64,000 bases of DNA, from NCBI GenBank assembly GCA_016765535.1, contig JAESPQ010000056.1, forward strand, positions 263 through 64,262. The letters run 5' to 3'. The DNA is from Alteromonadaceae bacterium. GTDB taxonomy: Bacteria > Pseudomonadota > Gammaproteobacteria > Enterobacterales > Alteromonadaceae. A program made the translations under genes and the position numbers. Below are positions 1-64,000 of this stretch, one piece after another (the first letter of the stretch is position 1; every line of letters starts with the position of its first letter). A model generated the notes under the pieces. It saw nothing but the letters and a program-made list of their open reading frames with translations. It had not been told where the DNA came from and did not search any database.

Positions 1-81
1 CCTAAGTTTATAAAAGAAGCAAACGACAGTTAGCTTTGCTTTATTAATTAATCTTTAATGAGGATAGTAGAGAGTATAACA

Positions 82-109
82 AAAAAGCTGACACGGGTGC
101 CAGCTTTTT
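82..109. terminator. Bidirectional terminator after folD
   Basis: An A5 run, a stem with arms AAAAAGCTGACAC and GTGCCAGCTTTTT (one mismatch) and a T5 run form a hairpin. It lies just past the leftward folD stop and would also stop rightward transcription entering from outside the window. Confidence 0.75.
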
Positions 110-146
110 ATTGTGTTAGATCATAATCAAATTGCATTAAATATAA

Positions 147-1001
147 CTAATCATTAAAAGTTTCACAGGCAATTAAAGTATTTTCAATTAAACTTGCTAC
201 GGTCATTGGACCTACGCCACCAGGGACTGGTGTGATATGTGATGCTTTGTTGCTAGCAACATCAAATTCTACATCCCCGATTAATTTACCACTTTCAAGA
301 CGATTAATACCCACATCGATCACAATAGCGTTGTTTTTTATCCATTCCCCCGGAATAAAGGCTGGTTTACCAACGGCAACAACAATTAAATCGGCTTGGC
401 GTACTTTATCTTCTAAATTTTTAGTAAATCTATGTGTGGTGGTAACCGTGCATCCAGCAAGTAACAGTTCTAAGGTCATAGGACGACCAACTATATTAGA
501 AGCGCCAACAACGAGTGCGTCTAAACCATGAGTTTTAATACCGGTAGATTCAATTAAGGTCATTATACCTTTTGGTGTACAAGGACGTAATCCGGGTAAG
601 CGTAATGCTAATTTACCGACATTTGAGGGATGAAATCCATCTACATCTTTTTTAGGGTTAATATGTTCAATCACTAAATTAGCGTCTATATGCTCTGGTA
701 AAGGTAACTGCACTAAAATACCATCAACACTATCGTCATTATTAAGTTCGTCAATTAGACTCAATAATTCTTGTTCTGAGGTGGTATTGGCTAAATCGTA
801 AGAACGTGAAATAAAGCCGACTTCTTCACAAGCTTTTCTTTTACTACCGACATAAACTTGTGAGGCGTGATCTAAACCAACTAATATTACCGCTAAACCC
901 GGAGCGCGTTTTCCTTGTTCAATACGTAAAGAAACTTTTTCTTTAACTGAATTTCTAATTTTTTGGGCGATGGCTTTACCGTTTATAAGTTGTGCAGTCA
1001 T
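147..1001 (-). CDS. folD: Bifunctional methylenetetrahydrofolate dehydrogenase / cyclohydrolase FolD
   Basis: FolD is a cytosolic enzyme that interconverts 5,10-methylene-THF and 10-formyl-THF with NADP, feeding purine and formyl-Met synthesis. The 284-residue length is normal for the family. Visible family features are the [14 protein letters not shown] segment, which carries the catalytic-domain Tyr and Lys, the [13 protein letters not shown] motif, the DVDGFHP loop, the [11 protein letters not shown] nucleotide-binding loop and the closing [11 protein letters not shown] motif. It appears monocistronic, with a terminator immediately after the stop. Identification is secure. Confidence 0.97.
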
Positions 1002-1090
1002 AGTTCTTGTATAGTTCTTATGTTGTGAAATTAAGTGGTTAATAAAACGCGCTTATCTTCGCATAAAATTCGGTTTGTTTGTAGCTGTAA

Positions 1091-1213
1091 ATGAAAAAGT
1101 GGAAAATTATTTTGGTGTTTAGTGTTCATAAGGAAAAAGAAGAATTACATAAAAATAAACTGGTATTGTGGGAAAATCCAACGTTAAAATATAAAAAACG
1201 ACCTAATTGGTAA
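1091..1213 (+). CDS. Possible 40-residue small protein, unrecognised
   Basis: An ATG-started frame encodes a 40-residue, Lys-rich product beginning MKKWKIILVFSVHKEKEEL and ending in KKRPNW. No convincing Shine-Dalgarno sequence precedes the ATG. I do not recognise a family. It could be a real small protein or chance in an AT-rich spacer. The high Lys content fits both views. Confidence 0.15.
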   Translation: MKKWKIILVFSVHKEKEELHKNKLVLWENPTLKYKKRPNW

Positions 1214-1250
1214 AAAACTAAGCAAACAAACTTTTTTTATTAAAAAGTAT

Positions 1251-1279
1251 TTGACGACTGTCAGCCAAGTCGGTAATAT
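1251..1279 (+). promoter_or_regulatory. Sigma70 promoter of the tRNA cluster
   Basis: A -35 box TTGACG (1251-1256) and a -10 box TAATAT (1274-1279) are separated by exactly 17 bases. They are followed by a C/G-rich discriminator (CCGCATCCG). That arrangement is typical of growth-rate- and ppGpp-controlled stable RNA promoters. The first tRNA begins about 50 bases downstream. Confidence 0.8.
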
Positions 1280-1328
1280 CCGCATCCGTTGAAAGCAACT
1301 AAGTTTTCAGAATGCTTTTAGCAAATGT

Positions 1329-1405
1329 CGGTGATTAGCGCAGCTTGGTAGCGCACTTGGTTTGGGTCCAAGGGGTCACAAGTTCGAATCTTGTATCACC
1401 GACCA
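1329..1405 (+). tRNA. tRNA-Pro(TGG), copy 1
   Basis: This 77-nt gene has an encoded CCA end. The acceptor arms CGGTGAT and ATCACCG pair perfectly. The anticodon loop TTTGGGT gives anticodon TGG, and the T arm contains GTTCGAATC. It is first in the cluster and its sequence is identical to the copy at 1792-1868. Confidence 0.97.
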
Positions 1406-1453
1406 CTTTTTCTTTTTTTACTTATTATTAGGTAAAGTAAGGGAATAGGTAAT

Positions 1454-1515
1454 ACTTGGTTTGGGTATTTTTAACTCTTAGGGGTCAGAAGTTCGGATTT
1501 TGTATCACCGACCAC
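1454..1515 (+). pseudogene. Decayed 3' half of tRNA-Pro
   Basis: The stretch keeps the anticodon arm start (ACTTGGTTTGGGT), a drifted variable region and T arm (AAGTTCGGATTTTGT), and the intact 3' end ATCACCGACCA of tRNA-Pro. It lacks the 5' acceptor strand and the D arm, so it cannot fold as a tRNA. It sits directly after the intact copy and looks like a partial duplication that has drifted. Confidence 0.75.
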
Positions 1516-1566
1516 TTTTTAAAATAGATTTTATATCTTTTTTTATAAAGACCTGTAGGTAAATGT

Positions 1567-1643
<77 letters not shown>

Positions 1644-1669
1644 TACCTAACAGATTATTAGGTTCAGTG

Positions 1670-1745
1670 GTGGCTATAGCTCAGTTGGTAGAGCCCCGGA
1701 TTGTGATTCCGGTTGTCGAGGGTTCAAATCCCTTTAGCCACCCCA
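1670..1745 (+). tRNA. tRNA-His(GTG)
   Basis: The acceptor arms are GTGGCTA and TAGCCAC. The anticodon loop is ATTGTGATT with anticodon GTG. The discriminator base is C73, and a G lies just 5' of the acceptor (1669). That pair is the G-1:C73 identity element of histidine tRNAs. CCA is encoded. Confidence 0.97.
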
Positions 1746-1791
1746 TTTTTTTGCTTCTTCCTTGGAGTAAAAATAAAAAGTTATAAAATAT

Positions 1792-1868
1792 CGGTGATTA
1801 GCGCAGCTTGGTAGCGCACTTGGTTTGGGTCCAAGGGGTCACAAGTTCGAATCTTGTATCACCGACCA
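1792..1868 (+). tRNA. tRNA-Pro(TGG), copy 2
   Basis: It is identical over all 77 bases to copy 1 at 1329-1405 and has the same CCA end. Its 3' end is the first of three copies of the segment that makes up the 83-bp tandem repeat immediately downstream. Confidence 0.97.
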
Positions 1869-1888
1869 CTTTTTTAAATTCTATTTAT

Positions 1889-1951
1889 GCGCACTTGGTT
1901 TGGGTATTCTAACCTAAGCAGTCACAAGCTCTAAGCTTGTATCACCGACCA
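1889..1951 (+). pseudogene. tRNA-Pro 3'-half remnant, tandem unit 1
   Basis: GCGCACTTGGTTTGGGTATT runs from the D-arm end through the anticodon arm, then diverges. The 3' end TTGTATCACCGACCA is intact. The T loop has decayed to CTCTAAG. There is no 5' acceptor strand. The unit belongs to a tandem repeat of exactly 83 bases (1854-1936, then 1937-2019) that includes the spacer. Confidence 0.8.
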
Positions 1952-1971
1952 CTTTTTTAAATTCTATTTAT

Positions 1972-2034
1972 GCGCACTTGGTTTGGGTATTCTAACCTAA
2001 GCAGTCACAAGTTCGAATCTTGTATCACCGCCCA
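1972..2034 (+). pseudogene. tRNA-Pro 3'-half remnant, tandem unit 2
   Basis: This is the second tandem unit, nearly identical to the one at 1889-1951. It keeps the original T arm (AAGTTCGAATCTTGT), but the discriminator is changed (ACCGCCCA instead of ACCGACCA). The better-preserved T arm suggests that the two units accumulated different changes after duplication. It cannot form an acceptor stem. Confidence 0.8.
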
Positions 2035-2148
2035 CTTTTTTAAAAATTCAAAAAATTCTATTTTTACAATTACAATTACAATTTAGTTTTTGAAATGTGT
2101 ACTATTTTAAAATAAGAGTATTCTTTGTTTACCATATTATCTTGGCTG

Positions 2149-3915
2149 TTAACTTTTTTCGTTATTGCTAAATAATGTCAATTGATTTTTACCATTATTT
2201 TTTGATTGATACATCGCGTGATCTGCATTATTAATTAAGGTGTTTAAGTCGTAACTAGATGTTTCACTTGATGTGATACCAAAACTAGCGGTAACTTTAA
2301 AGTTATGGCCAGTACTTTCGGTATTTATATAAGCGATCATTTTACGGTAATGTTCAGATAATTTTTCGGCTCTCTCAATACTACAACTGGGTAGTAATAT
2401 GCAGAATTCTTCACCACCTAAACGAGCAAAAATATCATTAGTGCGAATGACTTTTTGGCATGCCTTAACAACCTCTTTTAATACCCAGTCACCGCAAGCG
2501 TGACCGTAACTGTCGTTAATGTTTTTAAAATCATCTAAATCAAATAGTACACAACTTATCGACTGCTTATTTTTTTTGCAATGCTCTACGGTGGTACTAG
2601 CTACCTGAGTAAAATGCCCCCGATTAAAGATACCGGTCAATGCATCATATTCTGCTAATAAACGTAGTTGTTTTTGTGTTGAGAAGGTTTTGTAACTCCA
2701 AAAAATTAATAAAGTAACAATAGCAATTAGCATGGCAATAAATAGGCGCTCATTTTCTTGCTGAGTTTTCGTTAGTTTTTGCTGCACATTCAATAACTTA
2801 TTTTGTTTGTTTAATAAAGTTATTTGCTGTAGTTGCCGTTGGTTTTTATTTTTTGCTAATTGAAATGCCAATGTTTTTGTTTGTACTTCATTTAAATAGG
2901 TTTTATCTGCTTCGGTATACTTTTTATGATAATTAAGCGCTTGTTGGTATTTTTTGTTTTGTTGATTAATTTGATAGAGTAAAAAGTAAGCTTTAATTAT
3001 TTGCTTGGTCGTTTTTAAGCGTTTCGCTTGCAATATTGTTTGAAATGCATAATGTTCAGCTTGCTTTAAATCTTGTTTTTGCCAGAAAATTTTCGCTAAA
3101 ATTACATTGGTTTCAGCGAGTAAAAGAGGGTAATGAGTTGCTTTTATTTCATTAAAATTATCGATTAATAAAGTCAGCGCTTTATTAGTTTGATCATTTT
3201 CTACATAAAGTTGTGCTAAATAAGTACGAATCAGGTTAACTGCGATAATTTCATTAGCTACTTGGCAAGTTTTTATCCCTTGAAATATTTGAGCATTAAA
3301 AGGCAATAGTTGATCAAGGGAAAACTGCGCCTCTAAACTGAGTTGTGCAGCAATACATTGACTACGTTTATTGTTGGTTTGTTGACTTAATTGCTTCAGT
3401 TTATCTGTATAAGTTAGCCCCAGTTGGTATTGTCCTAATTGATTGTAAAAAATAGTGATAATGGATAATGCCATTGTTTTATTTTTAGTATCATTTATTG
3501 TTGGCAATAACTTTAGTATTTGAGTTAAATGTTTTAATCCAAGAGGCCAGTCTTGTATTGCGATTAATGTATTGAGAATGGTCAACCGAGTTCTAAATAT
3601 AAGAGCAGGTTCAACTGCTGTCTTAGTTAATTTTTTTAACAATTTTAATGCTTGTTGATAACGCCCTTGAAACGCTAATTGATAACCATTCAGATATCGT
3701 AAATGATTTTGTTGTTTTAGGGTTAATTTTTTCTGTTTTTTGTTTAATTGTATTAATAATTGGTTGAAGTTTTCTGGGGCGCTTCTTCTGAGTTTATCTG
3801 CTTGTATTAATGAATTTTGGTTCTGTAGATATAAATTATCGTTAGCAAGCATGGGAAATGACAATGCTAACGATAAAATTATTAATAAGACTAAGCGCCA
3901 AGTAAAAATATACAT
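2149..3915 (-). CDS. TPR-sensor diguanylate cyclase (GGDEF)
   Basis: This 588-residue membrane protein should make cyclic di-GMP from two GTP. It has an N-terminal signal segment (residues 1-25), a long helical periplasmic region resembling degenerate TPR repeats (about 30-370), a short coiled coil, one membrane span (about 391-407) and a C-terminal GGDEF domain. The active-site motif is GGEEF at residues 500-504, so it is predicted to be active. An RTND inhibitory (I) site sits five residues upstream, which implies product feedback inhibition. It starts 57 bases after the borosin precursor on the same strand, so readthrough is possible. The input signal is unknown. Confidence 0.93.
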   Translation of the reverse strand: MYIFTWRLVLLIILSLALSFPMLANDNLYLQNQNSLIQADKLRRSAPENFNQLLIQLNKKQKKLTLKQQNHLRYLNGYQLAFQGRYQQALKLLKKLTKTAVEPALIFRTRLTILNTLIAIQDWPLGLKHLTQILKLLPTINDTKNKTMALSIITIFYNQLGQYQLGLTYTDKLKQLSQQTNNKRSQCIAAQLSLEAQFSLDQLLPFNAQIFQGIKTCQVANEIIAVNLIRTYLAQLYVENDQTNKALTLLIDNFNEIKATHYPLLLAETNVILAKIFWQKQDLKQAEHYAFQTILQAKRLKTTKQIIKAYFLLYQINQQNKKYQQALNYHKKYTEADKTYLNEVQTKTLAFQLAKNKNQRQLQQITLLNKQNKLLNVQQKLTKTQQENERLFIAMLIAIVTLLIFWSYKTFSTQKQLRLLAEYDALTGIFNRGHFTQVASTTVEHCKKNKQSISCVLFDLDDFKNINDSYGHACGDWVLKEVVKACQKVIRTNDIFARLGGEEFCILLPSCSIERAEKLSEHYRKMIAYINTESTGHNFKVTASFGITSSETSSYDLNTLINNADHAMYQSKNNGKNQLTLFSNNEKS

Positions 3916-3972
3916 GATTAATAGCTCTTGATTGTTATATTAAAGCTATTGTTGGCGGCAAGTATTACTGGG

Positions 3973-4242
3973 TTAACCATGAGCAATTAATTTGCTTTCT
4001 TCTGGAGTTTGTTCTGGCTCTGGTTGTTCATCAGGTGCATCATCAGGTTTAACTATAAGTATGCAAACTGTTTCAGGATAATTTTCAATATGCCTGTTAA
4101 GTTTATCGGTATCTTTTGCCATTAAGGCCTGTTTTAATTCAACATTAATATCTGCTTGATTAATGGTGTTATTTAACTGTTGTTGGTTTTGTAGTGAGGC
4201 ATCGCTGCCCATTTTTTCAAGTAGCTGAATAATATTCGACAT
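3973..4242 (-). CDS. Borosin-type (SonA-like) precursor peptide
   Basis: This 89-residue protein has a helical N-terminal region (about 1-55) resembling the borosin binding domain of Shewanella SonA: an LLEKMGSDASL start and an ALMAKDTDKL segment. It then has a hydrophobic stretch CILIV (about 60-64), an acidic Pro/Glu/Asp linker, and a C-terminus SKLIAHG. SonA, from memory, ends in a similar LVISHG stretch that carries the backbone N-methyl groups. A good ribosome site (GAAGGA) precedes the ATG. The gene follows its putative methyltransferase by 39 bases. The family call rests on the N-terminus plus the neighbour; the core position is inferred. Confidence 0.8.
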   Translation of the reverse strand: MSNIIQLLEKMGSDASLQNQQQLNNTINQADINVELKQALMAKDTDKLNRHIENYPETVCILIVKPDDAPDEQPEPEQTPEESKLIAHG

Positions 4243-4281
4243 TATTTATTCCTTCTTTTATTGTTGATCTTAAAATAATCG

Positions 4282-5094
4282 TTAGGTGTTTTCTAGCTGT
4301 GCATACTCATCTTTTTCTTGTTGAGCAATAACCGCAAGTTTATTGAGTATAGCGGTATTTTTTTGCATTGCTTGACAAGGTGGAATAACTAAAGTGGTGT
4401 GCATAGACAATTTTGCATCAATTAATTCGCTTAATAAAATTGTTTCTTTGCGTACAGTGTCTATGGGCAATACTTTTGCTTCATATAAAATTACTTGATG
4501 GTTAAGCGGATATGTTGTTGTTAATAAGTCTAGCAATACTTGCCGATAAGCGACACCTGTTGCAAATTTACCTAAACTTTTATCGCCCGCGACACCTATT
4601 TGCCATAAAATAAGTTGTGCACTAGGGTCGATAATGCGTTGGTAAAACATAAACTGGCTGGCTTCGTATTGTTGACAACCTACCTTACCTGGGTCTATGC
4701 CTAAATCGGCGATTAAGCAGTCTTCGGCAGAAATGCCAGCTTCCATATAAGCACTAAACCCTAATTGCTGTGCTATTTGTATGGTTTTATGTGGAACACC
4801 AGCAAAAACTCCTGGATGACCATAGAATGCGCCAACGACTTTTTTACCAGCTTTTATCTCAAAAATAATAGCCGATACCATTTGATCATAAGAGATCGTG
4901 CGCGATTTACCTTCTTGATAATATTCTTGTAAGCTACGGACATCAGAGTGCATTTCTTCAAGCCATAATTGTACTAAGCCATTAGACATTAGCGAAAAAA
5001 CCACATCGGCTTGTTCAATATGACTACGACATATTGGCGTTATATGTGCACCTAAGGTCATTCCTAAACCAACACAAACTAAGCTTCCTGACAT
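4282..5094 (-). CDS. SonM-like borosin alpha-N-methyltransferase
   Basis: This 270-residue TP-methylase-fold protein closely resembles SonM of Shewanella, which transfers methyl groups from SAM to backbone amides of its separate precursor. Visible features are the start SGSLVCVGLGMTLGAH, the YGHPGVF motif (Y91-F97), EAGISAEDCLIADLGIDPG, and a Tyr/Arg/Tyr set (Y58 or Y59, R65, Y69) placed like the catalytic residues recalled for SonM. Tetrapyrrole methylases share the fold, but a 270-residue stand-alone copy beside a SonA-like peptide argues for borosin synthesis. GAGG lies five bases before the ATG. Confidence 0.88.
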   Translation of the reverse strand: MSGSLVCVGLGMTLGAHITPICRSHIEQADVVFSLMSNGLVQLWLEEMHSDVRSLQEYYQEGKSRTISYDQMVSAIIFEIKAGKKVVGAFYGHPGVFAGVPHKTIQIAQQLGFSAYMEAGISAEDCLIADLGIDPGKVGCQQYEASQFMFYQRIIDPSAQLILWQIGVAGDKSLGKFATGVAYRQVLLDLLTTTYPLNHQVILYEAKVLPIDTVRKETILLSELIDAKLSMHTTLVIPPCQAMQKNTAILNKLAVIAQQEKDEYAQLENT

Positions 5095-5231
5095 AAAACC
5101 TCGATTAATGTTGCTATACTAAAAGGTAAAGTAATTGTTAATTAAAACAAACTTAACTGGTTGATAATATATAAAAAATACAATTGATTAAATAATAAAC
5201 TAGCAAATTAGCGACCATTTTAACAGTTAAT

Positions 5232-5792
5232 TCATAAAATTTTTGTGATTATTGTTTGTTGCCAATTTTGTTGTTTGTATATACCACAAACATTATTTAA
5301 ATCATTGGTTAAGCTAAATTGAAAACCTAGCTTTTTTGCTAAATGCTTAATGGATAAATTTTCATTACAAAAGCGAATATTGATGTGTGATAGCTTTAAT
5401 TGTTTAAAACCATATTCCATTAATGCGCCTAATGCTTCGGTCGATAATGATTTTTTTTGTGCTTGTAGTGCTAGCACGATGCCAGTTTCAGGGGGAATAA
5501 CATCACTTAAAGCACTTTTAGAGGTAGTGTTTTTAGGTTTGTTAATAATAAGTGTTTGCAAACCTATTGATTGATTTGTAACGTTATCAATAATTACCCA
5601 TGTTAAAAAATAAGGTTTTTTTTCATGCATTAGTCTTAAAGTACGAGTAAAACCTATTTTTGCATCGCTTGGTGTTAACGGTTTTCCAATATAATGCATG
5701 ATTTTTTTATTGGTATATAAAGCACTATATAGCGCTTTATCTTGTGTTGATAAAGGTCGTATTAATAAACGTTTGGTGGTAAAAGTATGCAT
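5232..5792 (-). CDS. GNAT family N-acetyltransferase
   Basis: This is a predicted acetyl-CoA-dependent acetyltransferase of the RimJ/RimL-like class; the substrate is unknown. The chosen start gives MHTFTTKRLLIRPLSTQD, the classic N-terminus of this family, and a 186-residue protein of normal length. The frame stays open for 40 more codons upstream, but those residues are not family-like and overlap the neighbouring recombinase remnant. Visible motifs are IGLQTLIIN (strand 4), a divergent acetyl-CoA loop (ALQAQKKSLSTEALGALMEY) and the C-terminal NENLSIKHLAKKLGFQ helix. The standard QxxGxG/A motif is poorly conserved. Confidence 0.8.
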   Translation of the reverse strand: MHTFTTKRLLIRPLSTQDKALYSALYTNKKIMHYIGKPLTPSDAKIGFTRTLRLMHEKKPYFLTWVIIDNVTNQSIGLQTLIINKPKNTTSKSALSDVIPPETGIVLALQAQKKSLSTEALGALMEYGFKQLKLSHINIRFCNENLSIKHLAKKLGFQFSLTNDLNNVCGIYKQQNWQQTIITKIL

Positions 5793-5826
5793 GATTATTT
5801 GTCGGCTTATTAAGTGTTTATATTGG

Positions 5827-6093
5827 CTAGGTATTGTGTATGGCATCAATAAAACGCCCAAGTTTATCGTCTTTAGTATTATCACCCTTAAAAGCACTGA
5901 TACCACGGTCAACTATTTTAACTAAGTCCAAGCCTTGCTCAGATGTAATATCACGTGCCGTTTTTAATTGACGTTCAAGTGTTGTGCCTTTGGCTTGCTT
6001 GTCACTTGACCAACGAATATAGGAATAGCATTTAGTTTTAGTTGAGGGTATAAACCAGTGAATGTTGTTGTTTGATGTTGCTAATACTGGCAC
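5827..6093 (-). pseudogene. Serine recombinase N-terminal fragment
   Basis: The readable 88 residues contain a resolvase-type catalytic N-terminus: YSYIRWSSDKQAKGTTLERQ has the R..S and Q spacing of the nucleophile region. DRGISAFKGDN follows, as in large serine recombinases. The frame ends after about 88 residues with no DNA-binding half, whereas intact enzymes are several times longer. It is therefore a remnant of a phage or integrative element. It is wedged between the GNAT gene and a J-domain gene. Confidence 0.75.
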
Positions 6094-6401
6094 GAAGTTA
6101 AGACCACGGCAACGAGTTCGATAATCTAACGGTTAAATGTTTCGTAAAACGAGACTTGGTTATGCTTGTGTTAAGTGTTTTTATCTACTGCCTTATTGAA
6201 TGACACAATAAGTGTATTAGACGCTCGGATGAATAGTTAGGGCAACCGATTAGGTCGGAAACCATTGGTTATGATTGAAAGTGTTTGGCACGCTGGGAAT
6301 GGTCTTGCTTGGTAGATAATTTATTGGTTATTGTATTGTTATATGAAATAATAGTAAATTCAGTGCGACTGGTTATTAAACTGTAGGATTAAGACGTTTT
6401 T
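6094..6401. other. Intergenic region before the J-domain gene
   Basis: This 308-base gap lies between the recombinase remnant and the J-domain gene. I see no convincing gene, hairpin array or tRNA in it. It may be residue of the lost element whose recombinase fragment lies to the left. Confidence 0.4.
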
Positions 6402-7172
6402 ATGGATTTCAATAAAGATTATTATGCTATTTTAGGTGTATTACCAACTACTGAGTTAGTTGTTATCAAAGCAGCATATAAAGCAATGTTCAAAGTTTAT
6501 CACCCCGATAAATTTAATGGTTCAAAAGCAGAGGCACACGCTAAAACGATTGAAATAAACGAAGCATATTCAATATTAATAAATATAAATAAACGCAAAG
6601 AGTATGATGAATCACGCGATAATAATGACGATAAAGCATATTCATATAAAGAAGAATCCAAAACAGAAGATGATTTTTCTTCAGGTTTTTATACCTTAGA
6701 AAAAGACTGGCAAGTTGCTATTAAGTATCAGCCTGAACTTGTTGGTATTGTGGATGCACTATCAAAAATATCTTCAAAGTTAGCCTTTACATATAAAGCA
6801 TATATTATCGAATTAAAGGCGTTTGATCAGAAAACAAGTATCGCTGATAAAATGGAACAAGAATACTTGTCTTTATATTTTGGCACTGATAAGCAAATTC
6901 AAGTTTTTGCTAAAGCACTTATTATTAGTAATCACAGAGATGCCGCAAGAGAATTGAACAAAGCAATAACAGTGCTAGGTAAAGGTGTTGATGTTGATAT
7001 AGTTATTAAACAAATTAAAAGTGAATTTAATTTGTATCCATTTGTGCCTACTAAGAAAAATGATGCACATAAAGGTAAGGAAAGCGAAACAAGAGAATTT
7101 GCTTTTTTATGGTTCTCAATAATTGTATTGCCAATAATTTTGGTAATATATGCATTCGCTTTTGCAAAATAA
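6402..7172 (+). CDS. J-domain protein with C-terminal membrane anchor
   Basis: This 256-residue protein starts with a J domain (residues 5-70): DYYAILGV, the invariant HPD at residues 34-36, then NEAYSILININKRKEYD. J domains stimulate the ATPase of DnaK-type chaperones. The Gly/Phe and zinc regions of true DnaJ are absent. A helical middle of unknown function follows, and one hydrophobic segment (about 233-254) ends the protein, predicting membrane anchoring with the J domain in the cytosol. It stands alone beside an integration remnant and may be accessory. The client is unknown. Confidence 0.85.
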   Translation: MDFNKDYYAILGVLPTTELVVIKAAYKAMFKVYHPDKFNGSKAEAHAKTIEINEAYSILININKRKEYDESRDNNDDKAYSYKEESKTEDDFSSGFYTLEKDWQVAIKYQPELVGIVDALSKISSKLAFTYKAYIIELKAFDQKTSIADKMEQEYLSLYFGTDKQIQVFAKALIISNHRDAARELNKAITVLGKGVDVDIVIKQIKSEFNLYPFVPTKKNDAHKGKESETREFAFLWFSIIVLPIILVIYAFAFAK

Positions 7173-7290
7173 CAACAATAAACAACCATTACCACCCAGC
7201 AAAAAGAGGATAAACAAACAATTCCACGCCTCCAAACATTCCTGTATAATGCTCGTCATATAAAATCGTATCAAAACAAGTAAAACCACT

Positions 7291-8736
7291 ATGTCCGTAG
7301 AGCAATTCGACCCAAGCACAAGTAATTCAGCCAAAAGCCAAACAACCACCTTAGACATTCCATCTAAAATGATTGAAGAGCAACATCAAGAAGTTTTCAC
7401 ATCACACCCAGAAGCAAATCGCTCTGCAAAGATAGGCTTCGTATCTCTTGGCTGCCCAAAAAATTTAGTCGACTCAGAGCGCATCCTCACCCAGCTTCGC
7501 ACAGAAGGTTATGACGTAACCAACAGCTATGATGATGCAGAGTTAGTGATAGTTAATACCTGTGGTTTTATTGATTCAGCAGTCAAAGAGTCACTTGACA
7601 CTATTGGGGAAGCGTTAGCAGAAAATGGCAAAGTACTGGTCACTGGTTGCTTAGGCGCGAAAAAAGATGAAATTATTGAATTACACCCGAATGTTTTAGG
7701 TGTTACTGGCCCTCATGCTTACGATGAAGTATTGGCTCAAGTACATAAACATGTGGCTAAACCAAAACACAATCCGTTTATTGATCTAGTTCCACCTCAA
7801 GGCGTTAAATTAACACCTAAGCATTACGCCTATTTAAAAATATCGGAAGGCTGCAACCACCGCTGTACTTTTTGTATTATCCCATCAATGCGTGGCGATT
7901 TAGACTCACGACCTGTCGGTGATGTATTAGGAGAAGCTCAACGTTTAGTTAAAGCTGGCGTTAAAGAATTATTAGTTATCTCACAAGACACTTCTGCTTA
8001 TGGTGTTGATGTTAAGCATAAGCTAGATTTCTACGAAGGCATGCCCGTTAAAACGCATATGCAGCAACTTTGTGAAGAATTAGCGAAGCAGGGCGTGTGG
8101 ATTCGCTTACATTATGTTTATCCTTATCCGCATGTTGATAAAATCATACCTCTTATGGCGGAAGGGAAAATATTACCGTATTTAGACATTCCGTTTCAAC
8201 ACGCTAATAAACGTATTTTAAAACTGATGAAACGTCCAGGTAGCTCAGATAGAGTGTTAGAATGTATTGCTAAATGGCGTGAAATTTGTCCTGAACTCGT
8301 TATTCGCTCAACGTTTATAGTAGGTTTCCCCGGTGAAACCGAAGAAGAGTTTGAAGAGTTATTAGATTTTCTTGAAGAAGCTCAGCTTGATCGTGTTGGT
8401 TGTTTTAAATACTCGCCAGTAGAAGGTGCGACCGCCAATGCTTTACCTGATCATGTTTCAGATGAAGTAATGGAAGAACGCTTACAACGATTTATGGCAG
8501 TACAAGCAAAAATCAGCGCGGATAAATTACAAGCACGTATTGGGCAAGAATATTTAATTCTAATTGATGAAGTTAATGACCTTGGCGCAGTAGGGCGCTC
8601 GTATATGGATGCACCAGAAATTGATGGCAAAGTGTATTTGTCTGACGATTTTGATGCCAAGCCGGGTGATTTGATTTGGGTACAAATTATTCATGCCGAC
8701 GAACATGATGTTTGGGGTGTTAGAGTAGAAGATTAA
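7291..8736 (+). CDS. rimO: Ribosomal protein S12 methylthiotransferase RimO
   Basis: RimO is a radical SAM enzyme that adds a methylthio group to an aspartate of ribosomal protein S12. The N-terminal MTTase domain has its three cluster cysteines (SLGCPKN, VNTCGF, TGCLG). The radical SAM motif is CNHRCTFC, and a C-terminal TRAM domain follows. The 481-residue length includes an extension of about 45 residues before [12 protein letters not shown]. The extension resembles that of Shewanella RimO ([10 protein letters not shown]), which supports this start although no clear Shine-Dalgarno is present. It is monocistronic. Confidence 0.96.
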
Positions 8737-8753
8737 AAAGTTAAATTTTACAC

Positions 8754-8795
8754 AAAAAAAAGCTCAGGGCTGATTGACAGATCAGGCTACTGAGC
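8754..8795 (-). terminator. Leftward hairpin with T8 tract, no obvious gene
   Basis: Arms GCTCAG and CTGAGC (8762-8767 and 8790-8795) enclose a second imperfect stem. On the minus strand the hairpin is followed by eight T residues (8754-8761). It is a good intrinsic terminator for leftward transcription, but no leftward gene lies between here and psrA. On the plus strand there is no T tract. It may end a small RNA. Confidence 0.5.
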
Positions 8796-8902
8796 CAAGG
8801 GAAGAAGATTTATATATAGTGAGAGTGAATAAAAGAGTAAAAGTTCAATATTTAGCCTTTATTTTATCTGGTTTATAAATTATTTGTGAGTTATATCACT
8901 TA

Positions 8903-8949
8903 TTGACTTAACTAAGCTTATTGCGTTAGTTTAAACACTTGTTTAAACT
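8903..8949 (+). promoter_or_regulatory. psrA promoter with PsrA-type operator
   Basis: A perfect inverted repeat AGTTTAAAC-N4-GTTTAAACT covers 8928-8949, thirty bases before the psrA start. A possible -35 TTGACT (8903-8908) is 17 bases before TTAGTT (8926-8931), so the operator overlaps the -10. The repeat matches the GTTT-centred palindromes recalled for PsrA in Shewanella and Pseudomonas, suggesting autorepression. Confidence 0.7.
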
Positions 8950-8978
8950 GTGTGTTTGATTATTGTTGAGCTTATCTT

Positions 8979-9599
8979 ATGAGTACAAAAAATAAAATTT
9001 TAGATGCGGCAGAAAAGCTTTTTGCTGACAAAGGCTTTAATGGTACTTCGTTACGAGAAATAACCAGTTTAGCAGAAGTTAACTTAGCTGCAGTAAATTA
9101 TCACTTTGGTTCTAAAAAAGAATTAATAAAAGCGGTTATGTCGCGCTATATGGATGAATTATCACCAAAGTTAGAGGCAGCATTAGGTGTTATTTGTCAA
9201 TCTTCTGATCAACCAAGTTTAATTGAGGTTTTTTCTGCTTTTGTTGAACCGCTTTTAGCCTTAAATAATTTTCAAGAACATGGCACTACTAACTTTTTAC
9301 AGTTATTAGGGCGTGGTTATACTGACTCACAAGGCTTTTTACGCTGGTTTTTAACAACTAGCTATCCTAACGTTATTGATAATTTTGTTGAAGCGGTTCA
9401 CAAAGCATACCCGGCTTTAAGTGCGGAAGATATGTTTTGGCGTTTACATTTTACGATGGGAACGATTGTTTTTACGATGTCGTCAAGCGATGCCCTAATG
9501 GATATTGCACGCAATGATTTTAATAACAATGTAGATATTGCAGGTGTTATTAAACAAGTTATTCCTTATGTTGCTGCTGGCGTTGCTGCACCTATTTAA
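8979..9599 (+). CDS. psrA: TetR-family fatty-acid regulator PsrA
   Basis: This 206-residue TetR protein has an N-terminal helix-turn-helix (residues 5-50: ILDAAEKLFADKGFNGTSLREIT, then VNLAAVNYHFGSKKELI). The NLAAVNYHFGSK stretch and the C-terminal FWRLHFTMGTIVFTMSSSDAL match PsrA of Pseudomonas and Shewanella. PsrA represses beta-oxidation genes and is released by long-chain acyl ligands. The palindrome at 8928-8949 supports autoregulation. It lies in the same region as fadR, giving two fatty-acid regulators within about 3 kb. Confidence 0.85.
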   Translation: MSTKNKILDAAEKLFADKGFNGTSLREITSLAEVNLAAVNYHFGSKKELIKAVMSRYMDELSPKLEAALGVICQSSDQPSLIEVFSAFVEPLLALNNFQEHGTTNFLQLLGRGYTDSQGFLRWFLTTSYPNVIDNFVEAVHKAYPALSAEDMFWRLHFTMGTIVFTMSSSDALMDIARNDFNNNVDIAGVIKQVIPYVAAGVAAPI

Positions 9600-9617
9600 A
9601 GGGATAACTTTAAATGT

Positions 9618-9641
9618 AGAGCCATAAATAGTTATGGCTCT
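9618..9641. terminator. Hairpin between convergent psrA and dsbB
   Basis: A perfect 10-bp stem (AGAGCCATAA and TTATGGCTCT) with a four-base loop lies between the two convergent stops. No T tract follows on either strand, so termination may be weak or factor-assisted. Confidence 0.5.
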
Positions 9642-9662
9642 AGCAAAAGCATTATTTAGAAA

Positions 9663-10181
9663 TTAAAACATTTTATTGTGGATTAAACGAGCCATTAATA
9701 CTACAGCTAATGCAGCAACATAACCGCCATAAACAACAATCATCCATTGTGGCATACTATAATTTAAAAACTCCCAACTGATTTTTCCGCAATCACCTGT
9801 TGCTTCAAATAAAGCAGGTATCCATTGGTGTAATGGTGCCCAACTTGGAAAGTTAGGTGTAAATTCACAACTAAAAAATAAAGAGAAAGACTCTGATTGT
9901 ATATCTACATGTTCAATAGCAATCAATAGTCCCCAAATACTTCCTGTTGCCCATAAAGCATAAGCAGATAACCTAGCCAATATAAAATTATAACCAACAC
10001 TACCAATTACACCAGCAAGGAAAATTGCCCAAATAGCAACACGTTGATAAATACACATAATACAAGGTGCTAGACCCATACCATATTGAAAATATAATGC
10101 AGATAGTTCTAATAATAAGGCGGATAAAGCTAATAGTTGCCACGAACGAGATTGTTGCGTTAAGTCACTTAAAAATTTCAC
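9663..10181 (-). CDS. dsbB: Disulfide bond formation protein B (DsbB)
   Basis: DsbB is an inner-membrane quinone reductase that reoxidises periplasmic DsbA. The protein has 172 residues and four membrane spans. The first redox pair is CIMC (C40, C43) with the following YQR, and the second pair is C105 and C131 in the second periplasmic loop. Both pairs are intact, so it should be functional. It follows nhaD on the same strand after a strong terminator, so it probably has its own promoter. The dsbB-nha-fadR neighbourhood is conserved with enterobacteria. Confidence 0.96.
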
Positions 10182-10223
10182 AAATTTTCCTACAATAATA
10201 AAATATAAACAGTTAGTTAAAAG

Positions 10224-10249
10224 AAAAGCCTATAAAATTATAGGCTTTT
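10224..10249 (-). terminator. Terminator of nhaD
   Basis: AAAAGCCTATAA and TTATAGGCTTTT form a perfect 12-bp inverted repeat, ending in T4 on the minus strand. It lies between the nhaD stop and the dsbB start. Confidence 0.75.
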
Positions 10250-10277
10250 ATCTGTCAGCTATTTAAATGGTACCAGT

Positions 10278-11723
10278 TTAAGGAGCCGTGATCATATGAC
10301 TATTTAGTAATAAATGTACATAAACACTTGCCGCGTAACCTAATGCTATTACAGGAGTCCATTTTAAATGACTAAAAAACGTATAATAACCACGAGCTTG
10401 TCCCATTAAAGCAACACCCGCTGCTGAACCTATTGATAATAAACTACCACCAACGCCTGCGGTCAAGGTAACTAATAGCCATTGATAATGAGGCATTTCA
10501 GGGTTCATTGTTAATACAGCAAACATGACCGGAATATTATCAACAATGGCGGATAAAACGCCTACTAATATATTAGCGGTAGTTGCGCCTAGTTCACCAT
10601 AAATATATTCCGACATAATACCTAAATAACCAATAAAACCTAAACCACCTACGGCCATAATAACACCATAGAAAAAGAATAAGGTGTCCCATTCTGCTTT
10701 TGCTATTTTATCAAAAATGTCAAAACCATGTTTCTCAGGTTCTAATGCTTCGGTTTCGTGATGACCAACGGCATTTGATGTAGGGGCGTCTGATTTGTCA
10801 ATTTCACCTTGGCCTGATTTACGTAAGTAATAACCAAAAAATTTCAAGTAAGCTAAACCTAGCATCATACCAAATACTGGTGGTAAATTAATGAAATTAT
10901 GGAAAGAAACTGCAGTGGCTATGGTTAATATAAATAATACCACAATGATTAAGCCGCCTTGCTTAATGGGGGTTTTTTCACCTGAATCTGCATCTGGTTT
11001 TCCTGCGGGTACTGCAAATTGCATAATTAGAGCAGGGAGTGCAAAGTTAACCACTGCGGGGATAAATAGACGAAAAAATTCATCAAATTGAACAATGCCT
11101 TTTTGCCAAACCATTAAGGTAGTTATATCACCAAATGGGCTGAAAGCGCCGCCAGCATTTGCACCTATCACAATATTAATACAACTAAGGGCAACAAATT
11201 TTGGTTGATTTTTACCTACCGCTAAAACAACAGCGCACATAATTAATGCGGTAGTTAGATTATCTGCAACCGGAGATATAAAGAAAGCCAATACACCGGT
11301 GAGCCAAAATAAAGTCCTATAGCTAAAGCCCTTGGCAATTAACCAATCTCTCAATGCTTCAAATACATTACGTTCTAGCATCGCGTTAATATAAGTCATA
11401 GCGACTAATAAAAAGAAGAATAATTCAGCATATTCAAGGAAGTTATGTTTGATCGCTACCTCTGCTGCATGTGGCATACCATGAGTCTTATAATAAATGG
11501 CAATGCAAATCCAGATTATACCTGCGGCTAATAGTACTGGTTTAGACTTTCGCAAATGTAATTTCTCTTCCAAAATTACAAGGGAATAAGCAACAACAAA
11601 AACAATTAATGCTGTGTAGCCAACCCAACTATCGGTCAAGTCGATAGCTTGATGAACCGATTCCGTAGCAAATGCCATACTGGGAAACAGCATGGCAAAT
11701 AATATCAACAATAACGTTTTCAT
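10278..11723 (-). CDS. nhaD: Na+/H+ antiporter NhaD
   Basis: This 481-residue inner-membrane antiporter of the NhaD (ion transporter superfamily) type exports Na+ in exchange for H+. It starts with a cleavable-looking leader (residues 1-19) and has about a dozen hydrophobic spans. Family-like segments include FFISPVADNLTTALI, GANAGGAFSPFGDITTLMVWQKG, and a second DNIPVMFAVL half-site that mirrors the first. A hydrophilic, charged loop lies near residues 300-335. It occupies the place next to fadR and dsbB where enterobacteria have nhaB. That suits a marine organism. Confidence 0.93.
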   Translation of the reverse strand: MKTLLLILFAMLFPSMAFATESVHQAIDLTDSWVGYTALIVFVVAYSLVILEEKLHLRKSKPVLLAAGIIWICIAIYYKTHGMPHAAEVAIKHNFLEYAELFFFLLVAMTYINAMLERNVFEALRDWLIAKGFSYRTLFWLTGVLAFFISPVADNLTTALIMCAVVLAVGKNQPKFVALSCINIVIGANAGGAFSPFGDITTLMVWQKGIVQFDEFFRLFIPAVVNFALPALIMQFAVPAGKPDADSGEKTPIKQGGLIIVVLFILTIATAVSFHNFINLPPVFGMMLGLAYLKFFGYYLRKSGQGEIDKSDAPTSNAVGHHETEALEPEKHGFDIFDKIAKAEWDTLFFFYGVIMAVGGLGFIGYLGIMSEYIYGELGATTANILVGVLSAIVDNIPVMFAVLTMNPEMPHYQWLLVTLTAGVGGSLLSIGSAAGVALMGQARGYYTFFSHLKWTPVIALGYAASVYVHLLLNSHMITAP

Positions 11724-11983
11724 ATTCTTCCCGTTGTAATAATAATATTTTTATAATTTTCATTCTAGCAAAACTTAACTAAATTGATACAGTAAAGCGG
11801 CTGAATTTATGGTTTATCTTTAATATAACAAATGGTTGTTATATTTCCTCTATTTTAAAATAGTTAAATAATAAAATTTAATCGTAATAGTTAAAAATCA
11901 ATCTTTATTGTTACTCATATGTTATTTATGTATTGTGTTAATGTTGTTGTTTTTTCTTAGATGCGTTGAAAAATAATTCTAGG

Positions 11984-12016
11984 TTGTATCAACTTATTGT
12001 TCTGGTACAATCAGTT
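11984..12016 (+). promoter_or_regulatory. fadR promoter and possible FadR operator
   Basis: TTGTAT (11984-11989) and TACAAT (12006-12011) are spaced by 16 bases, a good sigma70 pair. Overlapping the -10, TTCTGGTACAATCAGTT (12000-12016) partly matches the CTGGT...CAG half-sites of the known FadR operator. Autoregulation is therefore possible; the right half is imperfect. Confidence 0.45.
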
Positions 12017-12084
12017 TATTATTATTTATTTATTATTATTTATCATTATTATTTATTTATTATTATTTATCATCTTTATTATTA
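12016..12084 (+). repeat. TTATT/ATTATT simple-sequence repeat in fadR leader
   Basis: About 69 bases consist almost only of A and T in TTATTA/TTTATT units. A longer unit containing TTTATTATTATTTATCAT appears twice with about a 28-base period. It falls between the predicted fadR transcription start and the ATG, so it would form an unstructured, slippage-prone 5' leader. Confidence 0.7.
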
Positions 12085-12099
12085 GCGAGTAATGTCTAC

Positions 12100-12813
12100 A
12101 TGGTTATTAAGGCGCGGAGTCCAGCAGGGTTCGCAGAACAGTATATTGTTGAATCTATCTGGAATGGCGGTTTTCCACCAGGCTCCATTTTACCTGCAGA
12201 ACGTGAATTGTCTGAGTTGATTGGTGTTACCCGCACTACTTTACGCGAAGTTTTACAACGTTTAGCGCGTGATGGTTGGTTAACGATAAGGCATGGTAAA
12301 CCAACGAAAGTAAATGATTTTTGGGATACCTCAAGTTTAAATATTTTAGAAACATTAGCTCATCTTGATCAAGAAGGTATTCCTGATTTAGTTGATAATT
12401 TAATGTCGGCTCGTACGAATATAAGTGCTATTTATATTCGTGCAGCGATTAAAAACAATCCAGAAAAGACAATCGAATTATTAAGTGCTTACACTGATGT
12501 TGAAGATAGTGGCGAAGCATTTGCCGAATTTGACTTTACCTTGAATAGAGAATTAGTGATCGCCTCGGGTAACTCTATTTATTTATTAATTTTAAATGGC
12601 TTTAAAGGCTTATATTCACGTATTGGAACTTTATATTTTTCTGAGTCTAAAGGACGCGATATTTCTCGACAGTATTATCAAAAGTTGATTAAACTGGCAA
12701 AAGAGGGAAAATGTGACGAAGCTATTTTTGCGGTCCGTAAATATGGTGTCGACTCTGGTAAATTATGGATTGAATTGAAAGATGATGTGCTAAAAGAATT
12801 GTCTAACGATTAA
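12100..12813 (+). CDS. fadR: Fatty acid metabolism regulator FadR
   Basis: This 237-residue GntR-family regulator represses fatty-acid breakdown and activates unsaturated fatty-acid synthesis until long-chain acyl-CoA binds. The N-terminal winged helix is nearly that of E. coli ([61 protein letters not shown]). The C-terminal helical acyl-CoA domain is complete, ending in [11 protein letters not shown]. The length matches the 239 residues usual for the family. It is divergent from nhaD and convergent with spoVR. Confidence 0.96.
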
Positions 12814-12848
12814 TTTTATTTACTTATATTCGTTTAAATTATTATAAA

Positions 12849-12874
12849 GCGGCTATATTATAAGCCGTTTTTTT
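12849..12874 (+). terminator. fadR terminator
   Basis: Stem CGGCT/AGCCG, extended by A/T pairs, is followed by a seven-T run. It lies 36 bases after the fadR stop. Confidence 0.7.
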
Positions 12875-12945
12875 ATGACTATGTGTTATGTAAATTGGTA
12901 GTCATTGTGAATAAACATATTATTAATAAATTGAATGAATAAAAA

Positions 12946-14466
12946 TCAATCGTTTTGCTCTTTAAAACTTGGACAAGCGGCAATCACCATATCCTTTCCT
13001 TGATCATCGGCTTGTACTAATTTTACGTCAAATTGCCATAAATGATGTAAATGTTTTAATACTTCATTTTTAGAATCACCTAGGGGAACATTATTTTGCG
13101 GTATATAACGTAAGGTTAGCGATCTATCGCCATTAATGTCTGCATTTATCACTTGAATATTTACTTCTAAATTACTCAAATTATATTGACTCGATAACAT
13201 CGTTCTAATTTTTTGATAACCTTGCTCATTATGAATGGCGGCAACCTCAAGATAGTTTTTATCTTCATTATCATTAATATGAAATAATTTGAAATCACGA
13301 ATTAATTTAGGCGATAAATATTGACTAATAAAGCTTTCATCCTTGAAACTTTCCATCGCAAAATGCAATGTATCTAACCAATTGCTGCCTGCGATTTCAG
13401 GAAACCATTCTCTATCTTCATCGGTCGGATTTTCACAAATTCGACGAATATCCATAAACATATTAAATCCTAGTGCATAAGGATTAATTCCTGAATAATA
13501 AGGGCTATTATATTCAGGTTGAGCAACCACATTGGTATGGTTATGTAAAAATTCCAACATAAATTTGTTGGTAACCAAACCTTCATCATAAAGGTGATTT
13601 AAAATGGTGTAATGCCAAAAACAAGCCCAACCTTCGTTCATTACCTGAGTTTGTTTTTGTGGATAAAAATATTGTGAAATTTTTCTAACTATTCTAACTA
13701 TTTCGCGTTGCCATGATTTTAATAAAGGCGCATTTTTTTCGATAAAATAGAGAATGTTCTCTTGTGGTTCTGCAGGAAATGTTATGCTTTTATCATTTGT
13801 TTTATCAGGGCTTTTAGGTAGTGTTCGCCATAAGGTATTTACTTGCGATTGCATGTATTCTTCACGATCTTTTTGACGTTTCAATTCTTCGTCTAGTGAT
13901 AGCTTTTGTGGCCTTTTGTAGCGATCAACACCATGATTCATTAAAGCATGGCAAGCATCAAGTGTTGCTTCAACCTCATCTATACCATATTTGTGTTCAC
14001 AATCAGCAATGTACTTTTTAGCAAAGAGTAAATAATCTATAATAGAATCGGCATCGGTCCATGTTTTAAATAAATAATTGTTTTTGAAGAAAGAATTGTG
14101 ACCATAACAAGCGTGTGCCATGACTAAAGCTTGCATTGGCATGGTATTTTCTTCCATAAGATAGGATATACAAGGGTTTGAATTAATAACAATTTCATAA
14201 GCAAGCCCCATACGACCACGTTTATAGGTTTGCTCAGTTTGAATAAATTTTTTACCAAAAGTCCAATGATTATAACCAATAGGCATGCCTACACTAGCAT
14301 AAGCGTCCATCATCTGTTCGGTGGTGATCACTTCAATTTGGTTTGTATAAGTATCTAATCGATAATGTTTGGCTACGCGTTCAATTTCGGCTTGATATTG
14401 CTCAAGTAAATTAAAAGTCCAATCGGCGCAGTCATCTAATGGCCTATTTCTTTTTTCTTGTGTCAT
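12946..14466 (-). CDS. SpoVR family protein (YcgB)
   Basis: This 506-residue cytosolic protein belongs to the SpoVR/YcgB family, of uncertain biochemical role. Recognisable parts are MAHACYGHNSFFKNNYLF, QTQVMNEGWACFWHYTILN, and NPYALGFNMFMDIRRICENP. These hold His/Glu residues that could bind metal. It is the last gene of a prkA-yeaH-spoVR operon, 79 bases after yeaH. In E. coli ycgB sits beside fadR, as here, but is not joined to yeaG-yeaH. The operon is associated with stationary-phase and starvation responses in known species. Confidence 0.93.
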   Translation of the reverse strand: MTQEKRNRPLDDCADWTFNLLEQYQAEIERVAKHYRLDTYTNQIEVITTEQMMDAYASVGMPIGYNHWTFGKKFIQTEQTYKRGRMGLAYEIVINSNPCISYLMEENTMPMQALVMAHACYGHNSFFKNNYLFKTWTDADSIIDYLLFAKKYIADCEHKYGIDEVEATLDACHALMNHGVDRYKRPQKLSLDEELKRQKDREEYMQSQVNTLWRTLPKSPDKTNDKSITFPAEPQENILYFIEKNAPLLKSWQREIVRIVRKISQYFYPQKQTQVMNEGWACFWHYTILNHLYDEGLVTNKFMLEFLHNHTNVVAQPEYNSPYYSGINPYALGFNMFMDIRRICENPTDEDREWFPEIAGSNWLDTLHFAMESFKDESFISQYLSPKLIRDFKLFHINDNEDKNYLEVAAIHNEQGYQKIRTMLSSQYNLSNLEVNIQVINADINGDRSLTLRYIPQNNVPLGDSKNEVLKHLHHLWQFDVKLVQADDQGKDMVIAACPSFKEQND

Positions 14467-14545
14467 AAAGAGCCTCTCTTTATTGCCAATATTTTTTAAC
14501 TTTGCTCATTTTTGAATTAGTTTGTATGTTTCAGTAAATTGTTAT

Positions 14546-15823
14546 TCATGCTGCCTGCGAAGTGTTTTTTTTGAATAAATCTCTGAACACAGGATAAATA
14601 TCATCAACACTTTTTATGTGCCGCATGGCAAAGTGTGCATTACTTTCCGCAACCTTGGTATATTGATGCCATAGGGTTTGATGCGCTCGTTGCGTTATTT
14701 CAATGTAACTAAAATAACGTGATTGTGGCAATATTTTATTGTTTAATAATTCTCCACAACGAGGTGAGTCGTCAGCCCAATTGTCTCCGTCTGAGGCTTG
14801 TGCGCCATATATATTCCAATCACTTGTATGGTATCTTTCGTCGATAATTTTTGCCATAAGCTCTAGTGCGCTAGAAGCAATAGTGCCGCCAGTTTCTTGT
14901 GAATAAAAAAACTCTTGTTCATCTACTTCTTTTGCTTGGGTGTGGTGGCGAATATAAACCACATCAATGGCTTTATAGGTTCGGGTTAAAAACAAATACA
15001 GTAAAATATAAAAGCGTTTAGCAATATCTTTGGTGGCTTGATCCATTGAGCCAGATACATCCATTAAACAAAACATTACTGCTTTTGATGTAGGGACAGC
15101 TTGCTTGGCATAGTTTCTAAAACGCAAATCAAAAGTATCAATAAAAGGCACTTTGGCTATTTTTATTTCTAATGCTTTAATTTGTTTATTCAGATCTTTA
15201 ATTTCACTAATATTATCAACATTATCTTGTTCTAGTTGGGTTAATCTTTCTTTTAATTTTTTTAGCTCTCGACGTTTACATGCGGTCATGGCAATACGTC
15301 GGGCAATTGAACCTTGCAGTGATTTTACAATATCGATATTAGATGGCACACCATCGGCACAATAGCCAGTGCGTACTGTTTTGTATTCTATAAGTTTATC
15401 GAGCTGTTTTTTTTCAAGATTAGGTAGTTCTAAATCTTCAAAAAGTAAGTTTAGGTATTCTTCTTTAGAAATAGAAAAAACAAAATCATCATCACCTTCA
15501 CCAGAATCACTTGCTTCACCCTCACCGCCTCCTTGACCTTGCTGACCTTTGGGTCTAGGTAAATGATCACCCGTAGTAAATTGATCATTACCTGGCAACA
15601 CTCTATTTCTATTGCCACCATCGCCTTGATGAAAAAAAGGTTCACTTAAATCTTTTTTAGGTATGATAATATTTTCACCACTGCTAACATCCGTTACACC
15701 GCGTTTATTTATAGCATCAGACAATGATTTTTTAATTTGGCTTTTATAACGGCGCAAAAAACGCTGGCGGTTAACCATGCTCTTGTTTTTGCCATTTAAT
15801 CGCCGATCAATAAAATTTGCCAT
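14546..15823 (-). CDS. yeaH: YeaH/YhbH family protein (DUF444)
   Basis: This 425-residue protein of the YeaH/YhbH family normally accompanies PrkA. The N-terminus [23 protein letters not shown] is typical. A glycine-rich linker and an acidic SGEGDDD patch follow. The C-terminal half contains a von Willebrand A-like fold with the metal-site motif DVSGSMDQ. It may act as a partner or substrate of the PrkA kinase; its activity is unknown. It lies 77 bases after prkA in the same operon. Confidence 0.93.
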
Positions 15824-15900
15824 GTTTTTACCTCTCCTCTATTTATATTAATTAGACTAATTAGTGCTAATTAACTTTAGCCACTTGGTACAAGCAACAA

Positions 15901-17835
15901 TTAAGAGGATTTTCTTACGCGTAAATACCATTCTGAAAGCAAGCGGACTTGTTTTTGGGTGTAGCCCTTATCCATCATACGTTGGACAAAATCATCATGT
16001 TTTTGTTGATCATCATTTGATGTTTTGGCGTTAAATGAAATTACAGGTAATAAGTCTTCGGTATTTGAGAACATTTTTTTCTCAATAACGGTGCGTAATT
16101 TTTCATAGCTTGTCCATGATGGGTTTTTGCCATTGTTATTGGCTTTTGCCCGTAAGACAAAATTGACTATTTCGTTACGAAAATCTTTAGGATTACTTAT
16201 TCCAGCAGGTTTTTCTGTTTTTTCAAGTTCGTTATTTAAGGCTTCTCGGTCAAATAATTGACCTGTTTCAGCATCGCGATACTCTTGATCTTGTATCCAA
16301 AAATCAGCATAAGTAACATAACGGTCAAAAATATTTTGTCCGTATTCAGAGTAAGACTGTAAGTAGGCGGTTTGAATTTCTTTACCGATAAACTCAACAT
16401 ATTTAGGGGTTAAATAACCTTTTATAAATTCTAAATAGCGTTCAGAGGTGTCTTTGGGTAATTGCTCTCGTTCTATTTGTTGCTCCAATACATAAAATAA
16501 ATGCACAGGATTTGCTGCTACTTCACTATGATCAAAATTAAAAACTCGTGATAAAATTTTAAAAGCAAAACGTGTGGAAAGTCCTGACATGCCTTCATCA
16601 ATACCAGCAAAATCACGATACTCTTGATAGGATTTAGCCTTGGGGTCGGTATCTTTTAAGCTCTCACCATCGTAAACGCGCATTTTTGAATAGATACTTG
16701 AATTTTCAGGATCTTTTAAACGAGAAAGTACAGAAAATTGTGACAAAATTTCTAACGTGTCGGGAGCACATTGCGCATTATTTAATTCACTATGTTCAAG
16801 TAGTTTGTTGTAAATCTTAACTTCTTCAGATACGCGCATACAATAAGGTACTTTAACGATATATACCCGGTCTAAAAAAGCTTCATTATTTTTATTATTT
16901 CTAAAGGTTGTCCATTCGCTTTCGTTTGAATGAGCTAATAAAATACCATCAAAGGGTAAGGCAGATAAGCCTTCTGTTGGGTTATAGTTTCCTTCTTGGG
17001 TAGCCGTTAATAAAGGATGCAGTACTTTTATTGGCGCTTTAAACATTTCAACAAATTCCATCATACCTTGATTAGCTCTACATAAAGCCCCAGAATAACT
17101 GTAAGCGTCAGGATCATTTTGGGCAAAATGTTCAAGTTGTCTAATATCAACTTTGCCCACTAAAGATGAAATGTCTTGGTTGTTGTCATCTCCTGGTTCT
17201 GTTTTTGCAATCGCTATTTGGTCAAGTATTGAAGGATATATTTTTACAACTTTAAATTGGGCAATATCACCCTTGAATTCGTGTAAGCGTTTAGCTACCC
17301 AAGGCGACATAATGGTGTTTAAGTAACGAGCGGGAATTTTATAATCGTGTTGTAAAATTTTACCGTCAGTATTTACATCAAATAAACAAAATGGGTGATC
17401 ATTTACTGGGCTACGTTTACCATTAGCGCTTAGTACATAAACAGGTTCTTGCTGCATTAACGCTTTTAATTTTTCAGCTAATGATGATTTACCACCACCT
17501 ACAGGGCCTAATAAATAAAGTATTTGTTTTTTCTCTTCCAAGCCTTGTGACGCATGAGTTAAATAGGCAACAATTTGTTCGATGGCATCTTCCATACCAA
17601 AAAAGTCTTTAAACGCTGGGTAGCGTTCAATAACACGGTTAGAAAATATTCGACTAAGGGTTGGTTCTTGTGATGTATCGATCATTGCTGGCTTACCAAT
17701 GGCTTTTAATAACCGCTCAGAAGCATTGGCATAAGCCATCTTGTCTTCTCTACAAAGGCTTAAAAAGTCTTGTAAACTAAATTCTTCTTGTTGGGCTTCG
17801 TCGTAATGTGTTTGATAATGCTGAAAAATGCTCAT
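15901..17835 (-). CDS. yeaG: PrkA-type serine protein kinase (YeaG)
   Basis: The chosen start MSIFQHYQTHYDEAQQEEF gives 644 residues, the E. coli YeaG length, and has GGAG upstream. The frame runs 17 codons further 5', but those residues are not family-like. The N-terminal PrkA AAA+ domain has a Walker A loop (LLGPVGGGKSSLAEKL). The C-terminal kinase-like domain is complete. It should phosphorylate Ser/Thr during starvation or stress and works with YeaH and SpoVR. It is first in the operon. A -10-like element lies at 17874-17879. Confidence 0.95.
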   Translation of the reverse strand: MSIFQHYQTHYDEAQQEEFSLQDFLSLCREDKMAYANASERLLKAIGKPAMIDTSQEPTLSRIFSNRVIERYPAFKDFFGMEDAIEQIVAYLTHASQGLEEKKQILYLLGPVGGGKSSLAEKLKALMQQEPVYVLSANGKRSPVNDHPFCLFDVNTDGKILQHDYKIPARYLNTIMSPWVAKRLHEFKGDIAQFKVVKIYPSILDQIAIAKTEPGDDNNQDISSLVGKVDIRQLEHFAQNDPDAYSYSGALCRANQGMMEFVEMFKAPIKVLHPLLTATQEGNYNPTEGLSALPFDGILLAHSNESEWTTFRNNKNNEAFLDRVYIVKVPYCMRVSEEVKIYNKLLEHSELNNAQCAPDTLEILSQFSVLSRLKDPENSSIYSKMRVYDGESLKDTDPKAKSYQEYRDFAGIDEGMSGLSTRFAFKILSRVFNFDHSEVAANPVHLFYVLEQQIEREQLPKDTSERYLEFIKGYLTPKYVEFIGKEIQTAYLQSYSEYGQNIFDRYVTYADFWIQDQEYRDAETGQLFDREALNNELEKTEKPAGISNPKDFRNEIVNFVLRAKANNNGKNPSWTSYEKLRTVIEKKMFSNTEDLLPVISFNAKTSNDDQQKHDDFVQRMMDKGYTQKQVRLLSEWYLRVRKSS

Positions 17836-17873
17836 CGCCGTCTCCAAAAAGTAATTAAATACACTGCTCTCTA

Positions 17874-17879
17874 TTATAT
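17874..17879 (-). promoter_or_regulatory. Candidate -10 for the prkA-yeaH-spoVR operon
   Basis: On the minus strand CTATATAATAG contains a consensus TATAAT about 40 bases before the prkA ATG. No recognisable -35 lies 17 bases upstream. That would be tolerated by sigma-S. I found no sigma54 -24/-12 pair in the 254-base gap. Confidence 0.35.
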
Positions 17880-18089
17880 AGACCAAGTATTTATAAATTC
17901 TTACTTTAAGATTAGACGATTTTTTTAAAATAGTAATATTTAAGTTACTAAATATTTATCAATAAGCTATAAAACATTTACTACAAAAACATTATAAGTT
18001 AATAATTTGCTAGATGTTAATTCCTTGCCTAGACTAAAAGTCAGGGTGTATACCCTCAGTTAATAAAAACTACATTAGAGAATATTAAT

Positions 18090-19709
18090 ATGAATTCAAA
18101 TAAATCATTTTCCGTACAACAAAAAATTCTATTGATCCCTTTTGTGGGAGCATTAGGCTTTTGTATTTACTTGGCGGTAAGTTTGATAACCATGTCACAA
18201 ATTGTTGATAAATTAGATCGTGCTTATAAGGTTGAATATCAGCTTTTGCAAACCTCTGAATATAGTTTAGTGCGGTTAGATAAAATAAAAGAAACCTTAG
18301 GTAACGCGGCAACTATGGGTGAAGCCGATTTATTAACCACGGCGACCAAATATGCCGATGAAATGCGCGATAAGATCAGAGCCAATTTACAATCAGATAA
18401 AGAAAATGCCGCTTTTTTACGTTCATTGATCACTGACTTTAATTATTACTTTACTGCGGCTTATGATCTTTCAAAAGAAATGGTTGATGGTACTGCCGAT
18501 TTTGCCACCATTGGCGATCGAAGCCAAGTTATGTCAACTAAGTTGTCTGCGTTACAAGCTAAACTTAATAAATTTCATACTGAGCGTTATAAAGCCTTTA
18601 ATGATGCGTTTGTCTCGGTATCTCATAAAGCTAAATCAACATCGACTATTGGCTTGATTGTTGGCGGCATTACTATTGTTTTATTGTTTGCTGTTGCAGT
18701 ACCTATTGCTAGAGCTATTCGCAGGAGCTTACGTGATATTATTTTTTCAATGAAAGATATCGCACAAGAAAATGGTGATTTAACGGTTCGTTTAACTACC
18801 GATAGTAAAGACGAAATTGGTGAATTGGTTTTTTGGTTTAATAGTTTTATTGAAAAATTACAAGGAGTTATCAAAAATGTGGTAGAAACAGCTCTACCGC
18901 TTGCTGATACGGCCAATATCATTCAACAATTATCTGAAAAAAATATTCAATCGTTTAAACGACAAGCTGACAGTGTATTGCAATCACGACAATCGGTTGA
19001 AGAAATGAGCCAGAGTGTCGCAGAAATAACGACTAATGCAGCTGATGCGGCAGAAGCGGCACGTAATGCGAATAATGAAGCCGTAAATGGTAATAAAGTG
19101 GTTGAAAAAACCGTGGTCGGCATTAGACATTTAGCGCAAAACGTGGCTGAGTCAGCAGAAACGATTAATCAACTACAAGAAGATACTAATCGCGTTAATG
19201 TTGTACTAGAAGTTATTCGCGGTATTGCTGAACAAACCAATTTATTAGCGTTAAATGCGGCTATTGAGGCGGCTCGGGCAGGTGAACAAGGGCGAGGTTT
19301 TGCTGTGGTTGCAGATGAAGTGAGAAATTTAGCTTCACGTACACAAGAGTCTACCGAAGAAATAAATCAAATGTTAGGGCAGTTGCAAGGTGCGGCGAGT
19401 AAAGCGGTAACTATGATGGAAAGCTCTCGAGCAAGCGTTGAAGAAAGCGTAGAAAGTGCCAATGAAGCAGGGAATAGCTTAGAGATGATCACTGAAACGG
19501 TAAATATTATTGCTGATATGAATGGTGCTATAGCGGTTGCGACAGAACAACAGCATCAAGTGTCAGGATTAATGGTTGGCCATGTTGAAGATATTCAAGC
19601 GTGTGCCGAAGAAGCGTCTGAAGCGTCGAGTGAAATAGCGTCGGTTACTGAACGCTTAACTCAGCTGGCCTCAGAATTAGAAGCAGTAGCAAGGCAGTTT
19701 AAAGTGTAA
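18090..19709 (+). CDS. Methyl-accepting chemotaxis protein
   Basis: This 539-residue inner-membrane chemoreceptor has span 1 (about residues 12-34), a helical periplasmic sensor (35-185), span 2 (about 186-210), a HAMP domain (211-263) and a cytoplasmic signalling domain. The highly conserved hairpin tip ([20 protein letters not shown], followed by [15 protein letters not shown]) begins near residue 378. The periplasmic part fits a four-helix-bundle sensor. It is followed by a porin and two small binding-protein-like genes, which may share its ligand class. The ligand is unknown. Confidence 0.95.
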
Positions 19710-19800
19710 AGGAGGAGAGTTTTAATTTTTTAATTGAAGACTTAAGTTATAGAAAACTTTATGAAAAATAATGAAATCTAGGGTGAAGAGGTTAAATACT

Positions 19801-20952
19801 ATGAAAATAAAATCGAGTTTACTCGCGGTTAGCTCATGCTTGCTGTTAAATACAGTAAGTAATGTTGCAATGGCAGACGTTAATTTTAATGGTTTTGCAT
19901 CTATTGTCGGCGGAGTTACTACGGCAAGCGGTGAGCAATTATATGGTTACAATGATAATATTGATTTTAAAAAAGGTTCTTTGTTTGCACTACAAGCATC
20001 AAGTGATCTTGAAAATGGTTTAGGTGTTACCGCTCAAATTATTGCACGAGGAGCAAATGATTGGGATCCTAAATTTGAATGGGCTTATTTAAGTTATGAT
20101 GCGACTGATAACTTACGATTTTTAGTTGGACGCCAACGCGCTCCATTTTATATGTATTCTGATTTTTTAGATGTTTCTTATGCCTATCCTTGGATCACAC
20201 CGCCCAATGGTGTATATAATTTACTATTTGATAGTTTTGATGGCATAGGTATTTTATATTCAGGTCAACTTGGTGAGTTTGATACCACCACACATTTTAT
20301 TTATGGTAAAAATGATAGTGCGGTAAGTGCACTAGGTGAAACTATTACACCAGACTTTAAAGATTTTACGGGTTTATCTTTTAGTGCAAATAGAGAATGG
20401 CTAACATTGCGTGCCGCCTATTTTCAAGCAAATATGACGATGCCATTTCAATTTTTACAACCATTGCAAAATGGTTGGGCACAAACGGGTTTTACCGATA
20501 TTAGTAATGACGTAGTGATGAATGGAGATAAAGGCACTTTTATTGAGCTTGGTATGCAAATTGATTATAACGATTATATACTTAATGCTGAATATACAAA
20601 CCTTACACTTGATCATACTCCTTTTGGCGATCAAAAATCTTATTATGTGATGGTAGGCAAACGAATAGATAATTTTTTAGTGCATATTACTTATGGTAAG
20701 GATGATGATTCTAAAAATGATTTTACTGCTAGTGCGCCTTTTGGTGTCGCCCCAACATTAGATTTTTTAAAAGCATCTACACAACAAATCATAGCTTCAC
20801 AAAAGTCAGATGAAAAATATCTTATTGTAGGTTTGCGTTGGGACTTTCATGATTCAGCGGCATTAAAGTTTGAATATACAAGTTTTAGTGATAATTTGAA
20901 TAATACTAACGATGCTAATTTATTTCGAGTTGCCCTCGTTACTGTTTTTTAG
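19801..20952 (+). CDS. Outer-membrane porin-like beta-barrel
   Basis: From the ATG at 19801 it starts MKIKSSLLAVSSCLLLN, a typical signal peptide ending near MADVNFNG. An ATG ten codons earlier is possible but would put a charged extension before the signal. The 383-residue product alternates short amphipathic strands (FAWAYL-like aromatic girdles, VGRQRAPFYMYSDF) and ends in VALVTVF, a typical terminal Phe for barrel assembly. It belongs to the general porin superfamily; specificity is unknown. Ten bases separate it from the next gene, implying co-transcription. Confidence 0.8.
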   Translation: MKIKSSLLAVSSCLLLNTVSNVAMADVNFNGFASIVGGVTTASGEQLYGYNDNIDFKKGSLFALQASSDLENGLGVTAQIIARGANDWDPKFEWAYLSYDATDNLRFLVGRQRAPFYMYSDFLDVSYAYPWITPPNGVYNLLFDSFDGIGILYSGQLGEFDTTTHFIYGKNDSAVSALGETITPDFKDFTGLSFSANREWLTLRAAYFQANMTMPFQFLQPLQNGWAQTGFTDISNDVVMNGDKGTFIELGMQIDYNDYILNAEYTNLTLDHTPFGDQKSYYVMVGKRIDNFLVHITYGKDDDSKNDFTASAPFGVAPTLDFLKASTQQIIASQKSDEKYLIVGLRWDFHDSAALKFEYTSFSDNLNNTNDANLFRVALVTVF

Positions 20953-20961
20953 GAGCTATGT

Positions 20962-21390
20962 ATGTTGAATAAATATAGGGCATTTGTGCTAGGAGTTTTT
21001 TGTAGTAGTCTTTTAGTTAGTCATTTGGCTAATGCAGAAGTTGCTGTGATCGTTAATTCAGCTAATTCTTCGGCAATTTCAGATACTGAAATATCCCGTT
21101 TGTTTTTAGGTAAATTGAAAAAATATTCGGCAGGAGATAAAGCAGTACCAATAAATCAAAAATTTGGTAGTGCGATCAGAAAAGAATTTGAAAAAAAAGT
21201 ACTTAAAAAAAGCTCAACCCAAGTGAAGGCTTATTGGTCTAAACGGGTTTTTTCGGGTAAAGGTAAACCGCCCAAAGAATTAACTTCAGATAAAGATATT
21301 CTTGCGCAAATTTCAGCGAATAAAAATGCTATTGGGTATATTGACGCAGCAAGCATTAATGACAGTGTAAAAGTTATTCGTAAATTTTAA
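20962..21390 (+). CDS. Small PstS-like periplasmic protein, copy 1
   Basis: This 142-residue secreted protein has a signal peptide (1-25, ending LANAEV). The mature domain resembles one lobe of phosphate-binding PstS proteins: VAVIVNSAN, SRLFLGKLKKY, a YWSKRVFSGKGKPP segment and NAIGYID. Full PstS proteins are more than twice as long and come with a permease, which is absent here. It may bind a ligand for the chemoreceptor upstream rather than feed an ABC importer. It has a close paralogue at 21570-21992. Confidence 0.8.
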   Translation: MLNKYRAFVLGVFCSSLLVSHLANAEVAVIVNSANSSAISDTEISRLFLGKLKKYSAGDKAVPINQKFGSAIRKEFEKKVLKKSSTQVKAYWSKRVFSGKGKPPKELTSDKDILAQISANKNAIGYIDAASINDSVKVIRKF

Positions 21391-21456
21391 CCCGTAAGAA
21401 AGGTTGGGGTATTCGCCGCATACTGTGCAAGTAATTTTAAATTGCCGATTGGCATT

Positions 21457-21493
21457 CCTTTTCGTTTAGTGAATTTAATTCTAAATGAAAAGG
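21457..21493. repeat. 13-bp inverted repeat between the PstS-like paralogues
   Basis: CCTTTTCGTTTAG (21457-21469) and CTAAATGAAAAGG (21481-21493) pair with one mismatch around an 11-base loop. No T tract follows. It could attenuate or stabilise the message between the two paralogous genes. Confidence 0.6.
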
Positions 21494-21569
21494 CTTGTTG
21501 TGGGGGAGATAAATTAATACGACAGATACTTATCAATATGAGCGGCTGTAGCCACTGTTTTTTAATAGG

Positions 21570-21992
21570 ATGAAAATGAAATATTTTACTAAAACAACGT
21601 TAATATTCATTATGCTTTTTAGTTCTTATTCTTTTGCTGAAATTGCAATTGTTGTCAATGCTAGTAATAAAACTACGTTATCAGATAATGATATTAAACG
21701 TGCCTTTATGGGAAAATTGAAAAAATATTCCAATGGCGATAAAATTTTAGTGCTTAATTTGAAGTTTGGTAGTGTAACCCGCAATGAGTTTGATAAAAAA
21801 GCATTAAAAAAAAGCTCTAGTCAAATAAAAGCGTATTGGTCTAAGTTGGTTTTTTCAGGAAAAGGTAAGCCTCCACCAGAATTAGTTTCAGATAAGGACG
21901 TATTGGCTTTAGTTTCTTCAGATTCCAATGCGATTGGTTATGTAGATGCCGAAAATGTTGATGATACTGTTAGAGTGGTCAAACGATTTTAG
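21570..21992 (+). CDS. Small PstS-like periplasmic protein, copy 2
   Basis: This 140-residue paralogue of the preceding gene shares most of its mature sequence (GKLKKYS.GDK, KAYWSK.VFSGKGKPP.ELVSDKD, NAIGYVD). The signal peptide (1-23, FSSYSFAEI) is different. The AGGA before the ATG is a plausible ribosome site. A 179-base gap with a hairpin separates the copies, so they may have separate expression. It ends at a strong terminator shared with sodB. The ligand is unknown. Confidence 0.8.
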   Translation: MKMKYFTKTTLIFIMLFSSYSFAEIAIVVNASNKTTLSDNDIKRAFMGKLKKYSNGDKILVLNLKFGSVTRNEFDKKALKKSSSQIKAYWSKLVFSGKGKPPPELVSDKDVLALVSSDSNAIGYVDAENVDDTVRVVKRF

Positions 21993-22030
21993 AAATGTGC
22001 TTTGATTAAATGTGTTTTGATTAAATAATA

Positions 22031-22063
22031 AAAACCGATTATTGAATACCAATAATCGGTTTT
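22031..22063. terminator. Bidirectional terminator between PstS-like copy 2 and sodB
   Basis: A perfect 14-bp stem (AAAACCGATTATTG and CAATAATCGGTTTT) with a five-base loop is flanked by A and T runs. It serves the two convergent genes. Confidence 0.9.
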
Positions 22064-22092
22064 CGTTTTTTAGTTTTGCTAAAAAAGTAAAC

Positions 22093-22677
22093 TTATGCGT
22101 TAAAGTTTTCGCTTGCAAAATTCCAGTTGGCTAAAGCCCAAAAAGCTTCCATATAACTAGGGCGAGCGTTACGATAATCAATATAATAGGCATGTTCCCA
22201 TAAATCTACTGCGATAACAGGCGTAACACTTTCGTCAGTTAACGGTGTTGCTGCGTTAGACGTGTTAACAATAGCAAGGCTACCATCTGTATTTTTAACT
22301 AACCAAGTCCAACTTGACCCAAAGTTATTAATAGCACTATCGGTAAATTTAGCTTTAAATTCAGCAAAAGAGCCAAAGCTAGCATTAATAGCATCGGCCA
22401 ATGCGCCTGTTGGTTCACTGCCACCGTTAGGGCTCAGGCTATTCCAATAAAATGTGTGGTTCCATATTTGTGCTGCGTTATTAAAAACACCAGCAGAAGA
22501 TGTTTTAACTATTTCTTCTAACGATTTATCAGCAAACTCAGTACCTTCAATTAAACCATTTAATTTAACTACGTAAGTATTGTGATGTTTACCGTAATGA
22601 AATTCTAAAGTTTCTGCAGAAATATGAGGAACTAATGCATCTTTTGCAAAAGGTAATGCGGGTAATTCAATAGCCAT
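22093..22677 (-). CDS. sodB: Iron superoxide dismutase SodB
   Basis: This 194-residue cytosolic dismutase converts superoxide to oxygen and peroxide. Metal ligands are H27, H74, D158 and H162 (in VDLWEHAYYIDY). Gln70 in AAQIWNH, together with WTWL, marks the iron rather than manganese type. The length is normal. It is divergent from grxD, with peroxiredoxin next, forming an oxidative-stress group. Confidence 0.97.
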   Translation of the reverse strand: MAIELPALPFAKDALVPHISAETLEFHYGKHHNTYVVKLNGLIEGTEFADKSLEEIVKTSSAGVFNNAAQIWNHTFYWNSLSPNGGSEPTGALADAINASFGSFAEFKAKFTDSAINNFGSSWTWLVKNTDGSLAIVNTSNAATPLTDESVTPVIAVDLWEHAYYIDYRNARPSYMEAFWALANWNFASENFNA

Positions 22678-22940
22678 TATTTGTTAACTCCGTGAACGTT
22701 TATAAATTTTTTCACTACTTTTATTTGTAAAAAGCAGCAAAAAGAGGTTTGTTTTTACTAAAAACCTAGTAAAATACTCAGGTATATAAATTTAGCATAT
22801 TCTAACCCAATATATAGGGGGTAGGTGATAATTTATCAAGCTAAGTTAGTACGAAAGTGCATTTAAAGTAATTTTATTTAGTAATTTTTTAATTAACAAA
22901 TAAAATTACTTTATCAATTTGTCTTTTTTAAGAGGTTACC

Positions 22941-23276
22941 ATGGAAACTATTGAACGTATTAAACAACAAATTTCTGAAAATCCTATTTTACTTTATATG
23001 AAGGGCTCTCCTAAATTACCCAATTGTGGCTTTTCGTCACAAGCATCACAAGCGTTGATCTCATGTGATGAAAAATTTGCTTATGTCGATATTTTACAAA
23101 ATCCCGACATTCGTGCTGAATTACCTAAATATGCTGATTGGCCAACCTTTCCTCAATTATGGGTTGATGGCGAATTAGTTGGTGGTTGCGATATTATTTT
23201 AGAAATGTTTCAACAAGGCGAATTACAAACTTTAGTTAAAGAAGTTGCTGCAAAAAATGTAACAACGGAAGAATAA
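22941..23276 (+). CDS. grxD: Monothiol glutaredoxin GrxD
   Basis: This 111-residue monothiol glutaredoxin carries the CGFS active site at residues 29-32 (KLPNCGFSSQA), with the WPTFPQLWVDGELVGGCDI glutathione-binding half. Such proteins carry and deliver [2Fe-2S] clusters. An AAGAGG ribosome site precedes the ATG. It is divergent from sodB, which suggests linked iron and oxidative-stress control. Confidence 0.96.
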   Translation: METIERIKQQISENPILLYMKGSPKLPNCGFSSQASQALISCDEKFAYVDILQNPDIRAELPKYADWPTFPQLWVDGELVGGCDIILEMFQQGELQTLVKEVAAKNVTTEE

Positions 23277-23387
23277 ATATTAATTGTAAGATTGATTTTT
23301 TGATATTTGTCACAATACTTTAAACAGTCTTTAATAAATGTATTTTAAAATGTAGTTTATAACTACACATAATAAACGGAGAATAAA

Positions 23388-23993
23388 ATGAGTGTATTAG
23401 TTGGTCGTCCAGCGCCAGATTTTACTGCAGCAGCAGTACTAGGTAGTGGTGAAATTGTTGATAGCTTTAATTTAAAAGAAACGATTAAAGGTAAAAAAGC
23501 GGTAATTTTCTTTTATCCTTTAGATTTTACTTTTGTTTGTCCTTCTGAATTATTAGCGTTTGATCACCGTATGGATGAATTTAAAAGCCGTGGTGTTGAA
23601 GTGATTGGTGTTTCTATCGATTCTCAATTTTCGCACAATGCATGGCGTAATACCCCCGTAAACGAAGGTGGTATTGGTCCGGTTCAATATACTTTGGTTG
23701 CAGATACTAAGCATCAAATTTGTCAAGCCTATGATGTTGAACATCCTGACGCTGGTGTAGCTTTTCGTGGGTCGTTTTTAATTGATGAAGAAGGTAATGT
23801 TCGTCATCAAGTGGTTAACGATTTACCCTTAGGTCGTAACGTTGATGAAATGCTACGTATGGTTGACGCACTACAATTTCATCAAGAGCATGGTGAAGTA
23901 TGTCCTGCAGGCTGGAATAAAGGTGATAAAGGTATGACAGCGTCACCAGAAGGTGTTGCTTCATACTTAGCGGATAACGCTGATAAGTTATAA
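23388..23993 (+). CDS. Typical 2-Cys peroxiredoxin (AhpC/TSA)
   Basis: This 201-residue thiol peroxidase reduces hydrogen peroxide and organic peroxides. The peroxidatic Cys51 lies in FTFVCPSE and the resolving Cys172 in HGEVCPAGW. The C-terminus extends past the resolving Cys with a YLADN segment similar to the YF-type tail. It is not accompanied by ahpF. An OxyR-type promoter is plausible in the 111-base gap, but I cannot point to a clear site. Confidence 0.95.
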   Translation: MSVLVGRPAPDFTAAAVLGSGEIVDSFNLKETIKGKKAVIFFYPLDFTFVCPSELLAFDHRMDEFKSRGVEVIGVSIDSQFSHNAWRNTPVNEGGIGPVQYTLVADTKHQICQAYDVEHPDAGVAFRGSFLIDEEGNVRHQVVNDLPLGRNVDEMLRMVDALQFHQEHGEVCPAGWNKGDKGMTASPEGVASYLADNADKL

Positions 23994-24030
23994 CAGCGAC
24001 TCTTGTTTAGAGCGTTATAAATAATAATGT

Positions 24031-24056
24031 AAAAGCCAGTCAATTGACTGGCTTTT
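24031..24056 (+). terminator. Peroxiredoxin terminator
   Basis: AAAAGCCAGTCAA and TTGACTGGCTTTT are a perfect 13-bp palindrome, followed by more T residues. Confidence 0.85.
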
Positions 24057-24150
24057 TTCTGTCTTTTTTATATTAATAGTAAAAATGTAACAAAAATAAT
24101 CAAGGATATTTGTTTAATTCTAAGATACAGACTACCTTTACTACTGATAT

Positions 24151-24194
24151 TCAAAATGCATAAATACTGAATAATGTGGTTTTATGCATTTTGA
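24151..24194. repeat. 14-bp perfect inverted repeat
   Basis: TCAAAATGCATAAA (24151-24164) and TTTATGCATTTTGA (24181-24194) surround a 16-base spacer. No T tract follows. It could be an operator or an mRNA hairpin upstream of the energy-transduction operon. Confidence 0.6.
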
Positions 24195-24608
24195 GTGCTT
24201 CTGTTAAAATTAAGTTAAATATATACTGCGACACACTAAATTGTTTTATATTTAGACAAATATTACGGTTTATTGTGATTTTATTTGACTTACTACGAAT
24301 GAATTAGTACAACTAGCAGTCTACTTTATTTAAGTTAGGTGATTTTTAAGCATTAATTGACTGCTTAAATGTTTTAAGTAGAAAAAATAGCAAATATGTA
24401 TTTTTGTAACTTGTTGTAACAAAAGTATTTATTTTCTATTTTAAGAGATATTCCGCTTGTTTAGTATATCTTAGGTTGACAGTTTGTATGTCGTCTGTGA
24501 ATATTGACAGGTTTTATTCTAGAGATATGAAAATTTAAATAGCAGAGTTAACACTCTGCGTTAACAATAATACTTGTATCAACGTTAACTTAGCAATGGT
24601 TGGGAACT

Positions 24609-25388
24609 ATGTCCATAGTAAGCAAAAAAAGCCTTATCGCATCAACGATAGTAGGCATTCTCGCATTATCAGCTAGCAATATTGCAGCTGCTGATGCCTT
24701 AAAAAATCTTCAAAAATCGGAAGCAAAGATTTTCAAAGCTTCATTAAAATCACAAAAGAAAATTGATCACATTTATGAGCAAACGCAAGAGTTGTTAGCT
24801 GAGTATCGTAATGTGGTTGATGAAGCTGAGGTTCTAAAAGGCTATAACGACCATGTACAACGTATGGTTAATAGTCAAAAAAATGAAATTGCTTCTTTAC
24901 AAGAACAGATTGATGGTATCGATAAGATCAAACAAGGGGTGGTGCCTTTGATGTATAAAATGATCGACACCTTAGATAAATTTGTAAACCTTGATATTCC
25001 TGTCAATATCGATGTACGTAAAACGCGCGTTGCGAACCTTCGTAAAGTAATGAACAATGTAGATGTGTCAACGTCTGAACAGTTTCGTTTAATACTTGAA
25101 GCGTATGAGATTGAAGCTGGCTACGGTAGCGTTTTTGGTGTATATCAAGGTGAACTTGATTTAGGCGATCGCGTTATTACTGCAGATTTCGTTCATATGG
25201 GACGTATTGCATTTATGGCTGAATCTCTTGATATGAAACATGCTTGGGTATGGAACAATACTACTCGCGCTTGGGAAGAATTAGACGATAGTTATATTAA
25301 ACCTGTAACTGATACCATTCGTATGGCACGTAAACAGTTACCTATGAACTTAACTAAATTACCCGTATTTGCAGCAGGAGCAGAATAA
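24609..25388 (+). CDS. DUF3450 periplasmic protein of the TonB2-type operon
   Basis: The 259-residue product has a signal peptide (1-28, ending NIAAADA), a coiled-coil region (about 30-105) and a DUF3450 C-terminus. I chose the ATG at 24609 over a TTG three codons earlier because GGGA lies at good spacing. It is first in a six-gene operon, and its stop overlaps the next start (TAATG). DUF3450 genes accompany TtpC-type ExbB homologues in marine gammaproteobacteria. It probably assists TonB-dependent transport in the periplasm, in a way not defined. Confidence 0.9.
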   Translation: MSIVSKKSLIASTIVGILALSASNIAAADALKNLQKSEAKIFKASLKSQKKIDHIYEQTQELLAEYRNVVDEAEVLKGYNDHVQRMVNSQKNEIASLQEQIDGIDKIKQGVVPLMYKMIDTLDKFVNLDIPVNIDVRKTRVANLRKVMNNVDVSTSEQFRLILEAYEIEAGYGSVFGVYQGELDLGDRVITADFVHMGRIAFMAESLDMKHAWVWNNTTRAWEELDDSYIKPVTDTIRMARKQLPMNLTKLPVFAAGAE

Positions 25389-26740
25389 TGAAAAATATTT
25401 TTAATGTTATATTGCTTGTCGCCGCAACAATGACTACCGGTATGTCAGTTTCTGCTTCAGCGAATCAATTAGATGACTTATTAAAGCAAGTTAAAAATGA
25501 TCGCATTTCAGTGGCTCATATTGATAAAAAACGTGAAGCTGAATTTAAATCTGCCCGCGCAGACAAGCAAGCTTTACTAAATAAAGCGAAAAGAGCGTTA
25601 GCAAAACAACATTCTCGTAATGATCGTTTAACTAGAGAGTATTCTGCTAACGAAATAACGTTGTCACAAAAAGCGGTTGAATTAGATGCGGCTACTGGTA
25701 CGTTAGGTGAAATGTTTGGTGTTAGTCGTGGCGCTGCAGCAAGTGCCTCAGGTACTATTGCTACGTCAATTGTTAGTGCTGAGCATCCTGGTCGTGGTGA
25801 AGTATTAAACCGTATTGCTAACGCTAAAGAAATTCCATCTTTGTCAGATCTTGAAGAATTATGGTTTGCTTTACAAACTGAAATGACTGAGTCAGGCAAA
25901 GTGTCTAGATTTACCACTGAAGTAACTAATTTAGATGGGACTAAATCTTCTGAAACAGTCGCTCGTATTGGTACTTTTAACTTGGTTTCAGACAATGGTT
26001 ATTTAAACTACAATGTTGGTTTAGGTCAAGTTCAGCCATTAGCAAAACAACCAGCAGGTTACATTGAAAGTACCGCAGTAGATTATTTTAATACTACTTC
26101 TGGTTACGCGCCTTTATATGTTGATCCTTCTCGTGGTGCTATTTTAGCGCTTGAAACACGTAAGAAAAACTTAATTGAGTTTTACCATGAAGGTGGCGAT
26201 GTTGGTTATGTTATCACTGTATTGTTCTTTATTGGTATGTTGATTGCTCTTGAACGTATGATTGTACTTAGTGCCATGGCTTCAAAAATGAAGGCACAAG
26301 AGAAAAACATGTCTCAACCTAATGAGAATAATCCTCTAGGTCGTTTACTTAAAGTTTATTACGACAACAAGGCTACAGATGTTGAAACCTTAGAGTTAAA
26401 ACTTGATGAAGCGGTTATGCGTGAAACACCACAAATTGACCGTGGTATTAGTTTAATTAAAATGTTTGCTGCTATGGCACCATTATTAGGTTTGTTAGGT
26501 ACGGTTATCGGTATGATTTTAACCTTCCAAACAATTACTTTGTTTGGTACAGGTGACCCTAAAATTATGGCGGGTAATATCTCATTAGCACTAGTAACAA
26601 CAGCGCTTGGTTTGATTGCTGCATTACCTCTTATTTTGGTACACAGTATGATTATGTCTAAAGCGAAAGCAATCTTAAATAAATTAGACGAACAAAGTAT
26701 TGGTCTAATCGCTGCGATTGCAGAGAAGGAGTCAGTATAA
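25388..26740 (+). CDS. TtpC-like MotA/TolQ/ExbB family protein
   Basis: This 450-residue protein has a signal segment, a periplasmic coiled coil and a globular region (about 25-250), then three membrane spans with the MotA/TolQ/ExbB motif (MFAAMAPLLGLLGTVIGMI). The long periplasmic extension separates it from ordinary ExbB and matches TtpC of Vibrio TonB2 systems, which is required with ExbB2/ExbD2/TonB2. It overlaps the genes on both sides by one base (TAATG), giving tight translational coupling. Confidence 0.92.
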   Translation: MKNIFNVILLVAATMTTGMSVSASANQLDDLLKQVKNDRISVAHIDKKREAEFKSARADKQALLNKAKRALAKQHSRNDRLTREYSANEITLSQKAVELDAATGTLGEMFGVSRGAAASASGTIATSIVSAEHPGRGEVLNRIANAKEIPSLSDLEELWFALQTEMTESGKVSRFTTEVTNLDGTKSSETVARIGTFNLVSDNGYLNYNVGLGQVQPLAKQPAGYIESTAVDYFNTTSGYAPLYVDPSRGAILALETRKKNLIEFYHEGGDVGYVITVLFFIGMLIALERMIVLSAMASKMKAQEKNMSQPNENNPLGRLLKVYYDNKATDVETLELKLDEAVMRETPQIDRGISLIKMFAAMAPLLGLLGTVIGMILTFQTITLFGTGDPKIMAGNISLALVTTALGLIAALPLILVHSMIMSKAKAILNKLDEQSIGLIAAIAEKESV

Positions 26741-27264
26741 TGTTATTCCTGATAGAGATTTGGGAATCTGTCAGGGGTTTTTTAGCGACGGGTGGTAGTG
26801 TTTTATATTTTGTTGCCCTCGCTCTATTTCTCATGTGGATTCTTATGGTAGATCGTTATTGGTTCTTATCACGAGAATATCCAGCAATTAGAAACAGTAT
26901 TGTTTCTCGTTGGGATGCTCGTGAAGATACAACTTCATGGTATGCACATAGAATTAGAGAAACTTGGATTTCCGAAAATAACGAAATGCTTGAGCGTAAT
27001 ATGATCACTATCAAAACCTTAGTAGCTATGTGTCCGTTAATCGGCTTATTAGGTACAGTAACAGGTATGATAGGGGTATTTGAAGTGATGGCACAACAAG
27101 GTACAGGTAATCCGCGCTTAATGGCTGCGGGTATATCGATGGCAACAATTCCGACAATGGCGGGTATGGTTGCTGCATTATCAGGTGTGTTTTTTAGTTC
27201 AAGATTAGACGCAAAAGTTAAACTAGCAAAGGCTAAACTAGTTGATAGTTTACCTCATCACTAG
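26740..27264 (+). CDS. exbB: ExbB-like proton channel subunit
   Basis: This 174-residue inner-membrane protein has three spans and the channel motif MCPLIGLLGTVTGMIGVFEVM, with SMATIPTMAGMVAAL in the last span. With ExbD it uses the proton gradient to energise TonB. It is the short, classical ExbB2 form, as opposed to the extended TtpC upstream. Twelve bases separate it from exbD. Confidence 0.95.
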   Translation: MLFLIEIWESVRGFLATGGSVLYFVALALFLMWILMVDRYWFLSREYPAIRNSIVSRWDAREDTTSWYAHRIRETWISENNEMLERNMITIKTLVAMCPLIGLLGTVTGMIGVFEVMAQQGTGNPRLMAAGISMATIPTMAGMVAALSGVFFSSRLDAKVKLAKAKLVDSLPHH

Positions 27265-27276
27265 AGAGATATTCGA

Positions 27277-27681
27277 ATGGCACGTAAACGTATTCGCGAA
27301 GATGACGAAGCAGAAATAGATATGACTCCAATGTTGGATATCGTATTTATTATGTTGATATTCTTCATTGTAACCACCTCTTTTGTTAAAGAAGCAGGTA
27401 TTGAAGTAAATAAACCAAAAGCAGCACATCAAACTAAACAAAAATCAGCTAATATTTTTATTGCGATTAAAGATACAGGTGAAGTTTGGATGGATAAACG
27501 TCGTGTTGATATTGAGCGCGTTGGTGCTACAATTGAAAAAATGTTAGCAGAGCAGCCTACTGACGTGATTATAATTCAAGCTGACAAAGACGCTAAACAT
27601 GGTGTTGTTGTTAAAGTGATGGATGCAATCAAAGACGCAGGAAGTAACTTGAGAATTTCTATTGCTGCAGCTAAGGATTAA
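27277..27681 (+). CDS. exbD: ExbD-like TonB energiser subunit
   Basis: This 134-residue protein has a short cytosolic N-terminus, one span and a periplasmic domain. The motif IDMTPMLDIVFIMLIFFIVT contains the proton-carrying Asp. FVKEAGIEVNKPKA follows, and the periplasmic domain resembles TolR/ExbD. A ribosome site (AGAGA) precedes the ATG. Confidence 0.95.
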   Translation: MARKRIREDDEAEIDMTPMLDIVFIMLIFFIVTTSFVKEAGIEVNKPKAAHQTKQKSANIFIAIKDTGEVWMDKRRVDIERVGATIEKMLAEQPTDVIIIQADKDAKHGVVVKVMDAIKDAGSNLRISIAAAKD

Positions 27682-27684
27682 CGT

Positions 27685-28302
27685 ATGGTTCGCTTGTTAG
27701 TATCAATACTATTAGGCGCATTGGTAACCTTTACTTTGTTTTTTTTCATGGCCTTTCTTGTCACTAATACTGATAGAGTTAAAGAAGAAAAGTTAGAAAA
27801 TATAATCGTAGAAGTTAACACTACGCCACCTAAGTCGTCAGTAGAACAACGTCGCCGTGTTCCACCGCCACCGCCACCGCCGCCTAAAGCGCCACCTAAA
27901 GCTCAGGCACCTGAGCCTGATGTGAGTAATGATAACAGTGGAATAAGTTTTAACTTACCGACTGTACAATTAGCGGGTGCGTCAGCAGGTATGTCAGCAC
28001 CAGGTAGTGGTTTTGGACGTGATGGTGAAGCGACGCCTATCGTGCGCATTGAGCCTAAATATCCAATTCAAGCCGCTCGTGATGGTAAAGAAGGTTGGGT
28101 TAAACTTTCATTTACTATCAATGAAATTGGTGGTGTTGAAGATGTTAAGGTTATTGAAGCTAAACCTAAACGTGTTTTCGATAAAGAGGCCAAGCGTGCT
28201 CTGCGTAGATGGAAATACAGACCAAAAGTTGTTGATGGTAAGCCACAAAAACAATTTGGTTTAGCGGTACAATTAGACTTTAAAATGGATGGAGGTAAGT
28301 AA
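27685..28302 (+). CDS. tonB: TonB family protein (TonB2 type)
   Basis: This 205-residue protein has one N-terminal span (about 7-29), a short proline-rich stretch (PPPPPPPKAPPKAQAPEP), and a C-terminal TonB domain with the YPIQAARDGKEGWVKLSFTI motif. It transmits the energy to outer-membrane receptors. The proline spacer is shorter than in classical TonB, as usual for TonB2. Its stop overlaps the next start (TAATG). Confidence 0.94.
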   Translation: MVRLLVSILLGALVTFTLFFFMAFLVTNTDRVKEEKLENIIVEVNTTPPKSSVEQRRRVPPPPPPPPKAPPKAQAPEPDVSNDNSGISFNLPTVQLAGASAGMSAPGSGFGRDGEATPIVRIEPKYPIQAARDGKEGWVKLSFTINEIGGVEDVKVIEAKPKRVFDKEAKRALRRWKYRPKVVDGKPQKQFGLAVQLDFKMDGGK

Positions 28303-29564
28303 TGTTTAAAAAAGTATTAACCTCTGTTGTCGTAATTGCTTCTTTGTTAGTTATTCAGTTGCCAACAGCATCTACTGCTGTGGCAGCGCAAGCTAAACAA
28401 GAGAAGAAGCAAAAGCGTAAAACACGTTTAGTTGGTCCTTCAGTAGGTAAAAAAGTGGGTAGAGCTTTTGAGCTTTATAGCGCCGATGATATTCCTGGTG
28501 CGTTAGTGCTGCTTTTAGATATAAATGCTAAAAAAGGCTACGACAAAGCTTATGTAGACCGTTTTATTGCGATTATGTATGCAACTAAAGGCGATTTAGA
28601 AAAGCAAGCCATTAAATATCTAAAATTAGCTATAGCACCTGATATTCTTAATGAAAATGATCAGGGCGAAGCATTAAAATTACTTGCAGATTTGCAAATG
28701 CAAACCTCAAAATTTAAAAATGCTTTGAAAAACTATAAACGCTGGATGGACTTTACAGGTAAAGAAGATGGCGCTACTTATGTAAAAATAGCACAAGCTT
28801 ATTATTCGCTGAAACAATTAGATAAAATGATTGTACCAGCAGATAAAGCGATTGTTTTACAAAAAGCTAAGCCAAATCAAAACCCGTATATCTTAAAAAT
28901 ACAATCTTATTATGAACGTAAGATGTATAAAAAAGCGATTAAAGTACTAGAACAAGTAGTACAAGTTTTTCCTGATAAAAAACAATGGTGGACTCGTTTA
29001 GGCATGTTCTATATGTTGACGGAAAATTATCCAAAAGCATTAGCAACATTAGATTTAGCGTATAAACAAGGATATCTTGAAAAAGGTTCTGAAATTAAAA
29101 CGTTAGCTAATTTATATGCGTCAAATGAAATACCGTACCAATCAGCTAGAATTTTAGAAAAAGCTATCGCATCAGGTAAAGTTAAACGTGATGATTCAAC
29201 GATTGCACGTATAGCTAATTCTTGGCATGCTGCTCAAAATATTGATAAAGCAGCTAAGTATTATGGTGAACTTGCTAAAATGACAGGCAAAGCAAAGCAT
29301 TATCGTAAACAGGGCATGTTGTTAAAACAAGATGAACAGTTTACTAAAGCGATTGTTGCCTTTAAGAAAGCATTGGACTTAGGTTCTAAAAACGTTGGTA
29401 AAATACAAATGTCACTTGCTGAATCATACTTTTATTTAGAAAAGTATAAAAAATCTTACGCTGCTATTAAAAAAGCAATGAAAGATCCAAAATCACGCAG
29501 AGCGGCTAAAAGTTGGGTATCGTTTATTAAAGATACGGCCTTACGTAAAAAAGTTAAGTTATAA
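28302..29564 (+). CDS. TPR protein of the TonB2-type operon
   Basis: This 420-residue secreted or periplasmic protein has a signal peptide (1-30) and tetratricopeptide-like helices throughout (e.g. WWTRLGMFYMLTENYPKALA, FTKAIVAFKKALDLGS). TPR proteins close many TonB2/TtpC operons, and this is the last gene, followed by a strong terminator. It likely scaffolds the complex. The Lys-rich charge pattern is notable. Confidence 0.9.
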   Translation: MFKKVLTSVVVIASLLVIQLPTASTAVAAQAKQEKKQKRKTRLVGPSVGKKVGRAFELYSADDIPGALVLLLDINAKKGYDKAYVDRFIAIMYATKGDLEKQAIKYLKLAIAPDILNENDQGEALKLLADLQMQTSKFKNALKNYKRWMDFTGKEDGATYVKIAQAYYSLKQLDKMIVPADKAIVLQKAKPNQNPYILKIQSYYERKMYKKAIKVLEQVVQVFPDKKQWWTRLGMFYMLTENYPKALATLDLAYKQGYLEKGSEIKTLANLYASNEIPYQSARILEKAIASGKVKRDDSTIARIANSWHAAQNIDKAAKYYGELAKMTGKAKHYRKQGMLLKQDEQFTKAIVAFKKALDLGSKNVGKIQMSLAESYFYLEKYKKSYAAIKKAMKDPKSRRAAKSWVSFIKDTALRKKVKL

Positions 29565-29592
29565 TTTTAAATTAGCTTTTAACTTCAAGTGT

Positions 29593-29620
29593 AAAAAACC
29601 AGTCTATTGACTGGTTTTTT
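29593..29620. terminator. Terminator between TPR gene and dusC
   Basis: AAAAAACCAGTC and GACTGGTTTTTT form a perfect 12-bp stem with a four-base loop. It serves the converging genes on both strands. Confidence 0.9.
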
Positions 29621-29646
29621 TATGTTTTAAAATAATGTTGAAAAAA

Positions 29647-30594
29647 TCAACTGATTTTATTGATCTCACGCATAATGTCGTCTTTGTTTTTCAAGGTTTT
29701 TATCGCGTTAAAAAGTTGTTCCGCTTGTGGATATTGTATTTTTAAATATCTTAACCACTGCTTTAATCGACTAGAAAAATAAAAGCTTTTTTCTCCTTGT
29801 TGTTCTAATTCACAATAACGTTTAAACACAACACATAGTTTAGGCCAACTCATTGGCGTAGCATTATCTTTTATGACTGCGGCTAAATTAGGTAATGCGA
29901 GTACACCTCGTCCGAGCATTAAATGTGGGGTTTTTGCTTGCATGATGCAATTTTTAGCATCGGTTAAACTCCAAATCTCACCATTAGCAACAATATCAAT
30001 TTTATTATGATGAGGTAATTTCCCTATTAAATCCCAATATGCAGGGGGGCGATAGCCATGTGATTTTGTGCGTGCGTGAATAGTTAATAAATTTGCATTT
30101 GCTTGTACAACAGCATCAACAATTTCATTAAAGAGTGAACTATCTTCAAAACCTAACCTTATTTTAACGCTAACGCATTGGCTTCTTTCTAATGAATTTT
30201 TAACATTACTCACTATTTGATAAATAGTTTCGGGTGATTTTAATAGAACGGCACCGCCTTTGTTTTTATTCACTGTTTTTGCTGGACAACCAAAATTAAG
30301 ATCAATACCGTTAGAGCCTAACTCAATAGCTCGTACTGCATTTTCGGCAAGCCAGTTACTATCTTGCCCCAATAATTGAATTCGAATAGGGACACCTGAC
30401 TGGGTTGCTCCCCCTTGGCACAATTCAGGGCTTAAACGATGAAAAACACGTTCTGGTAATAAACTATCAACAATACGGATAAATTCCGTTATGCATAAGT
30501 CAAATGGATTCAAGGAGGTAAGTAGTTCCCGCATTAAATGATCTAATACACCTTCCATCGGGGCTAAAATAAGTTGACTATCGGTTAAATTCAT
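29647..30594 (-). CDS. dusC: tRNA-dihydrouridine(16) synthase DusC
   Basis: This 315-residue FMN enzyme reduces U16 of tRNA to dihydrouridine. Features are LAPMEGVLDHLMREL at the N-terminus, the catalytic Cys in LNFGCPAKTVNKNKGGAVLL, IHARTKSHGYRPPAYW (FMN-binding) and a GRGVLALPNL segment. The PMEGV and CPAKTVNKNKGG versions favour DusC over DusA or DusB. The length fits. Monocistronic. Confidence 0.94.
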   Translation of the reverse strand: MNLTDSQLILAPMEGVLDHLMRELLTSLNPFDLCITEFIRIVDSLLPERVFHRLSPELCQGGATQSGVPIRIQLLGQDSNWLAENAVRAIELGSNGIDLNFGCPAKTVNKNKGGAVLLKSPETIYQIVSNVKNSLERSQCVSVKIRLGFEDSSLFNEIVDAVVQANANLLTIHARTKSHGYRPPAYWDLIGKLPHHNKIDIVANGEIWSLTDAKNCIMQAKTPHLMLGRGVLALPNLAAVIKDNATPMSWPKLCVVFKRYCELEQQGEKSFYFSSRLKQWLRYLKIQYPQAEQLFNAIKTLKNKDDIMREINKIS

Positions 30595-30747
30595 CTACAT
30601 TCTATACTATCAAGTGGCGGTGTATTCTACTGGCATCGTAAATAAAATAAAAATTATAATTTTTACGAAATTTATTTTAATGCTTGATGGTCTTTGTAAA
30701 AAGCTATAACTTATTGTAGTCTTTATTAAAATATAGAAGGGAAAAAC

Positions 30748-31179
30748 ATGAAATTATTAAAAAAATCATCAATCGTAGCATTAAGCGGTGCATTATTATT
30801 AACAATGTTTGCTAGCGCATCTGTAAAAGCTGAAACTAATCCATTTTCGTCACATGACTTAACCACTGTTTCTATCGCGGGTGGTAGCGGTAAGTGCGGT
30901 GAAGGTAAAATGGATAAAGAGAAAATGGATAAAGAAAAAGCTAAATGTGGTGAAGGCAAAATGAAAAAAGCGCATAAAAAAGCCAAGTGTGGTGAAGGTA
31001 AATGTGGCGAAGGCAAAATGAAAAAAGCTCATGCAAAAGCCAAAGGTAAATGTGGCGAAGGTAAAATGAAAAAAGCTGAAGGCAAATGCGGTGAAGGCAA
31101 AATGAAAAAAGCTGAAGGCAAATGCGGTGAAAGTAAAATGAAAAAATCAAAATGCGGTGAAGGTAAAATGAAAAAATAA
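30748..31179 (+). CDS. HvfA-like Cys-repeat precursor peptide
   Basis: This 143-residue secreted peptide has a signal segment (1-28) and then eight CG(E) repeats of the form KCGEGKMKKA, some with the exact EGKCG pattern. It resembles HvfA, the precursor of copper-related RiPPs whose Cys are converted to thiooxazole or oxazolone groups by an MNIO (DUF692) enzyme. The partners hvfB and hvfC are not next to it here, so it is an orphan unless they lie elsewhere. The stop codon truncates a ninth repeat through a one-base deletion (31178 region). It is monocistronic, with its own terminator. Confidence 0.8.
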   Translation: MKLLKKSSIVALSGALLLTMFASASVKAETNPFSSHDLTTVSIAGGSGKCGEGKMDKEKMDKEKAKCGEGKMKKAHKKAKCGEGKCGEGKMKKAHAKAKGKCGEGKMKKAEGKCGEGKMKKAEGKCGESKMKKSKCGEGKMKK

Positions 31180-31241
31180 AATGTGGTAAAGATAAATAAT
31201 CACCTCATTTTATACCTAAGTGATTTAGGTTTGTCTCAAAT

Positions 31242-31272
31242 AAAAAGGCTAGCTTGAAATAGCTAGCTTTTT
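31242..31272 (+). terminator. Terminator of the HvfA-like gene
   Basis: AAAAAGGCTAGCT and AGCTAGCTTTTT form a stem of about 12 bp with a short loop, ending in T5. It lies 62 bases after the stop. Confidence 0.85.
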
Positions 31273-31273
31273 A

Positions 31274-31346
31274 GATCCTGAAACAAGTTCAGAATGACAG
31301 TGGTAAAGCTTAAAGAACCCCCAATATTACGCTACTGTCATGCTGA
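31274..31346. repeat. REP-like inverted repeat
   Basis: TCAGAATGACAGT (31289-31301) and ACTGTCATGCTGA (31334-31346) are inverted with one mismatch. The left flank GATCCTGAAACAAGTTCA is of a kind often dispersed in related genomes. It looks like an intergenic repeat element; copy number cannot be judged here. Confidence 0.5.
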
Positions 31347-31377
31347 CGAAGGTCACTGTCTTATCTTAGTACGCTTC

Positions 31378-31674
31378 TTAAACTTTAGGTATTCTAATTT
31401 TTTTCTCTTCACTTTGGCGATATATGATCAACGTTTTACCGATCACTTGTATTTTAGTTGATTTCGTTTCACGACATATTGCCTCAATAATTAAAGCTTT
31501 GTTTTCTTTATCATCAGTTGGAATTTTTACTTTGATTAATTCGTGATGATTTAGTGCATAGTCGATTTCTGCTATAACCGCTTCAGTTAAACCATTTGAG
31601 CCTAATAAAACAATAGGTTTTAATGAGTGTGCCAGCCCTTTTAAGTGCTGTATTTGTTTTTTATTTAAAGTCAT
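31378..31674 (-). CDS. yhbY: RNA-binding CRM-domain protein YhbY
   Basis: This 98-residue protein forms a single CRM domain (LNKKQIQHLKGLAHSLKPIVLLGSNGLTEAV, then HHELIKVKIP). It associates with the large ribosomal subunit during assembly. It is divergent from rlmE, the arrangement known from enterobacteria. The length is standard. Confidence 0.94.
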   Translation of the reverse strand: MTLNKKQIQHLKGLAHSLKPIVLLGSNGLTEAVIAEIDYALNHHELIKVKIPTDDKENKALIIEAICRETKSTKIQVIGKTLIIYRQSEEKKIRIPKV

Positions 31675-31766
31675 TTATAAATTTCGTTACAAGTTAGCTT
31701 GAATTAAAGGCATTTTACCACCATCTTGTTAATACTATCCATTTTTATACTTAAATTTTAATTTTT

Positions 31767-32393
31767 ATGAGCAAAAAAAAATTAACCGCAAGCAGTGCTC
31801 GTTGGATGCAAGAGCATTTTGACGATGAATATGTAAAAAAGGCTCAACGTTTAGGCTTACGTTCTCGTGCAGTGTTTAAATTAGAAGAGATAAATAATAA
31901 AGATAAATTATTAAGAACAGGCATGAAAGTTGTCGATTTAGGTGCAGCACCAGGCGGTTGGTCTGAATATGCAGCAAAAGTTGTCGGTGATAAAGGGCAA
32001 GTGGTTGCTTGTGATATTTTATCGATGGATCCTATTGCCGGTGTTGATTTTCTTGAAGGTGATTTTCGTGAAGATGCAGTCTTAGATGCCTTACTCAATA
32101 AAATAGGTGGTCAGAATATTGATGTAGTGATGTCAGATATGGCTGCAAATATGACGGGTAACGAAAGCGCTGACTCAGCACGAAGTATGTATTTAGTCGA
32201 ACTCGCTTTAGAAATGTGTGATCAAGTGTTGAAAAAAAATGGGGCTTTTGTCGTTAAAGTGTTTCAAGGCGAAGGATTTGAACAATTCATGAAAGAGGTA
32301 AAACAAGCCTTTAAAACGGTTAGAACCCGTAAACCTGAATCATCAAGAGCCAGATCTCGTGAGGTTTACATTGTTGCTACGGGCTTTAAATAG
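31767..32393 (+). CDS. rlmE: 23S rRNA (uridine-2552-2'-O) methyltransferase RlmE
   Basis: This 208-residue SAM-dependent enzyme (also FtsJ/RrmJ) methylates U2552 of 23S rRNA. The start [26 protein letters not shown] is characteristic. The SAM motif is [14 protein letters not shown], and the K-D-K-E catalytic set is represented by residues in [12 protein letters not shown] and [10 protein letters not shown]. It is followed by ftsH as in E. coli. Confidence 0.97.
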
Positions 32394-32549
32394 CCAAAAA
32401 ATGATTTTTAGGTAACAAGTTGCAACAACTTGTCGATGGCTTTATGTAGTAAGCCGCTTTAAATTGTAGTAAATTAGCGAATAGTTTTAAGTGAATAATG
32501 AACAGTATGCAAATTTTAATTTTATCAACAACCCCAAGAGGTCATTAAG

Positions 32550-34484
32550 TTGAGCGATATGGCAAAAAATCTTATTTTATGGTTAGTAATAGCTGTAGTT
32601 CTGATGACAGTATTTCAGAGCTTTGCTCCTAACAGTAGCAATAATCAACCGCTAGATTACACACGTTTTGTTCAAGAAGTACGTCAAGGACAAATTAGAG
32701 ATGCAACCATTGATCGCAATGGAGTGGTTAAAGGCACTAAACGTAGTGGCGAAGACTTTGTTACGGTTATTCCTGGTGGTTACGATCGTGATTTAATTAA
32801 TGACTTAGTTAAACAAGGTGTACGTGCGACAGGTAAATTGCCTGAAGAACAAAGCCTATTAACCAGTATTCTTATTTCTTGGTTTCCAATGTTATTGCTT
32901 ATCGGTGTGTGGATATTTTTCATGCGTCAAATGCAAGGTGGTGGTGGTAAGGGCGCCATGTCTTTTGGTAAATCTAAAGCACGTCAATTGAGCGAAGATC
33001 AAATTAAAACTACTTTTGCTGACGTTGCAGGTTGTGATGAAGCCAAAGAAGAAGTTGCTGAATTAGTCGATTATTTGAGAGAACCTTCTAAGTTTCAAAA
33101 GCTTGGTGGTCGTATTCCTTCAGGAATTTTATTAATAGGTCAACCAGGTACGGGTAAAACCTTATTAGCTAAAGCCATCGCTGGTGAAGCCAAAGTGCCA
33201 TTTTTTACTATTTCAGGTTCTGATTTTGTTGAAATGTTTGTTGGTGTCGGTGCTTCACGGGTTCGTGATATGTTTGAACAAGCAAAAAAAGCAGCGCCTT
33301 GTATTATTTTTATCGATGAAATTGATGCGGTAGGCCGTCAACGTGGTGCGGGTTTAGGTGGTGGGCACGATGAACGTGAACAAACCTTGAATCAAATGCT
33401 GGTTGAAATGGATGGTTTTGAAGGTAATGAGGGCGTTATTGTTATTGCCGCTACTAACCGTCCTGATGTACTTGATCCCGCTTTATTACGTCCAGGTCGT
33501 TTTGACCGTCAAGTAACGGTAGGCTTACCTGATATTCGTGGCCGTGAACAAATTCTTAAAGTACATATGCGTAAAGTGCCATTAGCTGATGATGTTAAAG
33601 CATCGGTTATCGCTCGTGGTACACCGGGGTTTTCTGGTGCTGACTTAGCCAATTTAGTTAATGAAGCGGCGCTATGTGCTGCTCGTGGACTACGTAAATT
33701 AGTGTCAATGAGTGAGTTTGATCAAGCGAAAGACAAAATAATGATGGGCTCAGAGCGTCGTTCTATGGTGATGAGTGAAAAAGAAAAAGCAATGACGGCT
33801 TATCATGAAGCCGGTCATGCTATTGTTGGTCGTTTAGTGCCTGATCATGATCCTGTGTATAAAGTAAGTATTATTCCTCGTGGACGTGCTTTGGGTGTGA
33901 CCATGTACTTACCTGAACAAGACAGAATTAGTCATTCTAAAGAACATTTAGAAAGCATGATTTCAAGTCTTTACGGTGGTCGAATTGCGGAAGAAATTAT
34001 TTTTGGTCGTGAAAAAGTTTCAACGGGTGCATCAAATGATATTGAGCGCGCTACTGATATTGCCCGCAAAATGGTAACTCAATGGGGCTTATCTGAAAAA
34101 ATGGGACCGATGCTTTATGCTGAAGAAGAAGGTGAAGTATTCTTAGGTCGTACTTCGGCAAAAAGTTTACACATGTCGGATGACACAGCGAAAATGATTG
34201 ATGCTGAAGTTAAAGAGTTTATTAATCGTAATTATCAGCGCGCTGAAACCATGTTAACGGAAAATATGGATGTATTACACTCGATGAAAGAGGCATTAAT
34301 GAAATATGAAACCATTGATGCCAGTCAAATTGATGATTTGATGGCTCGTCGTGAAGTACGACCACCTGTTGATCCAAGTGAGAATAAAAAATCAGATCCA
34401 AAAGGGCCAACTGCTTCTGCTAGTAAAGATAGCGCAGAGATCACTCCTGATTTAAATACATCGGATGACATTCCTGTTAAATAA
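32550..34484 (+). CDS. ftsH: ATP-dependent zinc metalloprotease FtsH
   Basis: This membrane protease degrades LpxC, SecY and other proteins. It has two spans (about 7-25 and 101-122), an AAA+ module with Walker A GQPGTGKT (197-204) and Walker B FIDEID, and the zinc motif HEAGH (from residue 418). The Walker A second residue is Gln rather than the usual Pro. The TTG start at 32550 has AGAGG eight bases upstream; an ATG three codons later (32559) would be 17 bases from it, so the TTG is preferred. Length 644. Confidence 0.96.
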
Positions 34485-34513
34485 CATTATTAATAAATGT
34501 TAAAATAAAATAT

Positions 34514-34537
34514 AGCCTCGTTATACGAGGCTTTTTT
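34514..34537 (+). terminator. ftsH terminator
   Basis: AGCCTCGT and ACGAGGCT form an 8-bp stem with a three-base loop and T6 tail. Confidence 0.85.
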
Positions 34538-34593
34538 GTAAAGTTAGTCGTTATAAATAATAATTTTAATTCATTAAAAATCTATTTTAAGCT

Positions 34594-35448
34594 ATGCAAC
34601 AATTACTGTCATGCCCCAACAAAAGTTTAGATTTATCGACATCTCAAGTGATGGGGATTTTAAATGTTACTCCTGACTCCTTTTCTGATGGCGGAAAATT
34701 TATCCAACTTGATAATGCACTAAAGCAAGTTGAACAAATGCTTGAAGACGGCGTTAGTATTATTGATATAGGTGGTGAGTCTACTCGTCCCGGTGCTGCG
34801 AATGTAAGTGAAACAGACGAGCTAACGCGTGTTATTCCTGTACTAAAGGCCATTAAACAACGGTTTGATGTGTTAGTGTCAATAGATACCAGTAAAGCGG
34901 TGGTAATGAGTACCGCGATAGAGCAGGGTGCAGATATCATCAATGATGTGCGTGCTTTGCAAAATGATGACTGTCTTGGTATCTTAGCGCAAACTAATGT
35001 CCCTGTGTGTTTAATGCACATGCAAGGACTGCCACGCACCATGCAGCAGCAACCTAGTTATAATAATATTATTGAGGATATTAAGCTGTTTTTTCAACAA
35101 CGTATTGATGCTTGTGAACAGGCGGGTATAAAACGGCAACGCTTAATTTTAGATGTTGGTTTTGGTTTTGGTAAAACCCTCGCTCAAAATTATCAATTAC
35201 TGGCTGAATTATCGCAATTTCAATGTTTTAATTTACCACTACTTAGTGGTACTTCACGTAAATCAATGATAGGTGATTTATTAAATCAGCAGGCCGAACG
35301 GCGTTTGGCGGGTAGCTTAACTACCGCGATTATTGCGGCGCAGCAAGGTGCACAAATTTTACGTGTTCACGATGTTAAAGAAACCGTGGATGCTCTTAAA
35401 GTATTACAAGCAACTATGCAGAGTTCATTGCTTAGTGAGGAAAAATAA
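34594..35448 (+). CDS. folP: Dihydropteroate synthase FolP
   Basis: This 284-residue enzyme joins p-aminobenzoate to dihydropterin pyrophosphate in folate synthesis and is the sulfonamide target. Motifs are [39 protein letters not shown], and [12 protein letters not shown]. glmM starts two bases after its stop, so the two genes are co-translated. Confidence 0.97.
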
Positions 35449-35449
35449 T

Positions 35450-36799
35450 ATGTCTACAAGAAAGTATTTTGGCACCGATGGTATACGTGGTTTAGTAGGG
35501 CAATACCCTATTTCCCCTGAATTTGTAATGAAACTTGGTTATGCAGCAGGAAAAGTGCTTGCTAGCCAAGGTACTCATAAAGTGTTAATTGGCAAAGATA
35601 CGCGTATTTCAGGTTATATGCTTGAATCTGCATTAGAAGCTGGTTTTTCAGCCGCAGGCACTGATATTATGCTACTTGGTCCAATGCCAACGCCAGCTAT
35701 TGCTTATTTAACTAAAACCTTTCGTGGTGAAGCGGGTATAGTGATCAGCGCTTCACATAACCCTTATTATGACAATGGTATTAAATTTTTCTCTAGTGAT
35801 GGGCAAAAATTACCTGATGAAATTGAGTTGGCGATAGAAGCTGAACTTGATAAACCAATGTCATGTGTGCCATCAGAACAATTAGGTAAAGCAACACGTG
35901 TTAATGATGCCGCGGGCCGTTATATAGAATTTTGTAAATCTAATTTTCCCAGTGAGTTATCATTAACAGGGTTAAAAATTGTTATAGATTGTGCTAATGG
36001 TGCAACCTATCATATTGCCCCTAATGTTTTTCGTGAATTAGGCGCAGAGGTTATTACTTTAGCTTCTGAACCTGACGGACTTAATATTAATGATCAATGT
36101 GGCGCTACATCGATGGCAATGATCAGTGCTGCTGTTGTTGAGTATCAAGCCGATTTAGGTATTGCTCTTGATGGTGATGGTGATCGTTTAATGATGGTTG
36201 ATAGTACCGGCTATGTTATTGATGGCGATGAAGCGGTATTTATAATAGCTAGCAATGATTTAAAAACTGGTAATATGCGTGGCGGTGTTGTTGGCACACA
36301 AATGAGTAATATGGGGTTAGAACTAGCATTAGCTGATTTAGGTATTCCATTTGCCCGCAGCAAAGTGGGTGATCGTTATGTAATGGAAATGCTTAAACAA
36401 AAACAATGGTCATTAGGTGCTGAAAATTCAGGCCATATTATTAACCTTAAACATACCTCTACTGGGGATGGTATTATTGCCGCACTTAATGTATTAACCG
36501 CAGTATGTCAAACAGGTGAAAGCTTGCAGCAACTTCGCCAAGGTATGAGTAAATTACCGCAAACATTAGTCAATGTACGATTAACTACAGAAGCTTTTAG
36601 TAAAAGCGATCCCAGTAAAGCTGACAAGGTAATTGCTGCGGTACATCAAGTGAATAAAAAACTTAATGGCCAAGGTCGTGTGTTATTAAGAAAATCAGGA
36701 ACTGAGCCACTTATTCGTGTGATGGTAGAAGGTTCAAATGCAAGCGAAGTTGAAGCTTATGCTAACGAAATAGCGGATGCAGTAAAACAAGCTTGTTAA
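35450..36799 (+). CDS. glmM: Phosphoglucosamine mutase GlmM
   Basis: GlmM converts glucosamine-6-P to glucosamine-1-P for peptidoglycan and LPS. The start is set at [14 protein letters not shown], one base after the folP stop codon. The frame continues 39 codons upstream, but those overlap folP and are not family-like. The phosphoserine is S102 in [12 protein letters not shown]. The DGDGDRLM metal loop and the C-terminal [15 protein letters not shown] motif are present. Its 449 residues match the family. Confidence 0.97.
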
Positions 36800-36914
36800 A
36801 GAAAGTGCATAGATTGAATGATAACTAAGCAGTTAACACAAGTTATTTAGTTAAATACTTGTATCTTGTGTTGAGGTTAGTTAATATCTCGCCGCTCTGA
36901 TGTAGGAAAGATAA

Positions 36915-37673
36915 ATGAACCGACGTACTATCGTTGTTGCTAATTGGAAAATGAATGGCAATCTCAACTTAGTTGAAGAAATGAGTAAACGCTTAAATCA
37001 AGTGCAACTTGATGAAAGTGTTGATGTAATTGTTTGTCCTAGTTTTCCTTATTTAGCGACTATGGCGACTAAATTAACACATAAAAATGTTTATCTTGGT
37101 GCGCAAAATATGAATGCGCAGACAAAGGGTGCTTTTACGGGCGAAATCTCAACAACTATGTTGCAAGAGTTTGCTGTAAAATATGTTATTCTTGGTCATT
37201 CAGAACGCAGAAGTATATATCAAGAAACCAGCGTTGAAATAGCGCAAAAGGTGAGTGCTGCATTAAACTCAGGTATCACGCCAATATTATGTATTGGTGA
37301 AAGTGCAGATCAAAGAACAGCAGAGCAAACCGAAACCATATTAGCTGCGCAATTACAGCCAGTTATTGATGAAATTGGTATTGAAAAATTTAATGAAGTT
37401 GTTATTGCTTATGAACCTGTTTGGGCGATAGGTACAGGCAAAACTGCTTCACCAGAAATGGCACAAGCAACTCATCAGTATATTCGCCAATTTTTATCGG
37501 CAAATAATACTGAAATTGCTGATAAAGTGCCGCTGCTTTATGGTGGTAGTGTTAACGCACAAAACTGTGAAGCCTTATTTGCACAACCCGATATAGACGG
37601 TGGTTTACTCGGCGGTGCTAGCTTAAAAGTTGACGAATTTAGTCAAATTTGTTCAACCGTGAAAGGATCTTAA
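36915..37673 (+). CDS. tpiA: Triosephosphate isomerase TpiA
   Basis: This 252-residue glycolytic enzyme interconverts DHAP and glyceraldehyde-3-P. Conserved parts are VANWKMNGN (catalytic Lys), LGHSERR (catalytic His), AYEPVWAIGTGK (catalytic Glu) and LYGGSVN. It is inserted between glmM and secG, which in enterobacteria are adjacent; the glmM-tpiA-secG order occurs in several gammaproteobacteria. Confidence 0.97.
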   Translation: MNRRTIVVANWKMNGNLNLVEEMSKRLNQVQLDESVDVIVCPSFPYLATMATKLTHKNVYLGAQNMNAQTKGAFTGEISTTMLQEFAVKYVILGHSERRSIYQETSVEIAQKVSAALNSGITPILCIGESADQRTAEQTETILAAQLQPVIDEIGIEKFNEVVIAYEPVWAIGTGKTASPEMAQATHQYIRQFLSANNTEIADKVPLLYGGSVNAQNCEALFAQPDIDGGLLGGASLKVDEFSQICSTVKGS

Positions 37674-37677
37674 TAAG

Positions 37678-38100
37678 ATGTTGTATGAAATTTTAATCGT
37701 AGTTTATTTGATTATTGCCTTATGTTTAATTGGCTTAGTGTTAATTCAGCAAGGTAAAGGCGCAGACATGGGCGCATCGTTTGGTGCGGGTGCTTCTGCA
37801 ACTATTTTTGGTTCAAGTGGTTCAGGTAACTTTTTAACTAAATCAACGTCAATTTTAGCCGTTGCTTTTTTTGTTATTAGCTTACTATTAGGTAATTTAA
37901 CTGCTAATCGTATTAAAGCAACGGATGAGTGGGATAACCTCGCTACTCCAGTGGCTAATACTCAAAAAGATGGATCAACGTCTGTGGCAAGTGTAGAACC
38001 TAAAACAGTTAATACTGATGTACCTTCAAGCTCAACTGCTCCTGCTTCAGACATACCTGCTGCAACGAAAAAAGACAATAGTGACATACCTAAATCGTAA
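37678..38100 (+). CDS. secG: Preprotein translocase subunit SecG
   Basis: This 140-residue inner-membrane protein has two spans (about 2-22 and 55-75) and the conserved LIQQGKGADMGASFGAGAS loop. A longer-than-usual Ser/Thr/Pro-rich tail follows. It helps SecYEG protein export. It starts four bases after tpiA, so it is co-transcribed. The stop is followed directly by tRNA-Leu genes. Confidence 0.96.
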   Translation: MLYEILIVVYLIIALCLIGLVLIQQGKGADMGASFGAGASATIFGSSGSGNFLTKSTSILAVAFFVISLLLGNLTANRIKATDEWDNLATPVANTQKDGSTSVASVEPKTVNTDVPSSSTAPASDIPAATKKDNSDIPKS

Positions 38101-38145
38101 TAAGATAAAGTTATTAAAATATAATGTTTAAACGCTAAAAATTTA

Positions 38146-38182
38146 TAGATGTGATGGAATTGGCAGACACACTATCTTGAGT
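38146..38182 (+). pseudogene. 5'-half tRNA-Leu remnant
   Basis: GATGTGATGGAATTGGCAGA, followed by CACACTATCTTGAG, matches the acceptor end, D arm and anticodon region of the intact tRNA-Leu at 38270-38354 with several changes. There is no T arm or 3' acceptor strand. It lies just upstream of the intact gene. Confidence 0.7.
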
Positions 38183-38269
38183 CCTATAGGACTACCAATT
38201 AAGTAGACCTATTTACCTCAAAATGAACAAGATAACTGAGTAAAACAGACTCTATATATTTAGTATTAT

Positions 38270-38354
38270 GCGGATGTGGCGGAATTGGTAGACGCGTCAG
38301 CTTGAGGGGCTGGTGATTTAGGTCGTGGGGGTTCAAGTCCCCCCATCCGCACCA
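38270..38354 (+). tRNA. leuU: tRNA-Leu(GAG)
   Basis: This 85-nt class II tRNA has acceptor arms GCGGATG and CATCCGC, an anticodon stem TCAGC/GCTGG with loop TTGAGGG (anticodon GAG), a long variable arm and an encoded CCA. Its place right after secG equals leuU in E. coli. Confidence 0.96.
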
Positions 38355-38371
38355 CTAAATTTATAAATTTC

Positions 38372-38407
38372 AAAAGGTCGTAGCTTATGAAGCTACGACC
38401 TTTTTTC
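38372..38407 (+). terminator. Terminator of the secG-tRNA-Leu unit
   Basis: AAAAGGTCGTAGCTT and AAGCTACGACCTTTT form a 15-bp perfect stem with a three-base loop and a long T run. It ends the ftsH-side gene block. Confidence 0.9.
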
Positions 38408-38419
38408 TTTATGTGTCTC

Positions 38420-38447
38420 GTCCTAAATGTGTTTATACATTTAGGAC
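38420..38447. repeat. Perfect 11-bp hairpin
   Basis: GTCCTAAATGT and ACATTTAGGAC surround a six-base loop. It follows the terminator in a gap of about 200 bases. It could be the end of a small mobile remnant; no matching partner is visible. Confidence 0.5.
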
Positions 38448-38473
38448 ATTAATAATGACAACATTAAACTGAA

Positions 38474-38602
38474 ATGGATACTATTGATAGTAGCTTTATG
38501 ATAGAGGCTCACAAGAGAAAGGTCATTGGTTGTTTTAATAAAAGACTGAGTTGTCTTCAAGTTCAGACTATAACCCTATTTAGCAATATAGGCTTGCTTT
38601 AA
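38474..38602 (+). CDS. Possible 42-residue remnant ORF, unrecognised
   Basis: An ATG-started frame encodes MDTIDSSFMIEAHKRKVIGC and 22 more residues. No clear ribosome site precedes it. It may be debris of an inserted element at this tRNA-flanked breakpoint. I do not recognise a family. Confidence 0.15.
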   Translation: MDTIDSSFMIEAHKRKVIGCFNKRLSCLQVQTITLFSNIGLL

Positions 38603-38610
38603 TCTACTCA

Positions 38611-39618
38611 TCAACTTTTGCAATCTGATGGATAAACAATATTAAGTTGTTGGCGAACTTGTTGCATTACGCTCATTAGTAGTTCACTAAAACCTTGGCT
38701 TTTAGGTGTTGCTTTTGGTTGAAAGTTTTTTATTTCTTCAATAAAACTGATTAGTTCATACTGCATAATATTTGGCTCAAAAGGTAACGAAATAACTTCT
38801 TTTGTACCGTCATTTAATATTAACGTCATGTGTTTTAACTGTGATATTTCTTTAATTTCAATACGTCCTAGCTCGCCTTGAAATTCGCTGATATTAGACC
38901 CTTGAGTTATTTTTGAATAATTAATCATTGCTTGCTTGGTCGTAGTTGTTTGTTTATAGGTAAGTAACATATCGCCTGCAGCATCAACGCCAGTAGCGAG
39001 TTTAATTGCACTTGCCATTATATGATCAGGATTGCCCCATAAGGCTAAAATTAAAGCTAATGGGTATATGCCAATATCAACTAAAGCACCATTGGCATAA
39101 TCTAAGCGACACCAGTTTGGTATGTTTCCTTTTAAATAAGCATCGTAACGGGAAGAGTACTGTTCAAATCGGCCATGAAATTTTCTTATTTTCCCTAGTC
39201 GGGGTAAATTATTTTTTAGTCGTTGAAAATTAGGTAAATAAGAAGTCATAAAGGCTTCCATATACAAGCAGTTATTTGTCTGAGCGGCCGCAAAAACTTC
39301 TTGTAGTTCTCTAAGGTTAGCTGCTGAGGGTTTTTCACCTAAAACATGTTTTTTAGCTTGTAAACATTGTATGGCTTGTGAAGCATGTAAATGGTTAGGT
39401 GATGCAATATACACAGCATCTACTTGTGGATCTGAACAAACGTCATGAAGTGTTAAAAAAATTTTAACGGGTTTATTGTATCGGTTCTTTTTAATAAATG
39501 TTTGCGCTGTACTTTTTTTTCTAGAACAAATACCGTAAAAATCAAACTCAGCTACTTGCTGTGCGGCCATTAAAAAAGTATCTGAGATAAAATTACTGCC
39601 AACGATGACAAAATTCAT
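38611..39618 (-). CDS. Gfo/Idh/MocA family oxidoreductase
   Basis: This 335-residue protein should use NAD(P) to oxidise or reduce a sugar-like or polyol substrate that I cannot name. The N-terminal Rossmann domain shows VIVGSNFISDTF and VYIASPNHLHASQAIQCL. The catalytic EKP motif is in VLGEKPSA. GALVDIGIYPLALILALWG is typical of the C-terminal domain. It is monocistronic, and the gap to proA is divergent. Confidence 0.92.
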   Translation of the reverse strand: MNFVIVGSNFISDTFLMAAQQVAEFDFYGICSRKKSTAQTFIKKNRYNKPVKIFLTLHDVCSDPQVDAVYIASPNHLHASQAIQCLQAKKHVLGEKPSAANLRELQEVFAAAQTNNCLYMEAFMTSYLPNFQRLKNNLPRLGKIRKFHGRFEQYSSRYDAYLKGNIPNWCRLDYANGALVDIGIYPLALILALWGNPDHIMASAIKLATGVDAAGDMLLTYKQTTTTKQAMINYSKITQGSNISEFQGELGRIEIKEISQLKHMTLILNDGTKEVISLPFEPNIMQYELISFIEEIKNFQPKATPKSQGFSELLMSVMQQVRQQLNIVYPSDCKS

Positions 39619-39850
39619 ACGATAACCTGATCAAATATAAAAATTAACGAGAAAAGTGAATCTTTATTTTACATAGTTTATTGGAAAAACAATATTTTTA
39701 TTATTTATAATCAATACGTTTAGTTATTCGTGTGAAGCTGATAATTTAATAAGTATTCAGCTTGAATGCCTTTAGGTTATATGCTCTAATTTTGTTCTCT
39801 TTTGTCTGTTTCGCATTACTTATATTTTTACACTATTTTCAGGAATAATT

Positions 39851-41098
39851 ATGAGCTTGATCTCCAATATTGCCCAAAGTGCTGCAAAAGCGGCTAAAAA
39901 ATTAGCACTACTCGATACTGAAACTAAAAATGCAGTGTTATTAGCGATGGCACAAGGTTTACGAGCGCATAATTCCCCCATTTTAACGGCTAATGAACAA
40001 GACTTAGCTCATGCGCAAAGTATGGGCTTGTCTGCGGCGATGATCGACAGGTTAACATTAACTAGTGAACGTATTGATGCTATGGCTGCGGGCATTGAAA
40101 CCTTAGTCGAACTTGATGATCCTGTCGGTCATGTGCGTGACTTTGGCGAACGTCCAAATGGTATTAAAATTCGTAAAATGCGGGTGCCACTTGGTGTGAT
40201 TTGTATGATTTATGAAGCACGCCCTAACGTTACTGCTGACGCAGGCGCATTATGTTTTAAATCGGGCAATGCGGTGGTACTGCGTGGTGGTAAAGAAGCG
40301 TTGCATTCAAGTATGGCAATAGCCGCGGTAATGCATAATGTACTAGAGCAGTTTAATTTACCCAAAGCATTGATCTCAGTAGTACCTGATCCTGATCGAG
40401 CTTTATTAATGGAATTAATGCAGCAGCGTGGCTTAATTGACTTAATTATTCCCCGTGGTGGCGAAGGACTCATTAACTTTGTTACGGATAATAGTAAAAT
40501 ACCAGTTATTCAACATTTCAAAGGTGTTTGTCATTTATATGTAGATAAAGAGGCTGATCTTGATAAGGCAATAAACCTACTAGTTAATGGTAAAACGCAA
40601 CGCACTGGTGTTTGTAATGCACTTGAATGCTTATTGGTTGATCAAGCAATTAGTGAACAATTTTTGCCAAAAGTCGCAAAAGTATTAGCTGAGAAAGGCG
40701 TTAAAATTAATGCTTGTAAAGATGCTACCCCTTATTTTGAAAACGCGACTATGTTAAATGATGATGAGTTTGGTGAAGAATATTTGTGTTTAGAAATCGC
40801 CATTCGTGTGGTTGCTGGCTTTATTGGTGCAGTTGAGCATATTGAACAATTCGGTAGCCATCATACTGAGGTTATTTGTACTAAAAATGAAAAAATAGCC
40901 ACTAAATTTCAGCAAGTGATTGATGCTTCTGTGGTGATGGTTAATGCTTCGTCGCGTTTTTCTGATGGTTGTGAATTAGGTTTAGGTGCTGAAATTGGTA
41001 TTGCCACGACTAAATTACATGCTTATGGTCCGATGGGCTTAGAGTCATTAACTACGGAAAAATTTCTGGTGAATGGTAATGGGCAAGTAAGAACTTAA
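39851..41098 (+). CDS. proA: Gamma-glutamyl phosphate reductase ProA
   Basis: This 415-residue enzyme reduces gamma-glutamyl phosphate to glutamate semialdehyde in proline synthesis. It has the ALDH fold, with RMRVPLGVICMIYEARPNV-like N-domain sequence and the catalytic Cys in QRTGVCNALECLLV. GLGAEIGIATTKLHAYGPMGL closes the protein. The usual partner proB is not adjacent, since a divergent oxidoreductase lies upstream. AGGA is the ribosome site. Confidence 0.96.
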   Translation: MSLISNIAQSAAKAAKKLALLDTETKNAVLLAMAQGLRAHNSPILTANEQDLAHAQSMGLSAAMIDRLTLTSERIDAMAAGIETLVELDDPVGHVRDFGERPNGIKIRKMRVPLGVICMIYEARPNVTADAGALCFKSGNAVVLRGGKEALHSSMAIAAVMHNVLEQFNLPKALISVVPDPDRALLMELMQQRGLIDLIIPRGGEGLINFVTDNSKIPVIQHFKGVCHLYVDKEADLDKAINLLVNGKTQRTGVCNALECLLVDQAISEQFLPKVAKVLAEKGVKINACKDATPYFENATMLNDDEFGEEYLCLEIAIRVVAGFIGAVEHIEQFGSHHTEVICTKNEKIATKFQQVIDASVVMVNASSRFSDGCELGLGAEIGIATTKLHAYGPMGLESLTTEKFLVNGNGQVRT

Positions 41099-41248
41099 AA
41101 CCCTTAGTATTAGCATTGTCACGGTAGATTTATTTAAGCATTTTTTCTTACAAAGTTAACTTATTAAGACTTTATTTTCACAACTTATTTTTAATTGCTT
41201 ATGCTATGATGGCTTGTTTTTAATATTTAATAAGCCATCATTTAATTC

Positions 41249-42490
41249 ATGTTTCAATCTCTATTTCAATCAGTTAGTTTTTTTATTGGCTTACGCTATA
41301 GTCGCAGTCGCAGCAGCACTGGCTTTATTTCTTTTATTACATTTTTCTCTATCGCGGGGATTTTTCTTGGCGTTGCTTCGCTAATTACCGTAGTGTCGGT
41401 GATGAATGGTTTTGAAAATGAGTTAAAAACTCGTATTCTCGGCATAGTGCCGCATATTGTTATTGACGCAAAACAAGCTGAATTTCCTCACTGGCAAAGT
41501 CAACGCCAACAATTACTAAAATTTGAACACGTAAAACAAGTTAGCCCATTACTGTCTAATGAAGCGCTTATTCAATCGTCAACTTCATTACAAGGGGTAA
41601 TGCTACAAGGTATTATTCCTAAATATGAACAACAAAATATCTTAACTAAACACATGGTTGCAGGATCATTAGACTCGCTTGACCAAAACGCTTATAACGT
41701 TATTCTTGGCACGTCGTTAGCTCGAGAACTTGATGTTACTTATGGCGATAAGGTTCGTTTAGTACTACCTAATCAAACGCTATTTACGCCGATGGGGCGA
41801 ATACCAATGCAACGCACTTTTATGGTTAGCGGTTTATTTAATATGGGCTCGCAAGTTGATGATAGCGTTATTTATATTAATGCTAATAAAGGCGCTAAAT
41901 TGCTGCGTAAAAAAGGCGATGGTATTACACAACTGCGTTTGTATTTAGATGATGCGTTTAATGCCAAACAAGTTGCCTCACACTTAAATTTTAATGCCGA
42001 GCATTATCAAGTGACTACTTGGAATAATAGCCAAGGGGCATTGTTTTCTGCGGTGAAAATGGAAAAAAACATGATGTGGTTAATGCTTAGCCTAATTATT
42101 GCGGTCGCCGCCTTTAATATTATTTCTGCGTTGGTGATGGTCGTAATTGAAAAACAAGGAGAAATCGCTATTTTACAAACGTTAGGTTTGTCGCAAACTG
42201 GGGTGGTTAAAATTTTCATCATTCAAGGTATGATCAATGGTTTATGGGGCGTTATGCTCGGTGCTATTGCGGGAATATTACTTGCACTAAATTTAAATAC
42301 TATTTTGGGGTTTTTAGGGGTGAACATTTTTGGCGCTGGTTATGCTAGTCAAACTCTGCCTGTACAAATTGAACCTCAGCAAATTTTCATCATATTATTA
42401 TCGGCGTTAATCATGAGTTTTATCGCGACTCTTTATCCTGCTTTTCGCGCTTCAAAAACTCAACCTGCTGAGGTCTTACGAAATGAGTAA
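41249..42490 (+). CDS. lolC: Lipoprotein-releasing ABC transporter permease LolC
   Basis: This 413-residue inner-membrane permease extracts outer-membrane lipoproteins. Start SFFIGLRYSRSR, a span, a periplasmic domain (about 50-265) with a MacB-type fold, and three C-terminal spans ending [12 protein letters not shown]. LolC/E are told apart by position and by comparison with the second permease at 43189-44490. It overlaps lolD by eight bases. Confidence 0.92.
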   Translation: MFQSLFQSVSFFIGLRYSRSRSSTGFISFITFFSIAGIFLGVASLITVVSVMNGFENELKTRILGIVPHIVIDAKQAEFPHWQSQRQQLLKFEHVKQVSPLLSNEALIQSSTSLQGVMLQGIIPKYEQQNILTKHMVAGSLDSLDQNAYNVILGTSLARELDVTYGDKVRLVLPNQTLFTPMGRIPMQRTFMVSGLFNMGSQVDDSVIYINANKGAKLLRKKGDGITQLRLYLDDAFNAKQVASHLNFNAEHYQVTTWNNSQGALFSAVKMEKNMMWLMLSLIIAVAAFNIISALVMVVIEKQGEIAILQTLGLSQTGVVKIFIIQGMINGLWGVMLGAIAGILLALNLNTILGFLGVNIFGAGYASQTLPVQIEPQQIFIILLSALIMSFIATLYPAFRASKTQPAEVLRNE

Positions 42491-43196
42491 TGTTTTATCC
42501 TGTCATCAATTAAATAAGTTTTATCAACAAGGTGACGTTAAAACGTCCGTTTTAGTAGATCTTAATTTAACCGTTAAACAAGGCGAAATATTAGCCATTG
42601 TTGGTAGTTCTGGTTGTGGTAAAAGCACCTTTTTACATTTAGCTGGAGCGCTTGATAAACCCACCTCGGGCGAAGTAACCATTAATGGTGTTGATATTCA
42701 TCAACTGTCAGATAAAAAACGCGCTCAATTTCGTAATCAACATATTGGCTTTATTTATCAATTCCATCATTTAATGATGGAATTTAGCGCTGAAGAAAAT
42801 GTTGCTATGCCGTTATTAATTCGCGGTGACAAACCTAAACAGGCATTAGCACAAGCGCAAACTATGCTAGCGCAAGTAGGGCTGTCGCATCGTTTAAAAC
42901 ATCGACCCTCTGCATTATCGGGGGGCGAACGGCAACGAGTTGCTATTGCCCGTGCTTTAGTGACTAAACCTTCGTTAGTGTTAGCTGATGAACCTACTGG
43001 TAATTTAGACTTTGACAGTGCCGAGCAAATTTATCAATTACTGCGTGAATTAAACCAAAGCATAAAAACGAGCTTTGTTATTGTTACTCATGATTTGGTC
43101 TTAGCCGCGCGACTTGACCGACAACTAACCTTAGATCATGGCAATCTAACGCCATTGCTTAATACCCCTAAAGAATGTGCTGACGCTAATGTTTAA
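42483..43196 (+). CDS. lolD: Lipoprotein-releasing ABC ATPase LolD
   Basis: This 237-residue ATPase of the LolCDE complex has Walker [10 protein letters not shown], signature [15 protein letters not shown], Walker [13 protein letters not shown], and a Q-loop region with [10 protein letters not shown]. It begins inside the end of lolC, showing translational coupling. The last bases overlap the lolE start. Confidence 0.95.
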
Positions 43197-44490
43197 TAGT
43201 TTAAGTCTCTTTTTAGGTTGGCGTTATGTGCGCAGTCGTCAGCAACACGGTTTCGCTAGCTTTATTTCTGCCTCGTCTACTATAGGTATTGCGTTAGGTG
43301 TTATGGTCTTAATTGTTGCCTTGTCGGCAATGAATGGTTTTGAACGTGAATTGTCACAACGTTTATTATCAATTGTTCCGCATGCTGAAATTATAGCGGT
43401 AGATCAGCCGATAAATGATTGGCAAGTAAGTATTAAACAAGTTAGAAAAAACCCGTCGGTTGTTGCGGCAGCACCCTTAATAAAAATGACAGGATTATTG
43501 CAAAAAGGTAGCCAGCTAAAAGCGTTAGAAATTCGTGGAGTTGATCCCGATTTAGAAGAAAAAGTTTCAAGTATTGCTACTTATGTTATTCAAGGTAGTT
43601 GGCAAGCGTTAAAGCAAGGCACCCAAAGTAATCAAGCAAGCGGTATTATTATTGGTGCAGGCGTGGCAAAAAAACTCAAGGTGTCATTGGGCGACAAATT
43701 ACAACTGTTATTACCGAAACAGCATCATAAAAACCAACGTCGACGTCAATTTTCTGCGCCAATAAAGCGCAATGTTAAAGTTGTTGGTATTTTTAAATTT
43801 GGCGGGACTATTGATGATACTTTGGCTTATATGTCATTAACACAAGCGGCACAAGCAATTGACTTAGCAAAAGTGACGTTGGCAAATGGCAAAAGTTCTT
43901 ATCAAGTACATGGTATTCGGTTAAAAGTAAATAATGCTTTTGATGCGCCTAAAATTGCACGACAAGTCGCCAGTCATTTTAATTACTATGTGTATATTTA
44001 TGATTGGACCTATACTCAAGGTCATTTATATAACGATATTCAATTAGTACGCATGGTAATGTTTATTGTTCTAGCCTTGGTAATAGCGGTAGCAAGTTTT
44101 AATATTGTCTCGACTTTGGTTATGACAGTGAATGAAAAAAAAGGTGATATAGCGATACTTATTACTATGGGTGCTAAAGCCAGTACTATTATGCGCTCTT
44201 TTATGATCCAAGGATTGTTTAATGGTGTTTTAGGCTGTTTTGTTGGCGCTGCTTTAGGAATTATAATGGCGAAAAATTTAACCGCTATGGTACGTTTTTT
44301 AGAAGACTTGCTCCATAAACAATTTTTGTCAGGTGATGTTTATTTTATTAATTTTATTCCGAGTCAATTGGAATACCGCGATGTGCTTGTTACCGTTGTT
44401 ATTGCGTTAGTGTTGAGCTTGTTAGCTACTTTGTACCCTGCTTGGCAAGCAACCAAAATACAACCAGCAGAAGTGTTAGGGCAAATATAA
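43189..44490 (+). CDS. lolE: Lipoprotein-releasing ABC transporter permease LolE
   Basis: Second permease of the complex, 433 residues from the ATG at 43189 ([17 protein letters not shown]). A GTG four codons earlier would also fit the frame. The ATG gives the same eight-base overlap that lolD has with lolC. The FtsX-like fold ends with ATKIQPAEVLGQI. It is convergent with the DUF2062 gene, only seven bases away. Confidence 0.92.
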   Translation: MFNSLSLFLGWRYVRSRQQHGFASFISASSTIGIALGVMVLIVALSAMNGFERELSQRLLSIVPHAEIIAVDQPINDWQVSIKQVRKNPSVVAAAPLIKMTGLLQKGSQLKALEIRGVDPDLEEKVSSIATYVIQGSWQALKQGTQSNQASGIIIGAGVAKKLKVSLGDKLQLLLPKQHHKNQRRRQFSAPIKRNVKVVGIFKFGGTIDDTLAYMSLTQAAQAIDLAKVTLANGKSSYQVHGIRLKVNNAFDAPKIARQVASHFNYYVYIYDWTYTQGHLYNDIQLVRMVMFIVLALVIAVASFNIVSTLVMTVNEKKGDIAILITMGAKASTIMRSFMIQGLFNGVLGCFVGAALGIIMAKNLTAMVRFLEDLLHKQFLSGDVYFINFIPSQLEYRDVLVTVVIALVLSLLATLYPAWQATKIQPAEVLGQI

Positions 44491-44497
44491 AGGTTAG

Positions 44498-45022
44498 TTA
44501 TAAGTTTTTTGTGCGCTTTTCTTTGCGCTTTTGCCACTGTTTTACCACCGAGTAACGCCATAATAGTTGAATACCTAAGTAACCTAAAATAGCAAAGATA
44601 ACACCTAAAATACCACAGCCTAACAAAAATGCAGGCCCAATAGTTGAAATGCTTTCAACTACCCATTGCCAGCTTAATTGAAACTCAAAAGTCTGTGTAG
44701 GAACGCCCAAAACCCAAGTGCCTACAACATAGCAAAAATAGAAAATAGCAGGCATAGTTAATGGATTAGTTAACCAAACTAAGGCGATAGATAAGGGTAA
44801 GTTAGAATGTACTATAATTGCCATACCAGCCGCTAAAACCATTTGAAATGGTACAGGCACAAAAGCAAAAAACAAACCGACAGCAAAGGCTTTGGCAATA
44901 GAGTGGCGATTTAAGTGCCATAAATGCGGATTATGTAATAAATCGCCAAATATTTGTAAATGCTTATTATTTTTTATGCTGTCATGATCTGGCATGAAGC
45001 GTTTAATCAGTTTTTTAGCCAT
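44498..45022 (-). CDS. DUF2062 membrane protein
   Basis: This 174-residue inner-membrane protein of the DUF2062 family is of unknown function. The N-terminus is cytosolic and basic (KLIKRFMPDHDSIKNNKHLQIFG). SIAKAFAVGLFFAFVPVPFQMVLAAG and WLTNPLTMPAIFYFCYVVG are its family motifs. A last span (about 133-155) and a Lys/Arg-rich tail follow. It is divergent from comEC. In related genomes it lies near DNA-uptake or lipid genes. Confidence 0.9.
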   Translation of the reverse strand: MAKKLIKRFMPDHDSIKNNKHLQIFGDLLHNPHLWHLNRHSIAKAFAVGLFFAFVPVPFQMVLAAGMAIIVHSNLPLSIALVWLTNPLTMPAIFYFCYVVGTWVLGVPTQTFEFQLSWQWVVESISTIGPAFLLGCGILGVIFAILGYLGIQLLWRYSVVKQWQKRKEKRTKNL

Positions 45023-45122
45023 AGTTAATTGCTGTACTTCTGTTGTTTGCTTTAATAAAAAACACGTTAATAAAGCTTACTTTAATTGAGTTTAACCGAA
45101 TCTAAAGGGATTTTACCGCACA

Positions 45123-47543
45123 ATGGATAAGTGGTTACTACTGTTTTTTCTTGGCGCTATTTTGTCACTATTTTTACCTATAGTGCCAGCGCTTTTTTAT
45201 ATTGTACTGCTTTTAGCGCTGGTTGTGGCATTAATTATCATTAAAAAATATGCTTTAACGGGTTTGTTACTTGGCTGTTGCTGGGTTTTACTACAAGGTT
45301 ATTTATATCAGACAAAATTAAGTTTCAATGATTTATCTAAAAGTAACTTACATCAACACAGTCATATTATTACAGGTGAAGTACTTACGTTAACCGCTAA
45401 TGCTACAAATTTGATAACTACACATACAAACACCAAAAATGAGAATACACAGCGTTTTAATTTTAAGGTGACTTCATTTGATTATAAACCTTTAGCACAA
45501 CCTTTTATTGTGCGTTTAAGCTGGAAAAAATCCAGTTTTTTAGTTAAACAAGGTTATAAAGTTCGTCTAAAAGTAAAATTAAAACCCGCTCATGGTTTAG
45601 CTAACAGCGGTGGCTTTAATTATCAGTTATGGTTGCGTTCTAAAAATATTATTGCGACAGGCTATGTACTTACCAGTGAAGAAAATAAGATCCTTAGTGA
45701 TGAAGTGTCTTTTCGTCAGCAGCAACTTGAAAATATAAATAAGATCATACCGAAACACCCTTTATCATCATTAGTTATCGCTTTATCTTTAGGTGAACGC
45801 AGCACTATTACACCAGCACAGTGGCAAATACTTACAGCCACAGGTACGCAGCATTTAATTGCTATTTCAGGGTTACATTTAGGTTTGGTCGCTAGCAGTA
45901 TATTTTTACTGCTGCTAATGGTGATTAAAATATTACCGCTAAACTTTCTTTTACCAACCGTTATTAAAAACCGCTTAAACCAATATAATCTTATTTACAT
46001 GGCTATTGCGTTAAGCTTATTCATTACTTTGGTTTATGCTACGTTAGCGGGGTTTGCTATTCCAACCTTACGCGCGTTGTTTATGCTTAATTTATATTGG
46101 CTTGCACGGCTATTAGCGATAAACATATCTCTTAAACGTTGGTTGTTATTAGTGGTGTTTTTTGTGTTGATAACTGCTCCTATGAGTATTTTAAGTGCAA
46201 GTTTTTGGCTGTCTTTTTATGCAGTGTTGGTGATTTTTTTATTGTTGTGGCGCTGTCATTATTTTTTATCTGTAAACACGCCTTTAGCTGTTAATAGTAC
46301 TTGGTTAAAATCAACTACTTATAAGGTGCGAGTTTTTGTCAAAGGATTAATTGTTTTGCAGCTAGGATTGTCGTTGTTTTTATTACCCGTTACCGTGCTG
46401 TTTTATCAAAAAATATCGTTAGTAGCCTTTGCGGCCAATATCATTGCGGTGCCGTGGATGAGTTTTACCGCTATTCCTTTAAGTTTAGCTGGCATGTTAG
46501 CGATACCCTTTAGTGAACGTTTAGCACGGTTATTATTTGATTTATGTTTACGAACATTAGACATGCTATGGCAATGGCTAAGTTTTTTGGCTGAGCAATC
46601 TTGGTCGTTACAGCTTTTATCTTTTTCACAAAGCTTAATTATTGCCGTAACGATTATTATGATAGCCTTGACGTTTTTTCTCAGCATACCATGGCGTTAT
46701 TATTTTTATACATTACCTATTTTTTTAGCGCTAATACTAAATGTTTTATTTGTAGATAAAACCACATGGCAAGTTAATGTACTTGATGTTGGTCATGGTT
46801 TAGCCGTGGTTATTGAGAAAAATCATCATGTTATTATTTATGACACTGGGGCTAGGTACCCGAGTGGTTTTAATATTAGCGATGCGGTGACTTTACCGTT
46901 TTTACAACAACGCGGTATTAATACAATTGATATGGTTTTTATTAGCCATGATGATAATGATCATCTTGGTGGTTTAGACAAATTAGCGCAGCAAATGCCG
47001 ATAGCTAAGCTTATTTATAATAAGCTCCCGAATAAAGGGGTTACTGAACAATTAATAGCACAACAAGCATGCTTACAAGGTCAACGTATACAGTGGCAAG
47101 GGTTAACCATTGAACAATTATGGCCGCAAACTAAAGTGGCAGAACATAATGATGATTCTTGCGTTATTCGTATTAGTGATGGCCAACAGAGCATATTGTT
47201 AACGGGCGATATTTCTAAAAAAGGAGAAAAAAAGTTAATAAAAAACACTTTGAAATTTAACCACATTAATGCTGATGTGCTTATTGCGCCACATCACGGC
47301 TCTAAAAGTTCTTCAAGCATTAAGTTTTTACAAGCGGTAAAACCGAAATATGCTATTTTTAGCAGTGGTTATTTAAACCGTTGGAAAATGCCAGTAAATA
47401 GTGTGTTATTAAATTATCACAAGCTTGGAATTAAAACTTTTACGACAGCAGATGATGGTATGATCACCATTAAAATATCGGCTAATAAACTCACGTTAAG
47501 TAATTATCGTACTGATCTCTTTCCTTATTGGTTTGCTAACTAG
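45123..47543 (+). CDS. comEC: ComEC/Rec2 DNA internalisation protein
   Basis: This 806-residue inner-membrane channel is for uptake of single-stranded DNA in natural transformation. N-terminal spans and a DUF4131-like domain (about 30-190) precede the competence domain with GTQHLIAISGLHLGLVAS (about 240-260). The C-terminal metallo-beta-lactamase-like domain has FISHDDNDHLGGLD and IAPHHGSKSSSS. All the expected domains are present. It is followed after 87 bases by msbA, as in many gammaproteobacteria. Confidence 0.95.
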   Translation: MDKWLLLFFLGAILSLFLPIVPALFYIVLLLALVVALIIIKKYALTGLLLGCCWVLLQGYLYQTKLSFNDLSKSNLHQHSHIITGEVLTLTANATNLITTHTNTKNENTQRFNFKVTSFDYKPLAQPFIVRLSWKKSSFLVKQGYKVRLKVKLKPAHGLANSGGFNYQLWLRSKNIIATGYVLTSEENKILSDEVSFRQQQLENINKIIPKHPLSSLVIALSLGERSTITPAQWQILTATGTQHLIAISGLHLGLVASSIFLLLLMVIKILPLNFLLPTVIKNRLNQYNLIYMAIALSLFITLVYATLAGFAIPTLRALFMLNLYWLARLLAINISLKRWLLLVVFFVLITAPMSILSASFWLSFYAVLVIFLLLWRCHYFLSVNTPLAVNSTWLKSTTYKVRVFVKGLIVLQLGLSLFLLPVTVLFYQKISLVAFAANIIAVPWMSFTAIPLSLAGMLAIPFSERLARLLFDLCLRTLDMLWQWLSFLAEQSWSLQLLSFSQSLIIAVTIIMIALTFFLSIPWRYYFYTLPIFLALILNVLFVDKTTWQVNVLDVGHGLAVVIEKNHHVIIYDTGARYPSGFNISDAVTLPFLQQRGINTIDMVFISHDDNDHLGGLDKLAQQMPIAKLIYNKLPNKGVTEQLIAQQACLQGQRIQWQGLTIEQLWPQTKVAEHNDDSCVIRISDGQQSILLTGDISKKGEKKLIKNTLKFNHINADVLIAPHHGSKSSSSIKFLQAVKPKYAIFSSGYLNRWKMPVNSVLLNYHKLGIKTFTTADDGMITIKISANKLTLSNYRTDLFPYWFAN

Positions 47544-47630
47544 CTATTAGACAAGTAAAATACTGCCATTATTTAAAATACCATCATTTAAAATGCCACT
47601 ATTGAAATAAGCCGTTTTACTGAGAATTTA

Positions 47631-49439
47631 ATGTCAACTAATATAACGAAAGTTACGATAAATGCGCCAACCCAAGCCATATCAACATGGCAAACGTTCA
47701 AACGTCTATTAGCTTATGCTAAACCATATAAAATAGGGTTTGTTGCCGCAATTTTTGGCATGTTAGGTTATGCGGTAATTGACGTTTATTTCTTTTCTAA
47801 GCTCCCTGATTTAATTGATCAAGGTTTATCAGGAAAAAACCCTGATTTTATGAAATGGGCTCCAGTGTTTGTAGTGGTAATGTTTATTGCCCGAGGTGTT
47901 TTTTATTTTATAGGTAATTATTGTTTAGCTTGGGTTGGTAATCATGTGGTTGCTAATTTACGACAACATTTATTTAAGCATATTATGGCAATGCCTGTGG
48001 CGTTTCATGATAATGAATCAACAGGAGTATTGATTTCAAAAGTGACTTTTGACACTGAACAAGTGTTGCAGGCAACGAGTAATTCTATTTTAACTTTAGT
48101 ACAACAAGGTGCTACTGTAGTTGGTTTAATTGGTATTATGTTTTATAACAGTTGGCAATTATCCTTAATATTTTTATTAGTTATTCCTGTGGTTGCAGGT
48201 ATAGTCACTTATGTTTCAAAACGTTTTAGAAGCGTCAGTAAAAGTATTCAAAATGCAATGGGTGAAGTTACCAGCACTGCTGAGCAAACGTTTAATGCGC
48301 ATAAAGTGGTGTTAACTTTTGGCGGTCAAGAGCGCGAAAATAAACGTTTTGCTAAAATTAATAATCATAATCGTCAACAACGAATGAAAATGATAGCAAC
48401 ACAAGCCTCTAGTGTACCTGTTATTCAAATATTAGCCTCTTTTGCATTAGCATTTGTATTATATGTTGCTAATACACCTGAAATGAAAGCAACACTTTCT
48501 CCTGGGGTTTTTGTCGGAATTATTACTTATATGACAATGCTTCTTCGGCCTTTAAAGTTGCTGACTAATGTTAATAGTGAATTTCAAAAAGGTATGGCAG
48601 CTTGTTTAAGTATTTTTTCTGTATTAGATCGAAAAATTGAAAAAGATACGGGTACAAAAGCGGTAACGCGTGTTAAGGGTAAAATTGAGTTTAAAAGCGT
48701 TACTTTTAGTTATCAGCAACAAACGGATGAAGGCAATACTGAACAGAAAAATAAAGCTAAACCTGCCATAACCAATCTTGATTTTTGCGCGCAACCAGGT
48801 GAAACTATTGCTTTTGTTGGCCGTTCTGGTAGCGGAAAGTCAACCATGACCTCATTATTGTTACGGTTTTACAGCGCCACACAAGGCGAGGTACGTATTG
48901 ATGATGAAAATATAGAAAATTATAAATTAAAAGATTTACGCAACCAATTTGCTTATGTTTCTCAACAGGTGGTGCTTTTTAATGACAGCATTGCCAATAA
49001 TATTGCTTATGGTGATCCTAATGCAAGTCAAGAAGCCATTGTTAAAGCTGCTAAAAGTGCGCATGTCTTAGAGTTTGCTAATGATTTACCATTAGGTTTA
49101 GACACTAATATTGGTGAAAATGGCAGTATGTTATCGGGTGGACAACGTCAACGTATCGCCATTGCACGAGCGTTATTATGTGATGCTCCAATCTTAATTT
49201 TAGATGAAGCAACCAGTGCTTTAGATACCGAGTCTGAACGTCATATTCAAGATGCGTTACAAATATTACAAAAAAATCGTACCAGCATAGTCATAGCGCA
49301 CCGTTTATCTACTATAGAAAGTGCCGATAACATTATTGTGCTTGATCAAGGCAAATTAGTAGAGCAAGGCAATCATCAAACTTTATTAGCCAAAGGTGGT
49401 GCCTACGCACAATTACATAATTATCAATTTGGACATTAA
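47631..49439 (+). CDS. msbA: Lipid A export ATP-binding/permease protein MsbA
   Basis: This 602-residue homodimeric ABC flippase moves lipid A-core across the inner membrane. Six spans lie in residues about 25-330. The ATPase has Walker A GRSGSGKST (near 397), signature LSGGQRQRIAIARAL, Walker B ILILDEATSALD and an IAHRLSTIESAD segment. A 15-residue Gln/Glu/Lys-rich insertion near 365-380 is unusual. It starts the msbA-lpxK-Trm112-kdsB unit. Confidence 0.95.
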   Translation: MSTNITKVTINAPTQAISTWQTFKRLLAYAKPYKIGFVAAIFGMLGYAVIDVYFFSKLPDLIDQGLSGKNPDFMKWAPVFVVVMFIARGVFYFIGNYCLAWVGNHVVANLRQHLFKHIMAMPVAFHDNESTGVLISKVTFDTEQVLQATSNSILTLVQQGATVVGLIGIMFYNSWQLSLIFLLVIPVVAGIVTYVSKRFRSVSKSIQNAMGEVTSTAEQTFNAHKVVLTFGGQERENKRFAKINNHNRQQRMKMIATQASSVPVIQILASFALAFVLYVANTPEMKATLSPGVFVGIITYMTMLLRPLKLLTNVNSEFQKGMAACLSIFSVLDRKIEKDTGTKAVTRVKGKIEFKSVTFSYQQQTDEGNTEQKNKAKPAITNLDFCAQPGETIAFVGRSGSGKSTMTSLLLRFYSATQGEVRIDDENIENYKLKDLRNQFAYVSQQVVLFNDSIANNIAYGDPNASQEAIVKAAKSAHVLEFANDLPLGLDTNIGENGSMLSGGQRQRIAIARALLCDAPILILDEATSALDTESERHIQDALQILQKNRTSIVIAHRLSTIESADNIIVLDQGKLVEQGNHQTLLAKGGAYAQLHNYQFGH

Positions 49440-49461
49440 AGCTGACTAAAAGGTTTATAAC

Positions 49462-50514
49462 ATGCGCTTAATCGAACAAATATGGTTTAATGATCCTAAA
49501 ATTAATAAGCATACAGCCATAGCGATTAAGTTATTGTTGCTGCCATTTAGTTTGTTATTTTGGCTACTTAGTGCAATACGTCGAAAAAGTTATCAATTAG
49601 GACTTTTAAAAAGTATTAAACTTGATGCACCAGTGATTGTGGTTGGTAATATTAGTGTTGGTGGTAATGGTAAAACGCCAATGGTGTTGTGGTTAATTGA
49701 GCAATGTCGGTTACTCGGCTTAACGGCTGGAGTGATCAGCCGTGGTTATGGTGGTAAGGCGAAACATTATCCTTTGGTGGTGGATAATAATACTACACCA
49801 GCACAGGCTGGTGATGAAGCCGTAATGATTTATCAGCGTACTGGTGTTGCTGTTGCTGTAGGTAGTGATCGCATTGCTAGTGCTCAGCAATTAATAAGTA
49901 AAGGCTGTGATATTATTATCAGTGATGATGGTTTACAGCATTATCGTTTAGCACGAGAGTTAGAACTAGTGATTGTTGACGGTAAACGTGGCTTTGGTAA
50001 TGGTATTTTAATGCCAGCAGGGCCATTACGTGAAGGTTTATGGCGTTTAAAAACAGTCGATCATCTTATTATCAATGGCGAACATAAATCTCAACAAATA
50101 AGCTCACTAGCCAAAAAAAATAGTCGATTAATAACAATGAAATTAGCGACAAATGACGTGGTAAATATAGTATCAGGTGAACGTTTAAATCTTAGTGTTT
50201 TTTTTCGGCAACATCCTTGCGTTAATGCCATTGCTGGGATCGGCTCTCCGCAACGTTTTTTTGATACTTTACTTGCGAATAAATTTAATCTTAATAAACA
50301 ACAAGCCTTTGTTGACCATTATGCTTATCAAACGCAAGATTTTAGTGGTTTTTCTGCTATTATACCGCTATTAATGACCGAAAAAGATGCGGTTAAATGT
50401 CAGCAGTTTGCTAAAGACAATTGGTGGTATGTACCTGTTGATACAAATTTTGATGATGAACAAATAATGCCATTACTTAGACAAATAATTAAGATAAGTA
50501 GTGAGAATAAATAA
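49462..50514 (+). CDS. lpxK: Tetraacyldisaccharide 4'-kinase LpxK
   Basis: This 350-residue membrane-associated kinase phosphorylates the lipid A disaccharide. The P-loop GNISVGGNGKTP (near residue 62) follows an N-terminal hydrophobic helix. DEAVMIYQRTGVAVAVGSDR and DIIISDDGLQHYRLARELEL are family motifs. It lies 22 bases after msbA. Confidence 0.95.
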   Translation: MRLIEQIWFNDPKINKHTAIAIKLLLLPFSLLFWLLSAIRRKSYQLGLLKSIKLDAPVIVVGNISVGGNGKTPMVLWLIEQCRLLGLTAGVISRGYGGKAKHYPLVVDNNTTPAQAGDEAVMIYQRTGVAVAVGSDRIASAQQLISKGCDIIISDDGLQHYRLARELELVIVDGKRGFGNGILMPAGPLREGLWRLKTVDHLIINGEHKSQQISSLAKKNSRLITMKLATNDVVNIVSGERLNLSVFFRQHPCVNAIAGIGSPQRFFDTLLANKFNLNKQQAFVDHYAYQTQDFSGFSAIIPLLMTEKDAVKCQQFAKDNWWYVPVDTNFDDEQIMPLLRQIIKISSENK

Positions 50515-50546
50515 TTTTCCACCCCTCATAAAACAAAGAGAATATT

Positions 50547-50729
50547 ATGGCTTTTGATACCAAACTAATGGAAATTTTAGCGTGCCCCGTGTGTAAAGGT
50601 AAGCTTGATTACGATAAAGAACAGCAAGAATTAATTTGTAAATTTGACCGTTTAGCCTACAAAATAGATAACGATATTCCTGTATTATTAGAAACCGAAG
50701 CACGCCGTATTGAAATTGAGCAAGACTAA
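50547..50729 (+). CDS. ycaR: Trm112-family small protein (YcaR)
   Basis: This 60-residue protein has the [13 protein letters not shown] motif and an [14 protein letters not shown] end. The C-x2-C pair is kept while the second pair is lost, as common in proteobacterial YcaR. It is located between lpxK and kdsB as in E. coli. The role is unclear. Confidence 0.94.
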
Positions 50730-50757
50730 GCTTAATACGAACTAAATAGAGCTAATT

Positions 50758-51525
50758 ATGACAAATTTTAGTGTGGTTATTCCCGCGCGATTTGAATCAT
50801 CGCGTTTACCGGGCAAGGTGCTTGCTGATATTAATGGCAAACCCATGATCCAATGGGTGGTTGAAAAAGCACAATTAAGCGGTGCAAAAAAAGTGATTGT
50901 TGCGACCGATAATGAGCAAGTTGCTAATGTCGTTACTCACTTTGGTGGAGAAGTGTGTCGCACGCGTAGTGATCATCAATCAGGTACTGAGCGTTTAGCC
51001 GAGGTAATGACATTATATAACTTTAGTGACGATGAAATTATTGTGAATGTACAAGGTGATGAACCTTTTATTCCTCCTGAAAATATTGCCCAAGTAGCGA
51101 ACAATTTAGCGAGTCAGCAAAGTGCGCGTATGGCAACACTAGCGATTAATATTAACTCTGTGGCCGAAGCTTTAAATCCTAACGCAGTTAAAGTTTTAAC
51201 CGATAAAAATGGCTATGCACTGTATTTTTCGCGTGCCACTATTCCTTATGATCGCAATCGTTTTTTAAATGCAAAAACGATTAGTGAAATAGGTGATTAT
51301 TATCTTCGTCATGTCGGCATTTACGCTTATCGCGCGGGTTTTATTAAAGATTATGTTAATTGGCCCACTAGTGAATTAGAGCATATTGAAGCACTTGAAC
51401 AACTACGGGTATTGTTTCAAGGAGAAAAAATTCATGTTGCTGTTGCTAACAGTAATGTTCCTGTCGAAGGTGTTGATACCCCAGAAGATCTTGAAAAAGC
51501 GCGCGCTTATGCGCTATCTTTATAA
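50758..51525 (+). CDS. kdsB: CMP-Kdo synthetase KdsB
   Basis: This 255-residue cytosolic enzyme activates Kdo with CTP for LPS core. Motifs are [40 protein letters not shown] and [11 protein letters not shown]. It is the last gene of the msbA-lpxK-Trm112-kdsB unit. Length is normal. Confidence 0.97.
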
Positions 51526-51644
51526 TTTACGGTATTTTTCAATAGCATTCATAAAATAGTCATAATCTATTAAGCTTTCATTAAGCTTCTTTTGATTAAA
51601 TATCATTATTCTCATAAGTAGGATAATGAATAGGAAATCTGAAG

Positions 51645-51884
51645 ATGACATATATCCAAAAAAACAATCGATTGATAAAACTGACTATTTGCGTGTTAGT
51701 TGTAGGCCTTTCTGGTTGCAGTACACTTGGCGTTCAGCCTTGGCAACGGGATTTATTAGCTAAAAAAGAAATGGCATTAAATAGCGCTCCTCTCGATAGC
51801 GCACTAGATGACCATATTTATTTTAGTAAAGAGGCTTCAAGTGGTGGACGTAGTTTTGGTGGCGGAGGTTGCGGATGCAATTAA
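51645..51884 (+). CDS. DUF4266 lipoprotein with Gly/Cys tail
   Basis: This 79-residue lipoprotein has a signal peptide and lipobox LSGC (Cys26). QPWQRDLLAKKEMAL, DDHIYFSKEASSGG and a C-terminal GGGGCGCN follow. This is the DUF4266 family, which travels with DUF3570. The DNA of the Gly-rich tail holds the ribosome site of the next gene. Its function is unknown; the tail with two Cys is strikingly conserved in the family as I recall it, and could bind metal or be modified. Confidence 0.88.
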   Translation: MTYIQKNNRLIKLTICVLVVGLSGCSTLGVQPWQRDLLAKKEMALNSAPLDSALDDHIYFSKEASSGGRSFGGGGCGCN

Positions 51885-53203
51885 TAAAACCCTCATTAAA
51901 AAAATGTTTAAGTACAGCGACATGCGCTCTTTTAGGTATGAATGCACCCGTTAATGCAAAGGCTCTACCTGATTGGAATTTTGATACCGCATTAATGTAT
52001 TATAGCGAAATTAATCGAGTAAAAGCAACAGAAGGGATCTTAGATGCAAGTAAGGATCTCAATGGCGGTGAATTTTTAAATCTCGGTTTTGTTGTCGATT
52101 CTTTAACGGGTGCTTCTGCCAATGGTGCTGTTGCTCAGCCCACCGCACAAACATTTACAACCTCATCAGGTAAAATTCAAGCACCGTCTAAACAATCAGA
52201 TATTCCTTTAGATTATTCTTTTAAAGATACTCGCGTACAGGCTTCTGTACAATGGATAAAACCATTATTTAAAAATAATACCTTTAGTGTCGGTAGTCAT
52301 TTTTCAAAAGAAACAGACTATTTATCTATTGGTGCAAATACCAATTGGGCAATAGATTTTAATAAAAAAAATACCACGTTATCGTTAGGGGTAGCTTCAT
52401 CGTATGACCAAGTAAAACCTATTGGCGGCATTCATGACCCATTAACACTACGCGCTGTAACTTTAGCTCCATCTAACGGAGGTTATGAAGGTGGCGAAGG
52501 AGATGGCATTGATTATAATGATAGTCAAGTTGTTCCACCTAATGGCGGAATTATTGCCACATCGGATAACAAAAATAATCAAGATCTTTTGCTTGGCTTA
52601 ACTCAAGTTATTAATAGACGCATGTTGATGCAATTTAATTATTCATATAGTGCCGTTTCTGGATATATGAATGATCCTTATAAAATATTAAGTGTTATTA
52701 ATAATAATGGCGAAACTCAAGAGTATCGTTACGAAAATCGTCCTAGAAATAGAACAAAACAAGCATTTTTTATGCAAGGTAAATATCATTTTGATAGTGG
52801 CATAATGAGTTTGTCTTATCGTTATATGACCGATGACTGGAAAATAACCTCAAGTACTGTAGATTTTCATTATCATCAATATTTAATACATGGTTTTTAT
52901 ATTGAACCTCATCTGCGTTTTTATACACAAACGGCTGCTGAGTTTTATCAACCTTATTTAAATAATAGTGACGTTATTCCACAATATGCGAGTGCCGATT
53001 ATCGTTTAGGGGCATTAGATACTTATACCATTGGCATTAAAGTTGGAACACCGAAAAAAAATGGGCAAGGTATGACACTTCGACTTGAGTATTATATGCA
53101 AAACGCCAAAAATTCTGGTTTTTCAACACCCGGTATTTTGGCTAATGAACCCGTTTTTCAAGGTATAGATGCTGTAATTGCGCAAATTAGTTATTCTTTT
53201 TAA
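51875..53203 (+). CDS. DUF3570 outer-membrane-like protein
   Basis: The product from the ATG at 51875 is 442 residues, with GGAGG six bases upstream. A TTG two codons earlier is not needed. A signal peptide (1-28) is followed by a beta-strand-rich sequence ending in AQISYSF, a typical outer-membrane barrel end. It overlaps the DUF4266 gene by ten bases. The pair often lies with thioredoxin-like and ApbE genes, which are missing here. Function unknown. Confidence 0.88.
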   Translation: MQLIKPSLKKCLSTATCALLGMNAPVNAKALPDWNFDTALMYYSEINRVKATEGILDASKDLNGGEFLNLGFVVDSLTGASANGAVAQPTAQTFTTSSGKIQAPSKQSDIPLDYSFKDTRVQASVQWIKPLFKNNTFSVGSHFSKETDYLSIGANTNWAIDFNKKNTTLSLGVASSYDQVKPIGGIHDPLTLRAVTLAPSNGGYEGGEGDGIDYNDSQVVPPNGGIIATSDNKNNQDLLLGLTQVINRRMLMQFNYSYSAVSGYMNDPYKILSVINNNGETQEYRYENRPRNRTKQAFFMQGKYHFDSGIMSLSYRYMTDDWKITSSTVDFHYHQYLIHGFYIEPHLRFYTQTAAEFYQPYLNNSDVIPQYASADYRLGALDTYTIGIKVGTPKKNGQGMTLRLEYYMQNAKNSGFSTPGILANEPVFQGIDAVIAQISYSF

Positions 53204-53231
53204 CGGGTAAAATAAATTTATTGAAAGCGCT

Positions 53232-53268
53232 AAAAAAGAGTTATGTGTTGGCATAACTCTTTTTTTTT
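53232..53268 (+). terminator. Terminator of the DUF4266-DUF3570 unit
   Basis: AAAAAGAGTTATG and CATAACTCTTTTT form a 13-bp stem with a six-base loop followed by a T run of eight or more. Confidence 0.9.
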
Positions 53269-53302
53269 GCTAACTATTCATTGCTTTAGTTAAGATAGTT
53301 AA

Positions 53303-53758
53303 CTACTTTTTAGCTAAATGCTTTGTTAATATTTTATCTAATTCATTAGCAAAATTTTGTCGGTCAGTCTGGCTTATAGGTGGGGGGCCACCTGTTTGTA
53401 CGCCACTGGCACGCATGGTATCCATAAAGTCACGAATATTAAGGCGCGCTTTAATATTTTGCTCAGTATAAAGCTCACCGCGTGGATTTAGCGCTTGCCC
53501 GCCATTTTCTATCACCTCGGCTGCTAAAGGAATATCAGCTGTGATCACTAAGTCGCCCGTGGTTAAACGTTTTACTATTTCATCGTCGGCAACATCAAAG
53601 CCTGAACTTACTTGTAACATGGTAATATTACGTGCTGGCGGTATGCGCAAAGCATGATTAGCGACCAAGGTCATTTCTAGTTGTGTACGTTGTGCGGCAC
53701 GAAATAAAATATCTTTGATCACTACAGGACAAGCGTCAGCATCTACCCAAATTTTCAT
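53303..53758 (-). CDS. YaiI/YqxD family protein (DUF188)
   Basis: This 151-residue protein is of the UPF0178/YaiI family with a PIN-like fold. The start [22 protein letters not shown] holds the acidic residues of the family, and [16 protein letters not shown] and [17 protein letters not shown] follow. It may be a nuclease, but no activity is assigned. Divergent from the alkyltransferase-like gene. Confidence 0.93.
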
Positions 53759-53867
53759 CGTTACTCAATACATTTAATTGTAGAATGTTTAACATGGTAA
53801 CTATTTTCAACCTTAGTGATCATAACTACAAGTTTCTTTTTATCATTTTTTTAACGGGCAAACTTTT

Positions 53868-54230
53868 GTGACTGAAACGATTAAACCGCAATATCGACAA
53901 ATATGGCAAACGGTACAAACTATTCCAGTTGGAAAAGTAGCCAGTTATGGGCAAATTGCCGACTTAGCTGGTTTGCCTGGGCGCGCACGATTAGTGGGTA
54001 AAGCGCTCGGTTATGTTCCTAAATCAGGCTGGCAAGGGCAAAAAGTACCTTGGTATAGAGTGATTAATTCGCAAGGAAAAATATCATTACCATTTGGCAG
54101 TAAAGGTTTTGAACAGCAAAAACAATTATTACAAAACGAGCAAGTGGTGGTGACTGGCTGCCGAATAAAATTAAAAAACTTTCAATGGCAACCCAGCATT
54201 GATGAGTTGTTGTTTAAATTACAGTTTTAG
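53868..54230 (+). CDS. Alkyltransferase-like protein (Atl)
   Basis: This 120-residue protein matches the DNA-binding domain of O6-alkylguanine transferases (VGKVASYGQIADLAGLPGRAR), but the catalytic Cys motif PCHRV is PWYRV (Trp62). Such Atl proteins bind alkylated guanine and hand it to nucleotide excision repair. They do not transfer the alkyl group themselves. The start codon is GTG. Confidence 0.93.
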   Translation: MTETIKPQYRQIWQTVQTIPVGKVASYGQIADLAGLPGRARLVGKALGYVPKSGWQGQKVPWYRVINSQGKISLPFGSKGFEQQKQLLQNEQVVVTGCRIKLKNFQWQPSIDELLFKLQF

Positions 54231-54251
54231 TGGTGATAAAGTCTGCTATAG

Positions 54252-54277
54252 TTAAAAGACTTAATTAAGACTTTTAA
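54252..54277. promoter_or_regulatory. Palindrome upstream of the toxin-antitoxin pair
   Basis: A 26-base near-perfect palindrome: TTAAAAGACTTAA (54252-54264) and TTAAGACTTTTAA (54265-54277), with one mismatched pair. It is 94 bases upstream of the antitoxin start. It is a plausible operator for autoregulation by the antitoxin complex. Confidence 0.5.
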
Positions 54278-54370
54278 AAGCTTTGTTGTGTAAGGCTGTT
54301 GTGCTAGGTTTTGGACAAATTTTTTGCATGAGTTTTTTGGCAAAAGTTAACAGAGAAGAGAGAATCCCCC

Positions 54371-54598
54371 ATGAATACTGAGACCATTACTTACTTAAAA
54401 GAAAATGCTAATCAGCTTGAATTAGATGAAGCGCTTACCGTTACAAAAAATGGTAAACCTAGTTTTGTAGTGCAATCGTATCAATCTTATCAAGATATGC
54501 AGGATAATTTAGCGTTACTAAAAACAATTAATTTGTCTGAAAAATCGGCTAGTAAAAATGGTTTTTTATCATTAGATCAAGCTTTTGCTGATGAATAA
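54371..54598 (+). CDS. Phd/YefM-type antitoxin
   Basis: The 75-residue protein has an N-terminus like Phd/YefM antitoxins (ETITYLKENANQLELDEALTVTKNGKPSFVVQSYQSYQDM), a mixed DNA-binding fold, and an acidic C-terminus likely to wrap the toxin. It overlaps the toxin gene by eight bases (GATGAATAA), a typical operon arrangement. Confidence 0.8.
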   Translation: MNTETITYLKENANQLELDEALTVTKNGKPSFVVQSYQSYQDMQDNLALLKTINLSEKSASKNGFLSLDQAFADE

Positions 54599-54965
54599 AG
54601 AAAATAGTTATCGGTTAATCGCTACTCCTGTTTTTAAATTATCACTACAACGCCTCAGTCATTTTTTAACCAGAAAATTTAATGGTCAATTAGCACAAAA
54701 AAACAAACAACAGCTTAAGCAAAAGTTAATGTTATTGACTAAACAGCCGTATATTGCACCCATTAGTGAACGTCTGCTAGAGTTAGGTATTTGTGACTAT
54801 CGACAATGGCTGGTAGATGAGCATAATATTGTTTTTTATCGAATTGATGAACAAGAAAACTATCAACAAACAAATAAGCAACAAACAAAAATCATTTTGT
54901 TATTAGTGATGGATAGTCGCCAAGGTATGCAAAAATTGCTTTATGATTTACTACTGATCTCTTAA
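54591..54965 (+). CDS. RelE/ParE-type toxin
   Basis: The 124-residue basic protein (ATG at 54591, inside the antitoxin end) shows the RelE/ParE pattern: LQRLSHFLTRKF near the start and CDYRQWLVDEHNIVFYRID followed by a hydrophobic strand and DSRQ. Frame extensions two codons upstream use TTG or CTG and are not needed. Target (ribosome or gyrase) cannot be told from the sequence. Confidence 0.75.
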   Translation: MNKENSYRLIATPVFKLSLQRLSHFLTRKFNGQLAQKNKQQLKQKLMLLTKQPYIAPISERLLELGICDYRQWLVDEHNIVFYRIDEQENYQQTNKQQTKIILLLVMDSRQGMQKLLYDLLLIS

Positions 54966-55001
54966 TATATAGCACTTTGGATTTATAATGCTTTTAATTC
55001 C

Positions 55002-56405
55002 CTATAACTGATATTTATCTAACAACTTTTCTGCCATTACTCTGTTTAATTGCTCAACATCATTAATATTGTCACACAATTCATTCAGCATTTCTTTATG
55101 GATTTCACCTAGTTTTAAGGCTTCACAATAAGGTCGATGTTCAAACATTACCATGGCATATCTAGGGCTAAAACGTTTAGGAAACCATTGCTGAATTTTA
55201 AAGGCACATTGTTTTTTCAGTAAAAAATCTGCTTGTAATACACTACTACGCATCTCAATATAATTTTCAATAGCCATATCGGCAATGGCGTCGCTGTTAA
55301 TTTTACGTTGTTGTTCTATGGTTTGAAAAAATTGTTGCCAGTCAAAGTCTGAGCTTAAATCGTTAGCATTGGGTAATAATTGGTTAATTAAATCACAATC
55401 TTCAAAACCACAATTCATTCCTTGACCATGAAAAGGCACTACCGCATGAGCAGCATCGCCTAAAATTAGCGCTTTGTTGCTAAATGACCAAGGGGCGCAT
55501 TTTATTGTTGCTAAACGGCCAATAGGGTTGGTAAAAAAATCGTCTTCTAGGTTATTGATAAAAGGCTTTAGTTCGCTAAAATTATCATCAAAGAATATAT
55601 TAAGCTGCTCGTTGTTCAGTAATTCGCTAAAACTGATGTTATCTTTTTGAGCGTTTGATTTTAAACCCTTAGCAGGTAAAAATAATGTCACCGTAAAGCT
55701 ACCATCAAGGTTCGGTAGGGCAATGATCATAAAATTACCACGCGGCCAAATATGAAGCGCGTTTTTATCAAGTTTATGTTGCCCTTTGGTATTGGCTTTT
55801 ATCACCAATTCTTTATAGCTATGGTCGAGTAACTGTTCATCATTTTGATAATTAGTATGGCTTTTATTCTGCTTAAGTATCGCTTTTCTAACTAGTGAAT
55901 TAGCGCCATCGGTGCCCATTAATTGCTGAAAATGATGAATGACGTTTTTATTATTAACATTTAAGCTAAGCTGGTTTTTAGCTAAATCAACTTCGGTTAG
56001 TCTATGTTCAAAATAAAAATTAACCTTGCCTGTTAACTCAGCTTGAGTCATTAAATAGCCGTTAAGTTCACCGCGCGAAATAGAATAAATAACTTCATGA
56101 GCACCTTGGCCATAAGCTTGAAAATTATCTGCTTGTCCATCAACATGTATTAGTCGGCAACGCATAGCAATAAGCATTTTTTCAATGTCATTCATTAAGC
56201 CTAATTCTTGCAGGGGTTTTATGCCACGATTTGCCAGCGCTAAGTTAATAGACTTACCCGCGCTAATATCGACTTTACGTAAATCAGGGCGTGATTCAAA
56301 CACGTCAATCTGATAACCTTTTCTTGCTAATACTAGTGCCAATAACGAACCGACTAAGCCGCCACCTGCAAGGGTGATAGTTTTTTGTGTATGATTGTTA
56401 TTCAT
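55002..56405 (-). CDS. kmo: Kynurenine 3-monooxygenase Kmo
   Basis: This FAD- and NADPH-dependent enzyme hydroxylates kynurenine. The N-terminal FAD motif is GGGLVGSLLALVLARKG; GDAAHAVVPFHGQGMNCGFED is the second flavin motif. The start is the ATG at 56405, overlapping the kynU stop (ATGA) and ten bases from AAAGG. A GTG three codons upstream is less likely. The length is 467 residues. Last gene of the kynurenine operon. Confidence 0.95.
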   Translation of the reverse strand: MNNNHTQKTITLAGGGLVGSLLALVLARKGYQIDVFESRPDLRKVDISAGKSINLALANRGIKPLQELGLMNDIEKMLIAMRCRLIHVDGQADNFQAYGQGAHEVIYSISRGELNGYLMTQAELTGKVNFYFEHRLTEVDLAKNQLSLNVNNKNVIHHFQQLMGTDGANSLVRKAILKQNKSHTNYQNDEQLLDHSYKELVIKANTKGQHKLDKNALHIWPRGNFMIIALPNLDGSFTVTLFLPAKGLKSNAQKDNISFSELLNNEQLNIFFDDNFSELKPFINNLEDDFFTNPIGRLATIKCAPWSFSNKALILGDAAHAVVPFHGQGMNCGFEDCDLINQLLPNANDLSSDFDWQQFFQTIEQQRKINSDAIADMAIENYIEMRSSVLQADFLLKKQCAFKIQQWFPKRFSPRYAMVMFEHRPYCEALKLGEIHKEMLNELCDNINDVEQLNRVMAEKLLDKYQL

Positions 56406-57691
56406 ACTAAACACGCCTTTAAAATACGTATAAAATGATAAATATCACTAAAAGAATTATATAAAGGTACAGGGGCAATACGAATAACGTTAGGTTCGCG
56501 CCAATCTGTCGTGACGCCTTTGGCTTCAATACGATTAAATAGCGTTTTACCGTTAATACCAAGATCATTAATGACTTGTTTGTTGATCACTAACGATAAT
56601 TGGCAGCCTCGTTGGTGTTCAGCAAGCGGTGTTATTACAGTAATTTTGCCATTAAGTTCTAGATTAAGTAAATCTAACAAGTATTGCGTTAATTTTAATG
56701 ATTTTTTACGTAACGTTTTAATACCCCCTGCCATTTTGATAGTGTCAAAAGAACCACGAATAGCCGCTAAGGATAAAACGGGCGGATTAGACAATTGCCA
56801 GCCCTCTGCTGTTGCTATTGGCTGAAAATTATTGACCATGTTAAAACGTGTGGTTTTATCATGTCCCCACCAACCAGCGAAACGATTAAGTTCTGTATTT
56901 TGTGCATGTTGTTGGTGTACAAAACAGCCAGCGACCGAGCCAGCCCCCGCATTTAAGTATTTATACGAGCACCAACAAGCAAAGTCTACTTGCCAGTCAT
57001 GTAAAGACAACTCAATATTACCTACCGCATGAGCAAGATCAAAACCGACATTAATGCCTTTGGCATGCGCTTTTTCGGTAATGGTTTTCATGTCTAGCAC
57101 TTGCCCTGTGTAATACTGCACACCCGGTAGTAATAGCAGCGCAATTTCATCACCATGTTGTTCAATTAATTGGTATAAATCATCATGATTTAATAGTTCT
57201 TCATCTTGACGTGGTTGCCATAGTAGTAAGTTTTTTTGCTCGTTTAAATCATGATGTTTTAGTTGCGATTCAACCGCATAATGATCAGAGGGAAAAGCGT
57301 GATCTTCAATTAATATTTTTGTACGTTTGCCTTGCGGTTGATAAAAACTTACCATCATAAAATGTAAGTTAGCGGTGAGTGAATTCATCATCACTACTTC
57401 ATTATTATTGCCACCGACTAACTGTGCCGCTTGTTCAGTTAAAAATTCATGATAAGGCATCCACGGATGATCTCCCTCAAAATGACCCTTTACTCCTCGT
57501 TGTTGCCATGAATCTAAAAACTCTAGTACATATTCACGGGCAAGTTTAGGCTGCAAGCCTAACGAGTTGCCTGTGAAGTAATATTCTTCTTCACTATTAT
57601 CTTGTTTTGGGATGCAAAACTGCGCACGCATGGTGGCGAGCGGATCTTGTTTATCGAGCTGTTGAGCGTAATTTAAAGAGTATTTATTCAT
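56402..57691 (-). CDS. kynU: Kynureninase KynU
   Basis: This 429-residue PLP enzyme cleaves 3-hydroxykynurenine to 3-hydroxyanthranilate and alanine. The PLP Lys is K244 in CSYKYLNAGAGS. NSLGLQP, VGFDLAHAVGNIEL and FAGWWGHD are typical. It is coupled to kmo by ATGA. Confidence 0.96.
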   Translation of the reverse strand: MNKYSLNYAQQLDKQDPLATMRAQFCIPKQDNSEEEYYFTGNSLGLQPKLAREYVLEFLDSWQQRGVKGHFEGDHPWMPYHEFLTEQAAQLVGGNNNEVVMMNSLTANLHFMMVSFYQPQGKRTKILIEDHAFPSDHYAVESQLKHHDLNEQKNLLLWQPRQDEELLNHDDLYQLIEQHGDEIALLLLPGVQYYTGQVLDMKTITEKAHAKGINVGFDLAHAVGNIELSLHDWQVDFACWCSYKYLNAGAGSVAGCFVHQQHAQNTELNRFAGWWGHDKTTRFNMVNNFQPIATAEGWQLSNPPVLSLAAIRGSFDTIKMAGGIKTLRKKSLKLTQYLLDLLNLELNGKITVITPLAEHQRGCQLSLVINKQVINDLGINGKTLFNRIEAKGVTTDWREPNVIRIAPVPLYNSFSDIYHFIRILKACLV

Positions 57692-57718
57692 TGTTATTCT
57701 TCTTATGTTTAAATTATT

Positions 57719-58561
57719 CTATTTAATTTTTATATTCTTCGCGCTATAGAGTACGGGACGGCTTGGCGCGGCATCATTAACAAAAGCAGGTATTTGTAAA
57801 TTTAAAAAATAAAAGCCGTCACTGAGTTGATTATCTACATAAATCATTTCGGTGATGGTTTTATTAATTAAGCTGTTTGGACTGGGTTGGTGCGTGCTTT
57901 CGATAACTTGCCAAAAAAGGTGATGGCAGGTCATTAAACCATCATCATGTAAGCGATCAATCGAAGGTAGATCAACCAGTAAATGTTCAACACCTAGTTC
58001 ATTTAAGTATAAAATTGCTTCGCGACTAAAAAAAGCGGGTTGATTATCTTGGTTATAATGTCGGCTTTGTTTATCAAGCTCGTTGGGTAAAGTACGAATG
58101 ATCACCGCTTGGCATTGTTCTTGTTCATAGTGGTTCAATACTTGTTCAAGCGCGCTGCGGGTGATAATGCAATCGGTTATGCTCAAATCTGGGCTGTAAC
58201 TATTATTTGTTTGGTTAGCAAGTTCAGGTGTAATAGTAATTAATACCGCTGGCATTAATGTGGGTAAATCTATCTCACTGATCATCTTGCTTAACGGCGC
58301 ACTAAAATTACAAATATGAGCTATGGTTTCAGTGTGGGTGCCATTACAATGTGGATTTAAACTCAGTTCATTCACATTACAACTGCCACCTTGTTGGGTA
58401 TCGCCAATAAAACTACCAACTTGCATGGTTTTTGCCATCGCTATATCGGCAGAAAAATGATTGGGCTGTTGATGGTTAAACGCTAATGGAATAGCCAAAG
58501 ACCAACTAAAATCAGTATTTACTTGGTAATGGTTATTTAAAAGTTCAATAGTGATCTTCAT
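57719..58561 (-). CDS. kynB: Cyclase-family protein, probable kynurenine formamidase
   Basis: This 280-residue protein of the metal-dependent cyclase/KynB family has the HCNGTHTETIAHI motif (HxxGTHxExxxH), a variation on HxGTHxDxPxH. The position in the operon predicts hydrolysis of N-formylkynurenine to kynurenine. It is longer than the usual KynB of about 210 residues because of extra loops, so the substrate is inferred. Confidence 0.82.
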   Translation of the reverse strand: MKITIELLNNHYQVNTDFSWSLAIPLAFNHQQPNHFSADIAMAKTMQVGSFIGDTQQGGSCNVNELSLNPHCNGTHTETIAHICNFSAPLSKMISEIDLPTLMPAVLITITPELANQTNNSYSPDLSITDCIITRSALEQVLNHYEQEQCQAVIIRTLPNELDKQSRHYNQDNQPAFFSREAILYLNELGVEHLLVDLPSIDRLHDDGLMTCHHLFWQVIESTHQPSPNSLINKTITEMIYVDNQLSDGFYFLNLQIPAFVNDAAPSRPVLYSAKNIKIK

Positions 58562-58570
58562 TTATTCGCC

Positions 58571-59101
58571 TTAATTTTTTACCGCTGTATAGCCACATTG
58601 TTTACAGCAACAATGTGGTGGCGTTTCAAAGAAATTTTTAAAAATAACGGGTAAGTCGGTTTCAATATTGGCTAATAAAAAATGCTCATGATAAAGCTCA
58701 GTGTGACATTTTTCACAAAACCAAAATAAAGCATCCTTTTGATTTTTTGAACGTTTTTGCTCAACCACTAAACCGACACTATTAGCAAAACGTTGGGGTG
58801 AATGTAGCATTTTGGGAGGTAACAAAAAAATTTCTCCCGCTTTAATCGAAATATCATTAAAAATGTTTTTGTTATCAACTTTATCAATAACTTTTAGCAC
58901 CATCTCGCCTTCTAATTGATAAAAAAGCTCTGGGGTTTCGTTATAGTGATAATCGCTGCGATTATTGGGGCCGCCAACGACCATAACAATAAAGTCGTCT
59001 TGGGTGAAAATTTGTTTATTACACACAGGAGGTCTGAGTAAATGACGATGTTCATCTATCCAAGCATGTAAATTAAATGGCTGTGTAAAAGAAAAACTCA
59101 T
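58571..59101 (-). CDS. nbaC: 3-Hydroxyanthranilate 3,4-dioxygenase
   Basis: This 176-residue cupin opens the 3-hydroxyanthranilate ring. Iron ligands H52, E58 and H100 and the substrate-binding R48 and R104 fit the known bacterial enzymes. A C-terminal rubredoxin-like site with CEKC and CKQC is also present. It lies nine bases before kynB. Confidence 0.95.
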   Translation of the reverse strand: MSFSFTQPFNLHAWIDEHRHLLRPPVCNKQIFTQDDFIVMVVGGPNNRSDYHYNETPELFYQLEGEMVLKVIDKVDNKNIFNDISIKAGEIFLLPPKMLHSPQRFANSVGLVVEQKRSKNQKDALFWFCEKCHTELYHEHFLLANIETDLPVIFKNFFETPPHCCCKQCGYTAVKN

Positions 59102-59111
59102 TTTATGCTCC

Positions 59112-59603
59112 TTATTTTTTATCGGCTGAAGGCTCTTTATTAGCTAAAGGCTTTTTATTAATATTAGGTAGAGCGGCGATACATTTAAGTTCAATAGCTA
59201 TCGGCGTAGGTAATTTATTTATTTCAACGGTGGTACGACAGGGTTGATTGTCATGAAAATATTCAGCATATAAGCGATTATAAGTAGCAAAATCATCCTT
59301 GATATTGGTTAAGAATACCGTGACATCAACAATATCAAGCCAACTTGCACCTGAGGCTTCAACAATAGTGCGAACATTGGCAAATACGCTACGACATTGC
59401 GCTTCTATATCGTAACTAATAATATTTCCGTTATTGTCTAGCTCAACCCCTGGTATTTTGTCAGTATCCGCTTGTCGTGGGCCAACACCGGATAAAAATA
59501 GTAAGTTGCCCACTTTTTTTGCATGTGGATATAAGCCGACGGGTTTTGGTGCTTTTTCGCTATTAATTGTGCTATTGATAATACGGTTAATTGTTTTAGT
59601 CAT
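59112..59603 (-). CDS. RidA-family deaminase, probable 2-aminomuconate deaminase
   Basis: This 163-residue RidA-fold protein has the HDNQPCRTTVEINKLPTPIAIE motif including the active-site Arg. In this operon it probably removes ammonia from 2-aminomuconate. It is ten bases before the dioxygenase. Its Lys/Ala-rich tail is unusual. RidA's general enamine-deaminating role is an alternative. Confidence 0.85.
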   Translation of the reverse strand: MTKTINRIINSTINSEKAPKPVGLYPHAKKVGNLLFLSGVGPRQADTDKIPGVELDNNGNIISYDIEAQCRSVFANVRTIVEASGASWLDIVDVTVFLTNIKDDFATYNRLYAEYFHDNQPCRTTVEINKLPTPIAIELKCIAALPNINKKPLANKEPSADKK

Positions 59604-59636
59604 TTTATGCTCTGCTAATAGGGTATACTCAATTGA

Positions 59637-61079
59637 TTAATATTTAATACACACATTTTTTGTTTCAGTAAAAAAGCGCATGGCTTCATTGCCCCCTTCG
59701 CGACCTAGTCCTGAATGTTTCATACCGCCAAAAGGGGTGCGTAAATCGCGTAATAACCAACAATTTATCCAGACTATGCCAGTGTGTAATTGCTCGGCAA
59801 AATGGTGCGCGCGTGTTAAATTATTTGTCCATACGGTAGCCGCTAAACCGTATTGACTGTCATTAGCGAGTGTTAATGCTTGTTTGTCATTGTCAAAGGG
59901 CTGTAAGGTGATCATGGGGCCAAAAATTTCTTCTTGATTACAAAGCGCATCATTGGCTAAATTTTCGATAAGGGTTGGCTGTAAAAAATAACCTTGCGTA
60001 CAACGCCCTGTTAATTGCACTTGCTCACCACCGCATAAAATAGTGCCGCCAGCTTGCTTGGCCTGCTCAATTGAGTGTTTTATTTTGTTTAAGTGATCTA
60101 ATGAGACTATTGCCCCCATTTTGCTGTTTTCCAATAAGGGATCTTGCGGTATTAACGCTTTTGCTTTTTCAACTAAAGCGGCTTTAAACTTATCGTAAAC
60201 TGAGTGTTCAATATAAAGCCGTGATGAACATAAACAAATTTGTCCTTGGTTAGCAAAGCTAGCGCGAAACACTTCATTAAGGGTGCTATCAAAATCACAA
60301 TCAGCAAAAATAAGAGCAGGGTTCTTACCGCCTAATTCTAATGACAATTTTTTAAATTGACTGGCGACTTGGCTGGCAATAGCAGCACCTGTTTTTGTGC
60401 CACCAGTAAAAGATATAGCTTTTACTTTAGGGTGAGCACAAATAACGCTACCAATGTTTTTTCCCGTACCGTGCAAAATATTCAGTACGCCTTTGGGTAA
60501 GCCAGCTTGTTGACAAATTTCACCCAATAAATACGCTGTTTTTGGCGTTACTTCTGATGGTTTTGCAATGACACAATTACCTGCGGCAAGAGCAGGGGCG
60601 ATTTTCCACGTAAATAAATATAGTGGTAAATTCCACGGTGAAATACAGCCAACAATGCCTATGGGTTGGCGCAACGTGTAATTAATCGCTGAATTTGTCA
60701 TCGCATGCGCTTCACTGGCAAATTGTGAACAAGCATGAGCGAAAAATTTAAAGTTACTAGCCGCGCGGGGAATATCAATAGACTTTGCTAAACTTATTGG
60801 TTTGCCATTATCAATGGCTTCGGCTAATGCTAACTTATCTAGATTATCTTCAATGCCTTGCGCTATCTTTACTAATATATCAGCGCGTTGTTCAAGTGCT
60901 AATTCTCTCCATGCGGGTAATGCCATTTCTGCTGCGGTAATAGCAAGTTCAAGATCATCAGCATCGCTGTTAGGGATTTGTCCGTAAACTAAGCCCGTGG
61001 CAGGCTCCATGTTATCGATATAGCGTTGATTAACTGGTGGACAGTATTTTCCATTAATAAAGTTAGCTAAAGTTTCCAT
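59637..61079 (-). CDS. Aldehyde dehydrogenase, probable 2-aminomuconic semialdehyde dehydrogenase
   Basis: This 480-residue NAD-dependent dehydrogenase has SLELGGKNPALIF (catalytic Glu) and FANQGQICLCSSRLYI (catalytic Cys). NCWLLRDLRTPFGGMKHSGLGREGG closes it, in the AMSDH/2-hydroxymuconic semialdehyde class. Operon context supports 2-aminomuconate semialdehyde oxidation. Confidence 0.9.
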   Translation of the reverse strand: METLANFINGKYCPPVNQRYIDNMEPATGLVYGQIPNSDADDLELAITAAEMALPAWRELALEQRADILVKIAQGIEDNLDKLALAEAIDNGKPISLAKSIDIPRAASNFKFFAHACSQFASEAHAMTNSAINYTLRQPIGIVGCISPWNLPLYLFTWKIAPALAAGNCVIAKPSEVTPKTAYLLGEICQQAGLPKGVLNILHGTGKNIGSVICAHPKVKAISFTGGTKTGAAIASQVASQFKKLSLELGGKNPALIFADCDFDSTLNEVFRASFANQGQICLCSSRLYIEHSVYDKFKAALVEKAKALIPQDPLLENSKMGAIVSLDHLNKIKHSIEQAKQAGGTILCGGEQVQLTGRCTQGYFLQPTLIENLANDALCNQEEIFGPMITLQPFDNDKQALTLANDSQYGLAATVWTNNLTRAHHFAEQLHTGIVWINCWLLRDLRTPFGGMKHSGLGREGGNEAMRFFTETKNVCIKY

Positions 61080-61115
61080 TTATTGATCCTCATTAATTGC
61101 TCCTAACTATTGTAG

Positions 61116-61142
61116 GTCGTCACGAGCGAAGCGAGGCACGAC
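61116..61142. repeat. Small intergenic palindrome-like repeat
   Basis: GTCGT and ACGAC flank a GAGCGAAGCGAG core in the 82-base gap between ALDH and SDR genes. It is GC-rich compared with its surroundings and looks like a dispersed REP-type element. Confidence 0.5.
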
Positions 61143-61161
61143 AATGTTTTCAATGCGTGTG

Positions 61162-61950
61162 TTATAAACACGATGTTCTGCCACCGTCAACAGGGAGATT
61201 AATTCCCGTAATATAGCTTGCGGCTGGTGATGCTAAAAAAGCAGCGGCGGCAGCAAACTCTTCAGATTTTGCAAAACGGCGCATGGGAATAATACTTTTT
61301 TCATTAATGATGGCTTGCTCAAGTGAAATGTTTTGTTTTTTCGCCTTGCCCGCGATAATCGCATCAAGTCTGGCGGTTGCCGTAGCGCCCGGTAAAACAT
61401 TATTGACGGTAATGCCAAATTCACCTAATTCGTTGGCGAGGGTTTTCGCCCAACTCGCTACAGCACCGCGAATAGTATTAGACACCCCTAAACCATTTAA
61501 GGGTTGTTTAACCGAGGTCGAAATAACATTAATAATTCTGCCATAAGCTTTGTTTTTCATGTTGGGGATTAATGCTTGTACTAAGTGATGATTAGTGACC
61601 AGATGCTGATTAAAAGCGGCAACAAAGGCACTGCTATCACTATTTATGGCAAGTGCGGGAGCTGGGCCGCCAGTGTTGTTTATGAGTATTTCAAAGCTAT
61701 GTTTTGCAACAATAAAATCATTAATGACTGCTTTTACTTGCTCGGGCTGAGAAAAATCAGCAACTAACACGCTATGTTGTTGTCCTTGGCTATGATCTAG
61801 TTCAGCTTTCACCGCTTCAAGCGCCTTTTTATTACGTGAGAATAAGGTAACGTTAGCGCCTAAACTGGCAAGTTCTAACGCGCAAGCTTTACCAATACCC
61901 TGACTAGAACCACAAACTAGCGCATTTTTACCACTTAAATTAATATCCAC
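61162..61950 (-). CDS. SDR-family oxidoreductase with atypical active site
   Basis: This 262-residue Rossmann protein has the cofactor loop GSSQGIGKACALEL and NNTGGPAP. The usual catalytic Y-x3-K is replaced by S-x3-R (VSNTIRGAVASWAKTLANEL). This is a known FabG-like subgroup with an unusual catalytic site. It is first in the kynurenine operon, 82 bases before ALDH. Substrate unknown. Confidence 0.85.
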   Translation of the reverse strand: MDINLSGKNALVCGSSQGIGKACALELASLGANVTLFSRNKKALEAVKAELDHSQGQQHSVLVADFSQPEQVKAVINDFIVAKHSFEILINNTGGPAPALAINSDSSAFVAAFNQHLVTNHHLVQALIPNMKNKAYGRIINVISTSVKQPLNGLGVSNTIRGAVASWAKTLANELGEFGITVNNVLPGATATARLDAIIAGKAKKQNISLEQAIINEKSIIPMRRFAKSEEFAAAAAFLASPAASYITGINLPVDGGRTSCL

Positions 61951-61972
61951 AGCTGTTTATTCCTAAATGCTA

Positions 61973-61996
61973 ATACCAATTTGATTAACTTGGTAT
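61973..61996. repeat. Inverted repeat ATACCAA-N10-TTGGTAT
   Basis: A perfect 7-bp inverted repeat upstream of the SDR gene, in the divergent promoter region. Similar TACCAATTTGATTAA sequences are common in related genomes, so it may be a repeat element rather than a specific operator. Confidence 0.45.
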
Positions 61997-62155
61997 AATA
62001 TTATTATTAACTAATTTGTAGCATATTAAAAAATTTAATGTCAGCAATGATCTTTAAAATTGAATAAAAAGCATCAATAAATTTGTAGCGATTTTTTGAC
62101 AAAAACTTGATCTACATTAAAGAGTATTAACTCTAATTTTGTTATAAATTGCATT

Positions 62156-62419
62156 ATGAAGCCTGATCCAACAACGGCAATGACAGTATTGCTACAACAA
62201 ATAAACGATACATTTCCTTTTGATAAACCCGAAGCAGAGATTTGTGCGGGTAAATGCACAGGTTGTCCAAAAAAAGTTTTAGAATATGTCTCGTCTGAAG
62301 TCGATTATTATCAAGCTCAACTTGATGATAAACAAACCCCATTGCTTGGGGATATTAGTCGTTTAGCACTGATTGCTAAAAAATCACATCGAAGTTTAGC
62401 GCGCAATAAGCTCGTTTAA
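62156..62419 (+). CDS. Small conserved-looking protein with C-x3-C-x2-C motif
   Basis: This 87-residue cytosolic protein has an N-terminal helix and EICAGKCTGCPKKVLEYV, a three-Cys motif that could bind metal or an Fe-S cluster. VDYYQAQLDDKQTPLLGDISRLALIAKKSHR follows. I do not recognise the family. Divergent from the SDR gene and convergent with the LuxR-type gene; one base separates the latter stop from its own. Confidence 0.7.
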   Translation: MKPDPTTAMTVLLQQINDTFPFDKPEAEICAGKCTGCPKKVLEYVSSEVDYYQAQLDDKQTPLLGDISRLALIAKKSHRSLARNKLV

Positions 62420-62420
62420 A

Positions 62421-63377
62421 CTAAACACTAGGTTTCACCAAACTCACCAATTCACTACGGCTGTTAATACCAAGCTTTAAATAAATTCGATATAAATGAT
62501 TTGATACTGTTGACGGTGATAAAGCCAATTGTTTAGCAATTTGTTTAAAGGTATTACCTTGGCAAATTCCTGCAACGACTTGTTTTTCTCTGTCAGTTAA
62601 GTCATCAAGCTGATTTTTTAAACGTATTGAAATACGGTATAAGTCACCTAGTTTGGCAAGGTTAATATGTAAACTGCCTTCATTGTAACTGCAATCGTGG
62701 TTTTTAATCGCAAAAGGAAATTTCTGGCCTTGCTGAGTATTGGTATAACATTCAATAATATCTAAAAAGCCCGCTTCTACTGCATGATAAATACCTGCGC
62801 TATCGCAAATCGCGTATTTGTCTTGCGGGTTAGGTGTTGCGGTTGACTCTAAAAAGGTTTCTTTTAACGCTAAAAACTGTCGATGACTACTCGCTGATAA
62901 TAAATGAAATAACAATTGCTGCTGAATGGCTTTTTCGTGGCTACTAAAAGTATGCTGGCGATCATAACGATATAAGGTTAATAGGGTGAAAATACCACTG
63001 CGATCGTCAATATGAATAGAACTTAAAATGCGTTCAATGCCAAAAGGCTGAAAACATTGTTGATAAATATCTGATTGATAAAAATCATCATCATTAATAA
63101 CATCAGCCATATCAACAGGGCTACTTGGGTTTAGCATTAACTGAGCAAAAATAGGATTAATATTTAGGGTGTCTTTTAAGCGGCTAAATATTTTTTGATC
63201 AACATCGACACTGGCTTGGGTATGAAAAGCTTGTGTGGAAGTATGGCCTGTGCCCCAAATAGCGCCATCAAACGAAATCACTTGTTGTAATAAATCTAGC
63301 GACCAGCAAGGAAAATTTGCCAAGGTAACTTGTGATGATTCTCGATAAATACGGCTGATAAATTGATCTGGTGTCAT
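62421..63377 (-). CDS. LuxR-family transcriptional regulator
   Basis: This 318-residue protein has an N-terminal sensor domain of no recognised type (1-250) and a C-terminal LuxR helix-turn-helix (about 253-318: LTDREKQVVAGICQGNTFKQ, then LALSPSTVSNHLYRIYLKLG). It is divergent from the FAD-dehydrogenase gene and could regulate it and the nearby tryptophan catabolic operon. Confidence 0.88.
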   Translation of the reverse strand: MTPDQFISRIYRESSQVTLANFPCWSLDLLQQVISFDGAIWGTGHTSTQAFHTQASVDVDQKIFSRLKDTLNINPIFAQLMLNPSSPVDMADVINDDDFYQSDIYQQCFQPFGIERILSSIHIDDRSGIFTLLTLYRYDRQHTFSSHEKAIQQQLLFHLLSASSHRQFLALKETFLESTATPNPQDKYAICDSAGIYHAVEAGFLDIIECYTNTQQGQKFPFAIKNHDCSYNEGSLHINLAKLGDLYRISIRLKNQLDDLTDREKQVVAGICQGNTFKQIAKQLALSPSTVSNHLYRIYLKLGINSRSELVSLVKPSV

Positions 63378-63471
63378 ACTTTTCTGCTAAATTAGGTAAT
63401 TTTTACTATAGTTTTTTTGATGTTTCTAGCACAAGATAAATGAATAACCTTCTGCTCACAAGTGATCATGT

Positions 63472-64000
63472 ATGAAAGAAAAGTGTAATACAGCAAATAA
63501 AGCAACTTTTGATACGTTGATCGCAGGTGGTGGTATTGCTGGTTTAGTCACTGCATTAGAATTATTAAAGCAAGGTCAAAGCGTATGTATTGTTGATAGA
63601 GATACACCTGAACGATTAGGTGGTTTAGCCCGTTGGGCATTTGGCGGTATGGCGTTGTGCAATACCAAACAACAAAAAAAATTAAAAATAGCCGATAACA
63701 GTGAACGTTTGTTACAAGATTGGCACAGTTTTGCCGAGTTTAGCGAGCAAGACCATTGGCCAAAACAATGGGCGCAAGAATATGCCCAGCATAACACTGA
63801 TAAGGTGTATCAATATTTACTTGCTTTAGGACTTAAATTTTTACCTGCGGTAAATTGGGTGGAACGTGGTTTATTTGGCGAGGGTAATTCATTGCCACGT
63901 TATCATATTTTGTGGGGGACTGGCTGGGAATTAGTTGAAGTTATTATCGCTAATCTAAAGTCTTTTATTAAGCTTGAACAATTAGTTATTTATCATCAAC
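63472..64000 (+). CDS. FAD-binding dehydrogenase, N-terminal part
   Basis: The first 176 residues of a flavoprotein run off the window. The FAD motif is IAGGGIAGLVTALELLKQG. GGLARWAFGGMALCNT and DHWPKQWAQEYA match the FAD-binding dehydrogenase (KstD/fumarate-reductase-like) family of about 550 residues. The start is the ATG at 63472; another ATG four bases upstream hits a stop. Substrate unknown. Confidence 0.85.
   Translation, partial: MKEKCNTANKATFDTLIAGGGIAGLVTALELLKQGQSVCIVDRDTPERLGGLARWAFGGMALCNTKQQKKLKIADNSERLLQDWHSFAEFSEQDHWPKQWAQEYAQHNTDKVYQYLLALGLKFLPAVNWVERGLFGEGNSLPRYHILWGTGWELVEVIIANLKSFIKLEQLVIYHQ

Follow-up and report, generated by a model that had tools for sequence, protein, structure and literature searches.

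Split borosin systems, their borosin-binding domain (BBD) and their N-methylation have already been described (PMC8429565, PMC11395268, PMC11285071). The closest described system is SonM/SonA of Shewanella oneidensis MR-1 (PMC8429565, PDB 7LTC), in which a separate methyltransferase (MT), SonM, is followed by a precursor, SonA, whose BBD consists of five helices spanning residues 1–53. Residues Y58, R67, Y71, Y93, F99, W166 and Q167 of SonM are described in the same paper. In PMC11395268, the Figure 1 legend on borosin architectures includes the definition of a GGDEF domain, so that some GGDEF link has already been drawn in print. Beyond this legend, the literature found holds no link of borosins to c-di-GMP or signaling; the words diguanylate and operon do not occur in the main text of PMC8429565, and a full-text search, with the central subscription papers outside its scope, returned no paper containing both borosin and di-GMP. 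A biological role for bacterial split borosins is likewise not stated in the passages of the literature covered. The locus described here belongs to a kind that has been in print since 2021, the type IV split borosins; its chemistry is known, and its coupling to a TPR sensor is the new part.

The window, by which we mean the entire stretch of 64,000 nucleotides that was analysed, comes from a draft Alteromonadaceae assembly of 3.6 Mb in 128 contigs that is 86% complete. The original prediction had placed in it a 270-residue enzyme of the TP-methylase fold followed 39 bp later by an 89-residue peptide; both reading frames, their spacing and the motifs quoted for them were all found in the sequence, and both genes lie on the minus strand with ATG starts (Table 1). 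In the direction of transcription the order is GNAT, MT, precursor and TPR-GGDEF protein, with gaps of 137, 39 and 57 bp, the last measured from the precursor stop. The nearest named locus, L002, comes from an Alteromonadaceae MAG and encodes an enzyme 88% identical to the window MT. In comparison with L002 the dN/dS ratio (NG86) was lowest for the MT (0.07), followed by the TPR-GGDEF protein (0.11), the precursor (0.18) and the GNAT (0.30); dS was close to 1 or higher. Given that dN lies well below dS for the MT, precursor and TPR-GGDEF genes, and given the SonM match and the BBD-type stretches at MT loci reported below, we judge that these frames are not due to chance. The number of promoter-like sites, 22, did not depart from the 24.3 expected by chance, and terminator-like sites were uninformative. 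Just upstream of the GNAT, positions 5827–6093 of the minus strand encode a fragment of a serine resolvase N-terminal domain (PF00239, e-value 2e-7); it stands where some relatives have a pepsin-like gene and is possibly the scar of an old insertion or deletion. Further along, a DnaJ-domain protein with a hydrophobic C-terminus (6402–7172, plus strand), which shows no sign of membership in the borosin cluster, adjoins an open reading frame at 7291–8736 that resembles rimO.

Table 1. Features of the split borosin locus, in window coordinates.
Feature	Position	Strand	Size and evidence
Split borosin alpha-N-methyltransferase (SonM family)	4282..5094	-	270 aa; PDB SonM E 1.4e-74; PF00590 E 1.4e-12
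Precursor ORF	3973..4242	-	89 aa
Precursor residues 1-54, borosin-binding domain (leader)	4081..4242	-	SonA profile match, five predicted helices
Remainder of precursor (residues 55-89): putative core around PETVCILIVKPDD, then acidic tail	3973..4080	-	Alignment with relatives and SonA
Membrane TPR-GGDEF protein, proposed receptor	2149..3915	-	588 aa; Pfam GGDEF E 1.3e-45
GNAT acetyltransferase (PF13302)	5232..5792	-	Pfam E 5.5e-20

The best PDB match of the enzyme is SonM, over residues 3–255, with 128 of 254 aligned residues identical (50%); the fungal fused borosins OphMA/dbOphMA match far less well, with e-values of about 1e-40. All seven SonM residues listed above, which belong to its active-site and lock positions, are kept in each of the 73 sequences counted, that of the window included, and E173 of SonM is replaced by D in all 73. 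These observations bear out the claim that the enzyme is SonM-like. A reading as a tetrapyrrole methylase of cobalamin or siroheme synthesis, with an unrelated small frame beside it, could appeal to the Pfam match, which reaches only the TP_methylase superfamily (PF00590) and none of the CobA, CysG or precorrin subfamilies. Against it stand the SonM match, the conserved key residues and the BBD-type neighbor found at nearly every MT locus. The NCBIfam precorrin and YabN models scored far below their cut-offs, so that, as judged by profile models, the clustering with cobalamin or siroheme methylases that the original prediction had named as its refutation was not seen. We therefore reject the tetrapyrrole methylase identity, which is for practical purposes already refuted.

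Single-sequence searches of the precursor against Pfam, NCBIfam and PDB gave no useful match, and a profile was therefore needed. A profile of 36 precursor sequences ranked the seven SonA sequences of PDB first, with a best e-value of 9.4e-6 over residues 1–54. The structural model (mean pLDDT 74) shows helices at residues 3–13, 15–18, 20–29, 34–41 and 45–52, with the remainder unstructured; in a Foldseek search of this model the SonA chains again ranked first, but with e-values above 1 that are not significant. The profile match and the five predicted helices support the claim of a separate SonA-like precursor with a helical N-terminal domain. An HMM built from 11 precursors, that of the window among them, detected a BBD-type stretch (e-value up to 0.1) at 107 of 110 MT loci, a set which includes some genomes twice; a few of these matches lie inside reading frames of more than 165 residues and a few on the far side of the MT. 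With neighboring but separate genes, an MT homologous to SonM and a five-helix BBD at the start of the precursor, the locus is, by its sequence, a type IV split borosin. It shares with SonM/SonA the separate MT and BBD-containing precursor, their order and the catalytic residues, and the locus of a 99% SonM relative also has a TPR-GGDEF gene alongside. It differs from SonM/SonA in the 50% identity of the MT, in the presence of a GNAT, and in the precursor, which is longer, carries an acidic tail and, in agreement with the original prediction, has a core unlike that of SonA. The SonA of PDB has the core SGDSSYQSYLVISHGNGD, and the 99% SonM relative L238 has SGDQDYQAFLLVNHGNN. By analogy, the backbone of the window precursor is probably methylated in its hydrophobic core.

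The model of the TPR-GGDEF protein (mean pLDDT 92.7) comprises TPR helices up to about residue 320, a single long helix at 323–422 and a GGDEF domain at 421–578. Pfam matched GGDEF over the whole model and TPR_12 below its cut-off. Hydropathy peaks at residues 6–24, which form a hydrophobic N-terminus, and at 391–409, a transmembrane segment, and from this topology the TPR part would be periplasmic. The GGEEF motif, D459, D461, C187 and C217 are invariant in 46 TPR-GGDEF sequences, and R491 and D494 of the RxxD inhibitory site are present in at least 90% of them; the complete domain, the GGEEF motif and the RxxD site mark the neighbor as a predicted diguanylate cyclase. The source genome has 26 matches to this protein, itself included, of which it alone is a full-length match. 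In a Foldseek search of the model, GGDEF structures were among the 50 matches listed; RapF was among weak and non-significant PDB matches of the TPR half (e-value 0.25).

We then asked how regularly such a sensor accompanies the enzyme. Among 196 genomes of the family, 78 have an MT (one locus each was considered, with up to 7 kb per side), and in 77 of these a TPR sensor lies beside it. TPR-GGDEF proteins account for most of these sensors, 55 lying downstream of the MT and 4 upstream, all on its strand. The remainder are 16 long TPR proteins, all downstream, a TPR-HisKA protein by Pfam (L140), and, in L152, a TPR-GGDEF protein encoded together with the precursor beside the MT but on the opposite strand. 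The sole exception, L147, has an MT, a precursor-like reading frame and, on the other strand, a GGDEF gene without a TPR match. The long TPR proteins sit with the most distant enzymes, all 17 such loci being at an MT identity of 46% or less; the four of the 17 scanned by Pfam are all hybrid histidine kinases of the architecture TPR-HisKA-HATPase-REC, and in L153 the long TPR kinase is followed by a REC-GGDEF gene. In L146, three short secreted-looking peptides, two of which share KPPVERPTHTVCIL, stand in a row downstream of the TPR kinase (12955–13624, minus strand).

The association also holds in reverse. A strong TPR-GGDEF match (e-value at most 1e-60, with up to six candidates scored per genome) was present in 57 of the 78 genomes with an MT vs 3 of the 118 without, giving a Fisher p of 9e-28 that ignores phylogeny. 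An MT stands no more than 8 kb away from 75 of the 88 TPR-GGDEF copies, and 74 of these share its strand. Among the 80 named relatives, the fetched stretch around the MT includes a member of the TPR-GGDEF family in at least 65 (encoded opposite to the MT in L048); this is a minimum, since contig ends and thresholds remove cases. The SonM clade, within the genus of L003 (Shewanella), has an MT in 52 of 60 genomes and a TPR-GGDEF gene in 50 of these 52 loci, the two lacking it being L286 and the short contig L304; at the locus with 99% SonM, the TPR-GGDEF gene starts 6 bp after the SonA-like stop. Across 137 precursor/TPR-GGDEF pairs, chosen at spacings of −150 to 300 bp, the median gap is 11 bp. 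A sample of 398 genomes of the phylum yielded 15 with an MT, nine of them outside the family. The ten loci of these nine genomes, six of which coincide with loci of other sets, include nine with a TPR protein next to the MT (eight TPR-GGDEF and one TPR protein of 951 residues); the tenth has a fused protein of 1174 residues and no TPR neighbor. A fusion of this length in L267 (6327–9851, with the MT oriented plus) joins a borosin-type MT domain at its N-terminus to a long C-terminal region.

The 13 TPR-GGDEF copies away from an MT lie in ten loci. Six of them, in three loci (L215–L217), have a BBD precursor alongside: each locus combines this precursor and a GNAT with two TPR-GGDEF genes and lacks an MT in its vicinity, and the genomes have an MT elsewhere. 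We regard these as candidate orphan peptide/receptor sets. The other seven copies, in seven loci (L218–L224), have neither an MT nor a precursor alongside at e-values up to 0.5, and three of these genomes have no MT match at all. This suggests that some members of the sensor family work without a borosin, or with an unrecognised one, and that the family is not strictly tied to borosins. The seven solitary copies would suit an ordinary split borosin product, for example a defensive one, whose production is controlled by c-di-GMP, with the TPR-GGDEF protein serving as local regulator without sensing the peptide. The tight, operon-like linkage would equally be expected of such a product, and hydrophobic, variable cores are common in RiPPs whatever their function. 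However, this explanation does not predict precursor and TPR-GGDEF sets lacking an MT, as in L215–L217, nor a core that covaries with the TPR ectodomain rather than with the MT or the GGDEF domain, as is described next, and we consider it unlikely.

To examine covariation widely we used 137 non-redundant precursor/TPR-GGDEF pairs, among which 139 between-locus comparisons have a GGDEF identity of at least 0.75. In 47 of these the TPR identity falls below 0.5, with median identities of 0.39 for the BBD, 0.36 for core plus tail and 0.86 for the MT; in the other 92 the medians are 0.63 for the TPR region, 0.69 for the BBD, 0.46 for the core and 0.83 for the MT. Where the GGDEF identity is 0.85 or more, the ten low-TPR comparisons show identities of 0.23–0.37 up to residue 320 and 0.82–0.96 from residue 361 onwards. 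The corresponding values in 33 non-swap comparisons are 0.56–0.77 and 0.85–0.96, the former indicating that the ectodomain varies faster than the GGDEF domain in general. Over the 265 comparisons in the GGDEF band of 0.7–0.9, the Spearman correlation of TPR identity is 0.77 with the precursor and −0.02 with the MT. A contrast between paralogues within loci was also considered; it was unexceptional against between-locus pairs of equal GGDEF identity, 4 to 22% of which are as low in TPR identity, and we therefore do not count it as separate proof.

The SonM clade allows the core to be separated from the rest of the precursor. In 50 triads of this clade, the partial correlation of core with TPR, given BBD, MT and GGDEF, is 0.572 (reached in 0 of 999 permutations), and the other partial values are 0.353 for BBD with TPR, 0.394 for BBD with MT, −0.035 for core with MT and 0.010 for core with GGDEF; p-values are only indicative here, since the pairs and genomes are not phylogenetically independent. 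Pairing L275 to the nearer of its two precursors gave 0.615 for core with TPR, 0.335 for BBD with TPR, 0.401 for BBD with MT, −0.055 for core with MT and −0.015 for core with GGDEF, and on leaving out the three two-precursor loci (n = 47) the same five values were 0.585, 0.349, 0.385, −0.033 and 0.014. When the MT identity is 0.88 or more (54 pairs), the Spearman correlation with TPR is 0.82–0.85 for the core, 0.19 for the BBD, 0.29–0.30 for the MT and 0.17–0.19 for GGDEF; for the 40 pairs without two-precursor loci these become 0.85, 0.36, 0.51 and 0.23. Counter to a reading of the core as the ligand, the BBD covaries with the TPR region too, at 0.34–0.35 in the SonM clade, where the value for the core is higher.

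The same pattern can be followed in the DNA. The Shewanella pair L268/L269 is 99% identical in the MT, 96% in the BBD and 98% in the GGDEF domain, and only 41% in the core and 39% in the TPR region. In 90-nucleotide bins, DNA identity is 0.92–1.00 over the MT and about 0.97 over the BBD, drops near the border of BBD and core to about 0.5 throughout core and TPR, and recovers at the start of the long helix to 0.89–0.99 over helix and GGDEF. L270/L241 and L278/L245 show the same mosaic with slightly lower flanks, and the same-allele controls L269/L238 and L271/L270 have flat profiles. The breakpoint between TPR and helix recurs outside the SonM clade in L202/L188, L019/L017, L076/L073 and L209/L053, which comprise one pair each from Pseudoxanthomonas and Rhodanobacter and two further pairs; the MT is also divergent in L076/L073 and L209/L053, and L079/L070 is a flat control. 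Cores of the SonM clade include two allele types, YLVIS and FLLVN. L268 and L272 each have two SonA-like candidate frames between MT and TPR-GGDEF gene. The first of the two lacks a clear start and carries a core of the FLLVNHGN type; it looks like a remnant of an exchange.

Given that the coding regions of core and TPR are adjacent, a single recombination tract could move both, which explains part of the correlation. Taken to its limit, core and TPR would merely lie in a recombination hot spot and be exchanged together without interacting, and the wide set, in which the BBD covaries with the TPR region more strongly than the core does (0.44 vs 0.30), favors such an account, as does the adjacency. 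What it does not accommodate is that in three Shewanella pairs the breakpoints lie close to the borders between BBD and core and between TPR and helix, and that the latter breakpoint recurs in Pseudoxanthomonas, Rhodanobacter and two further pairs; pure linkage also leaves unexplained why core and TPR are the very parts with divergent alleles. We hold it to be quite improbable. Breakpoints near domain boundaries in several genera, together with divergent alleles, point to a functional bond, and on this ground we read the borosin as the ligand of the sensor. The link to the TPR-GGDEF gene, which the original prediction had raised only in passing and without a signaling role, proves far stronger than could be told from the sequence alone, in view of the 77 of 78 pairings, the reverse association and the covariation in relatives.

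Our main reading of the window locus, to which we assign a probability of roughly 0.7, is that the peptide, once N-methylated and processed, serves as ligand for the neighboring TPR sensor and sets c-di-GMP. In this scheme the MT would bind the precursor through its N-terminal BBD and N-methylate backbone amides of the core, as in SonM/SonA; a protease, pepsin-like in some relatives, would free the core, and the GNAT may cap it. Once in the periplasm or outside, the methylated peptide would bind the neighboring membrane protein at its TPR ectodomain; the long helix would relay the signal to the GGDEF domain, and c-di-GMP would change. The comparisons turned up no swap partner for the window locus, its TPR and GGDEF regions being 72% and 87% identical to those of L002; the extension to the window, which would behave like the Shewanella loci, therefore rests on family membership. 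More broadly, we lean, somewhat less firmly, towards seeing the gammaproteobacterial split borosins as allelic peptide pheromones, in which the core is the ligand of a periplasmic TPR ectodomain, matched blocks are exchanged between species and the output is c-di-GMP, either directly or via a TPR histidine kinase.

The maturation steps are suggested by recurrent neighbors. Of the 78 family loci, 49 have a GNAT near the MT and on its strand, a gene that the original prediction had not mentioned for the window; 19 have a pepsin-like protease near the MT, always together with a GNAT. The closest cluster type is that of a second Shewanella clade (L250–L257), where the genes run pepsin-like, GNAT, MT and TPR-GGDEF in six of eight loci, five of the six with an HMM-called precursor before the TPR-GGDEF gene; the window differs in having no pepsin-like gene alongside. 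None was found elsewhere in the incomplete source genome either, in a search without a working positive control, for which reason we do not claim its absence. Lee et al. are said to have reported in 2024 that shewasin A cleaves a borosin precursor; the full-text literature search returned no paper combining borosin with pepsin-like aspartic. No exporter was recognised among the recurrent neighbor clusters listed, taken without individual annotation.

If true, the matched pair of peptide and receptor would give bacterial borosins a role, namely that of a RiPP signal sensed through a diguanylate cyclase with a TPR domain. S. oneidensis MR-1 offers a test ground with enzyme, precursor and structures in hand, and the natural core/TPR swaps are ready controls.

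Two known classes of peptide signaling provide the closest parallels. In pherotype systems such as agr, ComQXPA and CSP/ComD, the signal and the sensor half of the receptor vary and move as a block, and the output half is conserved. The relatives of the window locus display this pattern, with core and TPR ectodomain covarying and swapping together, and enzyme and output domain staying the same. Pherotype signals are not known to be backbone N-methylated, however, and their receptors are membrane histidine kinases, whereas here the TPR ectodomain would drive a GGDEF domain. The RRNPP receptors (Rap, NprR, PlcR) are cytosolic proteins with a TPR domain and a DNA-binding or phosphatase output. 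They resemble the present sensor in that a TPR domain is proposed to read a linear peptide, but the hydrophobic N-terminus, the transmembrane segment, the GGDEF output and the predicted location of the TPR domain outside the cytosol set it apart from that class.
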